Shown piece after piece: positions 1 to 62,910 of a stretch of DNA of 62,910 nt. A program made the translations under genes and the position numbers. The notes beneath the pieces were generated by a model that was given only the letters and a program-made list of their open reading frames with translations, searched no databases and was not told the origin of the DNA. How positions within the stretch are numbered: position 1 is the first letter of the stretch; every line of letters starts with the position of its first letter. This DNA is from CAYFZR01 sp046760505 [NCBI: Candidatus Hydrothermarchaeota archaeon]. Lineage in GTDB: Archaea; CAYFZR01. Where the stretch lies: the NCBI GenBank assembly GCA_046760505.1, contig JBHIEG010000012.1:1-62910 (forward strand), read 5' to 3'.

Positions 1-13
1 TTATATTGGGCAT
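1..13 (-). CDS. Start of a minus-strand gene cut by the window edge
   Basis: On the minus strand a GAGGTG Shine-Dalgarno site lies 6 bases before an ATG at 13-11, followed by codons for Met-Pro-Asn-Ile before the window ends. The spacing and motif match the ribosome sites of other operon genes here, so a divergent gene probably begins here. Nothing can be said about its product. A second ATG at 19-17 is possible. Confidence 0.35.
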
Positions 14-96
14 ATTCATCACCTCTAAATTTAACTTTAATTTATTTATCTATAAATTTTAAAAATGAATTGAAATCTATTTTTACGGGGGATTGA

Positions 97-855
97 ATGT
101 CAGATAAAAACTGGGAGGAAAAATCTATAATACTTAAAGATGTTTTTGGATTAAAAGGAAGTCCTGTAGCGATTAAATATTCTAACACTCCTGCAGGCAA
201 TGCTAGCAAGAGAAGATATAGGGTATGTGGGGCTATTCCTTCTTCTAGGAGCGGAGAAATAATAAATTTATCATCTGAGACTTGTTCGTGTCCTGGAGGA
301 ATATTTCACTTAGGATTAGGCTTACCGAGGGAAGGGCTTGAAAAATTTTTAGTTTACGGAGAAAAACTTTTCTCATCCATAGCAATTGCAAGAAGAATGA
401 GAGAAGCAGCGGATAAAGAGGCTAAACCTCCTTATGGACTTTCAAAATACGTTGTCTTCTCCCCTTTGGAGAAGACAGAATTCGAGCCAGATCTAGTACT
501 ATTTTTATGCAATGCAGAGCAGGCATGTAGGCTTGTTACATTGTTAGGATTCAGCGGAGAAGCCATGCCTAAGGCAAGGCTTGGAGGCTCTCTCTGTTGG
601 AGCACGATTACATATCCTCTTATTTCTGGAAACATAAACGTATCACTGGGAGACATTTCTGCTAGAAGAATAGAGAAGTACGATCCAAATGAATTGATCG
701 TGAGCGTTCCAATAAACAAAATTCCGTTAATTTTAGAAAGCATAGATCATTGCATAGCGGGAAAAGCAAAACCATCAAAAGAATTCGAGGAAATTATTCA
801 AAAAATAGAGGAAGGAAAAGCGTCTATTGAAGATTTAAGAGATCTTTTCGAGTAA
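97..855 (+). CDS. DUF169 family protein
   Basis: This 252-residue cytosolic protein resembles the DUF169 (COG2043) family, common in methanogens and anaerobic bacteria and of unknown biochemical function. Family-like features are the N-terminal GLKGSPVAIKYS stretch and a Cys cluster, ETCSCPGGIFHLGLG (about residues 62-76), followed by conserved basic and hydrophobic segments. Two further cysteines (NAEQAC) could contribute to a metal or cluster site, but that is inference. A G-rich Shine-Dalgarno (gggga) lies a few bases before the ATG. Downstream is a short decayed-looking stretch and then dinB. I see no operon partner. Confidence 0.75.
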   Translation: MSDKNWEEKSIILKDVFGLKGSPVAIKYSNTPAGNASKRRYRVCGAIPSSRSGEIINLSSETCSCPGGIFHLGLGLPREGLEKFLVYGEKLFSSIAIARRMREAADKEAKPPYGLSKYVVFSPLEKTEFEPDLVLFLCNAEQACRLVTLLGFSGEAMPKARLGGSLCWSTITYPLISGNINVSLGDISARRIEKYDPNELIVSVPINKIPLILESIDHCIAGKAKPSKEFEEIIQKIEEGKASIEDLRDLFE

Positions 856-885
856 ATGAGATTGAGACAGAATCAATAGGGTGCG

Positions 886-972
886 ATGGAATTTGAAGAA
901 AGAATATTCGAACTCTCGGATAATGCCAAACAAGTTGCAAATGAACTAAAGGGAGAAGTTCGGAACGGTTAA
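886..972 (+). CDS. Possible 28-residue ORF between DUF169 and dinB
   Basis: An ATG at 886 preceded by AGGGTG opens a 28-codon frame, rich in Glu and Lys, that ends with TAA at 970. The frame is the same as that of dinB. The composition looks protein-like (MEFEERIFELSDNAKQVANE), so it may be a tiny protein or the 5' end of a decayed gene. I do not recognise it. Confidence is low because short open frames occur by chance. Confidence 0.2.
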   Translation: MEFEERIFELSDNAKQVANELKGEVRNG

Positions 973-1023
973 AACAGGGACCCAAACTTTTCAGCATTGA
1001 GACCTCTAAGGTATAGAACAAAG

Positions 1024-1030
1024 TATATAA
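1024..1030 (+). promoter_or_regulatory. TATA box of dinB
   Basis: TATATAA is centred about 27 bp before the ATG at 1054. This is the usual distance from an archaeal TATA box to the transcription start, so the dinB mRNA should be leaderless. The box argues against the upstream TTG at 997 as the start, because that codon would lie outside the transcript. Confidence 0.6.
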
Positions 1031-1053
1031 TTTCCAATCATTATTTTTTTAGA

Positions 1054-2175
1054 ATGTCCTTATCGAGCGATAATAAATATTCTATGCGTTTAAAAAATCA
1101 AAGGACAATATTCCATGTAGACATGGATAGTTTCTTCTCCTCCATAGAGGTTAGAGAAAATCCCAGTCTAAAAGGCTTGCCCGTAGTTGTTGGAGCAGAT
1201 CCAAAAGAAGGCAAGGGAAGAGGAGTAGTAAGCACCGCGTCATATGAGGCAAGAGAATATGGCATTTACTCAGGAATGCCAATATCGAAGGCATATAAGT
1301 TATGCCCGCACGCAAAGTTCCTACCTGTTAACATGCCTCTCTACCGAAAGGTTTCTTCTAAAGTAATGAGCATTCTGAGAAAATATGCTGACAAATTCGA
1401 GCAAGTAAGCGTAGATGAAGCCTATCTTGATGTTACTCACAAGATAAGAAGATACGAAAGCCAAATAGATCTCGCCTTGGAAATAAAGAAAGAGATATAC
1501 CACAAGGAGAAACTCACGTGCTCCATTGGCATAGGTCCAAATAAAACCATAGCAAAAATAGCATCAGATTTCAAAAAACCAGATGGCTTAACTCTAGTAG
1601 AACCTCATGAGGTAAAGGAATTTTTAAGACCATTGCCAGTTAGAAAATTGCCTGGAATCGGAAAGAAAACCGAAAAGATGTTGAATGAAATGGGAATCGA
1701 AAACATAGGTCAGCTCGCAGAGATTGATCTACAGAGTCTCATCAGGGTATTCGGGAATAAGTTAGGTTACCGCTTACACCTTTTGGCGAATGGCGTAGAT
1801 GAGAGTGACGTAGGAGAGATAAAAGAAGTCAAATCTTTAAGCAGGCAGATCACATTTGAAGAGGATACAAGCGATTCCTCTCTTTTGATTAAGACGATCG
1901 ACCATATTTCTGAGAAGTTGTACAGGGATCTAACGAAAGAAGGTTACGAATTCAGAACCGTATCTATAAAAGTAAGGCTAGAAGACTTTGAAACACACAC
2001 AAGGGCTAGAACATTTGATTCCTTCACAAAAGATCCTAATTTAATCAAAAAAATATCAAAAGAATTGTTGAAGGAGTTCTTGGGGAAAAAGAAAATAAGA
2101 ATGATCGGAATAAGACTATCAAACCTAGAAAGAATAGATGAGAAGCAGAGGTTCATAGAAGAATTCATTATTTAG
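1054..2175 (+). CDS. dinB: DNA polymerase IV (Y family)
   Basis: Error-prone translesion DNA polymerase of the Dpo4/DinB type. The palm motif HVDMDSFF (first catalytic Asp near residue 23) and SVDEAYLD (about 119-126) carry the metal-binding acids. A helix-hairpin-helix motif (LPGIGKKTEKMLNEMGI) follows in the thumb, and a little-finger domain completes the 373 residues, close to the usual length. The start at 1054 is chosen because a TATA box lies 27 bp upstream; a longer frame from TTG 997 and a shorter one from ATG 1084 are the alternatives. No PIP-box-like peptide is obvious at the extreme C-terminus, and no UvrB or recombination partner is adjacent. Confidence 0.93.
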   Translation: MSLSSDNKYSMRLKNQRTIFHVDMDSFFSSIEVRENPSLKGLPVVVGADPKEGKGRGVVSTASYEAREYGIYSGMPISKAYKLCPHAKFLPVNMPLYRKVSSKVMSILRKYADKFEQVSVDEAYLDVTHKIRRYESQIDLALEIKKEIYHKEKLTCSIGIGPNKTIAKIASDFKKPDGLTLVEPHEVKEFLRPLPVRKLPGIGKKTEKMLNEMGIENIGQLAEIDLQSLIRVFGNKLGYRLHLLANGVDESDVGEIKEVKSLSRQITFEEDTSDSSLLIKTIDHISEKLYRDLTKEGYEFRTVSIKVRLEDFETHTRARTFDSFTKDPNLIKKISKELLKEFLGKKKIRMIGIRLSNLERIDEKQRFIEEFII

Positions 2176-2201
2176 TTAAATTACCAAACAGAAAAAAGTC
2201 T

Positions 2202-2210
2202 TTATAATAA
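2202..2210 (+). promoter_or_regulatory. TATA box of the ArsA-like gene
   Basis: TTATAATAA is centred about 20 bp before the ATG at 2226. Combined with the T-rich stretch directly before the ATG it suggests a leaderless or nearly leaderless transcript. Confidence 0.5.
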
Positions 2211-2225
2211 AACCTTAATTTTTTT

Positions 2226-3179
2226 ATGCCTCTCAAAGATCTATTGGAAAGCAAAAAGCGCCTTATTCTCTTCGGCGGAAAAGGAGGGGTGGGAAAGACT
2301 ACATGTGCTGCTGCTACCGCTCTTCAATTTGCCTCTCATGGTAGAAGTACCCTTATAATATCTAGCGATCCCACCCCTTCTCTGTCAGATATATTCGAAA
2401 CACGCATAGGCGATAAAGAAAAGCGAATAAGAGATGTGAAAAATCTCCATGCAGTTGAGATAAGCTCAGATATTGTCTTGGAGAGATGGAAAAAGAAGTT
2501 TGGCCCTGAGATCCACGATGTGATATCTTCATTTATCCCTGTAGAATACGACTTCATAGAATACATAGGAAAGGCTCCAGGAATTGATGAAGAGTTCATG
2601 CTTGATTACATACTGGAGTTAGTTGAAAACGAGAAATATGATACAATCGTTTGGGATACTGCTCCTGCGGGTCACACCTTGCGATTGTTAACCTTACCTA
2701 CTATATTCATAGATCACCTAGAAGAGGCATCTAACGTTTATTTAAAATTACATGGATATTTTGAAAGAATAAGAAAAGTATTCGGATTAAATAGAGGAAA
2801 ACGATCACCTCTTGATATAATAGAAGGATGGAAAGGACTTGCTGAAGAAATCTTGAACCTGCTTAAAGACAAGAATAAAACCGAGTTCGTGATCGTTACA
2901 ATACCTGAAGCATTGGGAGTTTATCAAACTGAGAGGCTTATCGATGTAACAAGAGATTTTGGACTAAGGATCAATCACATGATAGTAAACAATGTTATTA
3001 AAGATGCTGACTGTGATTTTCATATCGCAAGAAAGGAGATGCAAAAGAAATACATAGAATTTCTGGAGGAAAAATACGGCGAATCCATGAGCATAGTATA
3101 TGTTTATCTGTATCCCCATGAGATAAAAGGCGTAGAGAGAATAATGGAGGTCTCACAGAGTTTATTCAGTAATCATTAG
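2226..3179 (+). CDS. ArsA/Get3 family ATPase
   Basis: A 317-residue P-loop ATPase of the ArsA/Get3 (TRC40) family. Seen: deviant Walker A GGKGGVGKTT (about 17-26), switch I DPTPSLSDIF (usual DPAHSLSD, so His is replaced by Pro) and switch II DTAPAGHTLRLL (about 145-156). Archaeal Get3 proteins usually carry a CxxC near the C-terminal ARREMQ segment; here the site reads CDFHIARKEMQ, so the second Cys is His. Family members either drive arsenite export with ArsB or deliver tail-anchored membrane proteins. No ArsB or Acr3 pump is present. The next gene, 15 bp downstream, is an ArsM-like methyltransferase, which leaves a metalloid role open. Confidence 0.88.
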   Translation: MPLKDLLESKKRLILFGGKGGVGKTTCAAATALQFASHGRSTLIISSDPTPSLSDIFETRIGDKEKRIRDVKNLHAVEISSDIVLERWKKKFGPEIHDVISSFIPVEYDFIEYIGKAPGIDEEFMLDYILELVENEKYDTIVWDTAPAGHTLRLLTLPTIFIDHLEEASNVYLKLHGYFERIRKVFGLNRGKRSPLDIIEGWKGLAEEILNLLKDKNKTEFVIVTIPEALGVYQTERLIDVTRDFGLRINHMIVNNVIKDADCDFHIARKEMQKKYIEFLEEKYGESMSIVYVYLYPHEIKGVERIMEVSQSLFSNH

Positions 3180-3194
3180 GAGATAAAGATAAAA

Positions 3195-3902
3195 ATGAAA
3201 AGCGAGACCGATATTTCAATCAAGGAGCGAGTGAAAAAATTTTACGATGAGCAATGGGGAAAGCTCACAACAAAAGAGGCTTTGGACAGGAAAATAAATC
3301 TAAACTCAATAATCAAGCCACTAATAGAGTTCAGCGGGATAAGGGACGGAGACAGAATAGTCGATTTGGGATGTGGAACCGGTACATTAGCGATTGCGAT
3401 CGCTGAATTAAACAAAAACACAAAAATTTATGGCATTGATATATCAAGGGAAAGTTTGAGAGTAGCGAAAAAGATAATTGTTGATCTTGGTTTAGAAAAC
3501 GCAATCAATCTCATAGAAGCAGATATTGATTTTATGCCCTTTTTAGATAATTTCTTTGATTTAGTTGTCAGTCAAGCCACAATAAACCTGTTACCTGATA
3601 AGATGAAGGCATTCAATGAAATTTCAAGAATAACAAGAAAAGGAGGAACTATTGTTATATCGGATTGCACAAGCAAAACTAAGGTCTGCGGCAGCGATGA
3701 ACTGTGGAACAAGTGTATAACAGGAGCTCCATCATTTGATGAATTCGTCAATTACGCTAGTGATGCTAATTTGAGTTTGGTTGATTATTTAAAACTCACT
3801 GATGAAGTAAGACATCTTGTAGAGGAAAACCTTTGGCATTGGCCCGAGTTTTTGGAGTTTGATATGGAATACTTCGTGTTTAAACTAAAAAAACAAAATT
3901 AA
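3195..3902 (+). CDS. SAM-dependent methyltransferase, ArsM/UbiE-like
   Basis: A class I methyltransferase of 235 residues. SAM motif I is VDLGCGTGTLAIAIAE (about 56-71), the acidic end of beta-2 is GIDISRESL, and post-motif signals SQATINLLPDK and GGTIVISD follow. SQATINLLPDK and LWNKCITGA resemble the NCVINLSPDK and W-C-GA regions of arsenite methyltransferases, including the Cys before GA that binds As(III) in that family. The N-terminal Cys pair typical of ArsM is absent. It lies 15 bp behind the ArsA-like ATPase and is probably cotranscribed with it. The substrate is uncertain: a small molecule is likelier than protein or RNA. Confidence 0.75.
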   Translation: MKSETDISIKERVKKFYDEQWGKLTTKEALDRKINLNSIIKPLIEFSGIRDGDRIVDLGCGTGTLAIAIAELNKNTKIYGIDISRESLRVAKKIIVDLGLENAINLIEADIDFMPFLDNFFDLVVSQATINLLPDKMKAFNEISRITRKGGTIVISDCTSKTKVCGSDELWNKCITGAPSFDEFVNYASDANLSLVDYLKLTDEVRHLVEENLWHWPEFLEFDMEYFVFKLKKQN

Positions 3903-3985
3903 AAGAACTATACTATTAGAACTATATTATTAAAAGATGTATTTAACTATTAAACTCATTTGTTTAAAAAAAGGTTTATCTTCTA
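3903..3985 (+). promoter_or_regulatory. AT-rich spacer with promoter-like repeats
   Basis: The 83-bp spacer holds repeated ACTAT(A)TTA stretches (aactatactatta, aactatattatta) and a TATA-like ggtttatc just before the next frame. The near repeats could be binding sites or alternative promoters. Nothing else is recognisable. Confidence 0.25.
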
Positions 3986-4408
3986 TTGGATCCTACTATT
4001 AAACAGGTTGGGGAGGCTTTGGAAGAGAGAGAATGTAGATGTATTAAATGTAATAACGAACTTTTCAGGGGTTATAGAGAAAAAATAGGCTTAAAATGGA
4101 ATATTCAAGGTTACAAAAACGATGCGATATATATTCCAAACGTTGGTTGGCTATGCCTAAATCATTTTACAAAGGAAGGATTAATTCATGATATATATGT
4201 GAAATACTACTCGTGCAGGGTCTATTTACTGAAAGATAAAGTTTACGTGGATGAAAAATTAACGTTTAGCGCCCGTGAAAATCTAAGGGTCTACAAACTT
4301 AAACCCTCTATGCCATTCAATCATTTCTGGGGAAACTACGAAGAAATCAGAGAAAATAAGATTTCAGAGAAGTCAGATGCTCCTACGAAAAAGGTGTGGG
4401 TCCCTTAG
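3986..4408 (+). CDS. Hypothetical protein with N-terminal CxCxxC
   Basis: An unrecognised 140-residue protein. It has CRCIKC near residues 17-22 and single cysteines in WLCLNHF and YYSCRVY, so a zinc site is plausible. The rest is rich in aromatic and basic residues with a Lys/Glu/Ser-rich tail. The start is a TTG with no strong ribosome site, and a TATA-like ggtttatc lies only about 10 bp upstream, so the true start could be slightly further in. It is convergent with the coiled-coil gene, with a 7-bp gap between the ends. Confidence 0.6.
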   Translation: MDPTIKQVGEALEERECRCIKCNNELFRGYREKIGLKWNIQGYKNDAIYIPNVGWLCLNHFTKEGLIHDIYVKYYSCRVYLLKDKVYVDEKLTFSARENLRVYKLKPSMPFNHFWGNYEEIRENKISEKSDAPTKKVWVP

Positions 4409-4415
4409 GCTGTAT

Positions 4416-7256
4416 CTATTTCCTATGCTCTTTACGCTCTAAGAAATACTCTATGTAGTCTTCAGCTTTCATGCTAACTTCCTTAAGTCGTTCATTAAGT
4501 TTGTCGATCTGTGACTTTAGCAATGCGTTTTCTGATTCCAATGATTCAATCCTAGTTTGTAAATCTACTTTTTCTTGCTCTAATTTTTCTAACCTCTCTT
4601 TTCTTGCTATTTCTACCGAATAAAGACTGCTCTCCACCATTCCAAATACTTTAGATATTGAAATCTCTGTTTCCACTAGCGCATTCTTTGCCCTGTAAAG
4701 GTATTCTTTTGTAGCCTCTTTTCCAGTTACTACTCCTCTCCCGGTTATTAGCTCTAGTCCTTCCATTATGTAACCAAGATTTTTGTACGCGTATCTGCAG
4801 TTTTCAATCGACGAATTTATTTCCAATGAAAAATCCTCATTTGAAAATGGTTTAGCATCTTCTATCTCTAAATCTGCTTTTTCTACTATTGATGCACCAT
4901 ACGCTGATATATTTTCGATCAAATTCCTTATTGAATCTCTAATTGACTGAATTTTATCTAAATTTCCTAGATCAACTGAACCCATTTCTGCATTTATTTT
5001 CTTAATTTCGGATTTTATTGTATCTTTTAACTCTGATAACTCCTTAATCTCTCCTGGTATCGTATGATAAAGTTCTATTTGATTAGAAAGCCTTTCTATT
5101 TCTCTTCTCAAATTTTTCTCGATTGCTTCCTTTTGGTTTAGTTCACTCAATATTTTCTGTCTTTCTCTCTCTTTTTCATGGAGTGCATATCTAAGGCTCT
5201 CCAATTCTCCACTCAGATTTATATTTTCAGACTCAAGAAGATTTTTTTCTTCTACCATTACCTCTAACTCTTTTAATTTTTCTTTTAATTCTTCTATGAT
5301 GGCTGAATTTTTTCTTTCCAGCTCCTGATATTTTTTGAGCTTTATTAGCGTTTCTTTACGTTTTTCCTCAAGTTCAGATATTTCTCTTGATTTTTTATCC
5401 AAAATACCTTTTATCTTGGCTAATTTATCCTCAAAATCTTTTATCTTCAATTCATAATTGTTTAATTGTTCTTTTAATTCCTCAGATTTCTTTTCGAGTA
5501 TTTTCACCCTATTTTTTTCAGATAAAAGGTTTTTTGTTGCCTCAACAAGGGCAGTATTTTTCATTATTGCCTGGTTTGATAATTCGTTTATCTTCTTTGA
5601 TTGTTCTTCGATTGTTTCTTTGAGTTTTTTTGACTCTTCTTCGAATTTGATGCGAAGACCTTTCTCCTCTACAAGCGAATTCTTTGTAGAAGATAAATTT
5701 GCATACGCTTCTGTCAATTTTTCTTCTATTATGCTTATTTTTCTTTTTAACTCCATATTATCGATTTTTAAATATTCCTTCCCTTTTAATGCGGCTTCAA
5801 GTTTATTTATTTTGTTTTCAAGATCTACTATCTTCCTCTTCTGATCCTCCTTTATTTCTTTTAATTTACCTACTTCGACCTCCAATTCTTCCTTTAGAAT
5901 CGAATCTCTCTCTAGATTCTTTGCTTTCTCTCTTAGTTCTCTTATCTCCTTTGATTGTGTATCCAACTTTAATGACTTATCATGATTTTCTTCTTCAAGC
6001 TTTAGTAAATTTGCTCTTTCTATAGAAAGTTCTTCTTTTATTTTTTCCAATTCTATCTCTTTTTCCTCCAATTTCTTGTTTAAGATTTCTAATTCAGATT
6101 CCAATTCATTTTTCTCTTCTTTTAGATTTTCTAGGCGTTTTACTTTTGATTTAAGTTGATTTACAGTCTCTTCAAGCTCTTTTATCCTTTCTTTTCTCTC
6201 TTTTTCTAATTTTTCTTGTTTTCTTATCTCAATCATCAGATCTTCAATTTTCTGGGATTTTTCCTCAATTTGTTCTTTGAGATCTGAAGATTCAGATATT
6301 AACCTTTTATTGAAAGAAATTTCATCAGACAACCTTGAGTTAAGGTCTGCCAGTCTTAATCTTTCCTCTTCGAGGATTTTTTTCAGTTTATTAACTTCTC
6401 CCTTCAATTCTTTGTTTTCTTCAACAAAAGTTTCTTTCATCTTGATTTCGGATTCCAAATCGACTATTTTCTCTTTAAGTTTGTTTAGATCTTCTGTTTT
6501 TTCTTTTTCAAGTTTTTTTAGGCTCTTTATTTCTGATTCTAGCTCTTCTCTCTGTTTTCGGAATTCTTTTTCTTTCTCCTTCAATTTTTCTTTTAATTCG
6601 TCCCTCTGGGCTTCAACACTAGATCTAATCGTGCTCTCTTCAGACAATTTCTGGGTCAAAAATTTGATTTCTTCTTCTCTCTCTTTTAACAGTTTATTGA
6701 GCTTTTTTTGCTCTATTTTCAGCTGGTTTGATTCTTCCTTTATCTTCTCAAGTTTCTTTTTATCAGAAAGCAGTCTTTCTAGGTTTTCTTCAAGCTCTTT
6801 TATCCTTTCTTTTCTCTCTTTTTCTAATTTTTCCCTCAATGCTTTCTCGTTGGCAAGGTTTTCACTGAGTTTTTCCATTTCTCTTTCTCTCTCTGATAAA
6901 AGGCTCTTTACAGAATCTAATTCCCCCCTTAACTTGATGTTTTCTTCTTCGAAAAATTCAAGAGTTTTCAATTTAGATTTATAATCGAGTAAGGCTTTTT
7001 TAAGCCTCTCGTTTTCCTTAGATTTTTCTTCTAAAATTTTCTTGATTGATTCCACGTCGGAAACCAGCGTAATAGCGCTGGTAACGTATTTTTCTATCAA
7101 GTTTATGGGAATTTTTGATTTCTCTGATATCTCATAAGCATCCATTGATAAGAGGTCGTCGACAGATTTCACCCCTGCCATTTCCAATTGGCTCGCTCTT
7201 TTCTTCCCGATCCCTTTTATTTTTGATACTGGAATTTTTTCCTCCCTATGACTCAT
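4416..7256 (-). CDS. Large coiled-coil protein with N-terminal helix-hairpin-helix
   Basis: A 946-residue protein. Residues about 8-60 contain a helix-hairpin-helix segment (KIKGIGKKRASQLEMAGVKS, then SVDDLLSMDAYEISEKSKIP) like the DNA-binding or protein-contact HhH units of RadA and ligases. Residues about 65-760 are an almost unbroken Lys/Glu/Leu coiled coil. Residues about 765-890 form a different helical region (NLDKIQSIRDSIRNLIENIS, GRGVVTGKEATKEY), followed by a final short coil. There is no Walker A or B, so it is not an SMC or Rad50 ATPase, though it has the proportions of one arm. It may be a scaffold or chromosome-associated protein; that is inference. It contains an exact 47-bp internal repeat. 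Confidence 0.85.
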   Translation of the reverse strand: MSHREEKIPVSKIKGIGKKRASQLEMAGVKSVDDLLSMDAYEISEKSKIPINLIEKYVTSAITLVSDVESIKKILEEKSKENERLKKALLDYKSKLKTLEFFEEENIKLRGELDSVKSLLSEREREMEKLSENLANEKALREKLEKERKERIKELEENLERLLSDKKKLEKIKEESNQLKIEQKKLNKLLKEREEEIKFLTQKLSEESTIRSSVEAQRDELKEKLKEKEKEFRKQREELESEIKSLKKLEKEKTEDLNKLKEKIVDLESEIKMKETFVEENKELKGEVNKLKKILEEERLRLADLNSRLSDEISFNKRLISESSDLKEQIEEKSQKIEDLMIEIRKQEKLEKERKERIKELEETVNQLKSKVKRLENLKEEKNELESELEILNKKLEEKEIELEKIKEELSIERANLLKLEEENHDKSLKLDTQSKEIRELREKAKNLERDSILKEELEVEVGKLKEIKEDQKRKIVDLENKINKLEAALKGKEYLKIDNMELKRKISIIEEKLTEAYANLSSTKNSLVEEKGLRIKFEEESKKLKETIEEQSKKINELSNQAIMKNTALVEATKNLLSEKNRVKILEKKSEELKEQLNNYELKIKDFEDKLAKIKGILDKKSREISELEEKRKETLIKLKKYQELERKNSAIIEELKEKLKELEVMVEEKNLLESENINLSGELESLRYALHEKERERQKILSELNQKEAIEKNLRREIERLSNQIELYHTIPGEIKELSELKDTIKSEIKKINAEMGSVDLGNLDKIQSIRDSIRNLIENISAYGASIVEKADLEIEDAKPFSNEDFSLEINSSIENCRYAYKNLGYIMEGLELITGRGVVTGKEATKEYLYRAKNALVETEISISKVFGMVESSLYSVEIARKERLEKLEQEKVDLQTRIESLESENALLKSQIDKLNERLKEVSMKAEDYIEYFLERKEHRK
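6169..6215. repeat. 47-bp exact direct repeat, copy 1 (inside coiled-coil gene)
   Basis: Identical to 6787-6833, 618 bp (206 codons) away and in the same reading frame. It encodes the repeated peptide EKLEKERKERIKELEE. Exact identity over 47 bp in a divergent coiled coil points to recent duplication or gene conversion. Confidence 0.9.
6787..6833. repeat. 47-bp exact direct repeat, copy 2
   Basis: Second copy of the repeat at 6169-6215, same orientation and frame. The flanking codons differ between the copies. Confidence 0.9.
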
Positions 7257-7326
7257 GCATATTAATTTGTACTCTGAACATAAAATAATTTTTGATTCGA
7301 ATTTGGTTATTTTTCCAACGAATCTG

Positions 7327-8355
7327 TTATTCTTGAATTTTAATATAATCTTCTACTTTTTTGGCTATTGCGTCAGACATCTCGCTTGTCTTGGCTTTGC
7401 CGCCAAGATCGTAAGTAACGGTTTTACTCTCTTTTATTATATCTTCTACCGCTTTTTCAATGATTTTTGAGTATTTCTCTTCTCCCAGATATTTTAACAT
7501 CATGGCGCCTGAGAGAATCGTTGCAGATGGATTTACCTTATTTTGACCTTTATATTTTGGTGCTGAACCATGAACAGGCTCAAACATCGCATAATCATCT
7601 CCTATGTTCGCACCTGGAGAGAGACCAATAGAGCCGGTCAATGCAGCCAGCTCATCGCTCAGAATATCCCCAAATAGATTTGTTGTAACGAGAACATCAT
7701 ACCACTCTGGTCTCCTTATGAGCCACATTGCGGTAGCATCTACATGAGAATCATCAAACTCTATATCTGGATACTCCTTAGAAACCTCTTTACAAATATT
7801 TAAGAACAAACCACAAGTTTCCTTGCATATATTCGCCTTGTGTACTGCTGTTACCTTCTTTCTTTTCTCTTTCCTTGCCAATTCAAACGCAAACCTTGAT
7901 ATTCTCTCACTTCCCTTTTTTGTGATTGTTCTTATCCCTATTGCAGTATCTTCATTTAATTTGAATTCCAATCCCTTGTACAATCCCTCAGTATTCTCTC
8001 TTACGAGAATAACATCCAACTTATCAACAGGAGCACTAACGCCCTCCCTTTTTTTAAAAGGTCTTACATTAGCATAGAGTTGGAATTCTTGTCTTATCGT
8101 TACAGCAACGCTCTTTGGAGAATCTGGCCCCTGAGGAGTTGTTGTAGGGCCTTTTAAGAGGGCATCAGTTTCTTTCAAAATCTCCATGGTTTCATCTGGC
8201 ACTAGAGAATTGGAATTGTGCTTTTTCCAGTATTCGTAGCCAGCATCAACAGATATAAACTCGAATTTTACTGGTATTTTTTCCAAAACATTTAGGCAGG
8301 CAGATACTACCTCAGGACCTATTCCATCTCCATGGATGATGCCAACCTTATACAT
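7327..8355 (-). CDS. Isocitrate/isopropylmalate dehydrogenase family protein
   Basis: An NAD(P)-dependent decarboxylating dehydrogenase of the LeuB/AksF/Icd family (342 residues from the chosen start). Seen: N-terminal GIIHGDGIGPEVV, ANVRPFK, LVRENTEGLYKG, the catalytic region KANICKETCGLF, DATAMWLIRRPEWYDVLVTTNLFGDILSDE with the metal-binding acids, and GSAPKYKGQNKVNPSA. The substrate cannot be fixed: 3-isopropylmalate (leucine), homoisocitrate (2-oxosuberate for coenzyme B) and isocitrate are all possible. The start at 8355 is preferred because AGGTG lies 6 bases upstream and the protein then begins MYKVGIIHG; the longer frame from 8373 overlaps the preceding gene. It is the last gene of the asnB-mfn-ef1b operon. 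Confidence 0.88.
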   Translation of the reverse strand: MYKVGIIHGDGIGPEVVSACLNVLEKIPVKFEFISVDAGYEYWKKHNSNSLVPDETMEILKETDALLKGPTTTPQGPDSPKSVAVTIRQEFQLYANVRPFKKREGVSAPVDKLDVILVRENTEGLYKGLEFKLNEDTAIGIRTITKKGSERISRFAFELARKEKRKKVTAVHKANICKETCGLFLNICKEVSKEYPDIEFDDSHVDATAMWLIRRPEWYDVLVTTNLFGDILSDELAALTGSIGLSPGANIGDDYAMFEPVHGSAPKYKGQNKVNPSATILSGAMMLKYLGEEKYSKIIEKAVEDIIKESKTVTYDLGGKAKTSEMSDAIAKKVEDYIKIQE

Positions 8356-8363
8356 TAGAACAC

Positions 8364-8630
8364 CTAAAGACATCTGGAGAGATGCACAACATCTATTTCT
8401 CCTACTCCTTCAATTTTTTTAATTTCTTCTTCTACCTCGCTTATCCCACCTTCTTTGTCCTCAACAACAACTGAAACTTTGAGAGCCGTTAGTCCAAATG
8501 CTATGGGCTCTTCTTCGTATCCGACAATCCTTATTTTTGATAATCTTTCCTCTATTCTTTCTTTTAAATGTTCTGGTTTTATGTCTACGTTTTCAGGCAT
8601 TATTTTTAATATTGCTAAGACTTCTCCCAA
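8364..8630 (-). CDS. ef1b: Translation elongation factor aEF-1 beta
   Basis: An 88-residue nucleotide-exchange factor that recharges aEF-1alpha with GTP during translation. Length and sequence match archaeal EF-1beta: VLAILKIMPENVDI at the N-terminus, IAFGLTALKVSVVVED in the core and EIDVVHLSRCL at the end. The start is TTG at 8630 with GGTGG a few bases upstream. It directly follows a 56-residue zinc-ribbon gene; that pairing is common in archaea. The gap to the zinc-ribbon stop is 9 bp. Confidence 0.95.
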   Translation of the reverse strand: MGEVLAILKIMPENVDIKPEHLKERIEERLSKIRIVGYEEEPIAFGLTALKVSVVVEDKEGGISEVEEEIKKIEGVGEIDVVHLSRCL

Positions 8631-8639
8631 TTAAACCAC

Positions 8640-8810
8640 CTATGGACCTTCAAAACCGCAATTGCTGCATTTATAAACGTTGCTCAGTCTCCTACAGTTA
8701 TGACACCTCTTTATTTCTACCTCTCCACAGTTTGGACACGGAAATATAGTATAGGATTCGTGGGGGAGCAGATATTCCCCGCATGTGGTGCAACTCTCAT
8801 ACTCTGGCAA
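8640..8810 (-). CDS. Small zinc-ribbon protein (HVO_2753-like)
   Basis: A 56-residue protein with four Cys pairs: CTTC, CPNC, CHNC and CSNC, ending in GFEGP. It matches the small double zinc-ribbon proteins commonly found upstream of archaeal EF-1beta. The start is TTG at 8810, immediately after the TGA of mfnE (8813-8811), with AGGAGG just upstream, so translation is coupled. Four CxxC pairs would bind two zinc ions. Function in archaea is poorly defined; a translation-linked role is inferred from its neighbour. Confidence 0.88.
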   Translation of the reverse strand: MPEYESCTTCGEYLLPHESYTIFPCPNCGEVEIKRCHNCRRLSNVYKCSNCGFEGP

Positions 8811-9425
8811 TCAACCTCCTCCGATGATTTTCGTATATATTGAATCCTCTCTCTCGAGTATTTTCCTAATCCTATGAACTTTTTTCCCGTTAACCACGAA
8901 TGCATCCATCTTATTTTCTATCAAGAATTTTGGAAAGGCTTTATCAACACATGTTTCCTTTCCTAATATTTCCTCTGCCCTAATTTCTTTTTTGAGCTTG
9001 TTTTTTATGTATACTCCATCTACGTCGGTAGCGATTATCAACATCGAACCTGTTTTTTTTGCTACGAAGGCACTTATAGTATCTGATGTAACCTCCCAGC
9101 TTGGCTCAAATGGATCTTCCATGTGAGAGTAGAGTAATACCGAAAGTCTCTTTTTATTCATGGATTCCAAATCCTTTATGCATTTAATCTTTTCGCTCCA
9201 CTGGGAGATGAAATATGCATACTGATCCATGGCTAGAATCGCCATTCTATGGCTTATAGCAGGATCAAGACCGTATTTTTTGTCAATTTCCCTTACGAGA
9301 TTTGAAAAAGGTCCTGCACCCGGTACTATTAGGATTTCATGCTCCTCCGCCATCTCAGCTATCTTAGGTATATTCTTCTCAGAATAATCAATCAGGCTTC
9401 CCCCCCACTTTATCACTGCACGCAT
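8811..9425 (-). CDS. mfnE: [5-(aminomethyl)furan-3-yl]methyl phosphate kinase
   Basis: An amino-acid-kinase-fold enzyme of 204 residues that phosphorylates the aminomethylfuran phosphate intermediate to a diphosphate in methanofuran biosynthesis. Seen: KWGGSLID (about 6-13), VPGAGPFSNLVREID in the nucleotide/substrate region, and IATDVDGVYIKN. It overlaps mfnF by 13 bp and lies in the order mfnD-mfnF-mfnE, which supports the assignment over other amino-acid kinases such as isopentenyl phosphate kinase. A GTG nine bases inside would remove the overlap and is an alternative start. Confidence 0.88.
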   Translation of the reverse strand: MRAVIKWGGSLIDYSEKNIPKIAEMAEEHEILIVPGAGPFSNLVREIDKKYGLDPAISHRMAILAMDQYAYFISQWSEKIKCIKDLESMNKKRLSVLLYSHMEDPFEPSWEVTSDTISAFVAKKTGSMLIIATDVDGVYIKNKLKKEIRAEEILGKETCVDKAFPKFLIENKMDAFVVNGKKVHRIRKILEREDSIYTKIIGGG

Positions 9426-10414
9426 GTTCTCACCGCATATGCTACTCCTATGGCAGGAGCGATGGCAGATACTTCTCTTCCGTACTCGTCCTCTATTTTA
9501 TAGATATTTCCAACATTTTCACAAGCTTCTTCAAGAATCACGGAGCCTATTCCTGCTAGCACAAAATTTCTACTCATATTTTTTCTTTCTAATACATTTA
9601 ATATGGAAGATCTTATCATCTCAACTTGCTTTTCTTTCAAAAATCTTGCAACGCTTAGAATCTCGTTTTCAGCCAGTTCCTCTTTATCTGAACATAATAC
9701 TCTTGCAATTCTCCTCTTACAGTCTTCTTTCGATTTTCCTCGTTTATCAGGCGTCTCAACAACGTATTCCTCCTCTTCAATGTATCCTAATATCCTGTAT
9801 ATATCCGCGGTCTGGGCAAAGTACTCTGAGGAGATTCTGACCATTTTACCCCTCAGTGGAACTTTACCGGATAAAAAACAAAGATTTGTCCTAAGAAAGC
9901 CACAATATACCAGTTCTTCATTCATAAGCCTCTCCAAATCGTTTTTACCTGACAAATGCTTGCCTTTTTTGAATGGAATTATGTCTGTCGTAGTACTCCC
10001 CATATCTAACAATATGCCTTCTTCGACTATTCTGGAAGCAAGTATAACGGTAGCGGGAAAATTAGACCCTGCAAAATTTAAAGGGTTCTCCCTTAAGTAC
10101 TTTATATCATGGAGCACCCCTTCGTAGTCCATAAAGTAAACTTCATCGAAAGCGTTTTTTAAACTCTCTGCGATGAATAAAACTCCTTTTTTTCTCGTTT
10201 CAAAAGAATCAGCTAGCTCCCCTGTCATTACTACTCCAGTTTTATGAATTTTATCCTCTTTTTCCATTTCTCTTTTTAAAGAAAGAAAAAAATTTGGAAG
10301 ATTTCCGTGGAATTTCCAGAGTGGATAGTAATAGGATCTGCATGAAACGATTTCTTCGTCATCAATCAAACCAACCTTTATGTTTGCACCACCTACATCT
10401 AGTCCTAATATCAA
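9413..10414 (-). CDS. mfnF: Methanofuran biosynthesis condensing enzyme MfnF
   Basis: A 333-residue member of the hydantoinase A/oxoprolinase-like family often labelled 'H4MPT-linked C1 transfer pathway protein'. MfnF joins the activated aminomethylfuran to glutamyl-tyramine, forming the ether bond of methanofuran. Seen: ASKHA-type phosphate loop ILGLDVGGANIKVGLID at the N-terminus, VVMTGELAD, and the second phosphate motif LLDMGSTTTDIIPF (about 139-152). The start is TTG at 10414, overlapping the TGA of mfnD as TTGA with GGTGG upstream. Its position between mfnD and mfnE fixes the pathway. Confidence 0.88.
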   Translation of the reverse strand: MILGLDVGGANIKVGLIDDEEIVSCRSYYYPLWKFHGNLPNFFLSLKREMEKEDKIHKTGVVMTGELADSFETRKKGVLFIAESLKNAFDEVYFMDYEGVLHDIKYLRENPLNFAGSNFPATVILASRIVEEGILLDMGSTTTDIIPFKKGKHLSGKNDLERLMNEELVYCGFLRTNLCFLSGKVPLRGKMVRISSEYFAQTADIYRILGYIEEEEYVVETPDKRGKSKEDCKRRIARVLCSDKEELAENEILSVARFLKEKQVEMIRSSILNVLERKNMSRNFVLAGIGSVILEEACENVGNIYKIEDEYGREVSAIAPAIGVAYAVRTCVQ

Positions 10415-11406
10415 ATTTTTTCCACCTTTATTCCTATTGAATCCTTTAGAGGCGCTATTGTGGCATCCCTGCTCTTCTTAAACCTTACTCGACATTTAAA
10501 TTTTATAGGTCCGTACACTGTATTTTTAGCAATGAAATCTCCCATATCGTCTAATATCTCGCATAATCCTATTATTGGAGTGGTAATTCGCGGATTTATC
10601 TCTATCACATAAGGGACATCAGAGTAAACGATGTCAACTCCTACATATCCATTTGCGCCTTTAAAGCATTCTACGGCCTTTATTGCCTCTTCGAAAATTT
10701 CCTTCTTAAACTTGTGATCTACCGGTAATTCTCCTCCAAGATATTTAAAATCATTTAGATCTATGAGCTGTCTGTTCAGACTTATGGGATAAACATCTTC
10801 TCCAAAGATCATGCTAACGCTTAGATGTACGCCTTCTATATATTCTTGTACGATGAATTTTTCAAAATTGGATTCTTCTCTCACTTTTTTCAGTGCAGGC
10901 ATGTAGTCTCCTTCATCTCTCACTAGAGATACTCCTGCACAAGAAACTCCATCCAAGGGCTTAACTATAAATGGGGGGTCCAGAGTTATCTCTTTATTTT
11001 TAACTATCACCGTTTCCGGTATGTTTACATTTTTTAATTTCTTATACATTATAGATTTGTCTGTATTATCGTATATGAAATTACTTTTAGAGTTCAGTAA
11101 ATTTGAGTTGTTTTCTAGTATTTTAACAATATTATACAGTTCAAAATTGCTTTCTGGAGCTATTATCAGAGCTGAATCTACATTTTCTACTTCTTCTTCA
11201 AGAACTTCAATGTAATTTTCATTTTCCGGGTCTATTTTTAATGAAGAATGGAAATTAAGCCTTTTATCTACTGGAACTACAACTTCGTGTTTTCCGGAAA
11301 TAGATTTCACAAGAGAATAAAGCATTCCGTAGCCTTCTGCTAGGATATCCGTGTCCAATTCTTTCATTGCTCCCCCAGAAGCGTATTCCCAAAGGAGTAC
11401 TTTCAT
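10411..11406 (-). CDS. mfnD: Tyramine--L-glutamate ligase (ATP-grasp)
   Basis: A 331-residue ATP-grasp enzyme that couples tyramine to the gamma-carboxyl of glutamate in methanofuran synthesis. Seen: N-terminal LLWEYASGGAM, the ATP-grasp lysine region FIVKPLDGVSCAGVSLV, VQEYIEGVHLSVSM, and the metal-binding end VDIVYSDVPYVIEINPRITTP. Length and the adjacency to mfnF and mfnE agree with MfnD. The neighbouring upstream gene is a PIG-L deacetylase ending 16 bp away, so this gene is probably in one operon with asnB and pigL. Confidence 0.88.
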   Translation of the reverse strand: MKVLLWEYASGGAMKELDTDILAEGYGMLYSLVKSISGKHEVVVPVDKRLNFHSSLKIDPENENYIEVLEEEVENVDSALIIAPESNFELYNIVKILENNSNLLNSKSNFIYDNTDKSIMYKKLKNVNIPETVIVKNKEITLDPPFIVKPLDGVSCAGVSLVRDEGDYMPALKKVREESNFEKFIVQEYIEGVHLSVSMIFGEDVYPISLNRQLIDLNDFKYLGGELPVDHKFKKEIFEEAIKAVECFKGANGYVGVDIVYSDVPYVIEINPRITTPIIGLCEILDDMGDFIAKNTVYGPIKFKCRVRFKKSRDATIAPLKDSIGIKVEKI

Positions 11407-11422
11407 GGTATAAAGACCTGAT

Positions 11423-12028
11423 TTATTTATAGATAACTCTTGCTACCTCAAATGCCTCTGCTGCTTTTAAATTGGCCTGGAAACCTCTAAACTCTGCTAA
11501 ACCCTTTATTGCCTTTGCCCTCATGTAATACTTATTTTTCTGAGTACTATGGGATCTTAAGGCTTTTACCTTCAGATCCAATGTCCCTTCTATGTTTATG
11601 TATACTTGGGGGGAGAATTCAGCAAATGTAGCCGGAGTTTCATACATGAGTATCTCTGAAACATTTCTGCAAGCTGCCTGGGTTGCTATACTTGCTCCAA
11701 CGTGATCTTGGTGCCTGTCCTTGGTAGAATGGGTGTATACTCTGTCTGGACTAAATTTATCTACATAGTATTCGATCAAATCGATTGTCTGTTTGATGGA
11801 ATCATGAATGAATGTATCGCTGAGATTACCAAAGATTGGAGATTCTACTCCAAGCACTCTTATCGCTTCTTTAGATTCTTTGATCCTTATGCTTGGATCT
11901 CCTCCCACTTCCCCTTTCGTCAAGAATACTACACGTACCCTATCCCCTTCCTTTACGTGTCTTGCCAAGGTGCCTCCACAGCCGAGTTCTACATCATCAG
12001 GATGTGCGCCAATAGCAAGTATCTCCAT
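11423..12028 (-). CDS. PIG-L/LmbE family deacetylase, copy B
   Basis: A 201-residue zinc-dependent N-acetyl-sugar deacetylase fold. The metal motif is IGAHPDDVELGCGGTLARH (residues about 6-24), followed by THSTKDRHQDHVGAS, which supplies the second His. A paralogue lies 4 bp upstream on the same strand; the two share the C-terminal FRGFQ/FRGYQ..AEAFEVARVI block. Known family members deacetylate GlcNAc conjugates (glycolipids, mycothiol or bacillithiol precursors) and, in archaea, chitobiose. The substrate here is unknown. Context is a methanofuran operon. Confidence 0.85.
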   Translation of the reverse strand: MEILAIGAHPDDVELGCGGTLARHVKEGDRVRVVFLTKGEVGGDPSIRIKESKEAIRVLGVESPIFGNLSDTFIHDSIKQTIDLIEYYVDKFSPDRVYTHSTKDRHQDHVGASIATQAACRNVSEILMYETPATFAEFSPQVYINIEGTLDLKVKALRSHSTQKNKYYMRAKAIKGLAEFRGFQANLKAAEAFEVARVIYK

Positions 12029-12032
12029 GAGA

Positions 12033-12665
12033 TCACTCTTCCCATTTTTTTATTATCCTCGCCACCTCAAAAGCCTCCGCAGATATAATCTTTTCTTCTC
12101 CCATGTATAAACCAGATTGGTACCCTCTAAATCTTGCAAGTCCTTCAATCGATGCTACCCTGGTATAGCTCTTGTGCATCTGGGACTTATGGGCCTTAAC
12201 AGCATTTATCTTTGCTTCAATGAATTTCGTTATGTCTACAAAGTACTGAGGCGAGAAGGTTTCCATTGTATTTGGGGTCTCATACATTAAGATTTCTGGC
12301 ACATATCTTCCAGCAGAAAGAGTTGCATATGCGGTATTCCTGTGATCCTGATGTTTTTCATGAATTGTGTGAGTATAGATCCTTTTTGGATTTACCTTCT
12401 CGATTACTTCTTCTATGACCCCTATAGTAGATGCATCATCGTGTATCATCGTCTCCGGGAGATCTGCAAAAAAAATTTCTTTGGCCCCAATTATTTTGGC
12501 TGCTTCCCTTGCTTCCTTTTTCCTGATATCTGGGTCATAGCTTTTTTCGCCACTGCTCAAAGATAATATATATACCTCATCTTTTGAGTAAACGTGTCTA
12601 GCTAAAGTTCCGAAACATCCGAGCTCGCAGTCATCTGGGTGGGCCTTGATAGCCAATATTTTCAT
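12033..12665 (-). CDS. PIG-L/LmbE family deacetylase, copy A
   Basis: A 210-residue paralogue of the next gene. The metal motif KAHPDDCELGCFGTLARH is at about residues 7-24 and HTIHEKHQDHRNTAY carries the later His. The start ATG overlaps the stop of the asparagine-synthase-like gene by 4 bp (ATGA), so it is coupled to it. The copies differ enough to suggest different substrates or a heteromer, which is inference. Family knowledge: Zn-dependent deacetylase. Confidence 0.85.
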   Translation of the reverse strand: MKILAIKAHPDDCELGCFGTLARHVYSKDEVYILSLSSGEKSYDPDIRKKEAREAAKIIGAKEIFFADLPETMIHDDASTIGVIEEVIEKVNPKRIYTHTIHEKHQDHRNTAYATLSAGRYVPEILMYETPNTMETFSPQYFVDITKFIEAKINAVKAHKSQMHKSYTRVASIEGLARFRGYQSGLYMGEEKIISAEAFEVARIIKKWEE

Positions 12666-14005
12666 AAGAATACCTCTGATTTAAGTTTTGATACGAATTC
12701 GTTTATGGTAAGACCTGACTCTCTTGAGATTTTTTTAAGCAACTTATGAAGTCCTGTTCCGTATTGGATTGCCTTTTTTTCCTTTTTATAAACCTCTTTC
12801 GGCAATTTCATCTTTTTTGCAGCCTCTTTTAGTGGATATTTTCTTTCTCCATTTTTTATTTTTTGTGTACTTGGTATCTTGAAGGCGTATTCAACCACTT
12901 CATTGTCCAAGTATGGTAGTCTCAGTGATATGGAATTTGCCATGCTTGCCTTATCGTCTCTCTCAAGGTTGTTCTTGGATATATTTAAAAATTCTTCCCA
13001 CAGAATATCGTTTAAAGATTCTTTGTGCGCCAAATATTTGTGATAACCCCCAAACAACTCATCAGCTCCCTGTCCTGCAAGAACAACCTTTAATCCCAAT
13101 TCTTTGGCGATTTTAGTTGCCAAATACACGGGTAATCCAACTCCAAGGTTCAGCACGCTGATGTCCTCTATTGCATAACATACCTCTCGAAGAGATCTTT
13201 TTACCTCTTCGATTGTGAATTCTTGGACAACCAAATCTATATCTAGAAGGGAAGCTATCTTCTTAGCTTCTCTTATGTCGTAAGAATCTCTAAATCCGAC
13301 TGTAATGCATACTAAATCTTTTTCGCATAAACTTGCCAGTAATGTACTGTCTATTCCTCCAGAAAAAAGTATTCCGGTTTTTTTTACATCCATTAACCTT
13401 TTTTCGATCGCGAATACCAATTTTTCAATCAGAGTATTAACGTCAAAATTTGCTTCTTCAGGTCTTTTTCTATCCAAAGAATTTATTCTCAAGTTTCCAT
13501 CAAATTTTAATAGGGTATATGGTTCTAAAGTTTTAATTTTTTTATCAGAAAAACCGAGTTTGATCAATGCCTTCTTCTCGGATGCAAAGACAAAATCCGT
13601 GTCATTATCATCGTGTAAGTAATAAAGCGGTTTTGATCCCACGTAATCTCTTCCCAAAATTATCTCATCTTCGTTGAACAAGGCGAGTGAGAATTCTCCA
13701 TCCAAATTGAGAACCTTATCAGGCAATTTGTTCTTCATATCTGAATCATAGATCTGACCGTCTATGAAAATATATTTATCTTCTATGGATATTTCGTTTT
13801 TCTTTTCAGAAATTAAAAGCTTAGAATGGCCTAATGAAAAATTTGATCCTTCATTGACATCTAAATCTTCAATTTTAGGTGAACAGCTGATTTCTCCTGA
13901 TTGATAAAGAAAAAAAAGATCTTCACCTCTATGTCTCATTGAGTTTAACATCTCATATACTTTTATACTCGCTTTTTTCCCTACTGCTCCACATATAGCA
14001 GACAT
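12662..14005 (-). CDS. Asparagine synthase-like amidotransferase with degenerate glutaminase
   Basis: A 447-residue AsnB-like protein. The C-terminal synthetase domain has the PP-loop GILFSGGIDSTLLASL (about 210-225) and GLKVVLAGQGADELFGGY. The N-terminal class II glutaminase domain is odd: the usual catalytic Cys at position 2 is at position 5 (MSAICGAVG), and the usual NGEIYN oxyanion motif reads DGQIYD. Either a four-residue propeptide is removed or the protein uses free ammonia. It is shorter than typical AsnB (500 or more). A TATA box 28 bp upstream suggests a leaderless mRNA. It is the first gene of the operon leading into two PIG-L deacetylases and mfnDFE, so the substrate may not be aspartate. 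Confidence 0.85.
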   Translation of the reverse strand: MSAICGAVGKKASIKVYEMLNSMRHRGEDLFFLYQSGEISCSPKIEDLDVNEGSNFSLGHSKLLISEKKNEISIEDKYIFIDGQIYDSDMKNKLPDKVLNLDGEFSLALFNEDEIILGRDYVGSKPLYYLHDDNDTDFVFASEKKALIKLGFSDKKIKTLEPYTLLKFDGNLRINSLDRKRPEEANFDVNTLIEKLVFAIEKRLMDVKKTGILFSGGIDSTLLASLCEKDLVCITVGFRDSYDIREAKKIASLLDIDLVVQEFTIEEVKRSLREVCYAIEDISVLNLGVGLPVYLATKIAKELGLKVVLAGQGADELFGGYHKYLAHKESLNDILWEEFLNISKNNLERDDKASMANSISLRLPYLDNEVVEYAFKIPSTQKIKNGERKYPLKEAAKKMKLPKEVYKKEKKAIQYGTGLHKLLKKISRESGLTINEFVSKLKSEVFL

Positions 14006-14028
14006 AATATCAATTTTGCTTTTTTTTC

Positions 14029-14037
14029 TTTATATTT
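14029..14037 (-). promoter_or_regulatory. TATA box of the asnB-mfn operon
   Basis: On the minus strand AAATATAAA is centred about 28 bp before the ATG at 14005, giving a probable leaderless transcript. It is back to back with the promoter of the pilin-like gene. Confidence 0.55.
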
Positions 14038-14048
14038 GTCTAGCCAAA

Positions 14049-14057
14049 TTATATATA
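14049..14057 (+). promoter_or_regulatory. TATA box of the pilin-like gene
   Basis: TTATATATA is centred about 29 bp before the ATG at 14082. This divergent promoter pair shares about 75 bp with the minus-strand operon promoter. Confidence 0.55.
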
Positions 14058-14081
14058 CTACGATAATTAATCCTTTTTGGG

Positions 14082-14267
14082 ATGGTAATGGAGGAGGGTG
14101 GCCAAGGATCTCTGGAATACATTATAATGATAGCCTTGGTGTTGGCTGCCCTAGGTCTCATGATAAAAATCCTTCCCGGGAAACCCAGTGCATCTACAGA
14201 AAAAGCAAAAAGAGCCTACAATATAACAAACACCAGCTTTGAAACAATTCTAAACGAGGCAAAATGA
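14082..14267 (+). CDS. Class III signal peptide protein (pilin-like)
   Basis: A 61-residue protein with a class III (archaeal type IV pilin-like) signal: a short charged leader ending EEGG, then QGSLEYIIMIALVLAALGL, with Gln at +1, Glu near +4/+5 and a single hydrophobic helix. EppA-type prepilin peptidases cut before QGSLEY, leaving the helix at the N-terminus of the mature subunit. The tail after the helix is only about 30 residues, so this is a minor or adaptor pilin at most. The ATG at 14088 is an alternative start. Its stop overlaps the start of the next gene (ATGA). Confidence 0.82.
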   Translation: MVMEEGGQGSLEYIIMIALVLAALGLMIKILPGKPSASTEKAKRAYNITNTSFETILNEAK

Positions 14268-14809
14268 AGGTTCTCGGTATCACTGGAATGCCTGGATCTG
14301 GTAAAACACAAGCATTGAAGGTTTTTTATAAAAAAGGTTTTTCAATAGTTTCTATGGGCGATGTTATCCGAGATCTAGCAAGAGAGAAAGGAATTAAAGA
14401 AGATCCAGAGTCGATTGGTAGAATTGCCATTGAAATAAGAAAAAATGAGGGAGAAGATGCAGTAGCGAAGAGATGCGTAAAAAAGATTTTAGGACTAAAG
14501 AAAAATGTTGTAATTGAGGGGATAAGAAGTTTACATGAAATTGACTGCTTTAAAAAATATTTCGATGATTTTGTAATAGTATCTATCCACGCATCACCAA
14601 AAACAAGATATGAAAGGTTAAAAAGAAGAGGAAGGCCAGATGATCCAAAAAATTTCAAAGAGTTTTTGGAAAGAGATAAGAGAGAACTGAATATAGGCAT
14701 GGGATCTGTAATTGCTAAGGCAGATTTTATGGTCGTGAATGAAAGTTCTCTGGAAAAACTATATGAGGAAATAGAGAAGATAGCAAGAATTTATGAGAGT
14801 GAGAGTTAG
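14264..14809 (+). CDS. UPF0200 P-loop kinase (dephospho-CoA kinase-like)
   Basis: A 181-residue nucleoside-monophosphate-kinase-fold protein. Walker A is GMPGSGKT (about 7-14), followed by the lid-like RLKRRGRPDD and the conserved EGIRSLHEIDCFK. It matches the archaeal UPF0200 family, related to dephospho-CoA kinases. The start ATG overlaps the stop of the pilin-like gene by 4 bp, and its 3' end overlaps the UPF0201 gene by 17 bp; UPF0200-UPF0201 adjacency is common in archaea. The real substrate is not established from sequence. Confidence 0.85.
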   Translation: MKVLGITGMPGSGKTQALKVFYKKGFSIVSMGDVIRDLAREKGIKEDPESIGRIAIEIRKNEGEDAVAKRCVKKILGLKKNVVIEGIRSLHEIDCFKKYFDDFVIVSIHASPKTRYERLKRRGRPDDPKNFKEFLERDKRELNIGMGSVIAKADFMVVNESSLEKLYEEIEKIARIYESES

Positions 14810-15197
14810 TGCAAAGATCTATCCTAGCGAAGATATTGAAAAAGTCAAAAAAGCAGTAAAAAATCTTTTTCCAACCATAAATCTTGAGATTTTAGAAAAA
14901 GAGAAATTATTGGTTGGAGAAGGTGATAAAGAGGCAATAAACCATTTTAGATATCTCTTGCACAAGGAGAAAATTCTGGATGCTGCAAGAAAGGTAATAA
15001 AATCTGCTACAAAAAGAGAAGGAGATCTCTATCACTCGCAATTTGATGTAAACAAGCAGGTAGCATTTGTGGGTAAAATCAGCTTTTCAACAGAAGGTGA
15101 ATCTCCTCTAGGACCTATAACGATTGAGATTACTAGTAAAGAAGAATTTATAGATTGGCTGGCTCCAAGAACCATAGATGGAAAGCCGGTGAAGTGA
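14793..15197 (+). CDS. UPF0201 family RNA-binding-like protein
   Basis: A 134-residue archaeal protein of the COG1325/UPF0201 family, with a fold related to ribosomal L5-like RNA-binding domains. Seen: ISAKIYPSED-type N-terminus (VSAKIYPSEDIEKV), QFDVNKQVAFVGKISF and a C-terminal LGPITIEI..DWLAPRT segment. Exact function is unknown. It is translated in overlap with the upstream UPF0200 kinase and abuts the next gene (stop TGA then ATG). Confidence 0.85.
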   Translation: MRVRVSAKIYPSEDIEKVKKAVKNLFPTINLEILEKEKLLVGEGDKEAINHFRYLLHKEKILDAARKVIKSATKREGDLYHSQFDVNKQVAFVGKISFSTEGESPLGPITIEITSKEEFIDWLAPRTIDGKPVK

Positions 15198-15965
15198 ATG
15201 CAAATCGGGGCACCCTCATCGGCTTTTTACAATGAATTAGAATCCTCTATGAAAAAAGCAGTGGAAATTGGACTTGATACGATTGAGGTAGTTGGAGAAG
15301 GTCCTCATTTCCTTAACGAAACTAACATCAAAAAAATTAAAGAATTTAGAAATTCTTTTGATTTGGATTTGAAAATTCATGCACCTTTTTCAGACTTAAA
15401 TATTGCTAGTTTAAACGAAAAAATCAGAGAAGAGACTTTGAAACAGATATTATCATCTATAGAATGTTCTTGCGAAATCAAGGCAGATATCGTAAACATT
15501 CACCCGGGGCATTTATCTCCTTTGGGACTACGGTTTCCAGAAAAAGCATGGAGAAATAACATAGAGAGTATGAGAAAATGCGCCCAGACCGCAAAAGATA
15601 TCGGTGTAAAGCTTACATTTGAAAATTTACCTAAAAGAGAGGGAGTATTTTGCTCTACGGTAGAGGAAGTAAAGACAGTAATTGAGGAAGTTCCTGAAAT
15701 AGGATTTACCTTGGATATTGGACATGCATTCACAACAGATAATCCAATGGATTTTTTTGAGCTGAAATTTGATCACTTGCATCTCCATGATAATGATGAG
15801 AAGAAAGATCTCCATCTACCATTAGGATCTGGTAATATAGATATCTCAAAAGTATTAAAAATTATTGAAGACAAAAAATACAGCGGGTCTATTATATTGG
15901 AGGCAAAGAATTTATTAAATTTAAAGAAGAGTTTAGGATACCTGAGAAGGCTGGGGATGTTTTGA
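15198..15965 (+). CDS. TIM-barrel sugar isomerase/endonuclease IV-like protein
   Basis: A 255-residue xylose-isomerase-like TIM barrel (AP endonuclease family 2). Metal-site-like segments are IHAPFSDLNIAS, NIHPGHLSP, TFENLPKREG, TLDIGHAF and HLHDNDEKKDLHLPLGSGNID. The last is typical of sugar-phosphate isomerase/epimerase proteins in archaea. It could act on a sugar phosphate or as an endonuclease; the family label cannot decide. It follows UPF0201 with no gap, and its stop overlaps the TTG start of npdG. Confidence 0.82.
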   Translation: MQIGAPSSAFYNELESSMKKAVEIGLDTIEVVGEGPHFLNETNIKKIKEFRNSFDLDLKIHAPFSDLNIASLNEKIREETLKQILSSIECSCEIKADIVNIHPGHLSPLGLRFPEKAWRNNIESMRKCAQTAKDIGVKLTFENLPKREGVFCSTVEEVKTVIEEVPEIGFTLDIGHAFTTDNPMDFFELKFDHLHLHDNDEKKDLHLPLGSGNIDISKVLKIIEDKKYSGSIILEAKNLLNLKKSLGYLRRLGMF

Positions 15966-16588
15966 TAGCAATAATCGGAGGAACCGGCAAACAAGGAATG
16001 GGTCTGGCAATGAGATTCTGCATCGCAGGTGAAAGAGTTATAATTGGGTCAAGAAATGCCGAAAAAGCGAAAAAGGCGTCTGAAATTATAAAGGAAAAAA
16101 TAAAGGATGCTAACGTTATCGGACTTACAAATGAAGAAGCAACTGAGAGAGGAGATATAATAATCGTTTCAGTTCCATATAAAGCCCTAAAAAATATATT
16201 AAAAAGTATTAAGCCTTTTTTAAAGGAAGATCACGTAGTGGTTGATGTTACTGTACCTTTGGATGGAGATATTTCTGAATCAGCGAGTGAAATGGCAAGA
16301 AAAATTCTCCCGCATTACGTAAAACTGGTATCTGCTTTCAAGAATGCCAGTGCCAAATCCCTCTTGGATACGGAAAAGCCAGTTGACTCCGATATAATAG
16401 TGTGTGGAGATGATAAAAAGTCTAAAGAAAAGATAATGGAACTAGCAGAAAAAATCGATGGTGTGAGAGCCATAGATGGCGGTTCATTAAAAAATTCGAG
16501 AATAGTTGAGGGTATAACCTCTTTATTGATGGATATCAACAAAAGATATAAGGGTCATGCCGGCATCAGGATAACCGGCATACAATAA
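15962..16588 (+). CDS. npdG: F420H2:NADP oxidoreductase
   Basis: A 208-residue enzyme that moves hydride between reduced coenzyme F420 and NADP. The N-terminal Rossmann motif AIIGGTGKQGMGLAMRF (about 3-19) is followed by IGSRNAEKA, whose Ser/Arg fit NADP binding, and by VVDVTVPL and KNASAKSL of the F420-binding region. Length matches archaeal Fno/NpdG. The start is TTG, overlapping the preceding stop. It links F420-dependent C1 oxidation or reduction to biosynthesis, consistent with the methanofuran genes nearby. Confidence 0.9.
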   Translation: MIAIIGGTGKQGMGLAMRFCIAGERVIIGSRNAEKAKKASEIIKEKIKDANVIGLTNEEATERGDIIIVSVPYKALKNILKSIKPFLKEDHVVVDVTVPLDGDISESASEMARKILPHYVKLVSAFKNASAKSLLDTEKPVDSDIIVCGDDKKSKEKIMELAEKIDGVRAIDGGSLKNSRIVEGITSLLMDINKRYKGHAGIRITGIQ

Positions 16589-16631
16589 GGAGATTATACC
16601 TAAAAGAAGATCATGTGGAGAAAAAGATATA

Positions 16632-16973
16632 ATGATTTGGTTGCTGGTTGCTTTAACTTTAAGCATTACTGACCTACTTCACGAACATATTTTTTGGAAG
16701 AAGTTTGAGCCTTATTACTTTGTATTTGGAAGTCTATTGAGAATAAAGTTAAATCCCATTGGACTATGGTTCGTACACGAATTGATAGAGTCTATTTTCC
16801 ATCTTTTCCTGATTTCTATCATTTTCTTTTCGTTTACAATAGGATTCATCGCCGCAATGATTCATCTAGCCTTAGACATATATCATACACTGTTCATCCA
16901 CGAAATCTCGTCAAAAACTCACAGATTACTCCACTTTTCCTTAGAATCTATAATTCTTTATGTTCTCCTCTAG
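16632..16973 (+). CDS. Small His-rich integral membrane protein
   Basis: A 113-residue protein with three hydrophobic spans (about 1-14, 48-78 and 100-113) and ten histidines placed at span ends, for example DLLHEHIFW, HELIESIFH, HLALDIYH and IHEISSKTHRLLHF. The His/Glu/Asp pattern could bind a metal, as in membrane metal-dependent hydrolases, but I do not recognise the family. It starts 43 bp after npdG and ends directly at the convergent glycosylase gene. Confidence 0.65.
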   Translation: MIWLLVALTLSITDLLHEHIFWKKFEPYYFVFGSLLRIKLNPIGLWFVHELIESIFHLFLISIIFFSFTIGFIAAMIHLALDIYHTLFIHEISSKTHRLLHFSLESIILYVLL

Positions 16974-17621
16974 TTACTTAAAGATCTCACCAGTCGCCTC
17001 AGACCAGAGGAGCAAATCCAGTTCTTCCATAGGAATGTTTATTTCTTTAGAAAAATTTCTTAATTTATCTTCTATTCTTAGATAATCTGTTCTTTTCAAA
17101 TTTTTTGGAATCTCTTCTATGATATTCAGCATCTTTAAACTTCTAACAACATGAACATCTAATATCGCAAGATTTTCACCCAGACCTATGTTTCTTAGAA
17201 AGTGGCTGGCTTCTTTGAGGCCGATTCCTCTGATATACCCTACCAACCAATTTCGAATTTCAAAAGGATTCTCAAAATCATTTAACCTTTCTTTGATCCT
17301 TATTTTTCCGTTCACGCTGAAAAATTCTCTTGCTTCGTAGATATATCGTGCTTTATTGTTTGGAAATCTAACGCCATGCAAATGGACTCTTATTTCATTT
17401 AGATTGCCTTTAAAGAGAATTCCACTTTCCTCTAATGATCTAATTGCTCTATCCACAATTTTGGCCCTTGATTGCGGAGTGCATATACAGAAGCATAATT
17501 CTGCAAAGATTTTTTCGTCTGATTTTTTACCATTTTCTTTAAATTCTTCTAATTTCTTTTTTATTTCGTCTTTTTTAGCTTTGTATGAGGTTAGAATACT
17601 TTCAATATTCATGTGCATCAT
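16974..17621 (-). CDS. ogg: 8-oxoguanine DNA glycosylase/lyase (Ogg2 type)
   Basis: A 215-residue HhH-GPD base-excision enzyme that removes 8-oxoguanine and nicks the strand. Seen: ELCFCICTPQSRAKIVDRAI, the HhH segment YIRGIGLKEASHFLRNIG with the catalytic Lys, and LAILDVHVVRSL with the catalytic Asp. Lack of a zinc cluster and the short length match the archaeal Ogg2 group typified by the Methanocaldococcus enzyme. The start ATG overlaps the stop of rnz (ATGA); internal ATGs at 17618 and 17612 are alternatives. Confidence 0.88.
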   Translation of the reverse strand: MMHMNIESILTSYKAKKDEIKKKLEEFKENGKKSDEKIFAELCFCICTPQSRAKIVDRAIRSLEESGILFKGNLNEIRVHLHGVRFPNNKARYIYEAREFFSVNGKIRIKERLNDFENPFEIRNWLVGYIRGIGLKEASHFLRNIGLGENLAILDVHVVRSLKMLNIIEEIPKNLKRTDYLRIEDKLRNFSKEINIPMEELDLLLWSEATGEIFK

Positions 17622-18508
17622 ACTTTTAGCTTCATCAGATCTTGAGCAAGTAGAGTGTTTTTAAAAACCTCTTTTGACTCTTCCAACAACTCTTTTCCAT
17701 CATATCTTGGACTGATGTGCGTCAAAACAAGTTTTTTCGCTTTTGATTCAAGAGCAACTTCTCCAGAATCTCTGGCAGTTGAATGAAAGGTTTCTAATGC
17801 TCTCTCTTTTAACTCATGGCTGAATGTAGAATCATGGATGAGAACATCACATTCACTGGCAAGTCTTACTACGTTCCTGCAGGGTCTTGTATCTGAGGAG
17901 TAAACAATGCTCTTTCCCTTTCTACTCGGACCTACAACGTCTTCTAACGATATTACTTTCCCTCCCACCGTAATTTTCTCTCCTCTTTCCAGCCTTGAGA
18001 ACTCAGGGCCAGGTTTTAGACCGAGTTTATTTGCTTTATCGAGGTTGAACTTTCCTCTTTTGGTATACTCCTCAATTTTGCACGCAACTGTAGGTACAGA
18101 ATGATCTGTTTCAGCAAAGACGAGTTTTAACTTCTCTAGTTTTATTTCATCGTTTGATACCCCTTTTATATTAACAGGAAAATCCAGTGTGTAGTAACCT
18201 ACATCCAAGTAATCTTTAAGTTCTTTGGCGGAGTCTTTTGGAGTATAAATGTATACAGGCTCTTCTCTACCCAAAAAAGACATAGTTTGAACCAAACCAC
18301 TTAATCCTAAGAAGTGATCTCCATGTAAATGAGATATGACAATATTTTTTATGCGCATGTAACTCAGTTTAGAGAGCAAGAATTGTTTCTGAATTCCTTC
18401 TCCACAGTCTAGCAGAAATATCTCCCCATCTACCTTTATCGCAACTCCAGGTGGATTTCTTTTTGTAGTCGGAATGCTTCCGGAGGTACCGAGAAATGTG
18501 ATTTCCAT
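17618..18508 (-). CDS. rnz: Ribonuclease Z
   Basis: A tRNA 3'-end processing endonuclease of the metallo-beta-lactamase fold (296 residues). Seen: EITFLGTSGSIPTTKRN, the zinc motif SHLHGDHFLGL, PGPEFSRLERGE, YSSDTRPC and the late His motif LTHISPRY. The start ATG at 18508 overlaps the TGA of the upstream tRNA methyltransferase (TGATG), so the two tRNA enzymes are coupled. A TTG one codon earlier is the alternative. Confidence 0.95.
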   Translation of the reverse strand: MEITFLGTSGSIPTTKRNPPGVAIKVDGEIFLLDCGEGIQKQFLLSKLSYMRIKNIVISHLHGDHFLGLSGLVQTMSFLGREEPVYIYTPKDSAKELKDYLDVGYYTLDFPVNIKGVSNDEIKLEKLKLVFAETDHSVPTVACKIEEYTKRGKFNLDKANKLGLKPGPEFSRLERGEKITVGGKVISLEDVVGPSRKGKSIVYSSDTRPCRNVVRLASECDVLIHDSTFSHELKERALETFHSTARDSGEVALESKAKKLVLTHISPRYDGKELLEESKEVFKNTLLAQDLMKLKV

Positions 18509-19512
18509 CAACTTCTTAACACCGTAATTCTTCTCGTTAAACTTTTATGAACTCTATCCAAATAGTATTCAACCTCAGTAAGTCCTGTTTTGCTTATTAT
18601 ATCCTTCGTATCTACCTTTTCATATGGCAGAGATATAGCGATATAGGATCCTTTATCCAATACCCTTTCCATCTCACGCAATGATTCTAAGTAGAGATTC
18701 TCCAGCGTTAAACCCATCGTGCTTGCGGATATTCCATATGGAGGATCGGTTGCTATTGCCCTTATATCTTCAAATGGTATATCTCTTGCGTCTCCTATCT
18801 CGACTACGTATCTTTTGATTCCATAGAAATCGAGGTTTTTCTTAACCCCGGTTATTACCCTTTCATCCAAATCTAATCCGTATACCCTGCAGCCTACCAA
18901 TCCTGCTTCTATTAGTATTCCTCCCGCACCGCAAAAAGGATCTAGAAAACTTTCATTGGTTCTCGCCCTTGATAAGTTAACCAGACACCTTGCTGTTCTG
19001 GGCAAAATAGTTCCAGGGCGGAAATAAGGTCTAACCTGGGGCTTTCTCTTCTCGTATTGGGATCTATCTATATTTTTAATTACTCTGCAAAAAAATGCTC
19101 TATCTGAGCTCAAAATTAGCACAAAAGGATTTTTCGGATTTTCCAGATCTACATGGCTTTCTTTTGAAATTATCCTACTTGCTATTTCTTTTTCTAAATC
19201 CGGAGACTTGAATCCCAGTCCGCTCCCCCTTACTCTTTTTATTCTAACCGAAAAAGAGCCTTCACATGAAACTTCTCCTGCTCTTCTCAGGATTTCCATT
19301 TTTTCTTGATCGCATACAAATTCTAGTTGACCATAGAAGTGAGCGTATGCCAATCTATTTGATAAATCTGGGCAATCTAATGCCTCAAACACAAAGACCT
19401 GATCTGCTTTATCAATCTCAGTGTACCTTACTGAAAGGGCTTCTAGAGTCGCTTTTACCTCTGCTTGAGGTAACTTAGGATGCTCACCTGAGAGCAATAC
19501 CAAGTATTTCAT
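18508..19512 (-). CDS. tRNA (guanine-10-N2) methyltransferase, THUMP type
   Basis: Trm-G10/Trm11-type enzyme that methylates G10 of tRNA. The N-terminal half has a THUMP-like region. The C-terminal Rossmann domain has LDPFCGAGGILIEAG (SAM motif I), GLDLDERVI and the amino-methylating motif ATDPPYGISAS. I take the start at 19512, giving MKYLVLLSGEHP, the typical beginning; the frame from 19542 would overlap prs. It is followed without gap by rnz, a sensible tRNA-maturation pair. Confidence 0.9.
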   Translation of the reverse strand: MKYLVLLSGEHPKLPQAEVKATLEALSVRYTEIDKADQVFVFEALDCPDLSNRLAYAHFYGQLEFVCDQEKMEILRRAGEVSCEGSFSVRIKRVRGSGLGFKSPDLEKEIASRIISKESHVDLENPKNPFVLILSSDRAFFCRVIKNIDRSQYEKRKPQVRPYFRPGTILPRTARCLVNLSRARTNESFLDPFCGAGGILIEAGLVGCRVYGLDLDERVITGVKKNLDFYGIKRYVVEIGDARDIPFEDIRAIATDPPYGISASTMGLTLENLYLESLREMERVLDKGSYIAISLPYEKVDTKDIISKTGLTEVEYYLDRVHKSLTRRITVLRS

Positions 19513-19528
19513 GATATCTGAAAAATTG

Positions 19529-20404
19529 TTAGGAAATTTCATTTGCTATTAGGGGAGCAAGAGACACTTTGCTCACCTCTCTTTCTATGGAATTTGTTGC
19601 TATTAAATCCGAGACATTGCATGCTAAAATTTTTGAAAGTGCATTTCTACTCAGAACAGGATGTATACAGGATGCAATTATTTTTTTTGCTCCCCTTTTA
19701 AATAAAAATTCACTGGCCTCGATTATTGTACCTCCGCTATCGATAATATCGTCTATTAAAACGATGTTCTTCTCCTTCACATTTAGATCTTTTTCCTTCA
19801 TTTTTACGATTCCGGGAGCCACTCTTTCCTTCTCAAGATAGTCAAAATCAATTTCTAAAATGCTGGCAAGATCTCTTGCCTTTTTCAGGGCTCCCCTATC
19901 TGGGGCAATCACCATAAGATCTTTTATATTCAAATCTTTTATGTAGGATGCTAAAAGAGATATTGCACTTAGTTCTTTAACTGGAACATTAAAAAAATCG
20001 ATTATGTGCGGTTTATGGACATCAAATAGGTATAGAAGATCAATATCGAAATGACTGATCATTTTCGCAACCGCCTTAACACTTATAACTTCTCCTTCTT
20101 CGAATCTCTTGTCTTGCCTTGAAAACCCAAGATAAGGTATAAAAACTCTCATAGAGTTTGGCTCATAGTCAGATAAAAGATCTAATAAAAAAATAAGTTC
20201 CATTGTATTTTCTACCTGGGGATAATGGGTAGACTGTATCAGGATTACATCCTCATCTTTTACTCCTCTCTCTATCTTTATGTACAATTCTCCGTCTGGA
20301 AAATGCTTTTTTTTAACCCTCAAAATATCGCAAGACAAGAGGCTTGCTACCTCCGCACTCAAGCGTTGGGATGCGGTTCCTCCTATTACAATAATCTCAA
20401 ACAC
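19529..20404 (-). CDS. prs: Ribose-phosphate pyrophosphokinase
   Basis: PRPP synthetase, 291 residues: ribose-5-phosphate plus ATP to PRPP and AMP. Seen: HFPDGELYIKIE, IPYLGFSRQDKRFEEGE, the DVHKPHI metal-binding segment, APDRGALKKA and the PRPP-binding loop VLIDDIIDSGGTIIEA. Archaeal-length enzyme. A minus-strand TATA-like stretch centred near 20433 is about 29 bp before the ATG, so the transcript is probably leaderless. It is divergent from the flavoprotein gene and shares a palindromic promoter region with it. Confidence 0.95.
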   Translation of the reverse strand: MFEIIVIGGTASQRLSAEVASLLSCDILRVKKKHFPDGELYIKIERGVKDEDVILIQSTHYPQVENTMELIFLLDLLSDYEPNSMRVFIPYLGFSRQDKRFEEGEVISVKAVAKMISHFDIDLLYLFDVHKPHIIDFFNVPVKELSAISLLASYIKDLNIKDLMVIAPDRGALKKARDLASILEIDFDYLEKERVAPGIVKMKEKDLNVKEKNIVLIDDIIDSGGTIIEASEFLFKRGAKKIIASCIHPVLSRNALSKILACNVSDLIATNSIEREVSKVSLAPLIANEIS

Positions 20405-20428
20405 CCGAAAATTAACTCTACCAAGGGC

Positions 20429-20462
20429 TTAATATTTTTTTGGATTTCCAAAAATATATATA
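20429..20462. promoter_or_regulatory. Divergent promoter with 8+2+8 palindrome
   Basis: TTTTTGGA (20437-20444) and TCCAAAAA (20447-20454) form a perfect inverted repeat with a 2-bp centre. The right arm runs into the plus-strand TATA box AAAATATATATA (20451-20462, about 28 bp before ATG 20485). The left arm borders the minus-strand TATA-like TTAATATTT (20429-20437). A regulator bound here could affect both prs and the flavoprotein gene. Confidence 0.5.
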
Positions 20463-20484
20463 CCGTTCTAGTTTAGATCCCTTC

Positions 20485-21819
20485 ATGAAGTTAGTGATAA
20501 TTGGAGCAGGTGGAGCAGGTCTTCCTGCTGCTTCTACCGCGAGAGATCTGAGTAAGGATGTTGATATAAAGGTAATAACTAATAGAAATTACATTGCCTA
20601 CTCCCCATGCAGTATTCCATTCGTATTGGGGGGAGAAATAGAAAGTTTTGAAGCGGTAATCATGCACGACCCTGTTTTTTATAAAAGAGAAAGAAACATA
20701 GACATCTTAAAGGAAACTGTTGTAGAGATAGATAGAGAAAACAAGTTGGTGGTAACCAATAAAAAAGAAAAAATACCCTACGACAAACTTATAATTGCCA
20801 CAGGAGCAAAAAATATCATTCCTAATGTGCCTGGAACAAATTTAAATGGGGTATTCCCAATAAACACAGATTTAGAGGGTTCTATTCACCTGAAAAATTA
20901 TATGCAAGGCAAAAAAAATGTGGTAGTGATAGGTGCAGGTGCGATAGGATTAGAACTAGCCTATGCGTTTGCTAAAAGAAGTTTCAAGACTTCTCTTGTA
21001 GAAATAATGCCTCAAATACTGCCAAACGTGTTGGACAAAGATATGGCTAAAATGGTTGAGAATGAGGTAACCAAAAAGATTAATCTACATCTCTCATCAA
21101 CCTTAGAAGAAATAAAAGGTGAAAATAAGGTAGAATCTGTGAAGATAAATGGTAAAATTATCAAATCCGATATAATTATTCTAGCAACTGGAATGAAACC
21201 AAACATTGATCTTGCAGAAAAATGTGGCATAAATATAGGAGAATTAGGAGGTATTGTAGTAGACGAATACATGCGAACGAATGATGAAGATATATTTGCT
21301 GCCGGAGACTGTTGTGAGACAAAATTCCTGCTGACAAATTCTCCAGTACTGAGTCTATTTGGCACTACAGCGATAAGACAAGGTAGAGTTGCCGGGACAA
21401 ATGCGGTTAATCTGTCAAAAAAATTTCCTGGAGTCTTGAACTCAATGGTAACTTTGTTTGGAGAACTAGAAATTGGTGCAACAGGTCTATCCGAATCTTT
21501 AGCAAAGAAAGAAGGGTTTAAACCTTTAGTAGCCAAGATATCTTCCTTCTCCAAGGCTAGGTTTATGCATGGAACGCCTATTCATGCTAAACTGATATTC
21601 GATAAACGAGAGGAGAGGCTAATTGGTGGACAAGTAGTTGGATATGAAGGTGTTTCACATATCGTAGACAGAATAACCATGGGAATATGGAAAGGTGTTA
21701 CCATAGAAGATTTAGAGAATATAGAAACTTGCTATGCACCTCCAGTAGCATGCGTTGAGGACATTCTTACCAAAGCTATAAGGAAGGTTGAGGGAAGAAG
21801 GACTATAAGTTGTATGTAG
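20485..21819 (+). CDS. FAD-dependent pyridine nucleotide-disulfide oxidoreductase (CoA-disulfide reductase/NADH oxidase type)
   Basis: A 444-residue flavoprotein. Seen: FAD motif VIIGAGGAGLPAAS, a single redox Cys in YSPCSIPFVLGG (about residue 44) as in CoA-disulfide reductase and NADH oxidase, IIATGAKN, the NAD(P)H motif VIGAGAIGLELA, and IFAAGDCCE. The C-terminal dimerisation domain ends with CYAPP-type residues. Likely roles are CoA/thiol disulfide reduction, elemental-sulfur or polysulfide reduction, or oxygen scavenging. The start at 20485 is favoured over the longer frame (20440) because the TATA box lies 28 bp before it; the longer start would sit upstream of that TATA box. Confidence 0.9.
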   Translation: MKLVIIGAGGAGLPAASTARDLSKDVDIKVITNRNYIAYSPCSIPFVLGGEIESFEAVIMHDPVFYKRERNIDILKETVVEIDRENKLVVTNKKEKIPYDKLIIATGAKNIIPNVPGTNLNGVFPINTDLEGSIHLKNYMQGKKNVVVIGAGAIGLELAYAFAKRSFKTSLVEIMPQILPNVLDKDMAKMVENEVTKKINLHLSSTLEEIKGENKVESVKINGKIIKSDIIILATGMKPNIDLAEKCGINIGELGGIVVDEYMRTNDEDIFAAGDCCETKFLLTNSPVLSLFGTTAIRQGRVAGTNAVNLSKKFPGVLNSMVTLFGELEIGATGLSESLAKKEGFKPLVAKISSFSKARFMHGTPIHAKLIFDKREERLIGGQVVGYEGVSHIVDRITMGIWKGVTIEDLENIETCYAPPVACVEDILTKAIRKVEGRRTISCM

Positions 21820-21847
21820 GTCTGCCCAAAAGCATAAAAATATTGGC

Positions 21848-21888
21848 TTATAGATATAGGTGTGAGCAGTTGTTTAACGTTATGTTAA
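21848..21888 (+). promoter_or_regulatory. lonB promoter with inverted repeat at the start site
   Basis: TTATAGATATA (21848-21858) is a good TATA box. About 26 bp downstream, where transcription should start, lies the inverted repeat TTAAC-GTTAT-GTTAA (21874-21888). The position suits a repressor. A heat-shock type control of lonB is conceivable but not shown by the motif. Confidence 0.45.
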
Positions 21889-21917
21889 CTCGATACCTAC
21901 TTCTCGGGTGATGAATA

Positions 21918-23792
21918 GTGGATGAAGCACACATCAACGAAACCACCGAAAAAATAGATGTCCCTAAGAAGTTGATAGATCAGGTAATAGGACAGGATGA
22001 GGCTGTAGAAATCGTTAAAAAAGCAGCACAGCAGAAAAGACATGTAATCCTAATTGGGGAACCCGGAACTGGGAAATCATTGTTAGCCCAGGCGATGAGT
22101 GAGTTGCTTCCAAAGGAAGAACTCCAAGATATAGTTATTTTTCCAAACTTTGAAGACAAAAATATGCCGAAGGTCCGTGTTTTTCCAGCGGGAAAAGGAA
22201 AGGAGATAGTCGATGAATACAAAAAACAGGCAAGAGCAAATGAAGAAAGAAGAAAGATGTGGACGCTTCTGCTCATTTTTGGGATAGTTGGACTAGGAAT
22301 AGTCATGAAGCAATTTTTGGTTGGAATAATAGCAGCGGCCCTTGTATTTTTACTCATCCAAAATATAAGGTACAGAGACGAGGTGATGATACCTAAGTTA
22401 CTGGTTCATAATCAACCAGATGGCAAACCCCCCTTTGTAGATGCTACAGGGGCTCATGCAGGTGCTTTATTCGGAGACGTCAGGCATGATCCCTTCCAGT
22501 CTGGGGGCCTGGAAACTCCTGCGCATGAAAGAGTGGAAAGCGGAGCGATTCATAAGGCGCACAAGGGGGTTCTTTTCATAGACGAGATAGCAACATTAGA
22601 TCCCAAGAGTCAGGTGGATCTCCTGACATCGATGCAAGAAAAAAAGATGTCTATAACAGGACAGAGTGAAAGAAGTTCTGGAGCGATGGTAAAAACAGAA
22701 CCTGTTCCATCCGACTTCATACTTGTAGCAGCAGGTAATTTGGACGTTGTTGGAAGAATGCATCCAGCATTACGGTCTAGAATAAGGGGCTCAGGCTATG
22801 AGGTATACATGAACGATACCATGCCTGATACCCCAGAAAACAGGGAGAAACTGATAAGATTCATAGCTCAAGAAGTCGTCAAGGATGGAAGAATACCTCA
22901 CTTCGATCAAGAGGCTACTGAGGAAATAATAAGGGAGGCAAAGAGAAGGTCAGGTAGAAGAGGGCACCTAACCCTCAAACTAAGGGATCTCGGAGGGCTT
23001 ATTAGGGTAGCCGGGGACATAGCGAGAGCAGAAAGAAGTCCTTTTGTCACAGGCAGACATGTAATAGCTGCAAAAGAAATGGCTAGAAGCCTAGAACAAC
23101 AGGTAGCGGACAGAGTTATAGAGAGAAAGAAAGAGTACAGAGTGTTTAAGACTGAGGGGGAAGAAATCGGAAGAGTAAATGGCTTAGCGGTAATAGGGAG
23201 TGATAGTGGGATAATACTTCCCATAGCTGCTGAAGTTGTTCCTGCTCAAAGCAGAGACGAGGGAAAGGTAATAGCAACGGGCAAACTAGGCAGGATAGCC
23301 AAAGAGGCGGTACAAAATGTTAGCGCCTTAGTAAAAAAGTATACAGGACGCGACATACGTAATTTTGATATTCACGTCCAATTCGTTTTGACCCATGAAG
23401 GTGTGGAGGGAGATAGTGCATCCATATCGGTTGCTACCGCAGTTATTTCAGCTCTGGAAAACATTCCCGTGGATCAATCAATTGGAATGACCGGTTCTCT
23501 GAGTGTAAGAGGAGACGTTTTACCAGTTGGAGGGATTTCGGCTAAAATAGAGGCAGCAATAGATGCAGGTCTAAAAAAAGTGCTCATACCAAAGGCCAAT
23601 GAGAAAGATGTAATCCTAGACGATAAATATAGAGGCAAAATCGAGATAGCAACCGTGGAGAATATAGGGGATGTTCTAAAGTATGCGTTGATTCAAACCC
23701 CAAGAAAAAATGAATTGTTAACAAAGATAAAGGATCTTGCTGAAATTCTCCCAGAAAGTATTGCTAAGGTTCCCGGACCCAAACCTGCTTAG
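21918..23792 (+). CDS. lonB: Archaeal Lon protease (LonB)
   Basis: Membrane-anchored ATP-dependent protease of 624 residues, the length usual for archaeal LonB. Seen: Walker A GEPGTGKS (about 47-54), two adjacent membrane spans inside the AAA domain (about 113-147), Walker B VLFIDEIATLD (about 215), and a C-terminal protease domain with Ser500 in EGDSASIS and Lys543 in GGISAKIEAA. The start is GTG at 21918 with GGTGAT upstream. The chain is followed 11 bp later by tldD, which has its own AGGAGG site. It degrades damaged or membrane proteins facing the cytoplasm. Confidence 0.97.
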   Translation: MDEAHINETTEKIDVPKKLIDQVIGQDEAVEIVKKAAQQKRHVILIGEPGTGKSLLAQAMSELLPKEELQDIVIFPNFEDKNMPKVRVFPAGKGKEIVDEYKKQARANEERRKMWTLLLIFGIVGLGIVMKQFLVGIIAAALVFLLIQNIRYRDEVMIPKLLVHNQPDGKPPFVDATGAHAGALFGDVRHDPFQSGGLETPAHERVESGAIHKAHKGVLFIDEIATLDPKSQVDLLTSMQEKKMSITGQSERSSGAMVKTEPVPSDFILVAAGNLDVVGRMHPALRSRIRGSGYEVYMNDTMPDTPENREKLIRFIAQEVVKDGRIPHFDQEATEEIIREAKRRSGRRGHLTLKLRDLGGLIRVAGDIARAERSPFVTGRHVIAAKEMARSLEQQVADRVIERKKEYRVFKTEGEEIGRVNGLAVIGSDSGIILPIAAEVVPAQSRDEGKVIATGKLGRIAKEAVQNVSALVKKYTGRDIRNFDIHVQFVLTHEGVEGDSASISVATAVISALENIPVDQSIGMTGSLSVRGDVLPVGGISAKIEAAIDAGLKKVLIPKANEKDVILDDKYRGKIEIATVENIGDVLKYALIQTPRKNELLTKIKDLAEILPESIAKVPGPKPA

Positions 23793-23803
23793 GAGGCGTC
23801 TTA

Positions 23804-25171
23804 TTGGACGACCTTCTTATTTCTTTGATAGATAAAATTCAAGATAGATTAGAATACGTGGACATTAGATACGAAAAAACAATTTTTACAAATATAACAA
23901 TAAAGGACGACGAAGAAAAAATAACAAATGGAATTGAATCAGGAATAGGCATTAGAACCTTCAACAAGGGAAATTGGGGTTTTTCCTCCACGAACGATAT
24001 CTCAAATATAGAAGAAATAGCAGAGAATGCAGTCAAGCTAGCTCTCCATGGTAGAAATAAAAGAAAAACACATCTAGCTGAGGCTGAAGTAAACAGAAAA
24101 GTATTGTTCATGAAACCTAAGATAGATCCAAGAGAAATAGATATTTCCGAGAAAGTAGACTGCCTTAAAATGGTAATTGATACCACAAAAGAATTTTCAG
24201 AAATTGTAAACTCAAATGCAAGTTACCTAGACAGATTTACCGAAAGAATGTTTGTAAACTCAGAAAATTCCTTCATTAAAACTTCTCATTTTAGCGTATC
24301 TCTTTATACTTCTGTAGTAGCGAGAGATGGAGAAAAAGTACAGGTCGGAACTGAAAAAATCGGACATACAGGGGGTTTTGAATTATTGAAAGAAGAAAAC
24401 CTAAAGGAACTTGGAAAAAGAGCATCAAAAAAAGCGATAAACATGTTGTACGCAGATCATGTGTCAGGTGGAAAGTATCCTATCGTGATGAGTGGTAAGT
24501 TAACTGGTGTATTCATTCACGAGGCTTTAGGACATGCATGCGAGGCAGATTTGGTGTTGCAGGATAACTCGGTACTAAAGGGCAGAATAGGCGAAAGAAT
24601 TGCAGATGATTCTGTAACCATATATGATGATCCAACATTAGAAAACAAATTCGGATCTTTTTACTATGATAGCGAAGGTGTTAAGGCCAGAAAAACGTAT
24701 GTTGTAAAGGACGGAATACTAAAGGAATTTTTACATTCTAGAGAAACAGCTTTTTTGATGCAAAGAGAGCCAAATGGAAAAGCAAGATCTCAGGGATATT
24801 CACATCCTCCGCTGGTTAGAATGAGTAATATGTGTTTAGAGCCAAAAGACTGGAAATTTGATGAAATAATTGAAGAAACGAAATTTGGCATATACGTAGA
24901 TGGATCTAGAGGGGGGCAGGTTGATACTGGATCTGGAATTTTCCAATTCAATGCTGAAGAAGCATTCTTGATTGAAAAAGGAGAGATTAAACAACCCTTA
25001 AGAGATGTTTCTTTCTCTGGAAACGTTCTTGACACACTGAAGAACATAGATGCAATTGGAGATACGATAGAATTCTCAATCGGGGTCTGTGGAAAATCTG
25101 GTCAGGGCGTACCCGTAGGGGATGGAGGCCCCAAAACTAGGCTTAGTTCTGTATTGATAGGTGGAAGGTGA
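23804..25171 (+). CDS. tldD: TldD-type metallopeptidase
   Basis: A 455-residue peptidase of family U62. The zinc motif HEALGHACE (His239, Glu240, His244) marks the catalytic TldD subunit, and later conserved blocks are YYDSEGV and SRETAFLMQREPNGKARSQGYSHPP. The TTG start is fixed by AGGAGG 7 bases upstream (the lonB stop lies inside that site). TldD forms a heterodimer with TldE, encoded next, and digests unfolded or modified peptides. The three-gene order with lonB suggests a shared proteolytic unit. Confidence 0.93.
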   Translation: MDDLLISLIDKIQDRLEYVDIRYEKTIFTNITIKDDEEKITNGIESGIGIRTFNKGNWGFSSTNDISNIEEIAENAVKLALHGRNKRKTHLAEAEVNRKVLFMKPKIDPREIDISEKVDCLKMVIDTTKEFSEIVNSNASYLDRFTERMFVNSENSFIKTSHFSVSLYTSVVARDGEKVQVGTEKIGHTGGFELLKEENLKELGKRASKKAINMLYADHVSGGKYPIVMSGKLTGVFIHEALGHACEADLVLQDNSVLKGRIGERIADDSVTIYDDPTLENKFGSFYYDSEGVKARKTYVVKDGILKEFLHSRETAFLMQREPNGKARSQGYSHPPLVRMSNMCLEPKDWKFDEIIEETKFGIYVDGSRGGQVDTGSGIFQFNAEEAFLIEKGEIKQPLRDVSFSGNVLDTLKNIDAIGDTIEFSIGVCGKSGQGVPVGDGGPKTRLSSVLIGGR

Positions 25172-26478
25172 TGTTTGATCTAGCTGAAAGAGCGGTTGAT
25201 CTAACGATTAAAGAAGGAGCATCATATGCGGAAGCATACATATCTAGATCCAAGAAAATTGAGGTGAAAATCGAAAAAGATGAGATATCTTTATCCAAAG
25301 AAAAAATTTCTAAAGGCATTGGAATCAGAGCAATAACAAAAAATAGAGTGGGATTTGCCTATACCACCGATTTTGAAAAAATTGAGGATGCTTGCAGGAT
25401 TGCTTACAAATCATCTACAAAAACAAGACCTGACCCAGATTTTAAAAAATTACCTGGTCCTGAGGCACCTTCAAAAATAAAAGGCACCTACGATAAAAGA
25501 TTAAGAGACTTAGAAGTTGAAGAGTGCATAGATTTTTCACTAAAAATGCTTGAAGGATGTAAAATCAATCCAAATATCTCATTAACCAGCGGAACAGCCA
25601 CATTTGCCTTAGATGAGTTTGCTATCGTGAATTCTGAGGGAATAAACTGTGGAGAGAAGGGCACATTTACCTCCGCATATATAACATGCTCTTACATAAG
25701 AGAGCCAGTAACAGGAGACGAATACAAGGCGAGCAGGTTTCTGGATATCGAGTACGAAGATGTAGGGAATCGGTGTGGAAGACTTGTTTTGGATTCTTTG
25801 AATCCAAGAAAGGTGGAAAGTGGAGTGTACAATGTTGTACTGAGTCCGTTTGCCGTGGAAGATATATTTTCATTTACTCTGATACCTAGTTTGAATTCTG
25901 AGGCTGTTTATAGGAAAAGATCAAGATTGAGGGGAAAAATCAATGAAGAGATTGCAGTAAAAGAACTAAATATTATGGATGACGGAACTTTGGCAAAGGG
26001 TCTTAATACAAGTTCAATCGATTCTGAAGGACTACCTACAAAATCTACGGAGATAATCAAAAAAGGAGTTTTGAGGTCTTATTTTTATGATAGTTATAAT
26101 GCGTATCGAGATGGTGTAGAAAGTACAGGAAATTCTGTTCGCGATTCATTTAGATCTGTGCCCGGAGTCGGACCTACAAATTTCTTGATTGAGGAAGGAA
26201 AATCCGAGCCAATCGAAGAATTGAAAGAAGGACTCTTAATAAAAGGAATCATCGGAGCCCACACTTCTAATCCAATCACTTGCGATTTCTCTCTGGAAAC
26301 CAAGAACGCATTTTATATAAAAGATGGGTCAATAGAATACCCAGTAAAGCATGCTATGCTGGTCGGAAATGCACTGGACATACTGAAGAATATAATATCA
26401 ATAGGCAAAGATTCTGAACAGGTTGGTTCAGTATTTTCTCCAAGTATACTTGTTGAGAAAATGAGGGTAGTTGCATGA
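25171..26478 (+). CDS. tldE: TldE/PmbA-type peptidase partner
   Basis: A 435-residue TldE/PmbA homologue with the family fold but without the HExxxH zinc motif. It forms the non-catalytic half of the TldD/TldE protease in other organisms. Seen: EKISKGIGIRAITKNRVGFAYTT near the N-terminus and GNSVRDSFRSVPGVGPTNF near 310. The ATG at 25171 overlaps the tldD stop (TGATG), so the subunits are translated together. The C-terminus overlaps the start of the radical SAM gene by 4 bp. Confidence 0.92.
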   Translation: MFDLAERAVDLTIKEGASYAEAYISRSKKIEVKIEKDEISLSKEKISKGIGIRAITKNRVGFAYTTDFEKIEDACRIAYKSSTKTRPDPDFKKLPGPEAPSKIKGTYDKRLRDLEVEECIDFSLKMLEGCKINPNISLTSGTATFALDEFAIVNSEGINCGEKGTFTSAYITCSYIREPVTGDEYKASRFLDIEYEDVGNRCGRLVLDSLNPRKVESGVYNVVLSPFAVEDIFSFTLIPSLNSEAVYRKRSRLRGKINEEIAVKELNIMDDGTLAKGLNTSSIDSEGLPTKSTEIIKKGVLRSYFYDSYNAYRDGVESTGNSVRDSFRSVPGVGPTNFLIEEGKSEPIEELKEGLLIKGIIGAHTSNPITCDFSLETKNAFYIKDGSIEYPVKHAMLVGNALDILKNIISIGKDSEQVGSVFSPSILVEKMRVVA

Positions 26479-27527
26479 GGTGGTTTAGGCCGGATTCAAA
26501 TTTGGTACTTAGGGATCCTATTGTAAAGAACTCATTAAAAAGATACTTCGCTGTTATGAATGACGAACAGGAGAGTTATTTTATCCGATCAAAGTATGTC
26601 ACGGTAGATGTTGACCTCTCTGATGATTTAGATGCTCTCTTAAAAGAACACGATAAAAAAGTGAATGAGGTCAAGAAGGTTTCAGGTGAAGAGATACCTA
26701 AAATTTCTCTCTTAGATCTAAAAATTGAAATTGCGAGAAGAATACTGCATGAATGTGAATTCTGCGAAAGAAAATGCAAGAAAAATAGATACGAAAAGAA
26801 AGGCTTCTGTAAGGTTGGAGTCAAACCGATTGTCTCGTCAATATTTGACCACTGGGGAGAAGAGCCAGAGTTGGTTCCAAGTGGAACTGTTTTTTTCTGT
26901 GGGTGCACCTTCTTCTGTGTTTACTGCCAGAACTGGACAATTGCCAGGATAAAAGAAGGAGGTAGAAGTATAAACGCAGAAGACCTTGCTCTCCGATTAG
27001 AGCAGATGAGATCTCAGGGTATAAGGAACGTCAATTGGGTTGGAGGAGATCCTACACCTCATTTACACTATATTTTGGAAACTATGCATCACTTGGACGT
27101 AAACATACCGTCTGTTTGGAATTCGAACATGTACCTTAGCCAATTAGGTATGAATCTGTTGAACGGCGTGGTGGATGTTTACTTAACTGATTTCAAGTAC
27201 GGTAACAATGAGTGCGCAAGGAGGCTTTCAAAGGTTAAAAACTACTGGGAAATCATAACAAGGAACCACCTGATTGCTAGCGAACAATGCGAACTAATCA
27301 TAAGGCATCTTGTTCTACCGAACCATGTAGAATGCTGTACATATCCGATTTTGGATTGGATAAGCAAAAATCTCAGAAAAGATGTTAGACTGAACATAAT
27401 GCCCCAGTACAGACCGGAGTTCATCGCTTACAAGTACGATGAATTGGTTAGAAGAGTCACAGGAGAAGAAATGAGAAGAGCCAAGGAAAGAGCAATAGAA
27501 CTTGGATTGAACAACCTAGTCAGATAG
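26475..27527 (+). CDS. Radical SAM protein (PflA-like, COG1313 type)
   Basis: A 350-residue radical SAM enzyme. The cluster motif is C144-x3-C148-x2-C151 (CTFFCVYC). Before it lies an extra Cys region, CEFCERKCKKNRYEKKGFCKVG (about 93-114), that could hold a second cluster or zinc. GGDPTPHLHYILE, NSNMYLSQ and VDVYLTDFKYG are typical of PflA-like proteins of the COG1313 group. The substrate is unknown. It overlaps tldE by ATGA, so it is in one transcript with lonB-tldD-tldE or tldD-tldE. No candidate precursor peptide is visible nearby. Confidence 0.88.
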   Translation: MRWFRPDSNLVLRDPIVKNSLKRYFAVMNDEQESYFIRSKYVTVDVDLSDDLDALLKEHDKKVNEVKKVSGEEIPKISLLDLKIEIARRILHECEFCERKCKKNRYEKKGFCKVGVKPIVSSIFDHWGEEPELVPSGTVFFCGCTFFCVYCQNWTIARIKEGGRSINAEDLALRLEQMRSQGIRNVNWVGGDPTPHLHYILETMHHLDVNIPSVWNSNMYLSQLGMNLLNGVVDVYLTDFKYGNNECARRLSKVKNYWEIITRNHLIASEQCELIIRHLVLPNHVECCTYPILDWISKNLRKDVRLNIMPQYRPEFIAYKYDELVRRVTGEEMRRAKERAIELGLNNLVR

Positions 27528-27561
27528 AAACGTCAGTATAAATTTGATGGCTAAAAACTGT

Positions 27562-28170
27562 TTATTTTTTTTCCTTAATTCCAAAATCAAAACCAGCTTG
27601 CTCAAGTATTCTATCTATAAATTTTTCTTCGGGTAGTTTTAAACGATACTTCTTCAAAAGCTCGCTTCTGCTAAGATTTTTGCTCACATTCTCAGGCATC
27701 TTGTAGGGAGAGAGATCCACATCCACGTAGGGTGTTACATTTTCAATAAGATTGGAAATCGTGTAAAATTCTGCTTGACTGGAAACTCTTTCAAGGAAAT
27801 AATCTATTTTCTCGTTTATTTTCATGTCAGTTTCATATATCTTTATTTCAATTAGCTCACTTGACAGTATATCTCCCAAAGCACTGAAAGGCTCCCTGAA
27901 TTCATCTACAGGGTATTCCTTCATAAACTCTAGGATGTCCCCTTCTTCATACCCCTTTTTGACCGCTATAACTTCAAGTATGACTCCATTCCGAAAGATC
28001 ATCCAGGTTTCTAGGTCTGATTTTGGAGAAGTTACCTTTAGATGTCCAGAATAAGAATTTTCCACCATTACTCTTAAAATTTTGAAAAAATTATCCACAT
28101 CTAAGTCATATATCTCATTTGTCACCTTTGATTTACATAACACCCTAGCAATCAGTCCTAACTTTTGCAT
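27562..28170 (-). CDS. Hypothetical archaeal protein
   Basis: A 202-residue protein from the chosen start, not recognised with confidence. The N-terminal half has a beta-rich segment SGHLKVTSPKSDLETWMIFRNGVILEV, reminiscent of archaeal DUF2226-like or DUF4388-like domains. The C-terminal half is helical and charged. The start at 28170 is chosen because a TATA box (28190-28200) lies 26 bp upstream; the longer frame from 28203 would precede that box. Confidence 0.6.
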   Translation of the reverse strand: MQKLGLIARVLCKSKVTNEIYDLDVDNFFKILRVMVENSYSGHLKVTSPKSDLETWMIFRNGVILEVIAVKKGYEEGDILEFMKEYPVDEFREPFSALGDILSSELIEIKIYETDMKINEKIDYFLERVSSQAEFYTISNLIENVTPYVDVDLSPYKMPENVSKNLSRSELLKKYRLKLPEEKFIDRILEQAGFDFGIKEKK

Positions 28171-28189
28171 GAAATTATTATGTTCTCTA

Positions 28190-28200
28190 ATATATATAAT
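28190..28200 (-). promoter_or_regulatory. TATA box of the hypothetical gene at 27562-28170
   Basis: On the minus strand ATTATATATAT is centred about 26 bp before ATG 28170, implying a leaderless mRNA. Confidence 0.55.
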
Positions 28201-28280
28201 CAATTTGTAATAATTCGCGTTTCGAAATCAGGATTGACAAAATTTTCTTATGTGGCTGAATAAAAAGGTTACAACTCAAA

Positions 28281-29117
28281 TCATTGCATAAGATTTCCGA
28301 TGTAAACCAGTTCTGCGTCTCCTTCCATGTAACTTCTGACTGGAAATTCATTTTCGTATACTGTCCTTATTGTTAGTTCTCCTCCAATTAAACTTACATT
28401 TACGATCCTATCTGTTTTCTTCAGAAAACTAGAGATTATCGCACTTGCTGTTGCCCCAGTTCCACATGAAAAAGTCTCTTCCTCCACCCCTCTCTCGTAC
28501 ACCCTAACCGATATCCTATCTTTTCCTTCTATCTTAACGAAGTCAACATTCGTCCCTTCAGGAAATATCGGATTGTATCTGATTTCCCTTCCAACCTTCT
28601 TAACATCTACATCTAGGCTATCAACGAACACTATGGAATGAGGTACGCCTGTATTAATGGAATATACCTCAAATCCTCCCACATTCTCACCTAAAAAAAG
28701 ATTTTCTGGATCTCCTTTTACTGGAATCTCTTTTCTTAACATCTTTGGAGTACCCATATCAACAACTATCCTATAGCCCTTATCTCCTTTCAGCATGCTT
28801 CCGTGAATAATACCTGAGAGAGTCTCAACCTTACACTCTTTTTTCATAGAGTAGTTTTCTAAGTAATGTTTTATCGCGCACCTAACCCCGTTACCGCACA
28901 TGTTTGCTTCGGTTCCATCCGGATTAAATATTCTCATTCTTAGATCGGCCTTATCTGATTTTTCTAGAAACAATACTCCATCTCCGCCTACAGAATATCT
29001 CCTTCTACAAACTTTTTTTGCGAAAACCGCTTTTTCTTCTTCTGGTACGATATTCCCTTTAAGCTCATCTATCAGAATAAAATCGTTTCCGGTAGCCTGA
29101 TACTTAAAGAACTTCAT
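28281..29117 (-). CDS. dapF: Diaminopimelate epimerase
   Basis: A 278-residue cofactor-independent epimerase that converts LL- to meso-diaminopimelate in lysine synthesis. The two active-site cysteines are in EANMCGNGVRC (about residue 75) and TFSCGTGATAS (about 218). Other family blocks are KYQATGNDFILID and NTGVPHSIVFVDS. It follows the SppA gene by 4 bp, but a functional link with SppA is not obvious. Its presence implies the DAP branch of lysine synthesis. Confidence 0.95.
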   Translation of the reverse strand: MKFFKYQATGNDFILIDELKGNIVPEEEKAVFAKKVCRRRYSVGGDGVLFLEKSDKADLRMRIFNPDGTEANMCGNGVRCAIKHYLENYSMKKECKVETLSGIIHGSMLKGDKGYRIVVDMGTPKMLRKEIPVKGDPENLFLGENVGGFEVYSINTGVPHSIVFVDSLDVDVKKVGREIRYNPIFPEGTNVDFVKIEGKDRISVRVYERGVEEETFSCGTGATASAIISSFLKKTDRIVNVSLIGGELTIRTVYENEFPVRSYMEGDAELVYIGNLMQ

Positions 29118-29121
29118 CCAA

Positions 29122-29889
29122 TCACTTCAGATATACCACGTTCTCCTTTTTTATACCTGTAATTTCTTTTGCATGTTCAATAGCATCGTTCATGTTACCT
29201 AAATCATCAACAAGTCCGAGATTTTTGGCTGTTTCTCCTGTGAACAATGTTCCGTCTGCGATCTTCCTGACTTCTTCGATGTCCATGTTTCTGTTTTCCG
29301 CTATGGTGGAAATCATTTGATCGTTTATATCGTTGACCAGTTCTGTTAAAAGTTCTAATTCTTCGTTTTTAGGAGGTCGATAGTCAGCGCCAAGATCTTT
29401 ATAATCGGTAGATTTTATCACATGAAACTTCACTCCTTCCTTTTCGTATTTCTCCGACCTATCCTCTAAAACTATTATTGCACCTAAGCCGCCAGTAAGG
29501 GTTCCTGGCTCCGCAAATATCCAATCTCCGGCGCATGAAATTATGTAGGCTCCGGATGTTGCTATGTCCCCCATAGATACGATAACTGGCTTTTTTTTCT
29601 TGGTTTTGTAAATTTCCCTGATTATATCTTGGATTGCAGCGGGAGTTCCTCCAGGGCTGTCTATCCTTATTATAATCGCCTTGATTCCATCATCTTCTCT
29701 TGCCTTTTCTAAAAGATTTGCAATCTCTAAAGAATTGGCTGGTGCATCAGAAGTTGCTATCATGCCTTCTATCTTGATTACTCCTATTTTGTTTTCTGAT
29801 CTCTGATATAACAAGTATCCGAGGTATGAAGACGAAACTATAAATGATATTAAGAGAACTGATAAAAATACCAGCAAGTATTTCCTCAA
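29122..29889 (-). CDS. sppA: Signal peptide peptidase SppA (S49), copy 1
   Basis: A membrane-anchored serine protease of about 255 residues. One N-terminal span (about 4-26 of the chosen frame), then IRIDSPGGTPAA, the nucleophile region DIATSGAYIISCAG, GTLTGGLGAI and STDYKDLGADYR, where the Lys fits the Ser-Lys dyad. The start TTG at 29889 is chosen because AAGGTGA, which contains the stop of the upstream gene, lies 4 bases before it. It cleaves signal peptides or other membrane peptides. The upstream gene codes for a two-span membrane protein probably made together with it. Confidence 0.9.
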   Translation of the reverse strand: MRKYLLVFLSVLLISFIVSSSYLGYLLYQRSENKIGVIKIEGMIATSDAPANSLEIANLLEKAREDDGIKAIIIRIDSPGGTPAAIQDIIREIYKTKKKKPVIVSMGDIATSGAYIISCAGDWIFAEPGTLTGGLGAIIVLEDRSEKYEKEGVKFHVIKSTDYKDLGADYRPPKNEELELLTELVNDINDQMISTIAENRNMDIEEVRKIADGTLFTGETAKNLGLVDDLGNMNDAIEHAKEITGIKKENVVYLK

Positions 29890-29893
29890 TAAA

Positions 29894-30661
29894 TCACCTT
29901 CCGGTAATTGTAAGTTTGTTTGAGTCCAGAGATTCTTCTCCAATTCTGAGTTCTGCAGGGGGTAACTCTATCTTCTCGCCACTTCTTACGAAAAGAGCGA
30001 TCTTGTAAAATATAATCCTCTCCTCCAATGGTTCAATATCAAACTTCCAAGTGATGATACTTCCTTCTTCAGAAACAGTGGTTTCTTTTGGTTTTATTGT
30101 AAGAAATTCTCCGAGCAATTCAATTGATGCTGGAATCCATTCTCTTATCTCTAGAGGTAATTTTTCCTCGGTGTAGTTTGATACGGTCAATTTGATTAAG
30201 ATTTCGTTTCTTTTATTAGATACTACGTCTCTTGTGGTAGATTTTTTTATTGTGACTTTTTTTGTGAGAAGTCTCCTTTTTTCCTTTAAAACGGGTTTCT
30301 TTTCCTCTTTCTTTTCTAAAGTCTGGAACAATTTCTCACGTTCGTTTTCCAATTCTTCTATCCTTTTTTTCATGGATTCTATGAGTTTGTTGCTCTTTTG
30401 GAGTTTATAGCTATCAGTCTCTTCAAAAACGCTTTTTTTTATATAAATCAGACCCAAAGCATATAAAAATCCATAACCAATACCTGTAAGTATCAAGGAA
30501 GCGAGAAAAGCCAAAGGAATGATTATTTTTAGAGAAGAAACAGTTCCAGAGAGTATCTCCGTAGAGAATGAGGAAAAAAGCACTATGGAAATAGTTATCC
30601 CGATAAATACCATCGCAAATGTTACCAGTAACCCCTCAATCTCGTAAGATATGTCATTCAA
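29894..30661 (-). CDS. Membrane protein with coiled coil and beta domain
   Basis: A 255-residue unrecognised protein. Two hydrophobic spans (about 9-31 and 46-72) are followed by a charged coiled coil (about 88-125), then a basic linker and a beta-rich domain (NEILIKLTVSNYTEEKLPLEI through LRIGEESLDSN) resembling CARDB/DUF11-type domains that sit outside or on the membrane. Its stop is inside the ribosome site of sppA copy 1, so the two are coupled and may form a complex. Confidence 0.7.
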   Translation of the reverse strand: MNDISYEIEGLLVTFAMVFIGITISIVLFSSFSTEILSGTVSSLKIIIPLAFLASLILTGIGYGFLYALGLIYIKKSVFEETDSYKLQKSNKLIESMKKRIEELENEREKLFQTLEKKEEKKPVLKEKRRLLTKKVTIKKSTTRDVVSNKRNEILIKLTVSNYTEEKLPLEIREWIPASIELLGEFLTIKPKETTVSEEGSIITWKFDIEPLEERIIFYKIALFVRSGEKIELPPAELRIGEESLDSNKLTITGR

Positions 30662-30802
30662 TTTGCTTCACTCATTCCATGATCTACTATCTTGTAAATA
30701 TAATTTGTGCACCAGTCTAAATTTATATTGATTTTAAATTATATGTTAATGGAAACAATTTAACTATATCGTTCACAAAAATATTTGATCGGGAGGGCTA
30801 CC

Positions 30803-30934
30803 TTGGATATCGCTTACAAAAGAATAACAATTAAAGATATTTTTGATGCTATTTGGTTTATTCTGGTCTTTTCTGCTGTCATGGCAATCATAATCTTTTC
30901 TTTAGTGATAATCTGGAGCATACTAGTTGGTTGA
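30803..30934 (+). CDS. 43-residue single-span membrane protein
   Basis: A TTG at 30803 preceded by GGGAGG opens a 43-codon frame. It has a short charged N-terminus (DIAYKRITIKDIFDA) and a hydrophobic helix (IWFILVFSAVMAIIIFSLVI). The Shine-Dalgarno site and clear membrane span support a real gene. It lies 26 bp before the DUF429 gene on the same strand. Function unknown. Confidence 0.6.
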   Translation: MDIAYKRITIKDIFDAIWFILVFSAVMAIIIFSLVIIWSILVG

Positions 30935-30960
30935 ATGTAGAGGAAAACTGAGGGGTTCAT

Positions 30961-31560
30961 ATGATATATGGCGGGGTTGATCTATCTGTAAGCCCTAAAA
31001 ATCCTTCAGGTATCGCACTTCTTAAGAAAAAAGAAGTTAGATCTTACCATTTATACTCAAATGAGGATATAATAAATGAGTTTAAACATGTAGATGTAGT
31101 TGCAATAGATGCTCCGCTAACTCTTCCTAAGGGGAGATGTTGTTTTGATGAGAGTTGCGTATGCAAAGAAGGTAAAAATTTAAGAAAAGCAGATATAGAG
31201 CTTATATCTAGAGGTTACAGGGTATTTCCACCAGGCTTTGGTTTCATGAAACTTCTTACAATTAGAGGCATTGATATAGCGAAAAAACTGAGAAAAATGA
31301 ACGTAAATGTTATAGAAACTCACCCTAGGACAAGCAGACTCGTACTTGGATTAAGCGATAATGATTTTATCAATGAAGTTAGAGATATCTTCAGAAAAGT
31401 TAGCATGGAAAACAATTCTCATCATGAAAGAGATGCCATAACGTCATCCATAGTATCCTTTTTATACTCTAAGAATCTATGCGAAATGGTGGGGGATGAG
31501 GGTGAGGGTGTGCTCTATATTCCAAAAGAGGGTCTCTCCCTACGTGAGGTTTTAATGTGA
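30961..31560 (+). CDS. DUF429 family protein (RNase H-like predicted nuclease)
   Basis: A 199-residue protein with an RNase H-like start GGVDLSVSPKNPSGIALL, a second acidic strand DVVAIDAPLTLPKGRC and a His/Asp end HHERDAITSSIVSF, as in DUF429 (COG2410/COG4923) predicted nucleases. A Cys-rich insert CCFDESCVCKEG is present. Its TGA overlaps the GTG start of the zinc-ribbon gene behind it. Substrate unknown. Confidence 0.8.
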   Translation: MIYGGVDLSVSPKNPSGIALLKKKEVRSYHLYSNEDIINEFKHVDVVAIDAPLTLPKGRCCFDESCVCKEGKNLRKADIELISRGYRVFPPGFGFMKLLTIRGIDIAKKLRKMNVNVIETHPRTSRLVLGLSDNDFINEVRDIFRKVSMENNSHHERDAITSSIVSFLYSKNLCEMVGDEGEGVLYIPKEGLSLREVLM

Positions 31561-31739
31561 AGAGAGGATTCTGCATAAAATGTGGTAGCGGGAGATTAAT
31601 ATTCGGCGTTCTTGGGACTACGGCTCAAATATACGAGTGTAAGGACTGCGGATATAGAGGTCCTATTATAATTGAAAACGGAGAATTAGCTGAAGAACTC
31701 AGGAAGATATACGAGGAGAAAAAGAAGGAACAATCCTAA
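31557..31739 (+). CDS. Small zinc-ribbon protein
   Basis: A 60-residue protein with two Cys pairs, CIKC (about 6-9) and CKDC (about 27-30), forming a four-Cys zinc ribbon, then a helical acidic/basic tail. The GTG start overlaps the stop of the DUF429 gene. It may support that protein's binding to nucleic acid, which is inference. Confidence 0.8.
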   Translation: MKRGFCIKCGSGRLIFGVLGTTAQIYECKDCGYRGPIIIENGELAEELRKIYEEKKKEQS

Positions 31740-31878
31740 TTCTTTATTTAAGTTGAAGTAATACTTTCCCTTAGGAGAGTTATATTGAAAGTGTGTGGTA
31801 AGAGTTAAAAATAACTCAATTATAAATATATCATCATCCAATACTAAACTAATAATATCAAAACTCAAAGTGAAGAAA

Positions 31879-32073
31879 ATGAAGTTTGAATGCAAAATTT
31901 GTAACCATGAATTCAGCGTATCAGAAGGTGCATTCATTTTGATTTGCGATTCATGCCTGAGATGTCCTGAGTGTGCCAGCAACAAACTAGTTAGAAAACC
32001 AGAAGAACGCCTACAAGGCATACGATTGGGATCTTTAAGAAATTTTTTCAAGATACGCTCTGAAAAAATATAA
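31879..32073 (+). CDS. Small zinc-ribbon protein
   Basis: A 64-residue protein from ATG 31879. CKIC (about 5-8), CDSC and CPEC make three Cys pairs; the C-terminus is basic (KPEERLQGIRLGSLRNFFK). A longer frame from GTG 31795 is unlikely because it lacks a ribosome site and starts within AT-rich spacer. A TATA-like ttataaatat near 31818-31828 suggests its own transcript. Convergent with the next gene. Confidence 0.7.
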   Translation: MKFECKICNHEFSVSEGAFILICDSCLRCPECASNKLVRKPEERLQGIRLGSLRNFFKIRSEKI

Positions 32074-32074
32074 A

Positions 32075-33325
32075 CTATCCGAAATTTATTCCTATCATAT
32101 CATCTACCATTATTTTTTCTAAATTTTCCTCTTCGAGAATTTTTAAGGTATTTTCTATTCCTTCTGGTTTTTCTGATAAAATTATCAGGATGAATCTTCC
32201 AGCATCTTCATTTAAATAAACCACGGTTGTGTTTTTTCTCCCAAAGTTTCCTACTCCCTTAATCTTTATTTCATCTTCTCCTATTGAAACACCTTTGAGA
32301 TAGTGAGAGACCTCTGAATATGAATCGTAGAGTCCAAGATAGATCATATCATTTTTTGTTGTTTGATAGTTTGTTATTTTAGAGGAGATTCCTCTAACCT
32401 CCAAGAAATTTCTTAGATTTATTCCATACTTCATTAAATCCTTATTAGTCAGTGCAATATGAGTATTTTCCTTTAAAAAATAGGGAAAGTCTGATAAATG
32501 GTATCTTCTCATTGATTTTATTAAAAAATCTACAAGGTTTGATATGAATTGATTGTTTTGTGCTACGTCGTTGTATGGCTGTTTTAAAAATGTGGCATCA
32601 CCAATCGCGAGTACAGGGCCTCTCATCAGCACTGGAGAATATCTACCCGTTTCTTCTCTCTTTGAAGAATAAGTATCGTTGCTGGTGAAAATCAATCCAT
32701 ATTTCTTTGGATCAAGGGAGCAGGCAGAGAAAAAAACTATTTTTTTAAGATTTGAAGTCAAGTTGCTTGGATAAAAATCTCTCAAGAATATATTTCTGAA
32801 GTTTCCCTCATTCTCTCTCAAGTTGTACAGGTAATCATCTCTGTATAATATTCCGAAGAGTGTAGATACATCATTTATGTCGCTTTTCTTGTCTGGGTCA
32901 CCGATTAACAATATTTTTCCTTTCTTTTGGACAAAATATTTCAAAATTTCTTTTTCTTCGGCAGTAAACCTCTTTCTTGGTGATATTATTACAAAAGAGT
33001 CCGCATATTTTAATTTTTTTCTGAAATTACTTGGATCCTTTAGATATTCAACCTTCCCCCCTGAGGAAACTATTTTAGAGACCAGAACATTAACGTCTTT
33101 GGGTTCGAAGTTGTTTTCATGTGAGAGATCAAATAAAACTGTTCCTTTACCCTTTATTTCCTCCATTGTGGGAAATTCACCGGTAGGAAGCACTTCTATT
33201 TGGCTCACATTATATGGACCTTTGTCAGGAGGAGAATAAACCCCTCTGTAGTAATAAAGCGTGCGAAAAGATAGGACGAGCAGGAATATGAGTATAAATA
33301 TAAAGACTCTGCGCAAATCACTCAC
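32075..33325 (-). CDS. Membrane-anchored DUF4350/GldG-like protein
   Basis: A 416-residue protein with one N-terminal membrane anchor (about 7-25), then an extracytoplasmic alpha/beta region with a glutamine-amidotransferase-like strand pattern: KGTVLFDLSHENNFEP, FVIISPRKRFTAEEKEILKYFVQKKGKILLIGDPD. This arrangement resembles the DUF4350/GldG-type proteins often linked to ABC transporters or MoxR clusters. No catalytic triad is obvious. It overlaps the second sppA gene by 8 bp, so it is probably cotranslated and may be that protease's partner. Confidence 0.7.
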   Translation of the reverse strand: MSDLRRVFIFILIFLLVLSFRTLYYYRGVYSPPDKGPYNVSQIEVLPTGEFPTMEEIKGKGTVLFDLSHENNFEPKDVNVLVSKIVSSGGKVEYLKDPSNFRKKLKYADSFVIISPRKRFTAEEKEILKYFVQKKGKILLIGDPDKKSDINDVSTLFGILYRDDYLYNLRENEGNFRNIFLRDFYPSNLTSNLKKIVFFSACSLDPKKYGLIFTSNDTYSSKREETGRYSPVLMRGPVLAIGDATFLKQPYNDVAQNNQFISNLVDFLIKSMRRYHLSDFPYFLKENTHIALTNKDLMKYGINLRNFLEVRGISSKITNYQTTKNDMIYLGLYDSYSEVSHYLKGVSIGEDEIKIKGVGNFGRKNTTVVYLNEDAGRFILIILSEKPEGIENTLKILEEENLEKIMVDDMIGINFG

Positions 33326-34184
33326 CCTGTTCTATGTATAGAAAGTGTACCGATGGTATGGTATTTGTTGGTTTCAATACGGTTTCGTTTACGTGTAAAT
33401 GGAATCGAAGGCTGCCTATATTAAGTTCCTTGTTTATATCAATGACATCGTAGTTCGATATGCGGGCATAATGAGCAGCCTTCTCTATGGCATCTTCTCT
33501 AGAACCTATCTCGTCTACAAGGCCTACTTTCAGTGCGTCGACTCCTACATAAGAGTTTGCCATTGAGAGTTCTTCTCTCCCTATCTTCAGTTTTTCTTCC
33601 CTTTGTTTAATTACATTGCTCAGAAAGACTTCTTTTATCGTTTCTACTTCATATATGAATTCTTTTCTTGAAATAGCTCTTTTAAATGGACCTGTAACTA
33701 TTAAATTTTCGTCGAGTTCAGTCGGTTCAGGAAGAACAGCCACCACACCTATACTTCCAATGAAAGAAGCAGGCTTTGCAAATATGTAGTTACTTGCGGT
33801 TGCTATATAGTAAGCGCCGGATAAACCTCCTCCATCAACACATGCTACCACAGGTTTTTCATTTCTCAGTTTAATCACTTCCATGAAGATCTCTTCGCAA
33901 GCAAAAGCGCTTCCCCCAGGACTGTCAATTTCCAAAACAACTGCCCTTATGCTTTTATTATCCTCCGCGTATCTTAACATCCTGTTTATATCATCCAAGT
34001 AGTTAGTACTCTCGATTGGACCATAGATCTTTATCAATCCCACATAAGGTTTTGGTATGATTAAGTGGGAAAACAATACACCAAGGGCCAGTGCTACTAT
34101 GGTGATGAACCACAGTGGGTCTTTCAATCTCTTTATATATCCCTTCATATAATCTATCTTATCCAATTTCAACACTTCCTTCAA
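33318..34184 (-). CDS. Signal peptide peptidase SppA-like (S49), copy 2
   Basis: A 288-residue S49 serine protease homologue with one N-terminal span (about 24-44), LEIDSPGGSAFACEEIF, the nucleophile segment GGLSGAYYIATA and FIGSIGVVAV. TGPFKRAISRKEF may contain the dyad Lys. The nucleophile context (GLSGAYY) departs from the usual ASGGYY. The start is uncertain: the frame begins at TTG 34184, and GTG or TTG codons follow within 20 bp. It sits 3.5 kb from sppA copy 1 on the same strand, each copy with its own membrane-protein neighbour. Confidence 0.85.
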   Translation of the reverse strand: MKEVLKLDKIDYMKGYIKRLKDPLWFITIVALALGVLFSHLIIPKPYVGLIKIYGPIESTNYLDDINRMLRYAEDNKSIRAVVLEIDSPGGSAFACEEIFMEVIKLRNEKPVVACVDGGGLSGAYYIATASNYIFAKPASFIGSIGVVAVLPEPTELDENLIVTGPFKRAISRKEFIYEVETIKEVFLSNVIKQREEKLKIGREELSMANSYVGVDALKVGLVDEIGSREDAIEKAAHYARISNYDVIDINKELNIGSLRFHLHVNETVLKPTNTIPSVHFLYIEQGE

Positions 34185-34253
34185 AATAAGTGATCATCAC
34201 AATAAAAATCTTTGGAACAGTTCACCAAAATGTAAATATCGAGGATGTTAAAA

Positions 34254-34406
34254 ATGGAAAAATGTCCGTTAAGTGATAGATTCCATGATTACCTAAAAAA
34301 AATTAAAAAATTTGAAGAATACGACAGAAATTACATGGATTTGCTAAAAAACTGTACCGTGAATTGCAGTTCATGCGATCAAAAGAAGAGGCAAGATATG
34401 TTTTAG
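34254..34406 (+). CDS. 50-residue Cys-containing small protein
   Basis: ATG 34254 opens a 50-codon frame: KCPLSDRFHDYLKKI, a charged helix, then NCTVNCSSCDQKKRQ. The four cysteines (one near the start, three in CxxxCxxC) could hold zinc or an iron-sulfur cluster. A GAGG sequence is about 10 bases before the start. Not recognised. It precedes the liv operon on the same strand with a 77-bp gap. Confidence 0.55.
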   Translation: MEKCPLSDRFHDYLKKIKKFEEYDRNYMDLLKNCTVNCSSCDQKKRQDMF

Positions 34407-34415
34407 CATGCCATA

Positions 34416-34424
34416 TTTATAAAA
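34416..34424 (+). promoter_or_regulatory. TATA box of the livHMGF operon
   Basis: TTTATAAAA places the transcription start near 34445 and leaves a leader of about 40 bases before ATG 34484. Confidence 0.5.
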
Positions 34425-34483
34425 GGAAAGTTAGATCTATCCAAGTACTTCGATACGATTGAAAACTTAATGAGCGATGTATT

Positions 34484-35344
34484 ATGGCTGAAATTGCACA
34501 GTTGATGGTCAACGGCATTATCTATGGAAGCATCATTTCACTCTCAGCGATAGGTCTTTCTTTGGTCTATGGAATCTTAAATCTAGCTAACTTTGCACAT
34601 GGTGAATATCTAACCTTAGGGGCTTATGGAGCATTCTTTGTAAGTGTAACTCTCGGATTTAATCTAATTTTTGGAATTTTAGCAGGTATAGCGGTTACTG
34701 TCGTGATTGGTTTGCTTCTTGACAGATTCATCTGGAAACCTATGAGGGAGAAGAAGGCAGGACTGGTAACGCTTCTCATAATTGCGATTGGTGTCTCTTA
34801 TTTGCTGAGGTATTCTATCCAAGCGTTATGGGGGGCGCGAATAAGGACCTTTGGTCTCCCAATAAAAGAGGGAATACCTTTGCTTGGAGCAAAGATCACC
34901 TACGTACAGATAGCAATTATTCTGCTAGCATTTTCGCTTATGTTCCTCGTCCATTATTTACTTAGGTACACGAAGATAGGTAAGGCGATGCGAGCCTGCT
35001 CAGACGATATAGACTTGGCTAGAGTCTCTGGAATAGATGTTGACAAAGTTATCCTCTGGATGTGGGTCATTGCATGCTCCCTATCTGCAATCGCAGGAAT
35101 AATGCTAGGTCTTGACACACACATAAGGCCGACCATGGGATGGAATCTACTACTCCCATTATTTGCAGCGGTTATTCTGGGAGGCATAGGAAGTGCCTAT
35201 GGAGCAATAGCCGGTGGAATGATAATAGGATTCTCTCAAGAACTCAGCGTTGCAGTGATTCCATCTCAGTATAAGCCAGCGGTTTCATTTGCAATAATGA
35301 TAGCCGTAATCCTCGTTAGACCAACAGGCATTTTTAGGAGGTAA
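34484..35344 (+). CDS. livH: Branched-chain amino-acid-type ABC transporter permease LivH
   Basis: A 286-residue inner-membrane permease with about eight hydrophobic spans. Family signals: GIIYGSIISLSAIGLSLVYG, NFAHGEYLTLGAY, and the cytoplasmic coupling region RYTKIGKAMRACSDDIDLARVSGID. It pairs with LivM and the ATPases LivG and LivF. In anaerobic archaea these systems import leucine, isoleucine, valine or other small carboxylates and amides; the solute cannot be read from the permease. Confidence 0.93.
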   Translation: MAEIAQLMVNGIIYGSIISLSAIGLSLVYGILNLANFAHGEYLTLGAYGAFFVSVTLGFNLIFGILAGIAVTVVIGLLLDRFIWKPMREKKAGLVTLLIIAIGVSYLLRYSIQALWGARIRTFGLPIKEGIPLLGAKITYVQIAIILLAFSLMFLVHYLLRYTKIGKAMRACSDDIDLARVSGIDVDKVILWMWVIACSLSAIAGIMLGLDTHIRPTMGWNLLLPLFAAVILGGIGSAYGAIAGGMIIGFSQELSVAVIPSQYKPAVSFAIMIAVILVRPTGIFRR

Positions 35345-35347
35345 AAT

Positions 35348-36274
35348 ATGCCCTTTCTTGAATATTTCCTGGTTATCTTGACCGTGGCGTGCATATACGC
35401 AATATTCTGCTTTGGACTTAACCTGCAGTGGGGATACACCGGGCTTATAAATATAGGACATGTAGCCTTTTTAGCGGTTGGTGCATATACATCTGCTCGT
35501 TTAACCCTTCCAGCGCCCTGGGGTTTAGGAGCTCCATTTCCTGTCGGTCTGCTCGCAGGAATGGTACTCGCTGGTATATTCGCATACCTTATAGGCATAC
35601 CTACTCTCAGACTAAGAAAGGATTATCTAGCAATTGTAACATTGGGATTCGCAGAAATTCTCCGTTTAATAATACTAAACGAAATGTGGCTTACCAACGG
35701 TCCAATAGGTCTTCCTGGAATTCCACAGCCTCTCAGAGGATTGATACCAAGATATGATGTATTTTACTTTATTCTCGTGCTTTCAGCGCTTATAATCATA
35801 TATTTATTCTTGGAAAGAATCACAAACTCACCGTGGGGGAGGGTTTTAAAGGCTATAAGGGAAGATGAAGACGTGGCAAAGGCACTTGGAAAGGATGTAA
35901 CAGGATACAAAATGCAATCCCTTGTTTTAGGCTCTGCAATTGCAGGAGGAGCAGGTTCGCTTTTGGCTCATTTCTTTACTTATATAAGCCCGGATCTCTT
36001 CGATCACATGCAAACTTTCTACGCATGGATAGTGGTTGTACTAGGAGGGAGTGGTAACAATAAGGGCACTGTTCTAGGTGCATTCTTAATTACCGCATTT
36101 CTTGAAGGGACGCGCTTCTTGAAGGACTTTTTCCCCATAGCAATAGGTCCCGACAGGATTGCTGCTATTCGCCTGGTAGTGGTGGGCATATTGCTCATAG
36201 TTTTGATGATGCGAAGACCTGAAGGAATACTGGGAGAGAAGAAGTTTGTTTCAGAGCTGTTAGAGATGAAATAA
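35348..36274 (+). CDS. livM: Branched-chain amino-acid-type ABC transporter permease LivM
   Basis: A 308-residue second permease. Family signals: LNLQWGYTGLINIGHVAFLAVGAY, IGIPTLRLRKDYLAIVTLGFAEI and SPWGRVLKAIREDEDVAKALGKD (coupling loop). An AGGAGG site at the end of livH lies just before its ATG, so the two are cotranslated. It ends about 14 bp before livG. Confidence 0.93.
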   Translation: MPFLEYFLVILTVACIYAIFCFGLNLQWGYTGLINIGHVAFLAVGAYTSARLTLPAPWGLGAPFPVGLLAGMVLAGIFAYLIGIPTLRLRKDYLAIVTLGFAEILRLIILNEMWLTNGPIGLPGIPQPLRGLIPRYDVFYFILVLSALIIIYLFLERITNSPWGRVLKAIREDEDVAKALGKDVTGYKMQSLVLGSAIAGGAGSLLAHFFTYISPDLFDHMQTFYAWIVVVLGGSGNNKGTVLGAFLITAFLEGTRFLKDFFPIAIGPDRIAAIRLVVVGILLIVLMMRRPEGILGEKKFVSELLEMK

Positions 36275-36287
36275 CCTAGGTGAGGCT

Positions 36288-37037
36288 ATGTTAAGCATAA
36301 TTAATGTATCAAAGAGCTTTGGAGGCATCAAAGCAGTAAATGATTGCAGCCTCGAAATAAAGGAAAATTCAATTACAGGTCTTATAGGTCCAAATGGCGC
36401 AGGAAAAAGCACGCTCTTCGATCTAATTACAGGCTTTCAAAGGGCTGACAAAGGGGAAATATACTTCAAGAATGAGTTAATATCAGGTCTCGATCCCCAC
36501 ATAATAGCTCTAAAAGGCATTGTGAAGACCTTTCAAATACCAAGACCCTTCCCTAAGATGACTGTACTTGAAAACATGTTGCTCTCTCCAAAGAAACAAA
36601 TAGGAGAAAATATATTTGGAGTGTTGCTAAGATCTTCTGTTGTAAAAGAGCAAGAAACAAAAAATCTGGAAAAGGCATTAAAACTTCTGAAATTTATGAA
36701 TCTTATTGATTTGAAGGATGAATATGCTGGAAATCTTTCAACGGGACAGATGAAACTCCTTGAACTGGCAAGAGCTCTAATGGTAGATCCAGAGTTATTA
36801 TTGTTAGATGAGCCCGTAGCTGGAGTAAATCCAGTTCTCACAAAAGAGCTTCTCGATCACATAAGGGAGCTCCAGAAGAATGGAAAAACTTTCTTTATAG
36901 TGGAGCACAACATGGAGGTTATGATGGAGCTCTGCGAACACATTTTCGTCATGCACAATGGAAAAGTAATATCCTCAGGAAGCCCTGAAGAAATAAGAAA
37001 TGATGAAAGGGTTTTGGACGCTTATCTTGGTGAGTGA
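36288..37037 (+). CDS. livG: ABC transporter ATP-binding protein LivG
   Basis: A 249-residue ATPase. Walker A GPNGAGKST (about 35-43), a LivG-type insert with the IVKTFQIPRPFPKMTVLENM segment, signature LSTGQMK, Walker B LLLLDEPVAG and the switch His in IVEHNMEV. It powers the LivHM permease. It overlaps the livF region at its 3' end. Confidence 0.93.
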   Translation: MLSIINVSKSFGGIKAVNDCSLEIKENSITGLIGPNGAGKSTLFDLITGFQRADKGEIYFKNELISGLDPHIIALKGIVKTFQIPRPFPKMTVLENMLLSPKKQIGENIFGVLLRSSVVKEQETKNLEKALKLLKFMNLIDLKDEYAGNLSTGQMKLLELARALMVDPELLLLDEPVAGVNPVLTKELLDHIRELQKNGKTFFIVEHNMEVMMELCEHIFVMHNGKVISSGSPEEIRNDERVLDAYLGE

Positions 37038-37042
37038 AGGAA

Positions 37043-37744
37043 ATGCTGGAAGTAAAGAATCTCGTCTCAGGCTATGGTGATCTGGACATACTAAGGGGAG
37101 TTTCACTAGCAATAGAAAGCGATGAGATAATTGCAATAATCGGTCCAAATGGCGCAGGAAAAAGCACCTTGATGAAGACAATATTTGGACTTTTAAAACC
37201 AAGAAAAGGTGAAATAAAGTTCGAAGGAGAGAGCATAGTTGGTCTTAGACCTGATGAAATAGTGAAAAAAGGAGTTTGCTACGTGCCTCAATCAAAGAAC
37301 ATCTTCCCTTCTTTAAGAGTGGAGGAAAATCTTGAGATGGGCGCATTTATACTTGAGGATGAAAAGGTTGAAGAAGCTCTAGAAAACGTTTACTCTCTTT
37401 TTCCCTTATTGAAGGAAAGAAAAAGTCAAAGAGCAGGAAGCTTAAGCGGAGGAGAACAACAGATGCTTGCAATAGGTAGGGCACTCATGCTCAGTCCAAA
37501 ACTTTTGCTCTTAGACGAACCATCTGGAGGTCTTGCTCCAAAGCTTGTGAGAGGAGTATTTGAAAAAATAAAGGAAATAAATCAACTTGGAGTGGCAGTT
37601 ATAATAGTAGAACAAAATGCAAAGAAGGCTCTTGAGATAGCTCACAGGGGATATGTCCTAGACATGGGAAGAAACAGAATAGAGGGCTACGGAAAGGATC
37701 TTCTAAAAAATGAAGAGGTGAAGAGGCTGTACCTAGGAGGTTAA
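37043..37744 (+). CDS. livF: ABC transporter ATP-binding protein LivF
   Basis: A 233-residue second ATPase. Walker A GPNGAGKST, signature LSGGEQQ, Walker B LLLLDEPSGG and IVEQNAKKAL, with Gln instead of His as is normal for LivF. ATG 37043 gives the usual MLEVKNLVSGYGD start; a GTG at 37034 overlapping the livG stop is the alternative. Its stop overlaps the stop of the convergent binding-protein gene by 4 bp. Confidence 0.93.
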   Translation: MLEVKNLVSGYGDLDILRGVSLAIESDEIIAIIGPNGAGKSTLMKTIFGLLKPRKGEIKFEGESIVGLRPDEIVKKGVCYVPQSKNIFPSLRVEENLEMGAFILEDEKVEEALENVYSLFPLLKERKSQRAGSLSGGEQQMLAIGRALMLSPKLLLLDEPSGGLAPKLVRGVFEKIKEINQLGVAVIIVEQNAKKALEIAHRGYVLDMGRNRIEGYGKDLLKNEEVKRLYLGG

Positions 37745-38901
37745 ATCTCCACCTTCTTCACGTGTACGATTTTTCCGCCCTTGAACTTCCAGAGCTCAAA
37801 GTCTCCGGCAACGTCTCCATTCTCATCAAATGTACAAGGTCCTGAGGCTCCATTGTATTCCTTACTTACTTCTATCAGAACATCCCTTATTGCTCTTCCT
37901 TTTGTGTCCTTCGCCTTCTCCATGGCAAGCGCAATGAGCCAGGTAGCGTCGTAGGCATTAGCAGCATATATACCGGGTGGTGCACCAAATTCCTTTTCGA
38001 AAGCGCTTGCAAATGACTCGTACTGTGGGCTCGCAGGTGGCAATGGAGCGGTTCCAACCATACCTTCGACTAGATCTGCTCCTAAATTTTTTGCGAGAGT
38101 CTCGTCTTTGAGACCTTCCGCGAGGATCCACTGAGCGGTAATTCCCATTTCTTTAGCCTGCTTCAGTATCACAGACCCGTATTCTGGATATCCCGTAAAG
38201 ATTAGAGCCTCTGGATTGCCAGATATGAGTTTCTCTAATTCTGATCTGTAGGATGCCTGACCAGGATTGTATGCAACTCCGATTAAAAACTCTAAGTTAT
38301 ACATGGGCGCATTTTCTTTGATAACATCGTTCATTGCCACTCCATAATCGTTGTTTATGTAAATATGCGCTACCTTCTTGTATCCCATGTCAGAGGCAAC
38401 TTTTGCGAGAACCTTGCCCTGGAAAGCATCAGAGGCGCATGTTCTGAAGAAGTATCCGCCATCGTCAGCGGTCGTTATCAGAGGTGATGTAGAAGATGGC
38501 GAAATCATTACTACCTCGTTATCCCTGCCAATCGGGATTATTGCTAGAGATTCACTGCTAGCCATGGCGCCTACAACAGCCGGTACTTTATTTACATTCA
38601 CGAGCTTATTCATTGCCTTTACAGCGCCTTCCGGAGTTGTTCCAGCATCTTCATGTATTAGCTCAAAGGTTTTTCCAAGAACTCCTCCCTTCTCATTTAT
38701 CTGCTTGGCTGCTAAATCAGTGCCTTGCTGTATAGGTAAACCTAAAGTACCAAGATCTCCGGTTAAATCTAATATGGTGCCCACTTGTATGGTCTCTGGT
38801 TTGGTAGGCTGGATACAGCCTAGGTTTAGAGCGGTTACGTAAGCGCCAGCCAGAACTGTGTACCTCAAAAATGTACGCCTATCCATCCACTCCCCATTCA
38901 T
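37741..38901 (-). CDS. livK: Periplasmic-type binding protein LivK (lipoprotein)
   Basis: A 386-residue solute-binding protein of the Leu/Ile/Val type: GTILDLTGDLGTLGLPIQQG, ASSESLAIIPIGRDNEVVMISP and YINNDYGVAMND are typical. The N-terminus has RRTFLR (residues 8-13), a hydrophobic stretch and LNLGC with Cys29, so it looks like a Tat-exported lipoprotein. A TATA box (38931-38940) and GGTGAT before the ATG give it its own promoter. It is transcribed toward livHMGF, not with it, so binding protein and membrane complex are regulated separately. Confidence 0.93.
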   Translation of the reverse strand: MNGEWMDRRTFLRYTVLAGAYVTALNLGCIQPTKPETIQVGTILDLTGDLGTLGLPIQQGTDLAAKQINEKGGVLGKTFELIHEDAGTTPEGAVKAMNKLVNVNKVPAVVGAMASSESLAIIPIGRDNEVVMISPSSTSPLITTADDGGYFFRTCASDAFQGKVLAKVASDMGYKKVAHIYINNDYGVAMNDVIKENAPMYNLEFLIGVAYNPGQASYRSELEKLISGNPEALIFTGYPEYGSVILKQAKEMGITAQWILAEGLKDETLAKNLGADLVEGMVGTAPLPPASPQYESFASAFEKEFGAPPGIYAANAYDATWLIALAMEKAKDTKGRAIRDVLIEVSKEYNGASGPCTFDENGDVAGDFELWKFKGGKIVHVKKVEI

Positions 38902-38930
38902 AAAATCACCAAAAGATCTGTAATGAATAA

Positions 38931-38940
38931 AATATATAAT
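38931..38940 (-). promoter_or_regulatory. TATA box of livK
   Basis: On the minus strand ATTATATATT is centred about 35 bp before ATG 38901. With the GGTGAT site next to the start codon this implies a short leader of about 10 bases. Confidence 0.5.
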
Positions 38941-38959
38941 TCTTTTGTAATCTTAACAA

Positions 38960-39604
38960 CTATCTCAACTTCTCAAATTGAATTTTCCCGCTTCTTAAAT
39001 TAATGGTAGCAAACTGAAATCCTACCATAGGTCCTGGATTTATGATTAGGGTATCTTTAATCTCATCTTTCCCTCTGGATTCATGTATGTGTCCACAGAA
39101 ATTATAGGAAGGGGATAATCTCTCTATATACTTCCTTATTGCGATACTTCCTACGTGAAGGCCGCTCCAAGTCTTATCCACTTTAGTATCTCTGGGAGGT
39201 GCATGAGTTACGAGGATGAAGTTTTCTTTTTTATCCAAGAGAGATTCCAATCTTATTTCTATCTCGCTTTCATCCATCTCAAATGGAGTTGAAAAGGGAG
39301 TTAAGTTAGAGCCTCCCAGGCCCAAAAATTTTATGTCGTCTATTTCAACTATTTTTTCATGCAGATTTACTCCCAGTTTTTCTAAAATATTTACGGATTC
39401 TACTGGATCGCAATTTCCGGGAATTGCAAGTATATTGTCGTTTACCTCCATTAGGTTACGAACGTATCTCTCAACCTCCACTGGTCTGCCAAAGTCCGTT
39501 ATGTCTCCCAAGATTAATATTAAATCAAATTCTCCCAACCTTGATTTGATGAGATCATAGGCTCTTTTTTTAGCGTGAAGGTCCGCAAGCAATAAAACAT
39601 TCAT
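38960..39604 (-). CDS. Metallophosphoesterase (YfcE/Mre11-like fold)
   Basis: A 214-residue calcineurin-like phosphoesterase. The motifs are all present: LLADLHAKKRA (DxH), LILGDITDFG (GDxxD), IPGNCDP (GNxD), LVTHAPP and FCGHIHES (GHxH). Archaeal paralogues hydrolyse phosphodiesters or nucleotides; the substrate is unknown. It is divergent from the DUF5591 gene with only 77 bp between the start codons. Confidence 0.88.
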   Translation of the reverse strand: MNVLLLADLHAKKRAYDLIKSRLGEFDLILILGDITDFGRPVEVERYVRNLMEVNDNILAIPGNCDPVESVNILEKLGVNLHEKIVEIDDIKFLGLGGSNLTPFSTPFEMDESEIEIRLESLLDKKENFILVTHAPPRDTKVDKTWSGLHVGSIAIRKYIERLSPSYNFCGHIHESRGKDEIKDTLIINPGPMVGFQFATINLRSGKIQFEKLR

Positions 39605-39650
39605 GATGTCATTGTTTTTTTCTTACATTAAATTTTTATGCTGGGTAAAG

Positions 39651-39684
39651 GTTAAATACATGTAAATTACATGTAAAAAACATG
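39651..39684 (+). promoter_or_regulatory. Promoter and operator-like triple ACATG array before the DUF5591 gene
   Basis: A TATA-like gttaaataca (39651-39660) lies about 27 bp before ATG 39682. Overlapping it is a perfect 19-bp palindrome (39657-39675) made of two TACATGTA boxes. ACATG begins at 39658, 39669 and 39680, exactly 11 bp apart, the third copy including the start codon. Three in-phase half-sites over TATA box and start site are what a ribbon-helix-helix repressor would use. Confidence 0.6.
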
Positions 39685-40401
39685 AAATACATTCAGGCAG
39701 TACTCTCGGACGAGGAATACGAAGAATTTGTTTATATGGCCAAGAATTTAGGCTTAAATATAAAGGATGCGGTAAAAGAATCCATAAAAGCATGGATAGA
39801 GCAGAGAGGAAAGGTTTTCATAAGAGGAGTTGGAGAGGAAGTATTCTCTCATCCAGCATTTGAAGAATGGCACGAATTTTTTATCAAGGAATACAAACCT
39901 CCCGCAAGGAAAATTCTTCTATTTCACAACTGCACATGGGGGAAGCCATACCATGAAGCTTGGATATTCAGAGAAATGGAAAAATCAGTATACGAGGTTC
40001 TTGATCCAAATGAGGTTCATTTCGTTGTTTTAAGTTCAGCAGGTGTAATACCAAGAGAATATTGGGATTACTGGCCTTTTTGCTCGTATGATTCAGATCC
40101 CTGGCAGTTCACCCCCGAGGACCGTAAGGCCTTCATAAGAATAAACTCAAAAAGAGTGGAGAACTACCTTTCAAAGCATTCTGAGAGTTACAAATGCATG
40201 GTAGCATACTTCCCTCTAGGAGACTGTGCAAGAGAAAGCGTAAGAATAGGTCTGGAAAGGTCGAGATGTAAACTCCCTTTTTACGAGGTTCCTGATATCC
40301 ATCCATTCGAAGATAGAAGGGACGAAGATTATTACGCTTGTCTTGCATCAGAAGAGGCCTTGCTACAACTAAAGAACATTTTGAGGAAATTAAATGATTG
40401 A
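39682..40401 (+). CDS. RHH-like N-terminus fused to a DUF5591 (ArcS-like) domain
   Basis: A 239-residue protein. Residues 1-45 (beta strand KYIQAVLSDEEYEEF, then two helices) look like a ribbon-helix-helix DNA-binding unit. Residues about 55-235 match DUF5591, the domain with the active site of archaeosine synthase ArcS: HPAFEEWHEFFIKEYKPP, LLFHNCTWGKPYHEAW, VVLSSAGVIPREYWDYWPF. The ArcS motif PC-x3-KPY-x2-S-x2-H reads NC-TWG-KPY-HE-A-WI-F, so Cys84, Lys88 and Tyr90 are kept while Pro, Ser and His are lost. It overlaps the queuosine-precursor transporter gene by 8 bp. A 7-deazaguanine sensor or salvage role is inferred. Confidence 0.75.
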   Translation: MKYIQAVLSDEEYEEFVYMAKNLGLNIKDAVKESIKAWIEQRGKVFIRGVGEEVFSHPAFEEWHEFFIKEYKPPARKILLFHNCTWGKPYHEAWIFREMEKSVYEVLDPNEVHFVVLSSAGVIPREYWDYWPFCSYDSDPWQFTPEDRKAFIRINSKRVENYLSKHSESYKCMVAYFPLGDCARESVRIGLERSRCKLPFYEVPDIHPFEDRRDEDYYACLASEEALLQLKNILRKLND

Positions 40402-41086
40402 GAATCTGATTTCATGGATACTTTTAACCTTGGGAGTTGTAGCCATATCAGCCATCTTTGCTGAAATTTACGGTGTAGAGATAGCCATAGGGGTTTTTGC
40501 AGCCCTAACCGTTATAGCAAATGTATTGGCCTTTAAGATAGTAAATTTTGCAATTTTTTCCGTTCCTTCAGCAGTAATAATCTATGCCTCAACGTTTCTC
40601 ATGACAGATATAGTGGGAGAAAGATTTGGGAAAAAATACGCGAGAAATGCTGTATGGTCAGGATTTATTGCCAATTTAATATACGTTTTAGCGGCTACAA
40701 TAGCAGTAAAATGGGAGCCTGCTCCTTTTATGTCGGCCGATAGCGTTTTAGCCTTTGACAAAGTTTTAGGATTTGCTCCAAGAGTTGTTTTTGCTTCTAT
40801 GGTTGCATACTTAATAAGCCAGCATCATGATGTTTTTGCATTTCACTGGTGGAAGGAGAAAACGAAGGGAAAGCACCTGTGGCTTAGAAATAACGCATCT
40901 ACCATGGTTTCTCAAGCAATAGATACAACAATTTTTATTACCCTTGCATTCTATGGCTCCATGCCCTTGTTACCCATGATAATTGGACAATATACGGTAA
41001 AGGTTCTCATAGCAATGATAGATACGCCATTCATTTATGCCGTCAATTTTCTCGCTGATTATGCGGTAAGGAGTGCAAAAGTATAA
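40394..41086 (+). CDS. Queuosine-precursor transporter (YhhQ/VUT family)
   Basis: A 230-residue integral membrane protein with about six spans. VUT-family signals: LTVIANVLAFKIVNF, ASTFLMTDIVGERFGKKYAR, AYLISQHHDVFAFHWWKEKT and NNASTMVSQAIDTTIFI. Bacterial YhhQ imports preQ0 or preQ1. Archaea normally use preQ0 for archaeosine (tRNA position 15). The start is inside the last codons of the DUF5591 gene, so the two are translated together. No other preQ0 or archaeosine gene is in the window. Confidence 0.9.
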   Translation: MIENLISWILLTLGVVAISAIFAEIYGVEIAIGVFAALTVIANVLAFKIVNFAIFSVPSAVIIYASTFLMTDIVGERFGKKYARNAVWSGFIANLIYVLAATIAVKWEPAPFMSADSVLAFDKVLGFAPRVVFASMVAYLISQHHDVFAFHWWKEKTKGKHLWLRNNASTMVSQAIDTTIFITLAFYGSMPLLPMIIGQYTVKVLIAMIDTPFIYAVNFLADYAVRSAKV

Positions 41087-41424
41087 AGGACTTGAGATTT
41101 TAACTTATACTCCTGAAATTAATTTATGCTCCCTGAAATCTTTCGAAAGTCTTCTTTCTCATGAAAGGTTCTCTCAATATGTTCAATATATTTGGCCAGA
41201 GTTCTTTGTTTTTATGTTTAACTCTCCTCACCCTATATAAACCGTATTTTCTCCTTCTAAACAAATCTTCACCCAAACAAAATTAATTTTGGAACTATTA
41301 TTTAATTATTTCCTTTAATATCTGATTTTTTATGACGTGCGTCTGACAGAATTGGCTAATTAAAAAAATTAAAGTTTTGAAATCTTGCAAAAGATTTTTG
41401 TTAGGAGAACGATTTATTTTTTAC
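41087..41424. other. Spacer of about 340 bp, mostly without clear genes
   Basis: AT-rich sequence between the transporter and the next plus-strand gene. It holds one possible minus-strand small ORF (41124-41264, listed separately). I see no RNA gene or mobile-element end. Confidence 0.4.
41124..41264 (-). CDS. Possible 46-residue basic protein
   Basis: TTG 41264 with GGGTGA about 4 bases upstream opens a 46-codon frame rich in Arg and Lys, with ELWPNILNILREPF in the middle and TFERFQGA at the end. The composition is protein-like, but no family is recognised. It could be a small gene or the end of a decayed one. Confidence 0.3.
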   Translation of the reverse strand: MFRRRKYGLYRVRRVKHKNKELWPNILNILREPFMRKKTFERFQGA

Positions 41425-42165
41425 ATGGAAGTGAATGTACTTTCACCGGATGAAAGGAAAGTGTTAAAAAAAATATTGTTGTTGAGGCGCATTGAAGAGT
41501 ACCTGACAAAGAATTTTCCAGATCTTGCATTGGACGAGAAAAAAGAGAAAGTTATGGAACTTTTTCTTTCTATAGAGGCACTATATCCTGAACTTGAGAT
41601 TCAACTAAGTTGTGAGTCGTCTTTAGATCTCCATAGATCATATGTGCAGCTTGAAATGTATTCTAGGATATACACTGACATGATAAGTCCTGCGGACGAA
41701 AAAACGGTTGAATCCCTGTTGAAAAAGATTAAAGAATACACATGCCTGCCAGAGTTTAAAGATCTTGGAGATATCATAAAAAACTTAGACAAGATCTCAG
41801 GCAGGGAAGTAGTTGTGGAAGAAAAGGAAATAAAGGTTCCTGTGAAAGAGGAGATTTTCCTACTTCCGGAAACTAAAAAGAGCTTGGAAGAATTTTTTCA
41901 TAATGAAATCATAAGAAAGGAGTTCTTATTAGAAATTGACCCTAAAATCAAAATTACTTTAAGCAAAATAATTGAGGAATACCTTGACAGATTCATAGAG
42001 GTTAGTGAAGAAGCCGCAATAAAATCAATTGAATATGGGCATCTTCAAGGTACAAATAAGGCTTACAACAAGCACATCGAGGAAAAGGTAAGGTCAAGCA
42101 TAAGCTGGTTGGTTAGGAACGATATAATAATTGAAGAAATTCTAGAAAGATTAAATAAAAAATAA
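41425..42165 (+). CDS. Hypothetical helical protein
   Basis: A 246-residue protein from ATG 41425, not recognised. Mostly helical and charged, with LDLHRSYVQLEMYSRIYTDMIS in the first half, an acidic/basic linker (VVVEEKEIKVPVKEEI) and a C-terminal helical domain. No membrane span and few Cys. The frame extends upstream to 41377 without a better start. Its 3' end is 11 bp from the convergent gap gene. Confidence 0.65.
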   Translation: MEVNVLSPDERKVLKKILLLRRIEEYLTKNFPDLALDEKKEKVMELFLSIEALYPELEIQLSCESSLDLHRSYVQLEMYSRIYTDMISPADEKTVESLLKKIKEYTCLPEFKDLGDIIKNLDKISGREVVVEEKEIKVPVKEEIFLLPETKKSLEEFFHNEIIRKEFLLEIDPKIKITLSKIIEEYLDRFIEVSEEAAIKSIEYGHLQGTNKAYNKHIEEKVRSSISWLVRNDIIIEEILERLNKK

Positions 42166-42176
42166 AGAAATGTCCC

Positions 42177-43196
42177 TTAAGAAATAATCCCCATGGATCT
42201 GTCAGTTTTTTCTATGGATTTTTTTCCATCTTTTTCTATTTCTAACATTGCTCTTATTGCATCTATGTTTTCAGGAACTACGTCTGATTCTTGGTGAACT
42301 GCCTGATAGAAGTAGATTGTATCGTCTTTTATATGCACACTGTCTCTCCAGATCGGTATCTCATATAAATCATACCTAGGTCTACCCAAATCTCTTGAGA
42401 ACTCATGGATCTGAGAAGTACTTGTTATGCCGGATTTTCCATCTACCAGAATTATCCTTGGTGTTCTTTCGAATGCTTCTATTATTTCTTCTTCTCCTAC
42501 TTTACCTTTAATGTCAACCATTACGCAATGCAAGTGCATTATAGTTGTTGGAACCGCAACTGCCATGGTGGATATATTGATGTGGGGCATTACAGTTTGC
42601 ACGTCTGGACCATGGTGAGATGGAACATGAAGCACAGGGACTATTGCATTTATAGGGCCTTTTTTAGAGTCCCATGGATCTGTTGCTCTTCTAACCATCA
42701 CCGCCTTAACCTTATCAATCTCCACTACTTTTTCTATTGCATAGAGACTTCTGCACAGACCAGTTGTATTGCATGAAACCACCCTGACGAAATCCCTTCC
42801 AATTGCCCCATCGTAGTTACATAGGGCATTGAAAGAAAATCCTGCGACTTCATGCTCTTCTCCTCCTTGAAAAATAGCCTTTATTCCTGCTTTCTCATAC
42901 ATCGGCTTATTTTTAGCCCCTATACCGCCTGGTGTACAGTCCACGATGAGATCTACCTCATTTACCAAGTCTTCAACCAATCCTCCAACCTCAATTCCTG
43001 CATCCTTGAATAATTTTTCGTTTTCTTTTGAATCCGCGTACAGGGCATAGCCCTTATTGATTGCAAATCGAGCGCTAAAATCTGGTTTTCTTTTAGCAAC
43101 GCCGATTACTTCCATATCATCTTGAATTGCAACTGCATCCGCGACTCTTTTGCCTATGGTTCCGTATCCATTAACGCCTATCTTCACTTTAGCCAT
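42177..43196 (-). CDS. gap: Glyceraldehyde-3-phosphate dehydrogenase (archaeal type II)
   Basis: A 339-residue phosphorylating GAPDH of the archaeal class. Seen: NAD(P) motif [26 protein letters not shown], the active-site Cys in [11 protein letters not shown] (about residue 140) and the His-rich [22 protein letters not shown] precedes the ATG. It follows pgk by 12 bp, so the two enzymes of the 3-phosphoglycerate to glyceraldehyde-3-phosphate segment are made from one transcript. Confidence 0.96.
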
Positions 43197-43208
43197 TATA
43201 TCACCTCT

Positions 43209-44429
43209 CTAAATTTTTTTTGCGGATTCTTTAAGAACTTCCAACGCAGGGAGTTTATCTCCAATTAAAAAAGAAATTAATGCCTTCCCCCCTGTACTCA
43301 TGTAGTCAACCTTATCAGCGAAACCAAACTTTTCAATGGCTGAGATGAGATGGCCTCCTCCAACTATTGAGAAACTTTGTGATTTTGAAATAACCTCGAG
43401 TAACCTCTTGGTTCCTATATCAGATCCTTGGTGCTCAAAAACTCCGGCCGGACCATTCCATACTGTTATTTTTGCATCTCTTACAATTTCTGAGTATTTC
43501 TCAATGGTAATAGACCCTATGTCATATATGGGATATGATACTGGGCATTCCTCCAATGTAACTTCTTCTCTCACCCCATTTTTAAATATTGCAAAATCTA
43601 ATGGGACTTTTATCTTTTCTCCATAGCGAAGAAGAAGTTTTTTAGTTTGATTTACCAGTTCAGGAGAAGTTTTATCTTGAATTAATTTTACACATGGATC
43701 GCCCAGTTCATGTCCTTTCAGATGATTTAAGAAAATTCCAACCAAGCCTAGAGTGAGGACCTGATCAACCACATCTTGCTTTAAAAGGCTTTCAATCAAT
43801 CTTATGGAGTCTTCTACCTTTATTCCCCCGAGAAGAAATATCGCTGGTCTTTCCCCCTTCACTTTACTTAACGTCTTAATTTCCATTTCCATAACTCTTC
43901 CTATGCAAGAGGGCAATACAAGCGGAAATCCAACCAGAGAAGGATGAGATCTATGTGCAGATGCGAATGCATCGTTTATGAAACAGTCTGCAAGCGGAAA
44001 GAGCCTTTGAACCAAGTATGTCCTTGCTTGATCTTCAGGGGGTTTATCCAAAACTTCTTCGGAGCAAAATCTGAGATTTTCAAGAAGAAGAATATCACCT
44101 TCTTTTAACTTTTTAATTGCTTCTCTCGAAGAAGATCCCATAACTTCGTCTACAAATTTCACCTCTCTTCCAAGAATTTCACTAAGTCTCTCTGAATGTT
44201 CTTCCAAGGATAAGAATTCTGGATCGCCTGGTCTCCCTTGATGCGACATTACAACCAATTTTGTGTCATCAAGATCGGAAATTGTCTTAGAATGATTTTT
44301 TATCCGTCTATCATCTGCTATTTTCTTTGATTTAACATCTATGGGGCAGTTTATATCTACCCTACAATATACTGTCTTGCCCTTAAGATCGAAATCATCT
44401 ATCGTCAAAAATTCAGATATCAAACTCAA
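43209..44429 (-). CDS. pgk: Phosphoglycerate kinase
   Basis: A 406-residue archaeal PGK. Seen: YCRVDINCPID near the N-terminus, MSHQGRPGDPEF, ENLRFCSEE, FINDAFASAHRSHPS and the nucleotide loop TVWNGPAGVFEHQ. The frame starts at TTG 44429; a TTG at 44408 (before TIDDFDL) is an alternative that would match shorter archaeal homologues. It lies 8 bp after a small membrane-protein gene. Confidence 0.95.
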   Translation of the reverse strand: MSLISEFLTIDDFDLKGKTVYCRVDINCPIDVKSKKIADDRRIKNHSKTISDLDDTKLVVMSHQGRPGDPEFLSLEEHSERLSEILGREVKFVDEVMGSSSREAIKKLKEGDILLLENLRFCSEEVLDKPPEDQARTYLVQRLFPLADCFINDAFASAHRSHPSLVGFPLVLPSCIGRVMEMEIKTLSKVKGERPAIFLLGGIKVEDSIRLIESLLKQDVVDQVLTLGLVGIFLNHLKGHELGDPCVKLIQDKTSPELVNQTKKLLLRYGEKIKVPLDFAIFKNGVREEVTLEECPVSYPIYDIGSITIEKYSEIVRDAKITVWNGPAGVFEHQGSDIGTKRLLEVISKSQSFSIVGGGHLISAIEKFGFADKVDYMSTGGKALISFLIGDKLPALEVLKESAKKI

Positions 44430-44437
44430 GCCTCAAT

Positions 44438-44662
44438 CTACTCTGTCTCACCTTTTGATTCTTCTTTCTCAGGTTTAGATATCTTGTAATCTTCATAGCT
44501 TAGCCAGGCAAAACCCAATCCAGCGAATATCAATATTAAACCAAAGGTTCCAGCAAAAACAACCCATAATGACTTAAAAAAGCGGATGTACCAAATTATA
44601 CCAGCCAAGAAAACCAAAACTCCGACAGCGGTTTTAACTAGATTCTTTGTCTCCTCCTTCAA
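44438..44662 (-). CDS. Small two-span membrane protein
   Basis: A 74-residue protein with two hydrophobic helices (about 9-26 and 30-53) and a charged C-terminal tail. The TTG start is preceded by AGGAGGTGG. A TATA-like stretch near 44699-44708 makes it the first gene of the operon with pgk and gap. Function unknown. Confidence 0.75.
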   Translation of the reverse strand: MKEETKNLVKTAVGVLVFLAGIIWYIRFFKSLWVVFAGTFGLILIFAGLGFAWLSYEDYKISKPEKEESKGETE

Positions 44663-44795
44663 ACCACCACCTCCTTACAATAACTCGAAGTTGAGCAGAT
44701 AAATTTTTCTCCTGAACTATGATGTCAAGCAGTAACTCTCTCTTGGAATTGTTTTAATGAACAATAGCCGAAAAGATATCTAAATAGATCCGGCT

Positions 44796-45812
44796 ATGCT
44801 ATATTATAGTCCTATCGTTATTAGAATCCTTTTAAATTCGCTAGACAAATTTGGTAAAATCGCATCAAATATGTACTCCAGTTTATTTGTAGTTTTCACC
44901 ATAATAACAGAAAATATAGCCGCAAATTTGTATACAGAGATTATATCTAGTTTTATTAACATAAATTTTATTGTAACAGGAATTCAAATGAAGGATAAAA
45001 CTTTGAGTCTAGAGCAACTTCAATTAATAGAAGAGTATGCAAACTGTTTTGATGTAGTAGTGAATTTGCCTGAGTTCCTTTACGCTAAATATCAACTGAA
45101 AGACTTAAATACTCTTATCAGAAAAATCGGAAAAGATCTAAGAATCCATTTATCTACTGGTAGAAATTCAAAAGAGATAGAAAAAAGAATTTCAGAAGCA
45201 ATAGAAGATGTTAGATTGAGAAGAGAAGATTTTGGAGCATATGAGGTTGTTCCTTATTTCAGCAGAAAAATTCTATTCAAGTTATTGAAACTTCATAGGA
45301 AGGCTTTAGACACTGCTATAATTTCAGTATTGTGCAGAGAAGGAATTTTGAAGATATTTAAAGAGGATGCAGACTCTATAAAAAGTAAAATATGGTTGGG
45401 TCTAGAGTTGGACATGTTCTCTATGTTAGGCGGTATACAGGTAATCAACGACGAAATATTTACCAGAGAGATAATAGAGAAGATATCAAAAGAATGCGTC
45501 CATGCATTGTACCAAAAGATTCAAAGAGGTTCTTTCATAAAAAAAGAGAAGGAACGACTACTGAGACAAATTCTAGGCATGTATGATTTTAAACACAAGG
45601 TCGGTTTTTATGGCTTAGATCAAGATCTCTGGCGCTTTTTTACCGTAATAGAAGCGAAACGATTGCTTGGTGTTAATGGAGAATTCGTACACGATTTAAT
45701 AGAACTCTCTGTGTTATTGAGGAAGTTAGAGATATTGAGAAGAACCGAATACTTTCCTCCAGATTACGAAGAATATGCTTCTGAATGGGCAGGAAAAATC
45801 ACTTCTTCTTGA
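44796..45812 (+). CDS. Hypothetical protein
   Basis: Up to 338 residues, not recognised. After a hydrophobic N-terminal stretch (IVTGIQ before residue 65) comes a mainly helical, basic protein: [33 protein letters not shown] and [21 protein letters not shown]. The start is uncertain; ATG 44871 (residue 26) and the ATG at residue 65 are alternatives. It may be cytosolic with a processed or mis-assigned N-terminus. Convergent with the LigD-type gene, overlapping it by 14 bp. Confidence 0.65.
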
Positions 45813-46236
45813 AGAATAACCAATTTTTCTCTCCTTTGAATCTAATCAGAACATATCTGCCTTTCATCTTTTTACCTTTCAATTTAAAGATTATCCTGTC
45901 CTTCAGTTTTTCCTCTAGTTCGTATGTACCGGTATCCCAAATTTCAACGGATCCTGCTCCGTAATGACCTTCAGGTATTTTACCCTCGAATTCAGCATAG
46001 GAAACAGGATGATCCTCTGTTTCAATGGCTAATCTCTTTACTCCCGGATCGTTAGGTGGTTCTTTGGGTAATGCCCAGCTTTTTAACACTCCATCGATCT
46101 CTAATCTAAGATCGTAATGCGATTTGCGTGCATCATGTTTTTGAATAACGAATATTCTATCCCGAGTTAGATTTCCCTCTTTAGGCTCTGGAGTCATAGA
46201 AAAATCTCTTTTTCTCCAGTATTCATTCAATTTCAT
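45799..46236 (-). CDS. Stand-alone LigD-type 3'-phosphoesterase domain
   Basis: A 145-residue DNA 3'-end-healing phosphoesterase domain. [30 protein letters not shown] (split around residues 29-58) and [19 protein letters not shown] hold the His and Asp residues of the active site in the bacterial LigD PE domain. It trims 3' phosphates or ribonucleotides at breaks. No ligase, polymerase domain or Ku gene is adjacent. Confidence 0.93.
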
Positions 46237-46322
46237 CTAATCTCCTCTCTTAAAGAATCTGCCCAACATATATTTACGTATTGACCAATAGTTCTTTTGA
46301 ACCAACTTAAAGAGATGCTAAT

Positions 46323-47180
46323 ATGTTCTTAAGAAAACACTCAGAAGAAAGTCATGAGGAGCCAATTGAATCAAAGATTCGTGAAAATCTGAAAAATATC
46401 AAACACAAGCTTTTGGTTATGAGTGGAAAAGGAGGTGTAGGAAAAAGCACCGTAGCAGCCAATCTCTCTTTTATTCTTTCATTGAAAGGATATGAAGTAG
46501 GTTTACTTGACGTAGATATCCATGGACCAAGCATACCCAAGATGCTGGGAATAGAAGAAGAATCCCTTCTTCCTACTGAATCTGGTCTTGTCCCTGTTTT
46601 AATTCCTCCTAAACTAAAGGTAGTCTCCATGGGTCTTTTGGTTCACGATAGAGATGCTCCTTTCGTTTGGAGGGGAGCTGCAAAGATGGAGATGATAAAA
46701 CAATTTCTGGGAGAGATTCACTGGGGAAAACTGGATTACATGATAATTGATCTTCCACCGGGGACTGGAGATGAGCCAATAAGCATAGCACAACTGATAC
46801 CAAGATGCGACGGAGTGATAGTGGTTACTACTCCTCAAGAAGTCGCATTACTAAGCGTGAGAAAATCAATAAACTTCGCTAAGAGATTAAAGTTTCCGAT
46901 CATTGGAATAATAGAGAATATGAGCGGTTTTGTTTGCCCCCACTGTTCTGAGAATATAGATCTCTTTAAAAGTGGAGGAGCAGAAAAAGCAGCGAAAGAT
47001 TTCAACATACCTTTCTTGGGAAAAATTCCTTTCGATCCAAAGATCGTTGAAACAGGAGATGAAGGGAATCCTTTCGTTCTAGAATACAAAGATTCCCAAG
47101 TTACAAAATCTTTTGAAGATGTAGTTGAAAAAATAGAGAATATCGTTACGAGAAAAAAGTACATGAAGTTCTGGAAGTAA
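46323..47180 (+). CDS. Mrp/NBP35 iron-sulfur cluster carrier ATPase
   Basis: A 285-residue P-loop scaffold/carrier for iron-sulfur clusters. Deviant Walker A SGKGGVGKSTVAANLS (about 34-49), LLDVDIHGPSIPKMLG, IIDLPPGTGDEP and the C-terminal cluster site GFVCPHCSE (CxxC, about 203-206). It matches ApbC/Mrp. Single gene with its own promoter region. Confidence 0.95.
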   Translation: MFLRKHSEESHEEPIESKIRENLKNIKHKLLVMSGKGGVGKSTVAANLSFILSLKGYEVGLLDVDIHGPSIPKMLGIEEESLLPTESGLVPVLIPPKLKVVSMGLLVHDRDAPFVWRGAAKMEMIKQFLGEIHWGKLDYMIIDLPPGTGDEPISIAQLIPRCDGVIVVTTPQEVALLSVRKSINFAKRLKFPIIGIIENMSGFVCPHCSENIDLFKSGGAEKAAKDFNIPFLGKIPFDPKIVETGDEGNPFVLEYKDSQVTKSFEDVVEKIENIVTRKKYMKFWK

Positions 47181-47271
47181 GATTGAATTATTTTTCCCGA
47201 AAATAGACTTTTTCTACTTTCTCCTGCTCTAAATCTATCACTTCTCCATCCACTTTTTTATCCGTTCTATT

Positions 47272-47388
47272 TTATAAGGGATTTAGAAAGAGTGTAATAA
47301 AATGTATAATATAATTTTGGACTAAAATTATCTTTACCGTCTCCGTTTCTTATAAGGGGGTGTAGAGAGGGGGTGATAAGGTAAGATA
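47272..47388. repeat. Two diverged direct repeats in the Mrp-prenyltransferase spacer
   Basis: Starting at 47272 and 47350, 78 bp apart, two copies of TTATAAGGG(x)TTTAGAAAG-like sequence align over about 36 bp with one inserted base. The second copy is richer in G. The spacer (47181-47423) contains no ORF and lies between convergent genes, so promoter function is not expected; a small RNA or repeated element remains possible. Confidence 0.4.
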
Positions 47389-47423
47389 GTGTAAATTCAG
47401 TATAAAATAATGTAGAACACCTT

Positions 47424-48233
47424 CTAACCGAATAAAAAGGCAATTACTGCGATTATCATTCCTAATTTAAGATAACTAGATACTTTTCCAGCGGTCTCTG
47501 GTCCACCTGTTAACAATATTAGAATAGAATAGAGGAAAACTAAATCGGCGATAAAGACCAAAATCAGGTATCTTATCCCAAATATATTCAAGAAGTAGGG
47601 TAGCGGACTAAGCAAAACCGAAAAGGCTAAAAAGAGAGAAGCGATCAGCGATGTCTTCTCCTCTCCTATGAGCAGAGGCAAAGTACTTGCAAAGCATCTA
47701 TCTCCATGGATGTCTTCTATATCTTTTATTAGTTCCCTGCTTAATGTGGAGAAAAAAGCGAGCAAGGAGAGTATGAAAGGAACTGTAAATTTTTCTACGC
47801 TTGCTCCTCCAAATATTAAGGTAGAGGCTCCCAGATAACTGATGCTTAAGTTTCCGATGAATCCTTTTCTTTTTAATTTGTATGAGTAAAATATCAGGAG
47901 AGCAGAATTGAAAACCGCGATTATAATGCAGATAAAAGTTAACTTCAAACTAATTCCTATCCCTGCTAGGAAGAGTAAAATAGCAAGCATCAATGCATGT
48001 TTCTCTTTTATTTCCCCAGATGGTATTGGTCTCTCTGGATTGTTTATTTTATCTATTTCAATGTCAAAATAATCGTTAATTGTATTTCCCGCACCGGTTA
48101 TCAAAAATGCGACTGAGAAAGCAATTGTCATGGTAACCGTATCCAGTTTGCCTGTTATTATTATTCCAATAACAACCAATGTTCCTGCTAAAAAACAATT
48201 CAGAGGCCTTATTATCCTAATATATCCTTGCAT
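47424..48233 (-). CDS. UbiA prenyltransferase (digeranylgeranylglyceryl phosphate synthase-like)
   Basis: An integral membrane prenyltransferase of about 269 residues with nine or so hydrophobic spans. The Asp-rich motifs are NTINDYFDIEIDKINNPERPIPSG (about 47-70) and SRELIKDIEDIHGDR (about 164-178). It resembles archaeal DGGGP synthase, which adds the second geranylgeranyl chain in ether-lipid synthesis. ATG 48233 with GTGAT upstream is chosen; the frame from 48245 would overlap the helicase gene further. It is coupled to the XPD gene. Confidence 0.9.
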   Translation of the reverse strand: MQGYIRIIRPLNCFLAGTLVVIGIIITGKLDTVTMTIAFSVAFLITGAGNTINDYFDIEIDKINNPERPIPSGEIKEKHALMLAILLFLAGIGISLKLTFICIIIAVFNSALLIFYSYKLKRKGFIGNLSISYLGASTLIFGGASVEKFTVPFILSLLAFFSTLSRELIKDIEDIHGDRCFASTLPLLIGEEKTSLIASLFLAFSVLLSPLPYFLNIFGIRYLILVFIADLVFLYSILILLTGGPETAGKVSSYLKLGMIIAVIAFLFG

Positions 48234-48237
48234 GAAA

Positions 48238-50085
48238 TCACACAAAGAATTTTCTTATCTCATACCCAATGTCTCTCGCTGGAGAAATCATGAACCATTC
48301 AGGAAGATGGGTTCTAAGGTTTCTGACCCTTTTATCCAAAATTACAACGATTCCTCTATCTTCATCAGACCTTATCAATCTACCTGCACTCTGCAATAAT
48401 CTTTGAATCGCTGGAGTAGTGTAAGCGTAAAGAAATCCTCTTCCGTTAAATTTTCTATTCAGATATCTCTCAAGTGCTTGCTGACTTATCGTGGGTCTAG
48501 GATAAGGTATTCCCACTATGATAGTACATATCAACTCCTCTCCTGGAAAATCCAGCCCCTCTGATATTCTTCCTCCCATAACTGCCAGTAATACTGAATT
48601 TTTGTTTTCCTTAAAATCTTCGATCAATTTCACCAGTTCTATTTGGCTAAGTCCTTGCTCCTCTATGTATATTCTCTTTTCTATTTCATCAAAAATTTTG
48701 TAACTCATCAATCTGTTCATAAGTTCAAAACTAGGGAAGAAAACTATAATATTTCCAGGAACAGAATTGCATGCATCTCTGATATTCTTTGCCAAGAGCC
48801 TGTACAAATTTGGATTTTTCCTTAGATCTTTGAATCTCGTTGTTACATTGAGAGAGTATATGATCTTTCTATTCTCTGGAGGAAATGGAGAGGGGAAACT
48901 TTTCATTACTGAATCTTCGTTTAAACCTACAAGATCTCTGTATGCTATCAAGGGAGTTAGTGTACCAGACATGCTAATTGAAGAAAAAACCTTTTCAAAA
49001 ACATCTTTCGTGGATAAACTTGCATCTAAACAGTTTATTTCTAGTACAGGGTATTCATCCTTCCTATACATCTTTATGAAATCCTCTCTATTGACGAGAA
49101 GCCAGTCCTGAATAAAACTGCCAATAGAGTAAATATAGGATATTGGTGGATCGCCTCTTTCTTCTTTAGCATCCTTTATGTATTCTCCTTCTGAAACAAG
49201 TATCTCAGATATTTCTAAAAGTTCTTCCAGGGATATTCCTAGGGTCTCGCAGAAAATATTTTCGTATTCATTTTTAAGGAGAATTTCATCCTCTTCAAAC
49301 TCATGCATTACATCCCCAAGATGATTGAAAAATTCATCATGCGTTATTTCTCCATACAACGGTTCTTCCAACCCTTTTGACTCGTTCAAAGCTCTTCTAA
49401 TTCCCCAGATGCTCAGTCTTCTACTTAAAAGGTTTCTTGCAAAATCAGGAAGGTTATGCGCCTCATCAACAATTAATATTATGTCAGAAATTCTCTTCTC
49501 TGTCCATTTAAGCAGGAGTTTTCTTATACTTGGATCGAACATGTAGTGGTAAGGACCAACTACAACTCTTGCATTTGGCGCTAGTATTTTGTTCATCTCG
49601 TAAGGACATATCTTCAAATTCTGACAGGTCTCTACAAGTTCCTCTGCAGTAAAACACCTCAACTTTTTAGAGAGATCATCTTTTATAGTATCTTGCATGT
49701 TTTCATAGAACTCGCATGTATGATCTTTTTTCCTTTTTTTGCATAGTCTTGAGAGTTCTTCTGAGCCTAAAGTAATATCTTTAAAAAGGAGACACATGTG
49801 CTTTCTTCCCTGAAAGGCTATTGAAGTTATTTCGGCATTTTTTTTCTCTATAATTGCCTTTAATTCATCTATAACTTGCTTTTGCTGCGAGTTCGTCCTT
49901 GTAACGTATACTATGACCTTCTCATTTTCGATAGCATACTCAAGACAAGGAGCAAGAGCACATATAGTTTTGCCTGTTCCGGTTCCGGATTCAAGGATCA
50001 AATTACCTCCGTTTTTTAAGGTGCTCGATATGAGCTCCATTATTTCGACTTGGTATCTCCTAGGTTCGTATGGAAATAAATCCAA
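48238..50085 (-). CDS. xpd: XPD/Rad3-type iron-sulfur DNA helicase
   Basis: A 615-residue SF2 helicase. Walker A ESGTGTGKTICAL (about 33-45), four Cys of the [4Fe-4S] domain (RKHMC, LCKKRKKDHTC, LKICPYE), VDEAHNL, and late motifs MGGRISEGLDFPG and QSAGRLIRSDEDRG. It unwinds DNA 5'-3' and takes part in archaeal nucleotide excision repair. It overlaps neither neighbour seriously; the prenyltransferase start lies 5 bp beyond its stop. Confidence 0.95.
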   Translation of the reverse strand: MDLFPYEPRRYQVEIMELISSTLKNGGNLILESGTGTGKTICALAPCLEYAIENEKVIVYVTRTNSQQKQVIDELKAIIEKKNAEITSIAFQGRKHMCLLFKDITLGSEELSRLCKKRKKDHTCEFYENMQDTIKDDLSKKLRCFTAEELVETCQNLKICPYEMNKILAPNARVVVGPYHYMFDPSIRKLLLKWTEKRISDIILIVDEAHNLPDFARNLLSRRLSIWGIRRALNESKGLEEPLYGEITHDEFFNHLGDVMHEFEEDEILLKNEYENIFCETLGISLEELLEISEILVSEGEYIKDAKEERGDPPISYIYSIGSFIQDWLLVNREDFIKMYRKDEYPVLEINCLDASLSTKDVFEKVFSSISMSGTLTPLIAYRDLVGLNEDSVMKSFPSPFPPENRKIIYSLNVTTRFKDLRKNPNLYRLLAKNIRDACNSVPGNIIVFFPSFELMNRLMSYKIFDEIEKRIYIEEQGLSQIELVKLIEDFKENKNSVLLAVMGGRISEGLDFPGEELICTIIVGIPYPRPTISQQALERYLNRKFNGRGFLYAYTTPAIQRLLQSAGRLIRSDEDRGIVVILDKRVRNLRTHLPEWFMISPARDIGYEIRKFFV

Positions 50086-50214
50086 GTTACCACCTATATT
50101 ATCAGTATACTATCAGATGTTTAACACATCAAATCCCCAATCTATCAAAGTTAAATATAGAGTTAATGAAATAGATGTTTAACTCTGATTTTAGTTCTTT
50201 CCTTACAATTTTTA

Positions 50215-50244
50215 TTTTTCGTAAAAAATTTTAAATACGAAAAA
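50215..50244 (+). promoter_or_regulatory. Palindromic operator around the MFS transporter TATA box
   Basis: TTTTTCGTA (50215-50223) and TACGAAAAA (50236-50244) are perfect 9-bp inverted arms around a 12-bp centre that holds the TATA-like TTTTAAATA. The element ends 26 bp before ATG 50271. A dimeric repressor bound here would block TBP. Confidence 0.6.
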
Positions 50245-50270
50245 AGAGGAGAGAGAAAAAAGGTTTGGGG

Positions 50271-51407
50271 ATGGAGCAAAGAATATTCGCTGTTTTGTTT
50301 CTAACCGTATTTGCAGCCATGCTTGGCGTTGCCATAATAGGACCTCTCATGCCAATTTATTCCAAAAGTTTGGGTGCAACAGGAATTTGGCTTGGTGTAA
50401 TATTCGCCATGTTTCCGATAGCAAGGACTATTTTTATGCCCATAATCGGGAAACATTCTGATAAGAAAGGGAGAAAGCGCTACATATGGATGGGTCTTTT
50501 TGCCTACTTCATAATGTCTCTCGGATATGCTTGGTCTCAAAATGTCTATGAGTTAACAATAGTGAGGTTCTTGCATGGTGTTGCATCAGCCATGGTCCTT
50601 CCAATTGCCATGGCGTACGTAGCAGAGATAGCGCCAAAGGGCAAGGAAGGTCAGCACATGGGTACATTCAACATGTCTCTGCTTTTAGGCTTGGCCATTG
50701 GTCCCCTAATAGGCGGCTTGCTTACCGAAAAATTTGGTATTTCTTCTTCATTTTACTTGATGGGTTTTTTGGCAGGAATCGCAATGATAATGGTCTTGAT
50801 ATCACTTCCTGACCATAATCCCTCGGTAAAGAGAGAATATGATGTTTCATTTAAAGATATGCTCAAAGATAAAAGAATGCGGGGAATATTCACCTTTAGA
50901 ACTGTCAATGCATTTGGAACGGGAGCAGTTTTCGTATTTCTTCCAATATTCGCGATAGGCGTTCACGTGAGTATCTCGCAAATAGGTTTTTTACTGTCTT
51001 TGGTTTATTTATTGATGACCGTATTGCAAAGACCTTCCGGAAAGTTGGCTGATAAATTCGATAAGGCAGGAATAATCCTTTTTGGGAGTCTAGGATTATC
51101 TACTGCTATCATTTTTGTTCCAAAATCCCATGGTTTTCTAGGTCTGCTAAGTATTAGCTTATTGATGGCTCTGTTCGGATCTCTTTCATTGCCTGCGGCC
51201 ACTGCTTTCGTTTCTGAACTGGGTAGAATCCATGGAATGGGCGCCACAATGGGAATATTCAACGTAGCCATGAGTGTTGGTTTTGCTACAGGTCCTCTGG
51301 TATCAGGAGCGATCATGGATATTTTAGGTCTACCCTATGTCTTTTACTTCGGCGGTGCACTGGGAGTACTCGGTAGCATCGTTTTTTACTGGATGGTTAA
51401 ATCTTAA
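50271..51407 (+). CDS. MFS transporter
   Basis: A 378-residue major facilitator protein with about 12 hydrophobic spans. The loop 2-3 motif is GKHSDKKGRKRYIW (DxxGRKR type), followed by RFLHGVASAMVLPIAMAYVAEIAPKGKEGQHMG, and the second half repeats it as GKLADKFDKAG. It resembles drug/H+ antiporters, but the substrate is unknown. ATG 50271 is preferred over TTG 50265. The palindrome around its TATA box suggests repression by a ligand-binding regulator. Confidence 0.9.
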   Translation: MEQRIFAVLFLTVFAAMLGVAIIGPLMPIYSKSLGATGIWLGVIFAMFPIARTIFMPIIGKHSDKKGRKRYIWMGLFAYFIMSLGYAWSQNVYELTIVRFLHGVASAMVLPIAMAYVAEIAPKGKEGQHMGTFNMSLLLGLAIGPLIGGLLTEKFGISSSFYLMGFLAGIAMIMVLISLPDHNPSVKREYDVSFKDMLKDKRMRGIFTFRTVNAFGTGAVFVFLPIFAIGVHVSISQIGFLLSLVYLLMTVLQRPSGKLADKFDKAGIILFGSLGLSTAIIFVPKSHGFLGLLSISLLMALFGSLSLPAATAFVSELGRIHGMGATMGIFNVAMSVGFATGPLVSGAIMDILGLPYVFYFGGALGVLGSIVFYWMVKS

Positions 51408-51448
51408 TTCCAGATAAAAATGCCAATAAAGTCTTATCTAATAAAATT

Positions 51449-51456
51449 TTTATAAG
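51449..51456 (+). promoter_or_regulatory. TATA box of the MBL-fold gene
   Basis: TTTATAAG is centred about 26 bp before ATG 51479, so the mRNA is probably leaderless. Confidence 0.55.
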
Positions 51457-51478
51457 AAAAGATTTTAAAAGAAATTCC

Positions 51479-52297
51479 ATGTCAGTTGAACTTGTTTTTC
51501 TGGGTACAGGAGGAGGAAGATTCGCCACAATAACTCAGAGAAGAATGACCGGAGGTATTTTGCTAAATTGCGAAAAAAGAATACACATTGATCCTGGTCC
51601 TGGAGCCCTTATAAGAGCCATACAGTTTGGATACAATCCCATAGGGATAGATGGGATAATCGTTTCTCATTGTCATCCAGATCACTACACGGATGCTGAA
51701 GTTATGATAGAGGCAATGACAAGAGGCATGACTAAGAGGCACGGCTTTTTAATCGGATCTAAAAGCGTTATCGAAGGATACAAAAATTTTGGACCCTCTA
51801 TATCAAAGTATCACCAGAAACAGGTTGAAGAAATATATACTGTCGAGCCAGACCAGACCCTGGATTTAGGTAACATGACCATAGAGGTTACCCCTACCAT
51901 TCACAGTGATCCTTCAGGAGTGGGTTTTAAATTCTTTACCGAAAATGGTATTATATCCTACATTGGAGATACGGAGTACTTCGATGATATATCAAAATAT
52001 CACGAAGGTGCCCGTGTATTGATAGTTCCAAACACAAGACCTTCCAATGATAGAATAAAATATCATCTCTGTAGCGAGGACACAATCAAATTGTTAAGGG
52101 AAATAAAGCCAGAAAAAGCGTTTTTAATCCATCTGGGAATGAAGATAATGGATATTGCTAGTAAGGAGGCAAAAATCATAACCGAGAAGAGCGGCGTTGA
52201 AACAATAGCCCCAAACGACGGGGCTAAGATCTCTGTAGAGGAAGTGATTAAGGTAGATGCCTCAAGACAGGGCAGCTTGGATTCATTCTTAAGGTGA
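51479..52297 (+). CDS. Metallo-beta-lactamase fold hydrolase
   Basis: A 272-residue MBL protein. [18 protein letters not shown], the zinc motif [12 protein letters not shown] (HxHxDH), [25 protein letters not shown] and [10 protein letters not shown] supply the metal ligands. It belongs to the ComEC/phosphodiesterase-like MBL group common in methanogens; the substrate is undetermined. It ends 4 bp before valS, so cotranscription is likely. Confidence 0.9.
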
Positions 52298-52301
52298 GCG
52301 T

Positions 52302-54935
52302 ATGGAGATTCCCAAAAACTATCATCCAAAAGAAGTAGAAGAAAAATGGCAGAAGGAATGGGAAAAATCTAATATTTACAGATTTAAGCCAAGTTTAACG
52401 CCAAAATACTTTATAGATACACCTCCTCCATATCCCACTGGAGAACTGCATCTAGGTCACACACTCAACTGGGTGTATATAGACTTAGTAGCGAGATATA
52501 AGCGTATGAGGGGCTATAACGTATTGTTTCCTCAGGGATGGGATTGTCATGGCTTACCTACTGAAGTAAAGGTAGAGGAAACCTATGGAATAAGGAAGAG
52601 AGATATCCCAAGAGGTGAATTTAGAAATCTTTGCGTAAAATTCACCAAAGAGAACATAGCAAAGATGAAAGATCAGATGAAGAAACTTGGTCTTTCCATA
52701 GACTGGAACTACGAGTACATAACCATGAATCCGGAGTATGTAAAAAAGAGTCAGCTTTCTTTTATTAAATTATACAAAAAGGGTCTTATTTACCGTGGTA
52801 ATCATCCAGTAAACTGGTGTCCAAGGTGTGAGACCGCAATTGCTTATGCAGAAGTGGAATACGAAGAAAAAGAAGGTTTTTTAAGCTATATAAGATTTTT
52901 AAAAGAAAATGGAGAGTACGTCACAATCGCCACAACAAGACCAGAATTGCTCTCTTCTTGCGTTGCAGTGGCCGTAAATCCACTTGATGAAAGATACAAG
53001 GAATTAGTGGGTAAAAATCTAATAGTACCCAAGTTTGGGCATAAAGTAAGGGTAATAGAGGATGAAGACGTGGATCCAGATTTCGGTACTGGAATAGTTA
53101 TGATATGTACCTTCGGAGACAAGGCGGATGTTAGATGGGTGAAGAGGCATAAACTTGAGGTGATAATGTCTATAGACGAGCAGGGAAGAATGACTCAACA
53201 AGCAAAGGAATATCAGGGAATGAGTATTGAGGAGTGTAAGAAAAAAATCATAGAGGATTTAGAAAATATGGGTCTTTTGGAAAGAAAAGAGAAAATACAG
53301 CAAAGCGTCGGAGTTTGCTGGAGATGTAAAACTCCTGTAGAGATATTAGCAAGGGAGCAATGGTTTGCCAATATCTCTAAACTCAAGAAAAGGATGATAG
53401 AAATTACGAATTCTGTAATCTGGGTACCAGATCATATGCGGTACAGGCTTATTGAGTGGATAGAGTCAATGGAATGGGACTGGGTGATATCAAGGCAGAG
53501 AATATTTGCCACACCGATACCTGCGTGGCTTTGTAAAGACTGCGGCTACGTGCTGATCGCATTAGAGGAGAGCCTTCCCGTTGATCCCATTCAAGATAAG
53601 CCCCATATAGAAAGTTGTCCAAACTGCAACTCAAAGTTGGTTCCTGATGAAGATGTTCTTGATACTTGGTGGGACTCATCCCAGAGTGCGTTAAATGTTG
53701 CTGGATGGCCTGAAATTGATGAAAAATTCAAAATTTTATATCCTGCGGATTTACAACCAAACGGACACGATATAATAAGGACTTGGGATTTCTACCTGAT
53801 GTGGAAGAGCATTGCATTGCTTGACATGACACAGTACGAGACCGTGCTTATCAACGGCATGATATACGGAGAAGATGGAAGAAAGATGTCTAAGAGCAGG
53901 GGAAATATAGTGCTTCCAGATGACATAATGAATGAAATGGGAGCAGACGTAGTCAGGCACTGGGCATCTAATAGCATTCCTGGCTCTGATATACAGTTCA
54001 TGTGGAAAGATGCTCACTATGCCTTTCGTTTTCTACAAAAGATGTGGAACGTGTTTAGATTTGCCTTGTTACACCTAAAAGACTACGCACCCAGAGAAAA
54101 TGTACATTACAGAACCGTTGATAAATGGATACTACACCAGATGAACTTGCTCATAAAAAAAGTTACAGAAGAGATGGAGTCCTTCAGATTCGGTCCAGCG
54201 TTACAAGAGATTGTAAAATTTGCCTGGCATGTATTCGCCGACCATTACATCGAGATGATAAAGTACAGGCTATATTCTGAGAACGAGTACAAGACCTCGG
54301 CACAGAATACCCTGTACTTAGTTTTGATAAATATTCTCAAACTATTATCTCCATTTATCCCTCATTTTACGGAAGAGGTATATCATCACCTCCCGAATAC
54401 AAAAGGGTACATACATGAAGAGAAATGGCCTGAATACGAAGAAATAGATGAAAAGATCATCGAAGAAGGGAACATGATAAAAGAAGTAATTGCTTCTCTG
54501 AGAAGATACAAATCAGAAAATGGAATACCCCTAAACATGGCTCTAAAAAAAGCAACCGTCTTTACAAAAAATGAGAGTTACCATGACATAATATCAAAGA
54601 GCGCTCAAGACATTGTGGGAACGATAAAAATAAAAGAATTCTCCGTGATATTGGGAGAACCACGTTTTGAGATTTTTCCCAAAGAAGTAAATCCGGTGAT
54701 ATCAAAAATTGGTCCTAAATACAAGGGAAAGACAAAAGAAATCATTGATCACATAAAAAGAATGGATCCAATTTTCATAAAGAATGAAATAGACAAAAAG
54801 GGTTATGTGGAGATTTCAGGCGAAAAAATCACTCCTGATCTCTTAGAATTCGATATGAAAAAGAGAACAAAGGAAGAAGATTTAGAAGAAGTAGAGTGCG
54901 ATGTGAAAGATCTACTAGTCTACGTGGAAAGATAA
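52302..54935 (+). CDS. valS: Valyl-tRNA synthetase
   Basis: An 877-residue class I synthetase. HIGH-type motif [13 protein letters not shown] (about 47-59), [14 protein letters not shown] (about 528-541), an editing CP1 region ([20 protein letters not shown]) with a Cys-rich zinc ribbon ([17 protein letters not shown]) and a C-terminal anticodon-binding part with a coiled-coil tail. GGTGAG precedes the ATG. Charges tRNA-Val. Confidence 0.97.
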
Positions 54936-54938
54936 AGA

Positions 54939-55880
54939 CTAGAGTTTTTTCGTTTTACTTAAAATCTCCCTTATAAAATCATCCTTCTTGTCAGTAGGGA
55001 TAGTTGCACCAGCCGCTTCAGCATGTCCTCCACCAGAGCCCTTTACTTTCTTCGCAACCTGTTGTATAAGCAGTCCAAGGTTGAGATCTGAGTTGAGTGG
55101 TCTTCTTGCGCTAACTCTAAAGGTATTTTTTTCTTTCCTCATTGCGAAAGCAATTTTTCCTGTAAGTCCACTTGCAAATGTGGCTGCTTTTCCTAAATAT
55201 CCTTCATAAGGTATTTCGACAAAAACAGATGAGTTAAATTCTTCTAATTTTTCTCTAACCATCTCATAAACAGATTCTTCAAACTTACTTGCCTTTATCG
55301 CTCTATCCACCACGCCTTCGATGTCTCTGGGGTGTTCTCCCTGAGATAGTCTCAGTATCAATTCCAATCTGAATTTCTTGTCCTTTGCATCGTAGGCAAG
55401 GGCTTGAGTAAGTAGGCAAGCATCCATGTAAATCAATCTCTTATCGTACCTAGATACTATCTCTGACACAAGCTTGGTATCATCCATGTAGTCTCCTACT
55501 GCACCATATACAACCAATCTCTCTAATTTTTGATTAGGAAAGGCTTTGAATGCTATTTCCGTGGTGCAGGCATCGATTTCATGGAGCACATTACCTGCAA
55601 TATCATCTTTCGATATTCCAATCAACTGGTGATGATCTATGTATATAACTTCGGCTTCCCTGCTTATCTGGCGAAGTAAATTCAATACTTCATTCCTTAT
55701 AAGATAATCAATGGCTAAATCGCATATAACAAGTCTCCCATATCCCTTTATTAATACATTCTCCAATTCTTCATCCAGATGTCTGGGCTGGGTAAGCACG
55801 ATATCAGAATATGGATTCGCACTCACCACCAGAGAAGCAGCGCATATGCCATCTGCATCTGTATGAGATATGATTATCAT
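54939..55880 (-). CDS. DHH family phosphoesterase (RecJ-like)
   Basis: A 313-residue DHH-DHHA1 phosphoesterase. Seen: SHTDADGICAASL (motif I), VICDLAID, the DHH motif YIDHHQ, VYGAVGDYMDD and the C-terminal DHHA1 motif GSGGGHAEAAGA. Archaeal homologues are RecJ-like exonucleases (GINS-associated nuclease) or nanoRNase/c-di-AMP phosphodiesterases; the sequence does not decide. Single gene, convergent with valS. Confidence 0.9.
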   Translation of the reverse strand: MIIISHTDADGICAASLVVSANPYSDIVLTQPRHLDEELENVLIKGYGRLVICDLAIDYLIRNEVLNLLRQISREAEVIYIDHHQLIGISKDDIAGNVLHEIDACTTEIAFKAFPNQKLERLVVYGAVGDYMDDTKLVSEIVSRYDKRLIYMDACLLTQALAYDAKDKKFRLELILRLSQGEHPRDIEGVVDRAIKASKFEESVYEMVREKLEEFNSSVFVEIPYEGYLGKAATFASGLTGKIAFAMRKEKNTFRVSARRPLNSDLNLGLLIQQVAKKVKGSGGGHAEAAGATIPTDKKDDFIREILSKTKKL

Positions 55881-55942
55881 ATCCTGAAGATTTAATACCT
55901 ACCATTTAAATATTAGTGTCAAAAATCTGGGAGGTAGATTCC

Positions 55943-56206
55943 TTGGAAAGGAAAATCCCCTTCTTCATGGGAATACTTTTCATCCTGTTCATATTCATCT
56001 CTTTGATCTCTGGCTATGAAATGGTAAAGACAAGGAAGGAAATAAGAGAGATTAAAAAAAGCATAGATAAATTGGAAAAAAACGACCAAAGAACTTTAGA
56101 AGAAATTAAGGGGCTAAGCAAGAGTTGTTCAAAATGTCATTGCGTATGTGAGGAACTCATAAAACCTATTGAAAACGTGACGAAGAACCTAGGAGGTGAA
56201 GCCTGA
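55943..56206 (+). CDS. Small membrane-anchored protein with a CxxCH motif
   Basis: An 87-residue protein from TTG 55943, which has GGAGGT 7 bases upstream (a GTG at 55916 lacks a site). One N-terminal membrane helix (about 5-25) is followed by a charged coiled coil (about 27-58) and then C62-SK-C65-H66-C67-V-C69. CxxCH is the attachment motif of c-type haem, so a mono-haem cytochrome is possible if the C-terminus is outside; zinc binding by the four Cys and His is the alternative. Not recognised as a family. Its stop abuts the convergent gene's stop. Confidence 0.7.
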   Translation: MERKIPFFMGILFILFIFISLISGYEMVKTRKEIREIKKSIDKLEKNDQRTLEEIKGLSKSCSKCHCVCEELIKPIENVTKNLGGEA

Positions 56207-57574
56207 TTACCTGAACCTGTACCTGTATTTCTCCCTCCTCCTTACCGAATATAAGCCACTTTTTCTGGATTTTCTTTTGAATGTTATTAAAAAAAAGAAT
56301 ATCGCAGAAAATAGAATAGATACCATGATGAATTTTAAATTTCTTTCGCTTTTGGGCTTTTCTTCGTTTATCCTGTTTTTTTCATTTGTTTTATACTCCC
56401 TATTTCCATATTCTATTTTATATTCTTCTACTTTATGTTCTTCATCAATTTTAGGCTCAAATTCCTTTTCTGCTTCAGTAGGAGCCACACTGTATGTAAA
56501 GTTGACGATTTCTTTTATTATTCTACCATCGATTGCCCTGCACTCTATCTTTAGGTAACCGCTGTGATTGCCCGGTGGAGCATACCAACTCGTGTTGTAA
56601 CTTTTTATTTCATCTGGTGCTAGAATTGTGCTCCAGTTGCGATAAAATTCATGTGTATTCAGAACTACTTTGGCTTCTTCAATAACAAAAGAATTCGGAT
56701 TTTTTATGTAAAACATGAGATAATTTGGCTTGCTTTCATTGACGGTTTTTTTTAAGTCATAATCAAACTCTATGCTAAATTTTTCGATCGACAAAGGCCT
56801 TCTCGCTAGCCATTTGAATACATTCAGGGCAAAACGCTCATTCTCATAAAGTTCCTTCTCATACCTATGCCTTAATTCTGCGACGTATAAGCAGGTATTT
56901 TCAAAAAGATATCCTCCTCCTATAACCATCACTCTTCCCACATCATCATAAATAGCCACGACAGGAAAAGGTCCATAATCCTCGTCTGGATCATGCAGGA
57001 AGTTATAAGAGGCACTTCCATTGTTTTCCAAATTATCTGCCCAACTTGATTCGCTTGTCCATGCAAGAATCTCTGCACTGCCACTTACATTCAGAGGAGA
57101 TCCACAGTCCAGTATAATTTTGTATAAGTCTCTTGTAAGTAAATGATCTGAAAAATTCTTTACCTCAACGATTACTTTTGGATCTAAAATGAGATTTGGC
57201 TTAATTCTGATTCCGTAGGGTTCTGTGATATCTCCATAGAGTTCAGGAGCCTTTCCAAAAGCGTCTGCTAAAACGAGTAAGCTTCCTCCATTTTCAACAA
57301 AATTTCTGATTGCATGGATTTCACTCTCATTAAAATTTATTCCAGCGCCGATACTAGGCAGAACCAATATGTCAAAATCCTTCAAGAGTTCTTCTGTAAT
57401 TGTTTCGCGGTTCTCAACTACGGTAAAGCCGTTTTTCTCTAAACTCTCAACCAATCTGGACATTCCGTACATGCTCGAGTCAATGGAATGCTGTCCATGA
57501 GAAGCATCTATCAGTACCTTTGTGGATACTGCAGGAAATACTATGAGTACGATTAAAACTATCAGGATTCTCAA
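56207..57574 (-). CDS. Secreted DUF4350/GldG-like membrane protein
   Basis: A protein of about 455 residues. N-terminal hydrophobic signal (about 2-17), then a GATase-like alpha/beta domain: VLIDASHGQHSIDSSMYG, FDILVLPSIGAGINFNES, GGSLLVLADAFGK and MVIGGGYLFE. A beta domain of adhesion type follows (YLMFYIKNPNSFVIEEAKVVL), then a charged linker and a C-terminal membrane span. The TTG start at 57574 overlaps the TGA of tiaS (TTGA) and has GAGGG upstream; the frame also extends to ATG 57595. Resembles the protein at 32075-33325. Function unknown, surface-located by inference. Confidence 0.75.
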   Translation of the reverse strand: MRILIVLIVLIVFPAVSTKVLIDASHGQHSIDSSMYGMSRLVESLEKNGFTVVENRETITEELLKDFDILVLPSIGAGINFNESEIHAIRNFVENGGSLLVLADAFGKAPELYGDITEPYGIRIKPNLILDPKVIVEVKNFSDHLLTRDLYKIILDCGSPLNVSGSAEILAWTSESSWADNLENNGSASYNFLHDPDEDYGPFPVVAIYDDVGRVMVIGGGYLFENTCLYVAELRHRYEKELYENERFALNVFKWLARRPLSIEKFSIEFDYDLKKTVNESKPNYLMFYIKNPNSFVIEEAKVVLNTHEFYRNWSTILAPDEIKSYNTSWYAPPGNHSGYLKIECRAIDGRIIKEIVNFTYSVAPTEAEKEFEPKIDEEHKVEEYKIEYGNREYKTNEKNRINEEKPKSERNLKFIMVSILFSAIFFFLITFKRKSRKSGLYSVRRREKYRYRFR

Positions 57575-58809
57575 TGGTAACCCTCTCTCTGCCATGGATT
57601 TTTATAGTGCACAAACATCCTAGATAATGGTCTCGCCAAATGCCTTCTTGCGGAAGGGCAAACCTCATAATACCCTTTCTCGATTTTTCTTGGTAACTTT
57701 ATTATCGCTCGTTCATCCTCTGCTTTTTTCTTCTTGCATACTTTACATTGAAAACCTTTTCCTCTACCCTCAGACTTCATTCTTTTACCGCAGCAAATTG
57801 GGTTTTTCCTTTCCAAAATTTCTACTAGATCTATAATTTCGATTTTCTCAAGGTTTATTGTTCCTTTTTTTACTCCACCGAAGACTCTTACCTTATCTCC
57901 CTCTTTCAGATGTCTTATTTTTTTCCTAAAGTCTCCAGTAGGTTCAAAAGCGCTGCATAATATTCCATCGACCTCAAAAAAGGTGTGACCTTTCTTTATC
58001 ACCCAGGGATCTTTGGTAACAAAGCCTGTAAGCTCGACAGAATCATATTCATTTATATTATGGTTTTTTGCTTTCCTTATATGGGCATCAGTTGCTTGAT
58101 TCGTTAGGAAAACCTCATAAAAATCGTAGTCTTCACATTTAATGGTCTCAAGGCTCTTTCTCAAACTCCATAGATCTTCTCCTCTAATTCCGAATAGAAC
58201 CGGATCAGGTCCATTCGGAGCGATTACTATCTTATCGCTCTCATAATCATAGTTATCAAATGTAAAATGATTCAGCCGCTTTACGCTTTCTCTGTCGATA
58301 TATCTTCTTGAATTCCAATTCTCCGCCTTTCTATAGGCGAGCAACTCATAGGTGTAATCATATAAGGGAAAAGCAATTGAAGCTAAGGCGCCTATAATGC
58401 CTCTTTTATTTTTGTATCCAAACGATTCGCATTTACTATTTTTTATAATCTTCAATGCTTCTTTTAGCGAAATAACCTCGTGTAACGCCCTAACAGAAAA
58501 TCTTACCATATTTTCTTGAATCTTATTGCAAAATACGATGCCGGGATTGGTGTTTGGATCATCAAAATCAGAGAATTCTTCCAATGTTTTGATAGAAATC
58601 TCTATTATCTCATCGTTCATGTCTCCTTTTATTTCCAAAGACACCGCTCCATTTCCCCTTGTTTTAAATGGTATATTTGGATTCAATCTTATTAATCTCG
58701 GAATAGAGACTTCGTATCCTTCTTTTTTCAATCTACTCTTTAATATCGAGCAGAGATACGTTGTACAGAATCTTGAGAGCGAGTCGGTATCGTCTATACC
58801 TATGAACAT
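57571..58809 (-). CDS. tiaS: tRNA(Ile2) 2-agmatinylcytidine synthetase TiaS
   Basis: A 412-residue enzyme that attaches agmatine to C34 of tRNA-Ile2, letting it read AUA codons. Seen: FIGIDDTDSLSRFCTTYL at the N-terminus, RGNGAVSLEI, an OB-fold segment (VELTGFVTKDPWVIKKGHTFF) and a C-terminal zinc ribbon CCGKRM..CKVC. GGTGAAAAG precedes the ATG. Its 3' end overlaps the GldG-like gene. Archaeal-specific, essential. Confidence 0.96.
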   Translation of the reverse strand: MFIGIDDTDSLSRFCTTYLCSILKSRLKKEGYEVSIPRLIRLNPNIPFKTRGNGAVSLEIKGDMNDEIIEISIKTLEEFSDFDDPNTNPGIVFCNKIQENMVRFSVRALHEVISLKEALKIIKNSKCESFGYKNKRGIIGALASIAFPLYDYTYELLAYRKAENWNSRRYIDRESVKRLNHFTFDNYDYESDKIVIAPNGPDPVLFGIRGEDLWSLRKSLETIKCEDYDFYEVFLTNQATDAHIRKAKNHNINEYDSVELTGFVTKDPWVIKKGHTFFEVDGILCSAFEPTGDFRKKIRHLKEGDKVRVFGGVKKGTINLEKIEIIDLVEILERKNPICCGKRMKSEGRGKGFQCKVCKKKKAEDERAIIKLPRKIEKGYYEVCPSARRHLARPLSRMFVHYKNPWQREGYH

Positions 58810-59119
58810 CTTTTCACCCTGTACACCTTGATGAGATTCTTGTTTAATGTTTAGAATAGATGCTCACGCTTTCTCAAGGTAAAAATATATGTTGATACTT
58901 AAATCTTCCATCTGCATTCGAGACGATTTCACGAAAAGGTTAATAACTTTACAAGCTTTAAGGTTCGTAGGTAACTCGAGGAGCTCTGTTTGCAGAATGG
59001 CATAAGAGAGGAGAAGCGATCGAGGTACTACATAAGGAGGAAGTCCCTACTTCTGCTCTTGAAAAATATGCTGGTAAGGATTCTGCGCTGGGTGGACTCT
59101 AAGCATCATACGATGACTA
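58810..59119. other. 310-bp spacer: tiaS leader side plus a gene fragment
   Basis: The part near 58810-58960 is AT-rich and carries possible promoter sequences on both strands (aaaaatatatg). The part 58971-59102 is an open stretch with protein-like sequence, described separately. No RNA gene is recognisable. Confidence 0.4.
58971..59102 (+). pseudogene. Gene fragment: C-terminal 43 codons without a start
   Basis: After an in-frame TAG at 58968 comes a 43-codon open frame with no ATG, GTG or TTG codon, ending in TAA at 59100. It reads like the end of a real soluble protein: RGALFAEWHKRGEAIEVLHK, then EEVPTSALEKYAGKDSALGGL. GC and codon use are higher than in the surrounding spacer. It is probably the decayed 3' end of a gene lost by deletion or rearrangement. 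I cannot name the parent family. Confidence 0.4.
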
Positions 59120-60022
59120 TCAATGCTCTCCTACGTAACCTTCAAGATAGTGGGCGTATTCTGATCTTATGAAATCTCTGTGGGACATCGGAGGAATTTT
59201 AACAAATTCTTCCATCGGTATCATGTTCTTCTCTTTCCATTCGCCTGTTAGCACCTTAACATACGCCTCCTCTAAGTTTCTCGATTCATCATTGATCCGG
59301 ATAATGTTATAACTGTTATACCTGAATCCTCTCAAGGTGTTCATGGTTGGAGATCCGCATGTTAAAACGGTTGCGCAATGCATTTCATTGATTCCAGAAG
59401 AATGCCTGCAAGCCCAAGGATGATGTTGATGTCCAGTTAAAACTAAATCTATAGAGCAATCGGAAATCATTCTTATTATATCACCCACATCTTTTATTAT
59501 ATTATTTTCCAAGCCTCCAATGGGGATTGGTAGCAGGTGATGATGCATTACCAAAATCTTGTATTTTTCATTTCCATATTTTTTAAATAAGCTCTCTGTC
59601 ACTATATGCTGACCGTGTCCGATTACTCCCCCTGACTCATCTCTCCTTGCTGTGCAAATGCCGATTAACATGTAGTTGTCGCTAATGAACAGAGGTTTTT
59701 TAAATTTTTTCCCTCGAACATGTATACCATCTATGTCCAGTGCTGTTTGAAGATCATAAAAGTAAGAGGAAAAGGGTACATTTCCTCCATAATAAAAATC
59801 GTGGTTTCCGGGAACCAAGATGGTTTCTATGTTTATTTTGCCCAGCACTTCTGAGGCTTTCTCATAGTTTTTCTCAATTCCTGTCTCCACAATGTCTCCT
59901 GCAATGACTAACAGATCAGCATCGGATTTTTCAATCTCATTGAGAAAGCACTTGAGTCTGTATTCTTTCTCTTCATTCATGTTATAGCTTATGTCTAAAT
60001 CTCCGGTGTGAATTATTTTCAT
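59120..60022 (-). CDS. Metallophosphoesterase with DxD in place of DxH
   Basis: A 300-residue calcineurin-like phosphoesterase. Motifs: HTGDLDISY (usual DxH reads D-L-D), LVIAGDIVETG (GDxxE), LVPGNHDFYYG, VMHHHLLP and LTGHQHHPW. The first metal ligand His is replaced by Asp, which may change metal preference. The C-terminal 60 residues are a cap unlike YfcE. Substrate unknown. Confidence 0.82.
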   Translation of the reverse strand: MKIIHTGDLDISYNMNEEKEYRLKCFLNEIEKSDADLLVIAGDIVETGIEKNYEKASEVLGKINIETILVPGNHDFYYGGNVPFSSYFYDLQTALDIDGIHVRGKKFKKPLFISDNYMLIGICTARRDESGGVIGHGQHIVTESLFKKYGNEKYKILVMHHHLLPIPIGGLENNIIKDVGDIIRMISDCSIDLVLTGHQHHPWACRHSSGINEMHCATVLTCGSPTMNTLRGFRYNSYNIIRINDESRNLEEAYVKVLTGEWKEKNMIPMEEFVKIPPMSHRDFIRSEYAHYLEGYVGEH

Positions 60023-60192
60023 GATAAATCATATCCATTTTGACGTGAAACTCATGTTGTGTACACTCTTTGTACTTATATCATTCGGTTGTGATATCTC
60101 AGAGAGAAATAGATGAAAATTACGGTTTTCAAATTCTTTAGAGCCTGCTCTCTCGTCCGGCTTCGTGCCAAATGAATACTTAGCTTTATAAC

Positions 60193-60591
60193 CTAATTTA
60201 TTTCGTAGATTTTTTCTATTTCATTCAATATCTTCTCTGCAGTAGCATCTTTGCCTAAGACTTTGTAAGTCTTATCTGACTCCAAGATCAAAGCGGGTAC
60301 ATCTTTTATTCCGTATTTTCTCTTGAAATACTTGTACTCCAAGGATTTATACCATCTATAATATTTGTTATCTCGAAGATACCATTTATGACTTGCCTCG
60401 CCCGGAATTTTAAGTTCAACGACTTTTCCTCCTCTCTTAGCCCTTTCTAAAGCCAATTTTGCTTCTCGTTCCAATTTTCTGCTATCTTTTGACTGTTCAA
60501 CGGTGAATGTATCTAGAAATGTATCTGCATCTATATACTTGTCAAATACATTGAACACAACTACAGGTTTCTTGAATAAGATTAGTTTCAT
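60193..60591 (-). CDS. Thioredoxin-like protein without CxxC
   Basis: A 132-residue protein. KKPVVVFNVFDKYIDADTF at the start and KYGIKDVPALILESDKTYKVLG near the end match a thioredoxin fold, including the cis-Pro strand VPALIL, but there is no CxxC or even one Cys. The middle is a basic helical insert. It cannot be a dithiol oxidoreductase and may be a binding or scaffolding protein. Confidence 0.6.
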   Translation of the reverse strand: MKLILFKKPVVVFNVFDKYIDADTFLDTFTVEQSKDSRKLEREAKLALERAKRGGKVVELKIPGEASHKWYLRDNKYYRWYKSLEYKYFKRKYGIKDVPALILESDKTYKVLGKDATAEKILNEIEKIYEIN

Positions 60592-60713
60592 ACTTATCCT
60601 TTTTAAAGATCTCTTCAGAATATTTAGATAGTTCTACGATATTTGTATTTTGCGCTTTTAGAATGGAAAACTACCTATATTTTTTTAAAATTAGGCGTAA
60701 GATTTTTAAGATT

Positions 60714-60722
60714 ATATATATT
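60714..60722 (+). promoter_or_regulatory. TATA box of the lipoprotein gene
   Basis: TATATATTC-like sequence (ttatatatattc spans about 60712-60723) is centred roughly 18 bp before ATG 60735, giving a very short or absent leader. Confidence 0.4.
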
Positions 60723-60734
60723 CCCTGAAATGAT

Positions 60735-61433
60735 ATGAACGAGTCATTAAAGTTCGGTGTCCTCATCTTGTTTATCGGATTGACGTTCATTCTGGGTTGC
60801 ATATCTACTGAAGTTCCCAAAGCAAATCTTTTGATAAATGCTGAGCCAGTTAAAAGTAAAGTACAGGCTGGCTCGCCGGTGGAGGTGAAACTTTCGATTA
60901 AAAACAACGGCTCTTATCCTATAAATGATGTTTTCATTTATATCAACAAATTGGACATAGTAAAAGAAGTTGGAAATCTAAATGCTGGAGAAGAGATTTC
61001 TCTAAGCGTTATTGGAGATTCTCCAAAAGAAAAAGGCAATTTCTACATCAACGTAACAGGATCATTCAAAGACAAATACGGTAAAAGATATTCCCATGCA
61101 AAGTTCAAGATAGAGACTTGGCTTCCTGCCTTAAATGTGACAAGAAGAATTTTAAAACTCTCGGAGGGAGATTTTCTGATAAACATTTCGGTTAAGAACT
61201 TGGAGAATGTGAGTGTAAAGGAACTCTTTTTGAATATTGAAACACCTAGAGGTACAGTATATCCAGATGTTGCTAAGATTTTGAGGCTGGATCCAAGAGA
61301 TACATGCGGATGCGAGGGTAGAACTGATATTAAACAAGTTAAATTTCATGTTAGCAAAGCAGATAAAATTGAGATCGTCGTATCAAATATGTACGGAGCA
61401 CCAATATATCGTGAAACAGTAAATTTAACTTAA
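60735..61433 (+). CDS. Lipoprotein with CARDB-like beta domains
   Basis: A 232-residue exported protein. The N-terminal hydrophobic stretch ends with the lipobox FILGC (Cys22), so it is anchored by lipid outside the membrane. The mature part has two beta-sandwich-like segments, VEVKLSIKNNGSYPINDVFIYI and LINISVKNLENVSVKELFLNI, typical of CARDB/DUF11-like surface proteins, with a DTCGCEGRTD Cys pair near 195. Role unknown, probably cell-surface. It is convergent with the spermidine-synthase-like gene. Confidence 0.8.
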   Translation: MNESLKFGVLILFIGLTFILGCISTEVPKANLLINAEPVKSKVQAGSPVEVKLSIKNNGSYPINDVFIYINKLDIVKEVGNLNAGEEISLSVIGDSPKEKGNFYINVTGSFKDKYGKRYSHAKFKIETWLPALNVTRRILKLSEGDFLINISVKNLENVSVKELFLNIETPRGTVYPDVAKILRLDPRDTCGCEGRTDIKQVKFHVSKADKIEIVVSNMYGAPIYRETVNLT

Positions 61434-62910
61434 AATTCGAGAAATAGTCAATGCAGCCACGATGTATATAGTGCCTGCAAAAAAAAGTACGGTAGAAAAA
61501 CCAAATGACATTGCAAGCATTATAGAAAGAACAGATCCTAATACGGATGCACAAGCATTTGCACTCCATGCCCAAGGAATTAAGGGCTGCTCTATTTCTT
61601 TTAGCAGGCTAATACCTCTTGGGAAAGGTATTCCCATCAACACCCCTGGAATCATTAAAACAGATATGGAAGAAAGAAAGCGAACGAGAATCCTTTTTCC
61701 GAGCAGATGGTAAAAGAAATCTGACAAAAACAGCGTATAGAGAAAGACAACAATGCTTATACTGAATATAACAGGTACCAGATATCTCATTTCAATTCTA
61801 TCTGAGAAATAACTTCCTATTCCAGAAAATAAGAGAAGTGAAAAAACAACAACAGAAAAAGCATATATGGGATGTCCTAGAAATAATATAAACCTCTGTA
61901 TCAAGGCAATCTCAATTAACATGTATCCCAGACCCAAAGAAATAAAGTAGGCAAGTATTCTCCACTTTTTGAAATTACTTTTTTTCGTTGTATTTAATTT
62001 ATTTGATTTATTTTCAGTTCTTTTTAGTTTATACAAAGGGAGAAGTATGAAAAAAATTGAGAGTATCAGGGCTTGGAAGAATACAACTGGAATAAGATAG
62101 CCACCCTCTATGAAAGGTTGCCACTTCTCTCCCATGCTCTTGTAGAGGGGTACTATCTTTTTCCACCTAAAAAAATGGAAAAAGTATGGTTTATCGTCGT
62201 TTACTGGAGATACATCAAAGAGATATTCCTCGTAGAAACTTGAGCCCTCTGATAGAATTCTTCGAACAGCCTCATAGTATATAGGCTCACTGAATTTGTT
62301 GTAGATGTTCACCTCCGAAATCTCGACTCCTGGATAATAAACAATATCAAATCTTCTTTTTTTACAAAATTCTTTTATTTCTCTGATTTCTTCTTTGTTA
62401 AACTCGCTTTTGCTCATCAGAAAAGTAAATGTGCCCCAGCTCCTTATGATGGCTATGTGGTTCTCAGGTTCTGATACCCCTTGGTTATTTAAGGCTGAAA
62501 TAGCTAGAGACAAAAGACGTATGTCCTCTCTTGGTGGCGGAAGTAGCCATCTGGTAATACTAAGTAACCCATCTTCAGATAAATGAGTGTAGTAATCTTC
62601 AAACGCCTCAGTGGTGAATATGTAATTTTCAGATAAACTATAAACACCCGTAGACGATGCGCCGAAGCTATCGGTCAGAGGTATTTCGATTAAATCATAT
62701 GACTCTTTGCTCCTTCTCACATAACTCCTTCCCTCTTCGACGTATACGTTTACCCTTTCATCATTGTACAACTCCCCTGTGAATTCATCGTATCTATTTT
62801 TTAAAATATCAACAACGATTGGATTTATCTCTACAGCATCTATATGGCTAAAATTGTAGTATATAGCCGTAAGAACGCTTAATCCTCCAGTAGGATTTAT
62901 AATGAGTACT
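61425..62910 (-). CDS. Spermidine-synthase-like membrane protein (5' end missing)
   Basis: The open frame continues from 61425 to the window end; the TTG at 62771 is internal, not a start. The N-terminal part is a Rossmann spermidine-synthase-like fold: INPTGGLSVLTAIYY, VEINPIVVDIL, NVYVEEGRSYVRRSKESYDLIEIPLTDSFGA and SITRWLLPPP. The C-terminal part has about six membrane spans (from residue about 285 of the visible chain), including the LGYMLIEIALIQRFILFLG motif. Such fused aminopropyltransferase-like membrane proteins are known in bacteria and archaea, and their substrates are unclear. Overlaps the lipoprotein gene by 9 bp at the 3' ends. Confidence 0.85.
   Translation of the reverse strand, partial: VLIINPTGGLSVLTAIYYNFSHIDAVEINPIVVDILKNRYDEFTGELYNDERVNVYVEEGRSYVRRSKESYDLIEIPLTDSFGASSTGVYSLSENYIFTTEAFEDYYTHLSEDGLLSITRWLLPPPREDIRLLSLAISALNNQGVSEPENHIAIIRSWGTFTFLMSKSEFNKEEIREIKEFCKKRRFDIVYYPGVEISEVNIYNKFSEPIYYEAVRRILSEGSSFYEEYLFDVSPVNDDKPYFFHFFRWKKIVPLYKSMGEKWQPFIEGGYLIPVVFFQALILSIFFILLPLYKLKRTENKSNKLNTTKKSNFKKWRILAYFISLGLGYMLIEIALIQRFILFLGHPIYAFSVVVFSLLLFSGIGSYFSDRIEMRYLVPVIFSISIVVFLYTLFLSDFFYHLLGKRILVRFLSSISVLMIPGVLMGIPFPRGISLLKEIEQPLIPWAWSANACASVLGSVLSIMLAMSFGFSTVLFFAGTIYIVAALTISRILS

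Follow-up and report, generated by a model that had tools for sequence, protein, structure and literature searches.

An archaeal ribbon-helix-helix protein with an archaeosine synthase-like core beside a queuosine-precursor transporter: a candidate 7-deazaguanine sensing unit

Transporters of COG1738 occur in archaea, and an archaeal preQ0 salvage pathway has been called likely (PMC5372724). In the stretch of 62,910 bp analyzed here (the window), a gene was found that would be a ready test case for the sensing and salvage of 7-deazaguanines in archaea: its product joins a ribbon-helix-helix (RHH) head to DUF5591, the core domain of archaeosine synthase (ArcS), and a queuosine-precursor transporter is encoded directly after it (Table 1). 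What does such a protein do: sense a precursor, or process it?

The preliminary description of this DNA had reported a 239-residue protein with an RHH-like head and a DUF5591 domain, whose gene overlaps the transporter gene by 8 bp. Both statements are borne out: PF17884 is over its cut-off, the head is kin to RHH proteins, and the overlap lies at 40394-40401. That description began at 39651, before the open reading frame, and includes the upstream palindromes. The neighbors of the gene are a metallophosphoesterase gene and the Vut_1 transporter gene, and no toxin or PIN gene adjoins it. The next open reading frame after the transporter, at a gap of about 290 bp, encodes 262 residues (41377-42165, forward strand, TTG start) and matches no Pfam or NCBIfam family at cut-off. 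A chance fusion of reading frames, or a misread start, is rejected: after residue 1, the next in-frame ATG, GTG or TTG codons are at residues 19 and 99, residue 19 falls inside helix A, and separate relatives were found for the RHH half. Because no such codon occurs between residues 19 and 99, the DUF5591 domain is without a separate start. No tRNAs, and no Rfam families at gathering scores, were found in the window, and a riboswitch in the leader was rejected on the latter ground.

Table 1. Features of the RHH-DUF5591 locus (positions in the window)
Feature	Position	Strand	Basis or remark
A/T-rich AAATTTTTAT, possible archaeal TATA box	39630..39639	+	read off the sequence; tentative
Operator-like palindrome 1, TACATGTA	39657..39664	.	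two copies only in 62,910 bp
Operator-like palindrome 2, TACATGTA (TTACATGTAA at 39667-39676)	39668..39675	.	11 bp from the first; 6 bp to the ATG
Degenerate third copy, AACATGAA	39679..39686	.	covers the ATG, in phase (11 bp) with the two others; differs from the double site at 2 positions
RHH-DUF5591 gene, 239 aa	39682..40401	+	ATG start
RHH domain, residues 1-45, antitoxin (VapB)-like	39682..39816	+	kinship to RHH proteins encoded before PIN/VapC; two-helix models
DUF5591 (ArcS core) domain, residues 46-239	39817..40398	+	profile, fold, alignment; stop codon 40399-40401
QPTR/Vut_1 queuosine-precursor transporter, 230 aa	40394..41086	+	ATG start; TIGR00697, PF02592; overlaps the first gene by 8 bp

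The body of the protein belongs to DUF5591 by profile and by modeled fold. Residues 62-176 match PF17884 with an E value of 1.2e-8 (35.3 bits against a cut-off of 26), and no other Pfam domain is over its cut-off. The comparison with known structures that had been proposed earlier supports this fold, since the sole PDB match at E <=0.001 is AF0587 (2q07; E 7.6e-5, Z 13.5, rmsd 2.9, 138 residues aligned); further folds (cutinases, UdgX, SMUG1) reach Z of only about 7-8, which is too low to tell kinship from common arrangement. The nearest relatives are stand-alone DUF5591 proteins of about 235 residues from the phylum of genome G001, with 26-33% identity (26-31% for four of them). These genomes, reached from a Bathyarchaeota sequence (L001), are presumably Thermoproteota by GTDB placement.

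In a tree of 76 rows, the window protein and 32 stand-alone DUF5591 proteins lie on one side of a branch with support 88/94 (not starred), and the branch of the window protein is lone and long (1.81). This tree omitted three viral rows and L104 for their long branches, L250 and L251 as partial, and rows shorter than 110 residues, and it limited TgtA-type rows to 8 and ArcS rows to 14. When most of the omitted rows were restored (89 rows, no starred set), the window protein fell into a fork with the long branch of phage nt-1, with support 90. In the trees, the archaeosine tRNA-guanine transglycosylases (arcTGT) form a group of their own, apart from the window protein and the Cys-bearing stand-alone set. 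Since the window protein is a lone long branch, its changes may be due to drift or to a new activity. No close relatives of the fusion were found in the genome contigs or viral contigs searched, nor were relatives of the phage nt-1 DUF5591 protein or of the transporter found in those viral contigs. Of other proteins encoded in the window, ValS reaches about 52% in long matches from the class of G001, and GAPDH has the 1cf2 chain as its nearest match.

In Sulfolobus virus STSV1 (L081, 4202-5543), a stand-alone DUF5591 gene overlaps an annotated queuine tRNA-ribosyltransferase gene, perhaps as a viral 7-deazaguanine module. In Synechococcus phage Ssp-JY38 (L083, 4644-5633) and in L254 (2992-3984), DUF5591 follows an N-terminus that by eye resembles HAD phosphatases (IGVDLDGTLA and IGIDIDGTLA); DUF5591 is the sole match in the Pfam scan of L083.

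The catalytic motif of the window protein is altered. Its signature reads NC-TWG-KPY-HE-A-WI-F, or NC-x3-KPY-x2-A-x2-F against PC-x3-KPY-x2-S-x2-H in ArcS. This string was given exactly in the preliminary description, which called the signature partly lost; the claim has to be narrowed, as proline and histidine also vary in Cys-bearing relatives and only S93A is special. In such relatives, P83 is replaced by L or I in viruses and H96 by W in radical-SAM fusions and phage nt-1, so a change at these positions alone says little. Among 15 diverse DUF5591 proteins, the window protein keeps all invariant columns (C84, P89, Y90, P124, P132 and Y136) and also K88 and E126, and it alone is missing S93. 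Across 119 distinct domains, Ser93 is present in 34/34 long proteins with C84, where the window protein has alanine; the rows without it are the window protein, eight long proteins with Q or E for C84, and one gap. Moreover, P83, C84, K88, P89, Y90, S93 and H96 occur in 32/32 distinct sequences of the stand-alone group, against A93 and F96 in the window. The window protein keeps 26 of the 45 positions invariant in these 32 sequences, whereas among the members themselves none keeps less than 95.9% of the positions invariant in the other 31; as the window protein stands outside the group, part of this difference may be due to divergence alone. By these alignments, the loss special to the window is that of S93 to A. 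From the sequence, ArcS-type catalysis has probably been lost and the 7-deazaguanine pocket may remain; since C84, K88 and E126 are kept together with P89, Y90, P124, P132 and Y136, catalysis may also persist.

It had been argued earlier that this protein is not simply an ArcS, and the models agree. NF040592 and NF053620 give 28 bits against 440 and 24.3 against 600, below both equivalog cut-offs, and the signature departs from that of ArcS at S93A and H96F, so that simple ArcS activity is rejected as far as profiles and motif can tell. For comparison, the ArcS-like protein L134, which has C84, scores 399.6 bits against the cut-off of 440. ArcS of T. kodakarensis is inactive in lysine transfer without RaSEA; it does not use the free preQ0 base, uses the nucleoside slowly, and uses the 5′-monophosphate well (PMC11298593). 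Searches of the window for a RaSEA-like gene found none: stand-alone radical-SAM queries gave a best E value of 0.33, and the radical-SAM half of one of the fusions described below gave 0.002 over 75 residues of ORF 997-2175 (a DNA polymerase IV, judged by eye), with the rest at least 0.05. ORF 26475-27527 is by eye a radical-SAM protein of another kind than RaSEA-like. No TGT-like gene was found among the scanned neighbors of the pair.

The transporter is well assigned by profile, and the queuosine-precursor transporter proposed earlier as the partner is thus confirmed at the family level. It scores 173 bits against the TIGR00697 cut-off of 50.95 (“queuosine precursor transporter”) and matches PF02592 (Vut_1) with E 1.1e-53; it falls short of the narrower model PRK11212 (45.3 against 252). 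A sensor-type VUPS protein was rejected, with 182 bits for Vut_1 and 18.7 for VUPS (cut-off 27).

The operons of the relatives tell what company DUF5591 usually keeps. The related loci number 34, one per genome (L147-L150, L222-L251; 32 genomes with E <1e-70, plus G014 and G026). In 30/34, including L244, the DUF5591 gene has a RaSEA-like radical-SAM gene no more than 1.3 kb away, and a Vut_1 gene lies within the stretch examined in 14/34, in 13 of those within 0.9 kb; several contigs end near the gene, so both counts are lower bounds, and they are uncorrected for kinship between the genomes. The order is often Vut - radical SAM - DUF5591, and the window transporter is 35-52% identical to the 14 transporters. 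The earlier suggestion to look for the pair in other archaea is therefore answered in part: DUF5591 with Vut_1 recurs, and the RHH head was not seen there. Three of the radical-SAM proteins match the RaSEA model TIGR01210 with E values of 2.2e-14 to 8.7e-12, and one radical-SAM-DUF5591 fusion with 2.9e-30, all below cut-off.

Fusions of this kind, of about 430-470 residues, occur in the phylum of G001 (L089, L093 and L095 were scanned; L090 and L091 are alike). In the phylum of G003, 15/16 matching open frames have 417-464 residues, and the radical-SAM half is present in 9/10 loci examined (L264-L269, L271-L273), the tenth being cut by a contig end. Four of the matches in this phylum begin at query residues 8-20, and two of these, L271 and L272, carry the radical-SAM half there and not an RHH domain.

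Among 229 genomes of the class of G067, Vut_1 is found in 25/32 genomes with this DUF5591 against 38/197 without it (Fisher P 1.2e-10, uncorrected for kinship). QueF is found in 0/39 genomes with the DUF5591 group or the fusions and in 14/229 overall (hypergeometric P 0.067, uncorrected for kinship), which weakly suggests that the two exclude each other, as expected. The context of RaSEA-like and Vut_1 genes, together with the fusions, ties the stand-alone group to archaeosine-type chemistry and precursor import. The Vut_1 - RaSEA-like - DUF5591 operons are candidate compact archaeosine synthases, without TGT/PUA parts and coupled to precursor import. ArcS is said to be missing from most Crenarchaea (PMC11298593 and PMC5485725).

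Some of these operons have a regulator gene beside them. In L150 (6616-6930), a separate RHH-like gene precedes and overlaps the transporter gene; its product scores 27.0 bits for DUF6364 against a cut-off of 27.3, and toward the C-terminus it matches zinc ribbons weakly, below threshold. The DUF5591 gene of L148 overlaps with an HTH gene. These are the only two such cases seen, the small neighbors of 17 other loci having been read by eye, and they indicate that regulators can join such operons.

The origin of the head is best seen from its relatives. Residues 1-50 fall below the cut-off of Pfam RHH_1 (E 0.19), and the head relative L263 is over it (22.1 against 20.5). When 398 genomes from the phylum of G001 were searched with residues 1-47, 7 of them yielded a total of 9 matches (E <=0.01), none within a DUF5591-bearing protein. 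The best of them (E 4.5e-7) aligns residues 2-43 with a small protein encoded before a PIN gene. L274 (the same gene as L107) and L276 directly precede a gene with a Pfam PIN match, and L281 and L282 precede what is by eye a PIN-like open frame or fragment. L277 has a clearly similar head within a 227-residue frame, and L278 has an RHH-like head with no PIN neighbor; by eye, L275 and L279 seem unrelated, and the ninth match, L280, is ambiguous.

In addition, relatives of the head are encoded on haloarchaeal plasmids (19 records at E <=1e-3). Six of the nine examined adjoin genes annotated as VapC or PIN; of the rest, L255 and L257 have other annotated neighbors and L260 is without annotation. 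L160 and L161 are followed by an open frame of 165 residues, which in the one tested has no Pfam match. No gaps are needed to align the head with L107 and the haloarchaeal proteins (KYIQAVLSDEEYEEF against TYVQTELSDEEYRHF), and in a haloarchaeal VapB-type head TYVQTELSDEEY stands opposite KYIQAVLSDEEY. On its sequence, the head is kin to VapB-type RHH antitoxins. The antitoxin of a VapB toxin-antitoxin pair would have a toxin gene adjoining, which this locus lacks.

Structure models agree with this assignment in part. A model of the whole protein (4 aligned rows, pLDDT 73.8, pTM 0.74, N-terminus of low confidence) and one of residues 1-50 alone have helices at 10-22 and 27-42 (or 27-49); at 4-7, the place of the strand in an RHH fold, they show a short helix. 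Both are of monomers, and the RHH strand forms only in the dimer. The fold of residues 1-45, which the preliminary description proposed to check, is therefore modeled as to its two RHH-type helices and not as to the strand, and the RHH kinship comes from sequence. A Foldseek search with the model of residues 1-50 gave a best E value of 0.76, which is not significant; about 15 of the first 20 rows bear names such as VapB, CopG, ORF56 and NikR, which we take to be RHH proteins. The residues through which the CopG strand contacts DNA would presumably correspond to Y3, Q5 and V7, which are not strongly polar. PDB sequence matches of residues 1-50, with E values down to 1.5e-5, were set aside, as they are designed helical repeat proteins whose single repeats score about 4 bits.

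If the head binds DNA, a binding site may lie close at hand. The two copies of TACATGTA are the window's only identical 8-bp palindromes spaced 8-30 bp apart. In 100 order-1 Markov sequences as long as the window, such pairs number 0.38 on average and 2 at most, so that the telling point is not the pair as such but its placement directly before the gene. If up to 3 mismatches are allowed, the pattern of the double site matches at 4 places in the window, 3 of them at the array, whereas 100 shuffles average 0.20 matches. Counting against an operator is the total of 23 CATG-centered 8-bp palindromes in the window.

Sites with CATG recur upstream of the head's relatives. They are found at -23, -12 and -1 before the window gene, at -23, -13 and -1 before L281, at -19, -13 and -1 before L263, and at -57, -38 and -20 before L160 and L161. 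In the group L255-L262, seven have two CATG sites about 20 bp apart and L261 has one; those of L256, L259 and L260 are not 6-bp palindromes. CATG is absent from the 60 bp before L274 (= L107), L276 and L282. This recurrence fits binding by this RHH lineage, which makes these candidate sites, and the sites within each haloarchaeal group may be common by descent.

Taken together, these features suggest that the transporter is controlled by a one-component RHH repressor whose ligand-binding domain derives from ArcS and is probably inactive, a reading that we hold to be about evenly balanced between right and wrong. The head, from a VapB-type antitoxin, would bind the tandem CATG-centered palindromes over its own start, and the bound protein would repress the two-gene operon. 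The body would derive from a stand-alone archaeosine-synthase core that has probably lost catalysis and kept its pocket, and it would bind a 7-deazaguanine, either preQ0 or its nucleoside or nucleotide. Through such binding, transporter synthesis would follow precursor supply. The repressor reading accounts for the head, the array, the body, the neighboring gene and the altered motif together.

The preliminary description had offered a sensor or a salvage enzyme. In the latter, which is the main rival to the repressor, DUF5591 would still act on a 7-deazaguanine brought in from outside, by nitrile chemistry using C84, and the head would add autoregulation only; PutA-like enzymes likewise double as repressors. 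The residues retained around C84 and KPY and at P124, E126, P132 and Y136 speak for this, as does the DUF5591 protein of phage nt-1, which has L for P83 and W for H96 and sits among preQ0 genes. The DNA of Vibrio phage nt-1 contains dPreQ0, dADG and dG+ (PMC6884629), so that P83 and H96 may not be essential. S93, however, is present in every other long C84 protein compared, 30/34 relatives have a RaSEA-like gene nearby and none was found in the window, and the T. kodakarensis enzyme depends on RaSEA and refuses the preQ0 base (PMC11298593). The sensor has thus gained by the tandem palindromes and the loss of S93 and H96, the salvage half of the proposal has lost ground because no RaSEA-like gene was found in the window and because of what the T. 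kodakarensis enzyme requires, and we consider a salvage enzyme rather unlikely.

A lower probability is given to a non-catalytic nucleic-acid binding subunit, in which RHH would be a dimerizer, DUF5591 an arcTGT-like accessory, and the adjacent transporter a sign of pathway membership only. The string KPYHEAWIF does resemble KPYHKAHIF of an arcTGT (L163), and 4/4 Gln84 proteins (L163, L164, L173 and L175) are over the TgtA (arcTGT) cut-off; however, in the trees the domain falls with the stand-alone proteins that bear Cys and not with arcTGT, and the start carries palindromes that suit an operator, which makes such a subunit improbable. DUF5591 proteins of viruses, where encoded next to TGT/DpdA-like genes, may work on DNA, as the neighbors in STSV1 (the annotated queuine tRNA-ribosyltransferase) and in nt-1 (preQ0 genes) suggest, and the RHH head could in the same way bring an ArcS-like core to DNA as a 7-deazaguanine modification factor. 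With no TGT-like gene among the scanned neighbors, an altered catalytic string, and an operator-like array at the gene's own start, this is very improbable indeed.

If the repressor reading holds, the protein would be the first protein sensor of 7-deazaguanines, in which an antitoxin RHH and a dead archaeosine-synthase core read preQ0 (or its nucleotide) and control import in archaea; we propose this tentatively, with somewhat less than even confidence. No protein regulator of queuosine or preQ0 was among the literature matches listed (titles and abstract starts), DUF5591 is not mentioned by name in the literature searched, and papers joining ribbon-helix-helix with archaeosine concern other subjects, judging from their listings. 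No protein with the head and DUF5591 in one match was among the matches listed from 200 genomes, nor among those listed from a further search of 194 genomes. It had been stated earlier that no described RHH-DUF5591 fusion is known, and no second one appeared in the literature searched or in the genomes sampled, which may not cover the phylum of the window. As far as these searches reach, the parts belong to known kinds and their combination is new.

The known systems nearest to this protein each share one part of it. The alpha subunit ArcS has the DUF5591 core with Cys84 and KPY, whereas the window protein has only 239 residues, S93A and H96F, and no RaSEA-like gene found in the window. The stand-alone DUF5591 operons of Thermoproteota, with RaSEA-like and Vut_1 genes, have the closest sequences and the same transporter family, but they show no RHH head, keep the full motif, and have the radical-SAM gene in 30/34. 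VapB-type antitoxins beside VapC/PIN share the RHH head; here, no PIN gene adjoins, and DUF5591 would replace the toxin-binding tail. The DUF5591-like domain of arcTGT (TgtA) has a KPYHxAxIF-type string without Ser/His in some members, but also Gln for Cys84 and a TGT domain. NrtR and PutA are regulators with an enzyme-derived sensor domain, of other folds and with other ligands. MocR likewise combines a DNA-binding head with an enzyme-derived domain, also with other folds and ligands.
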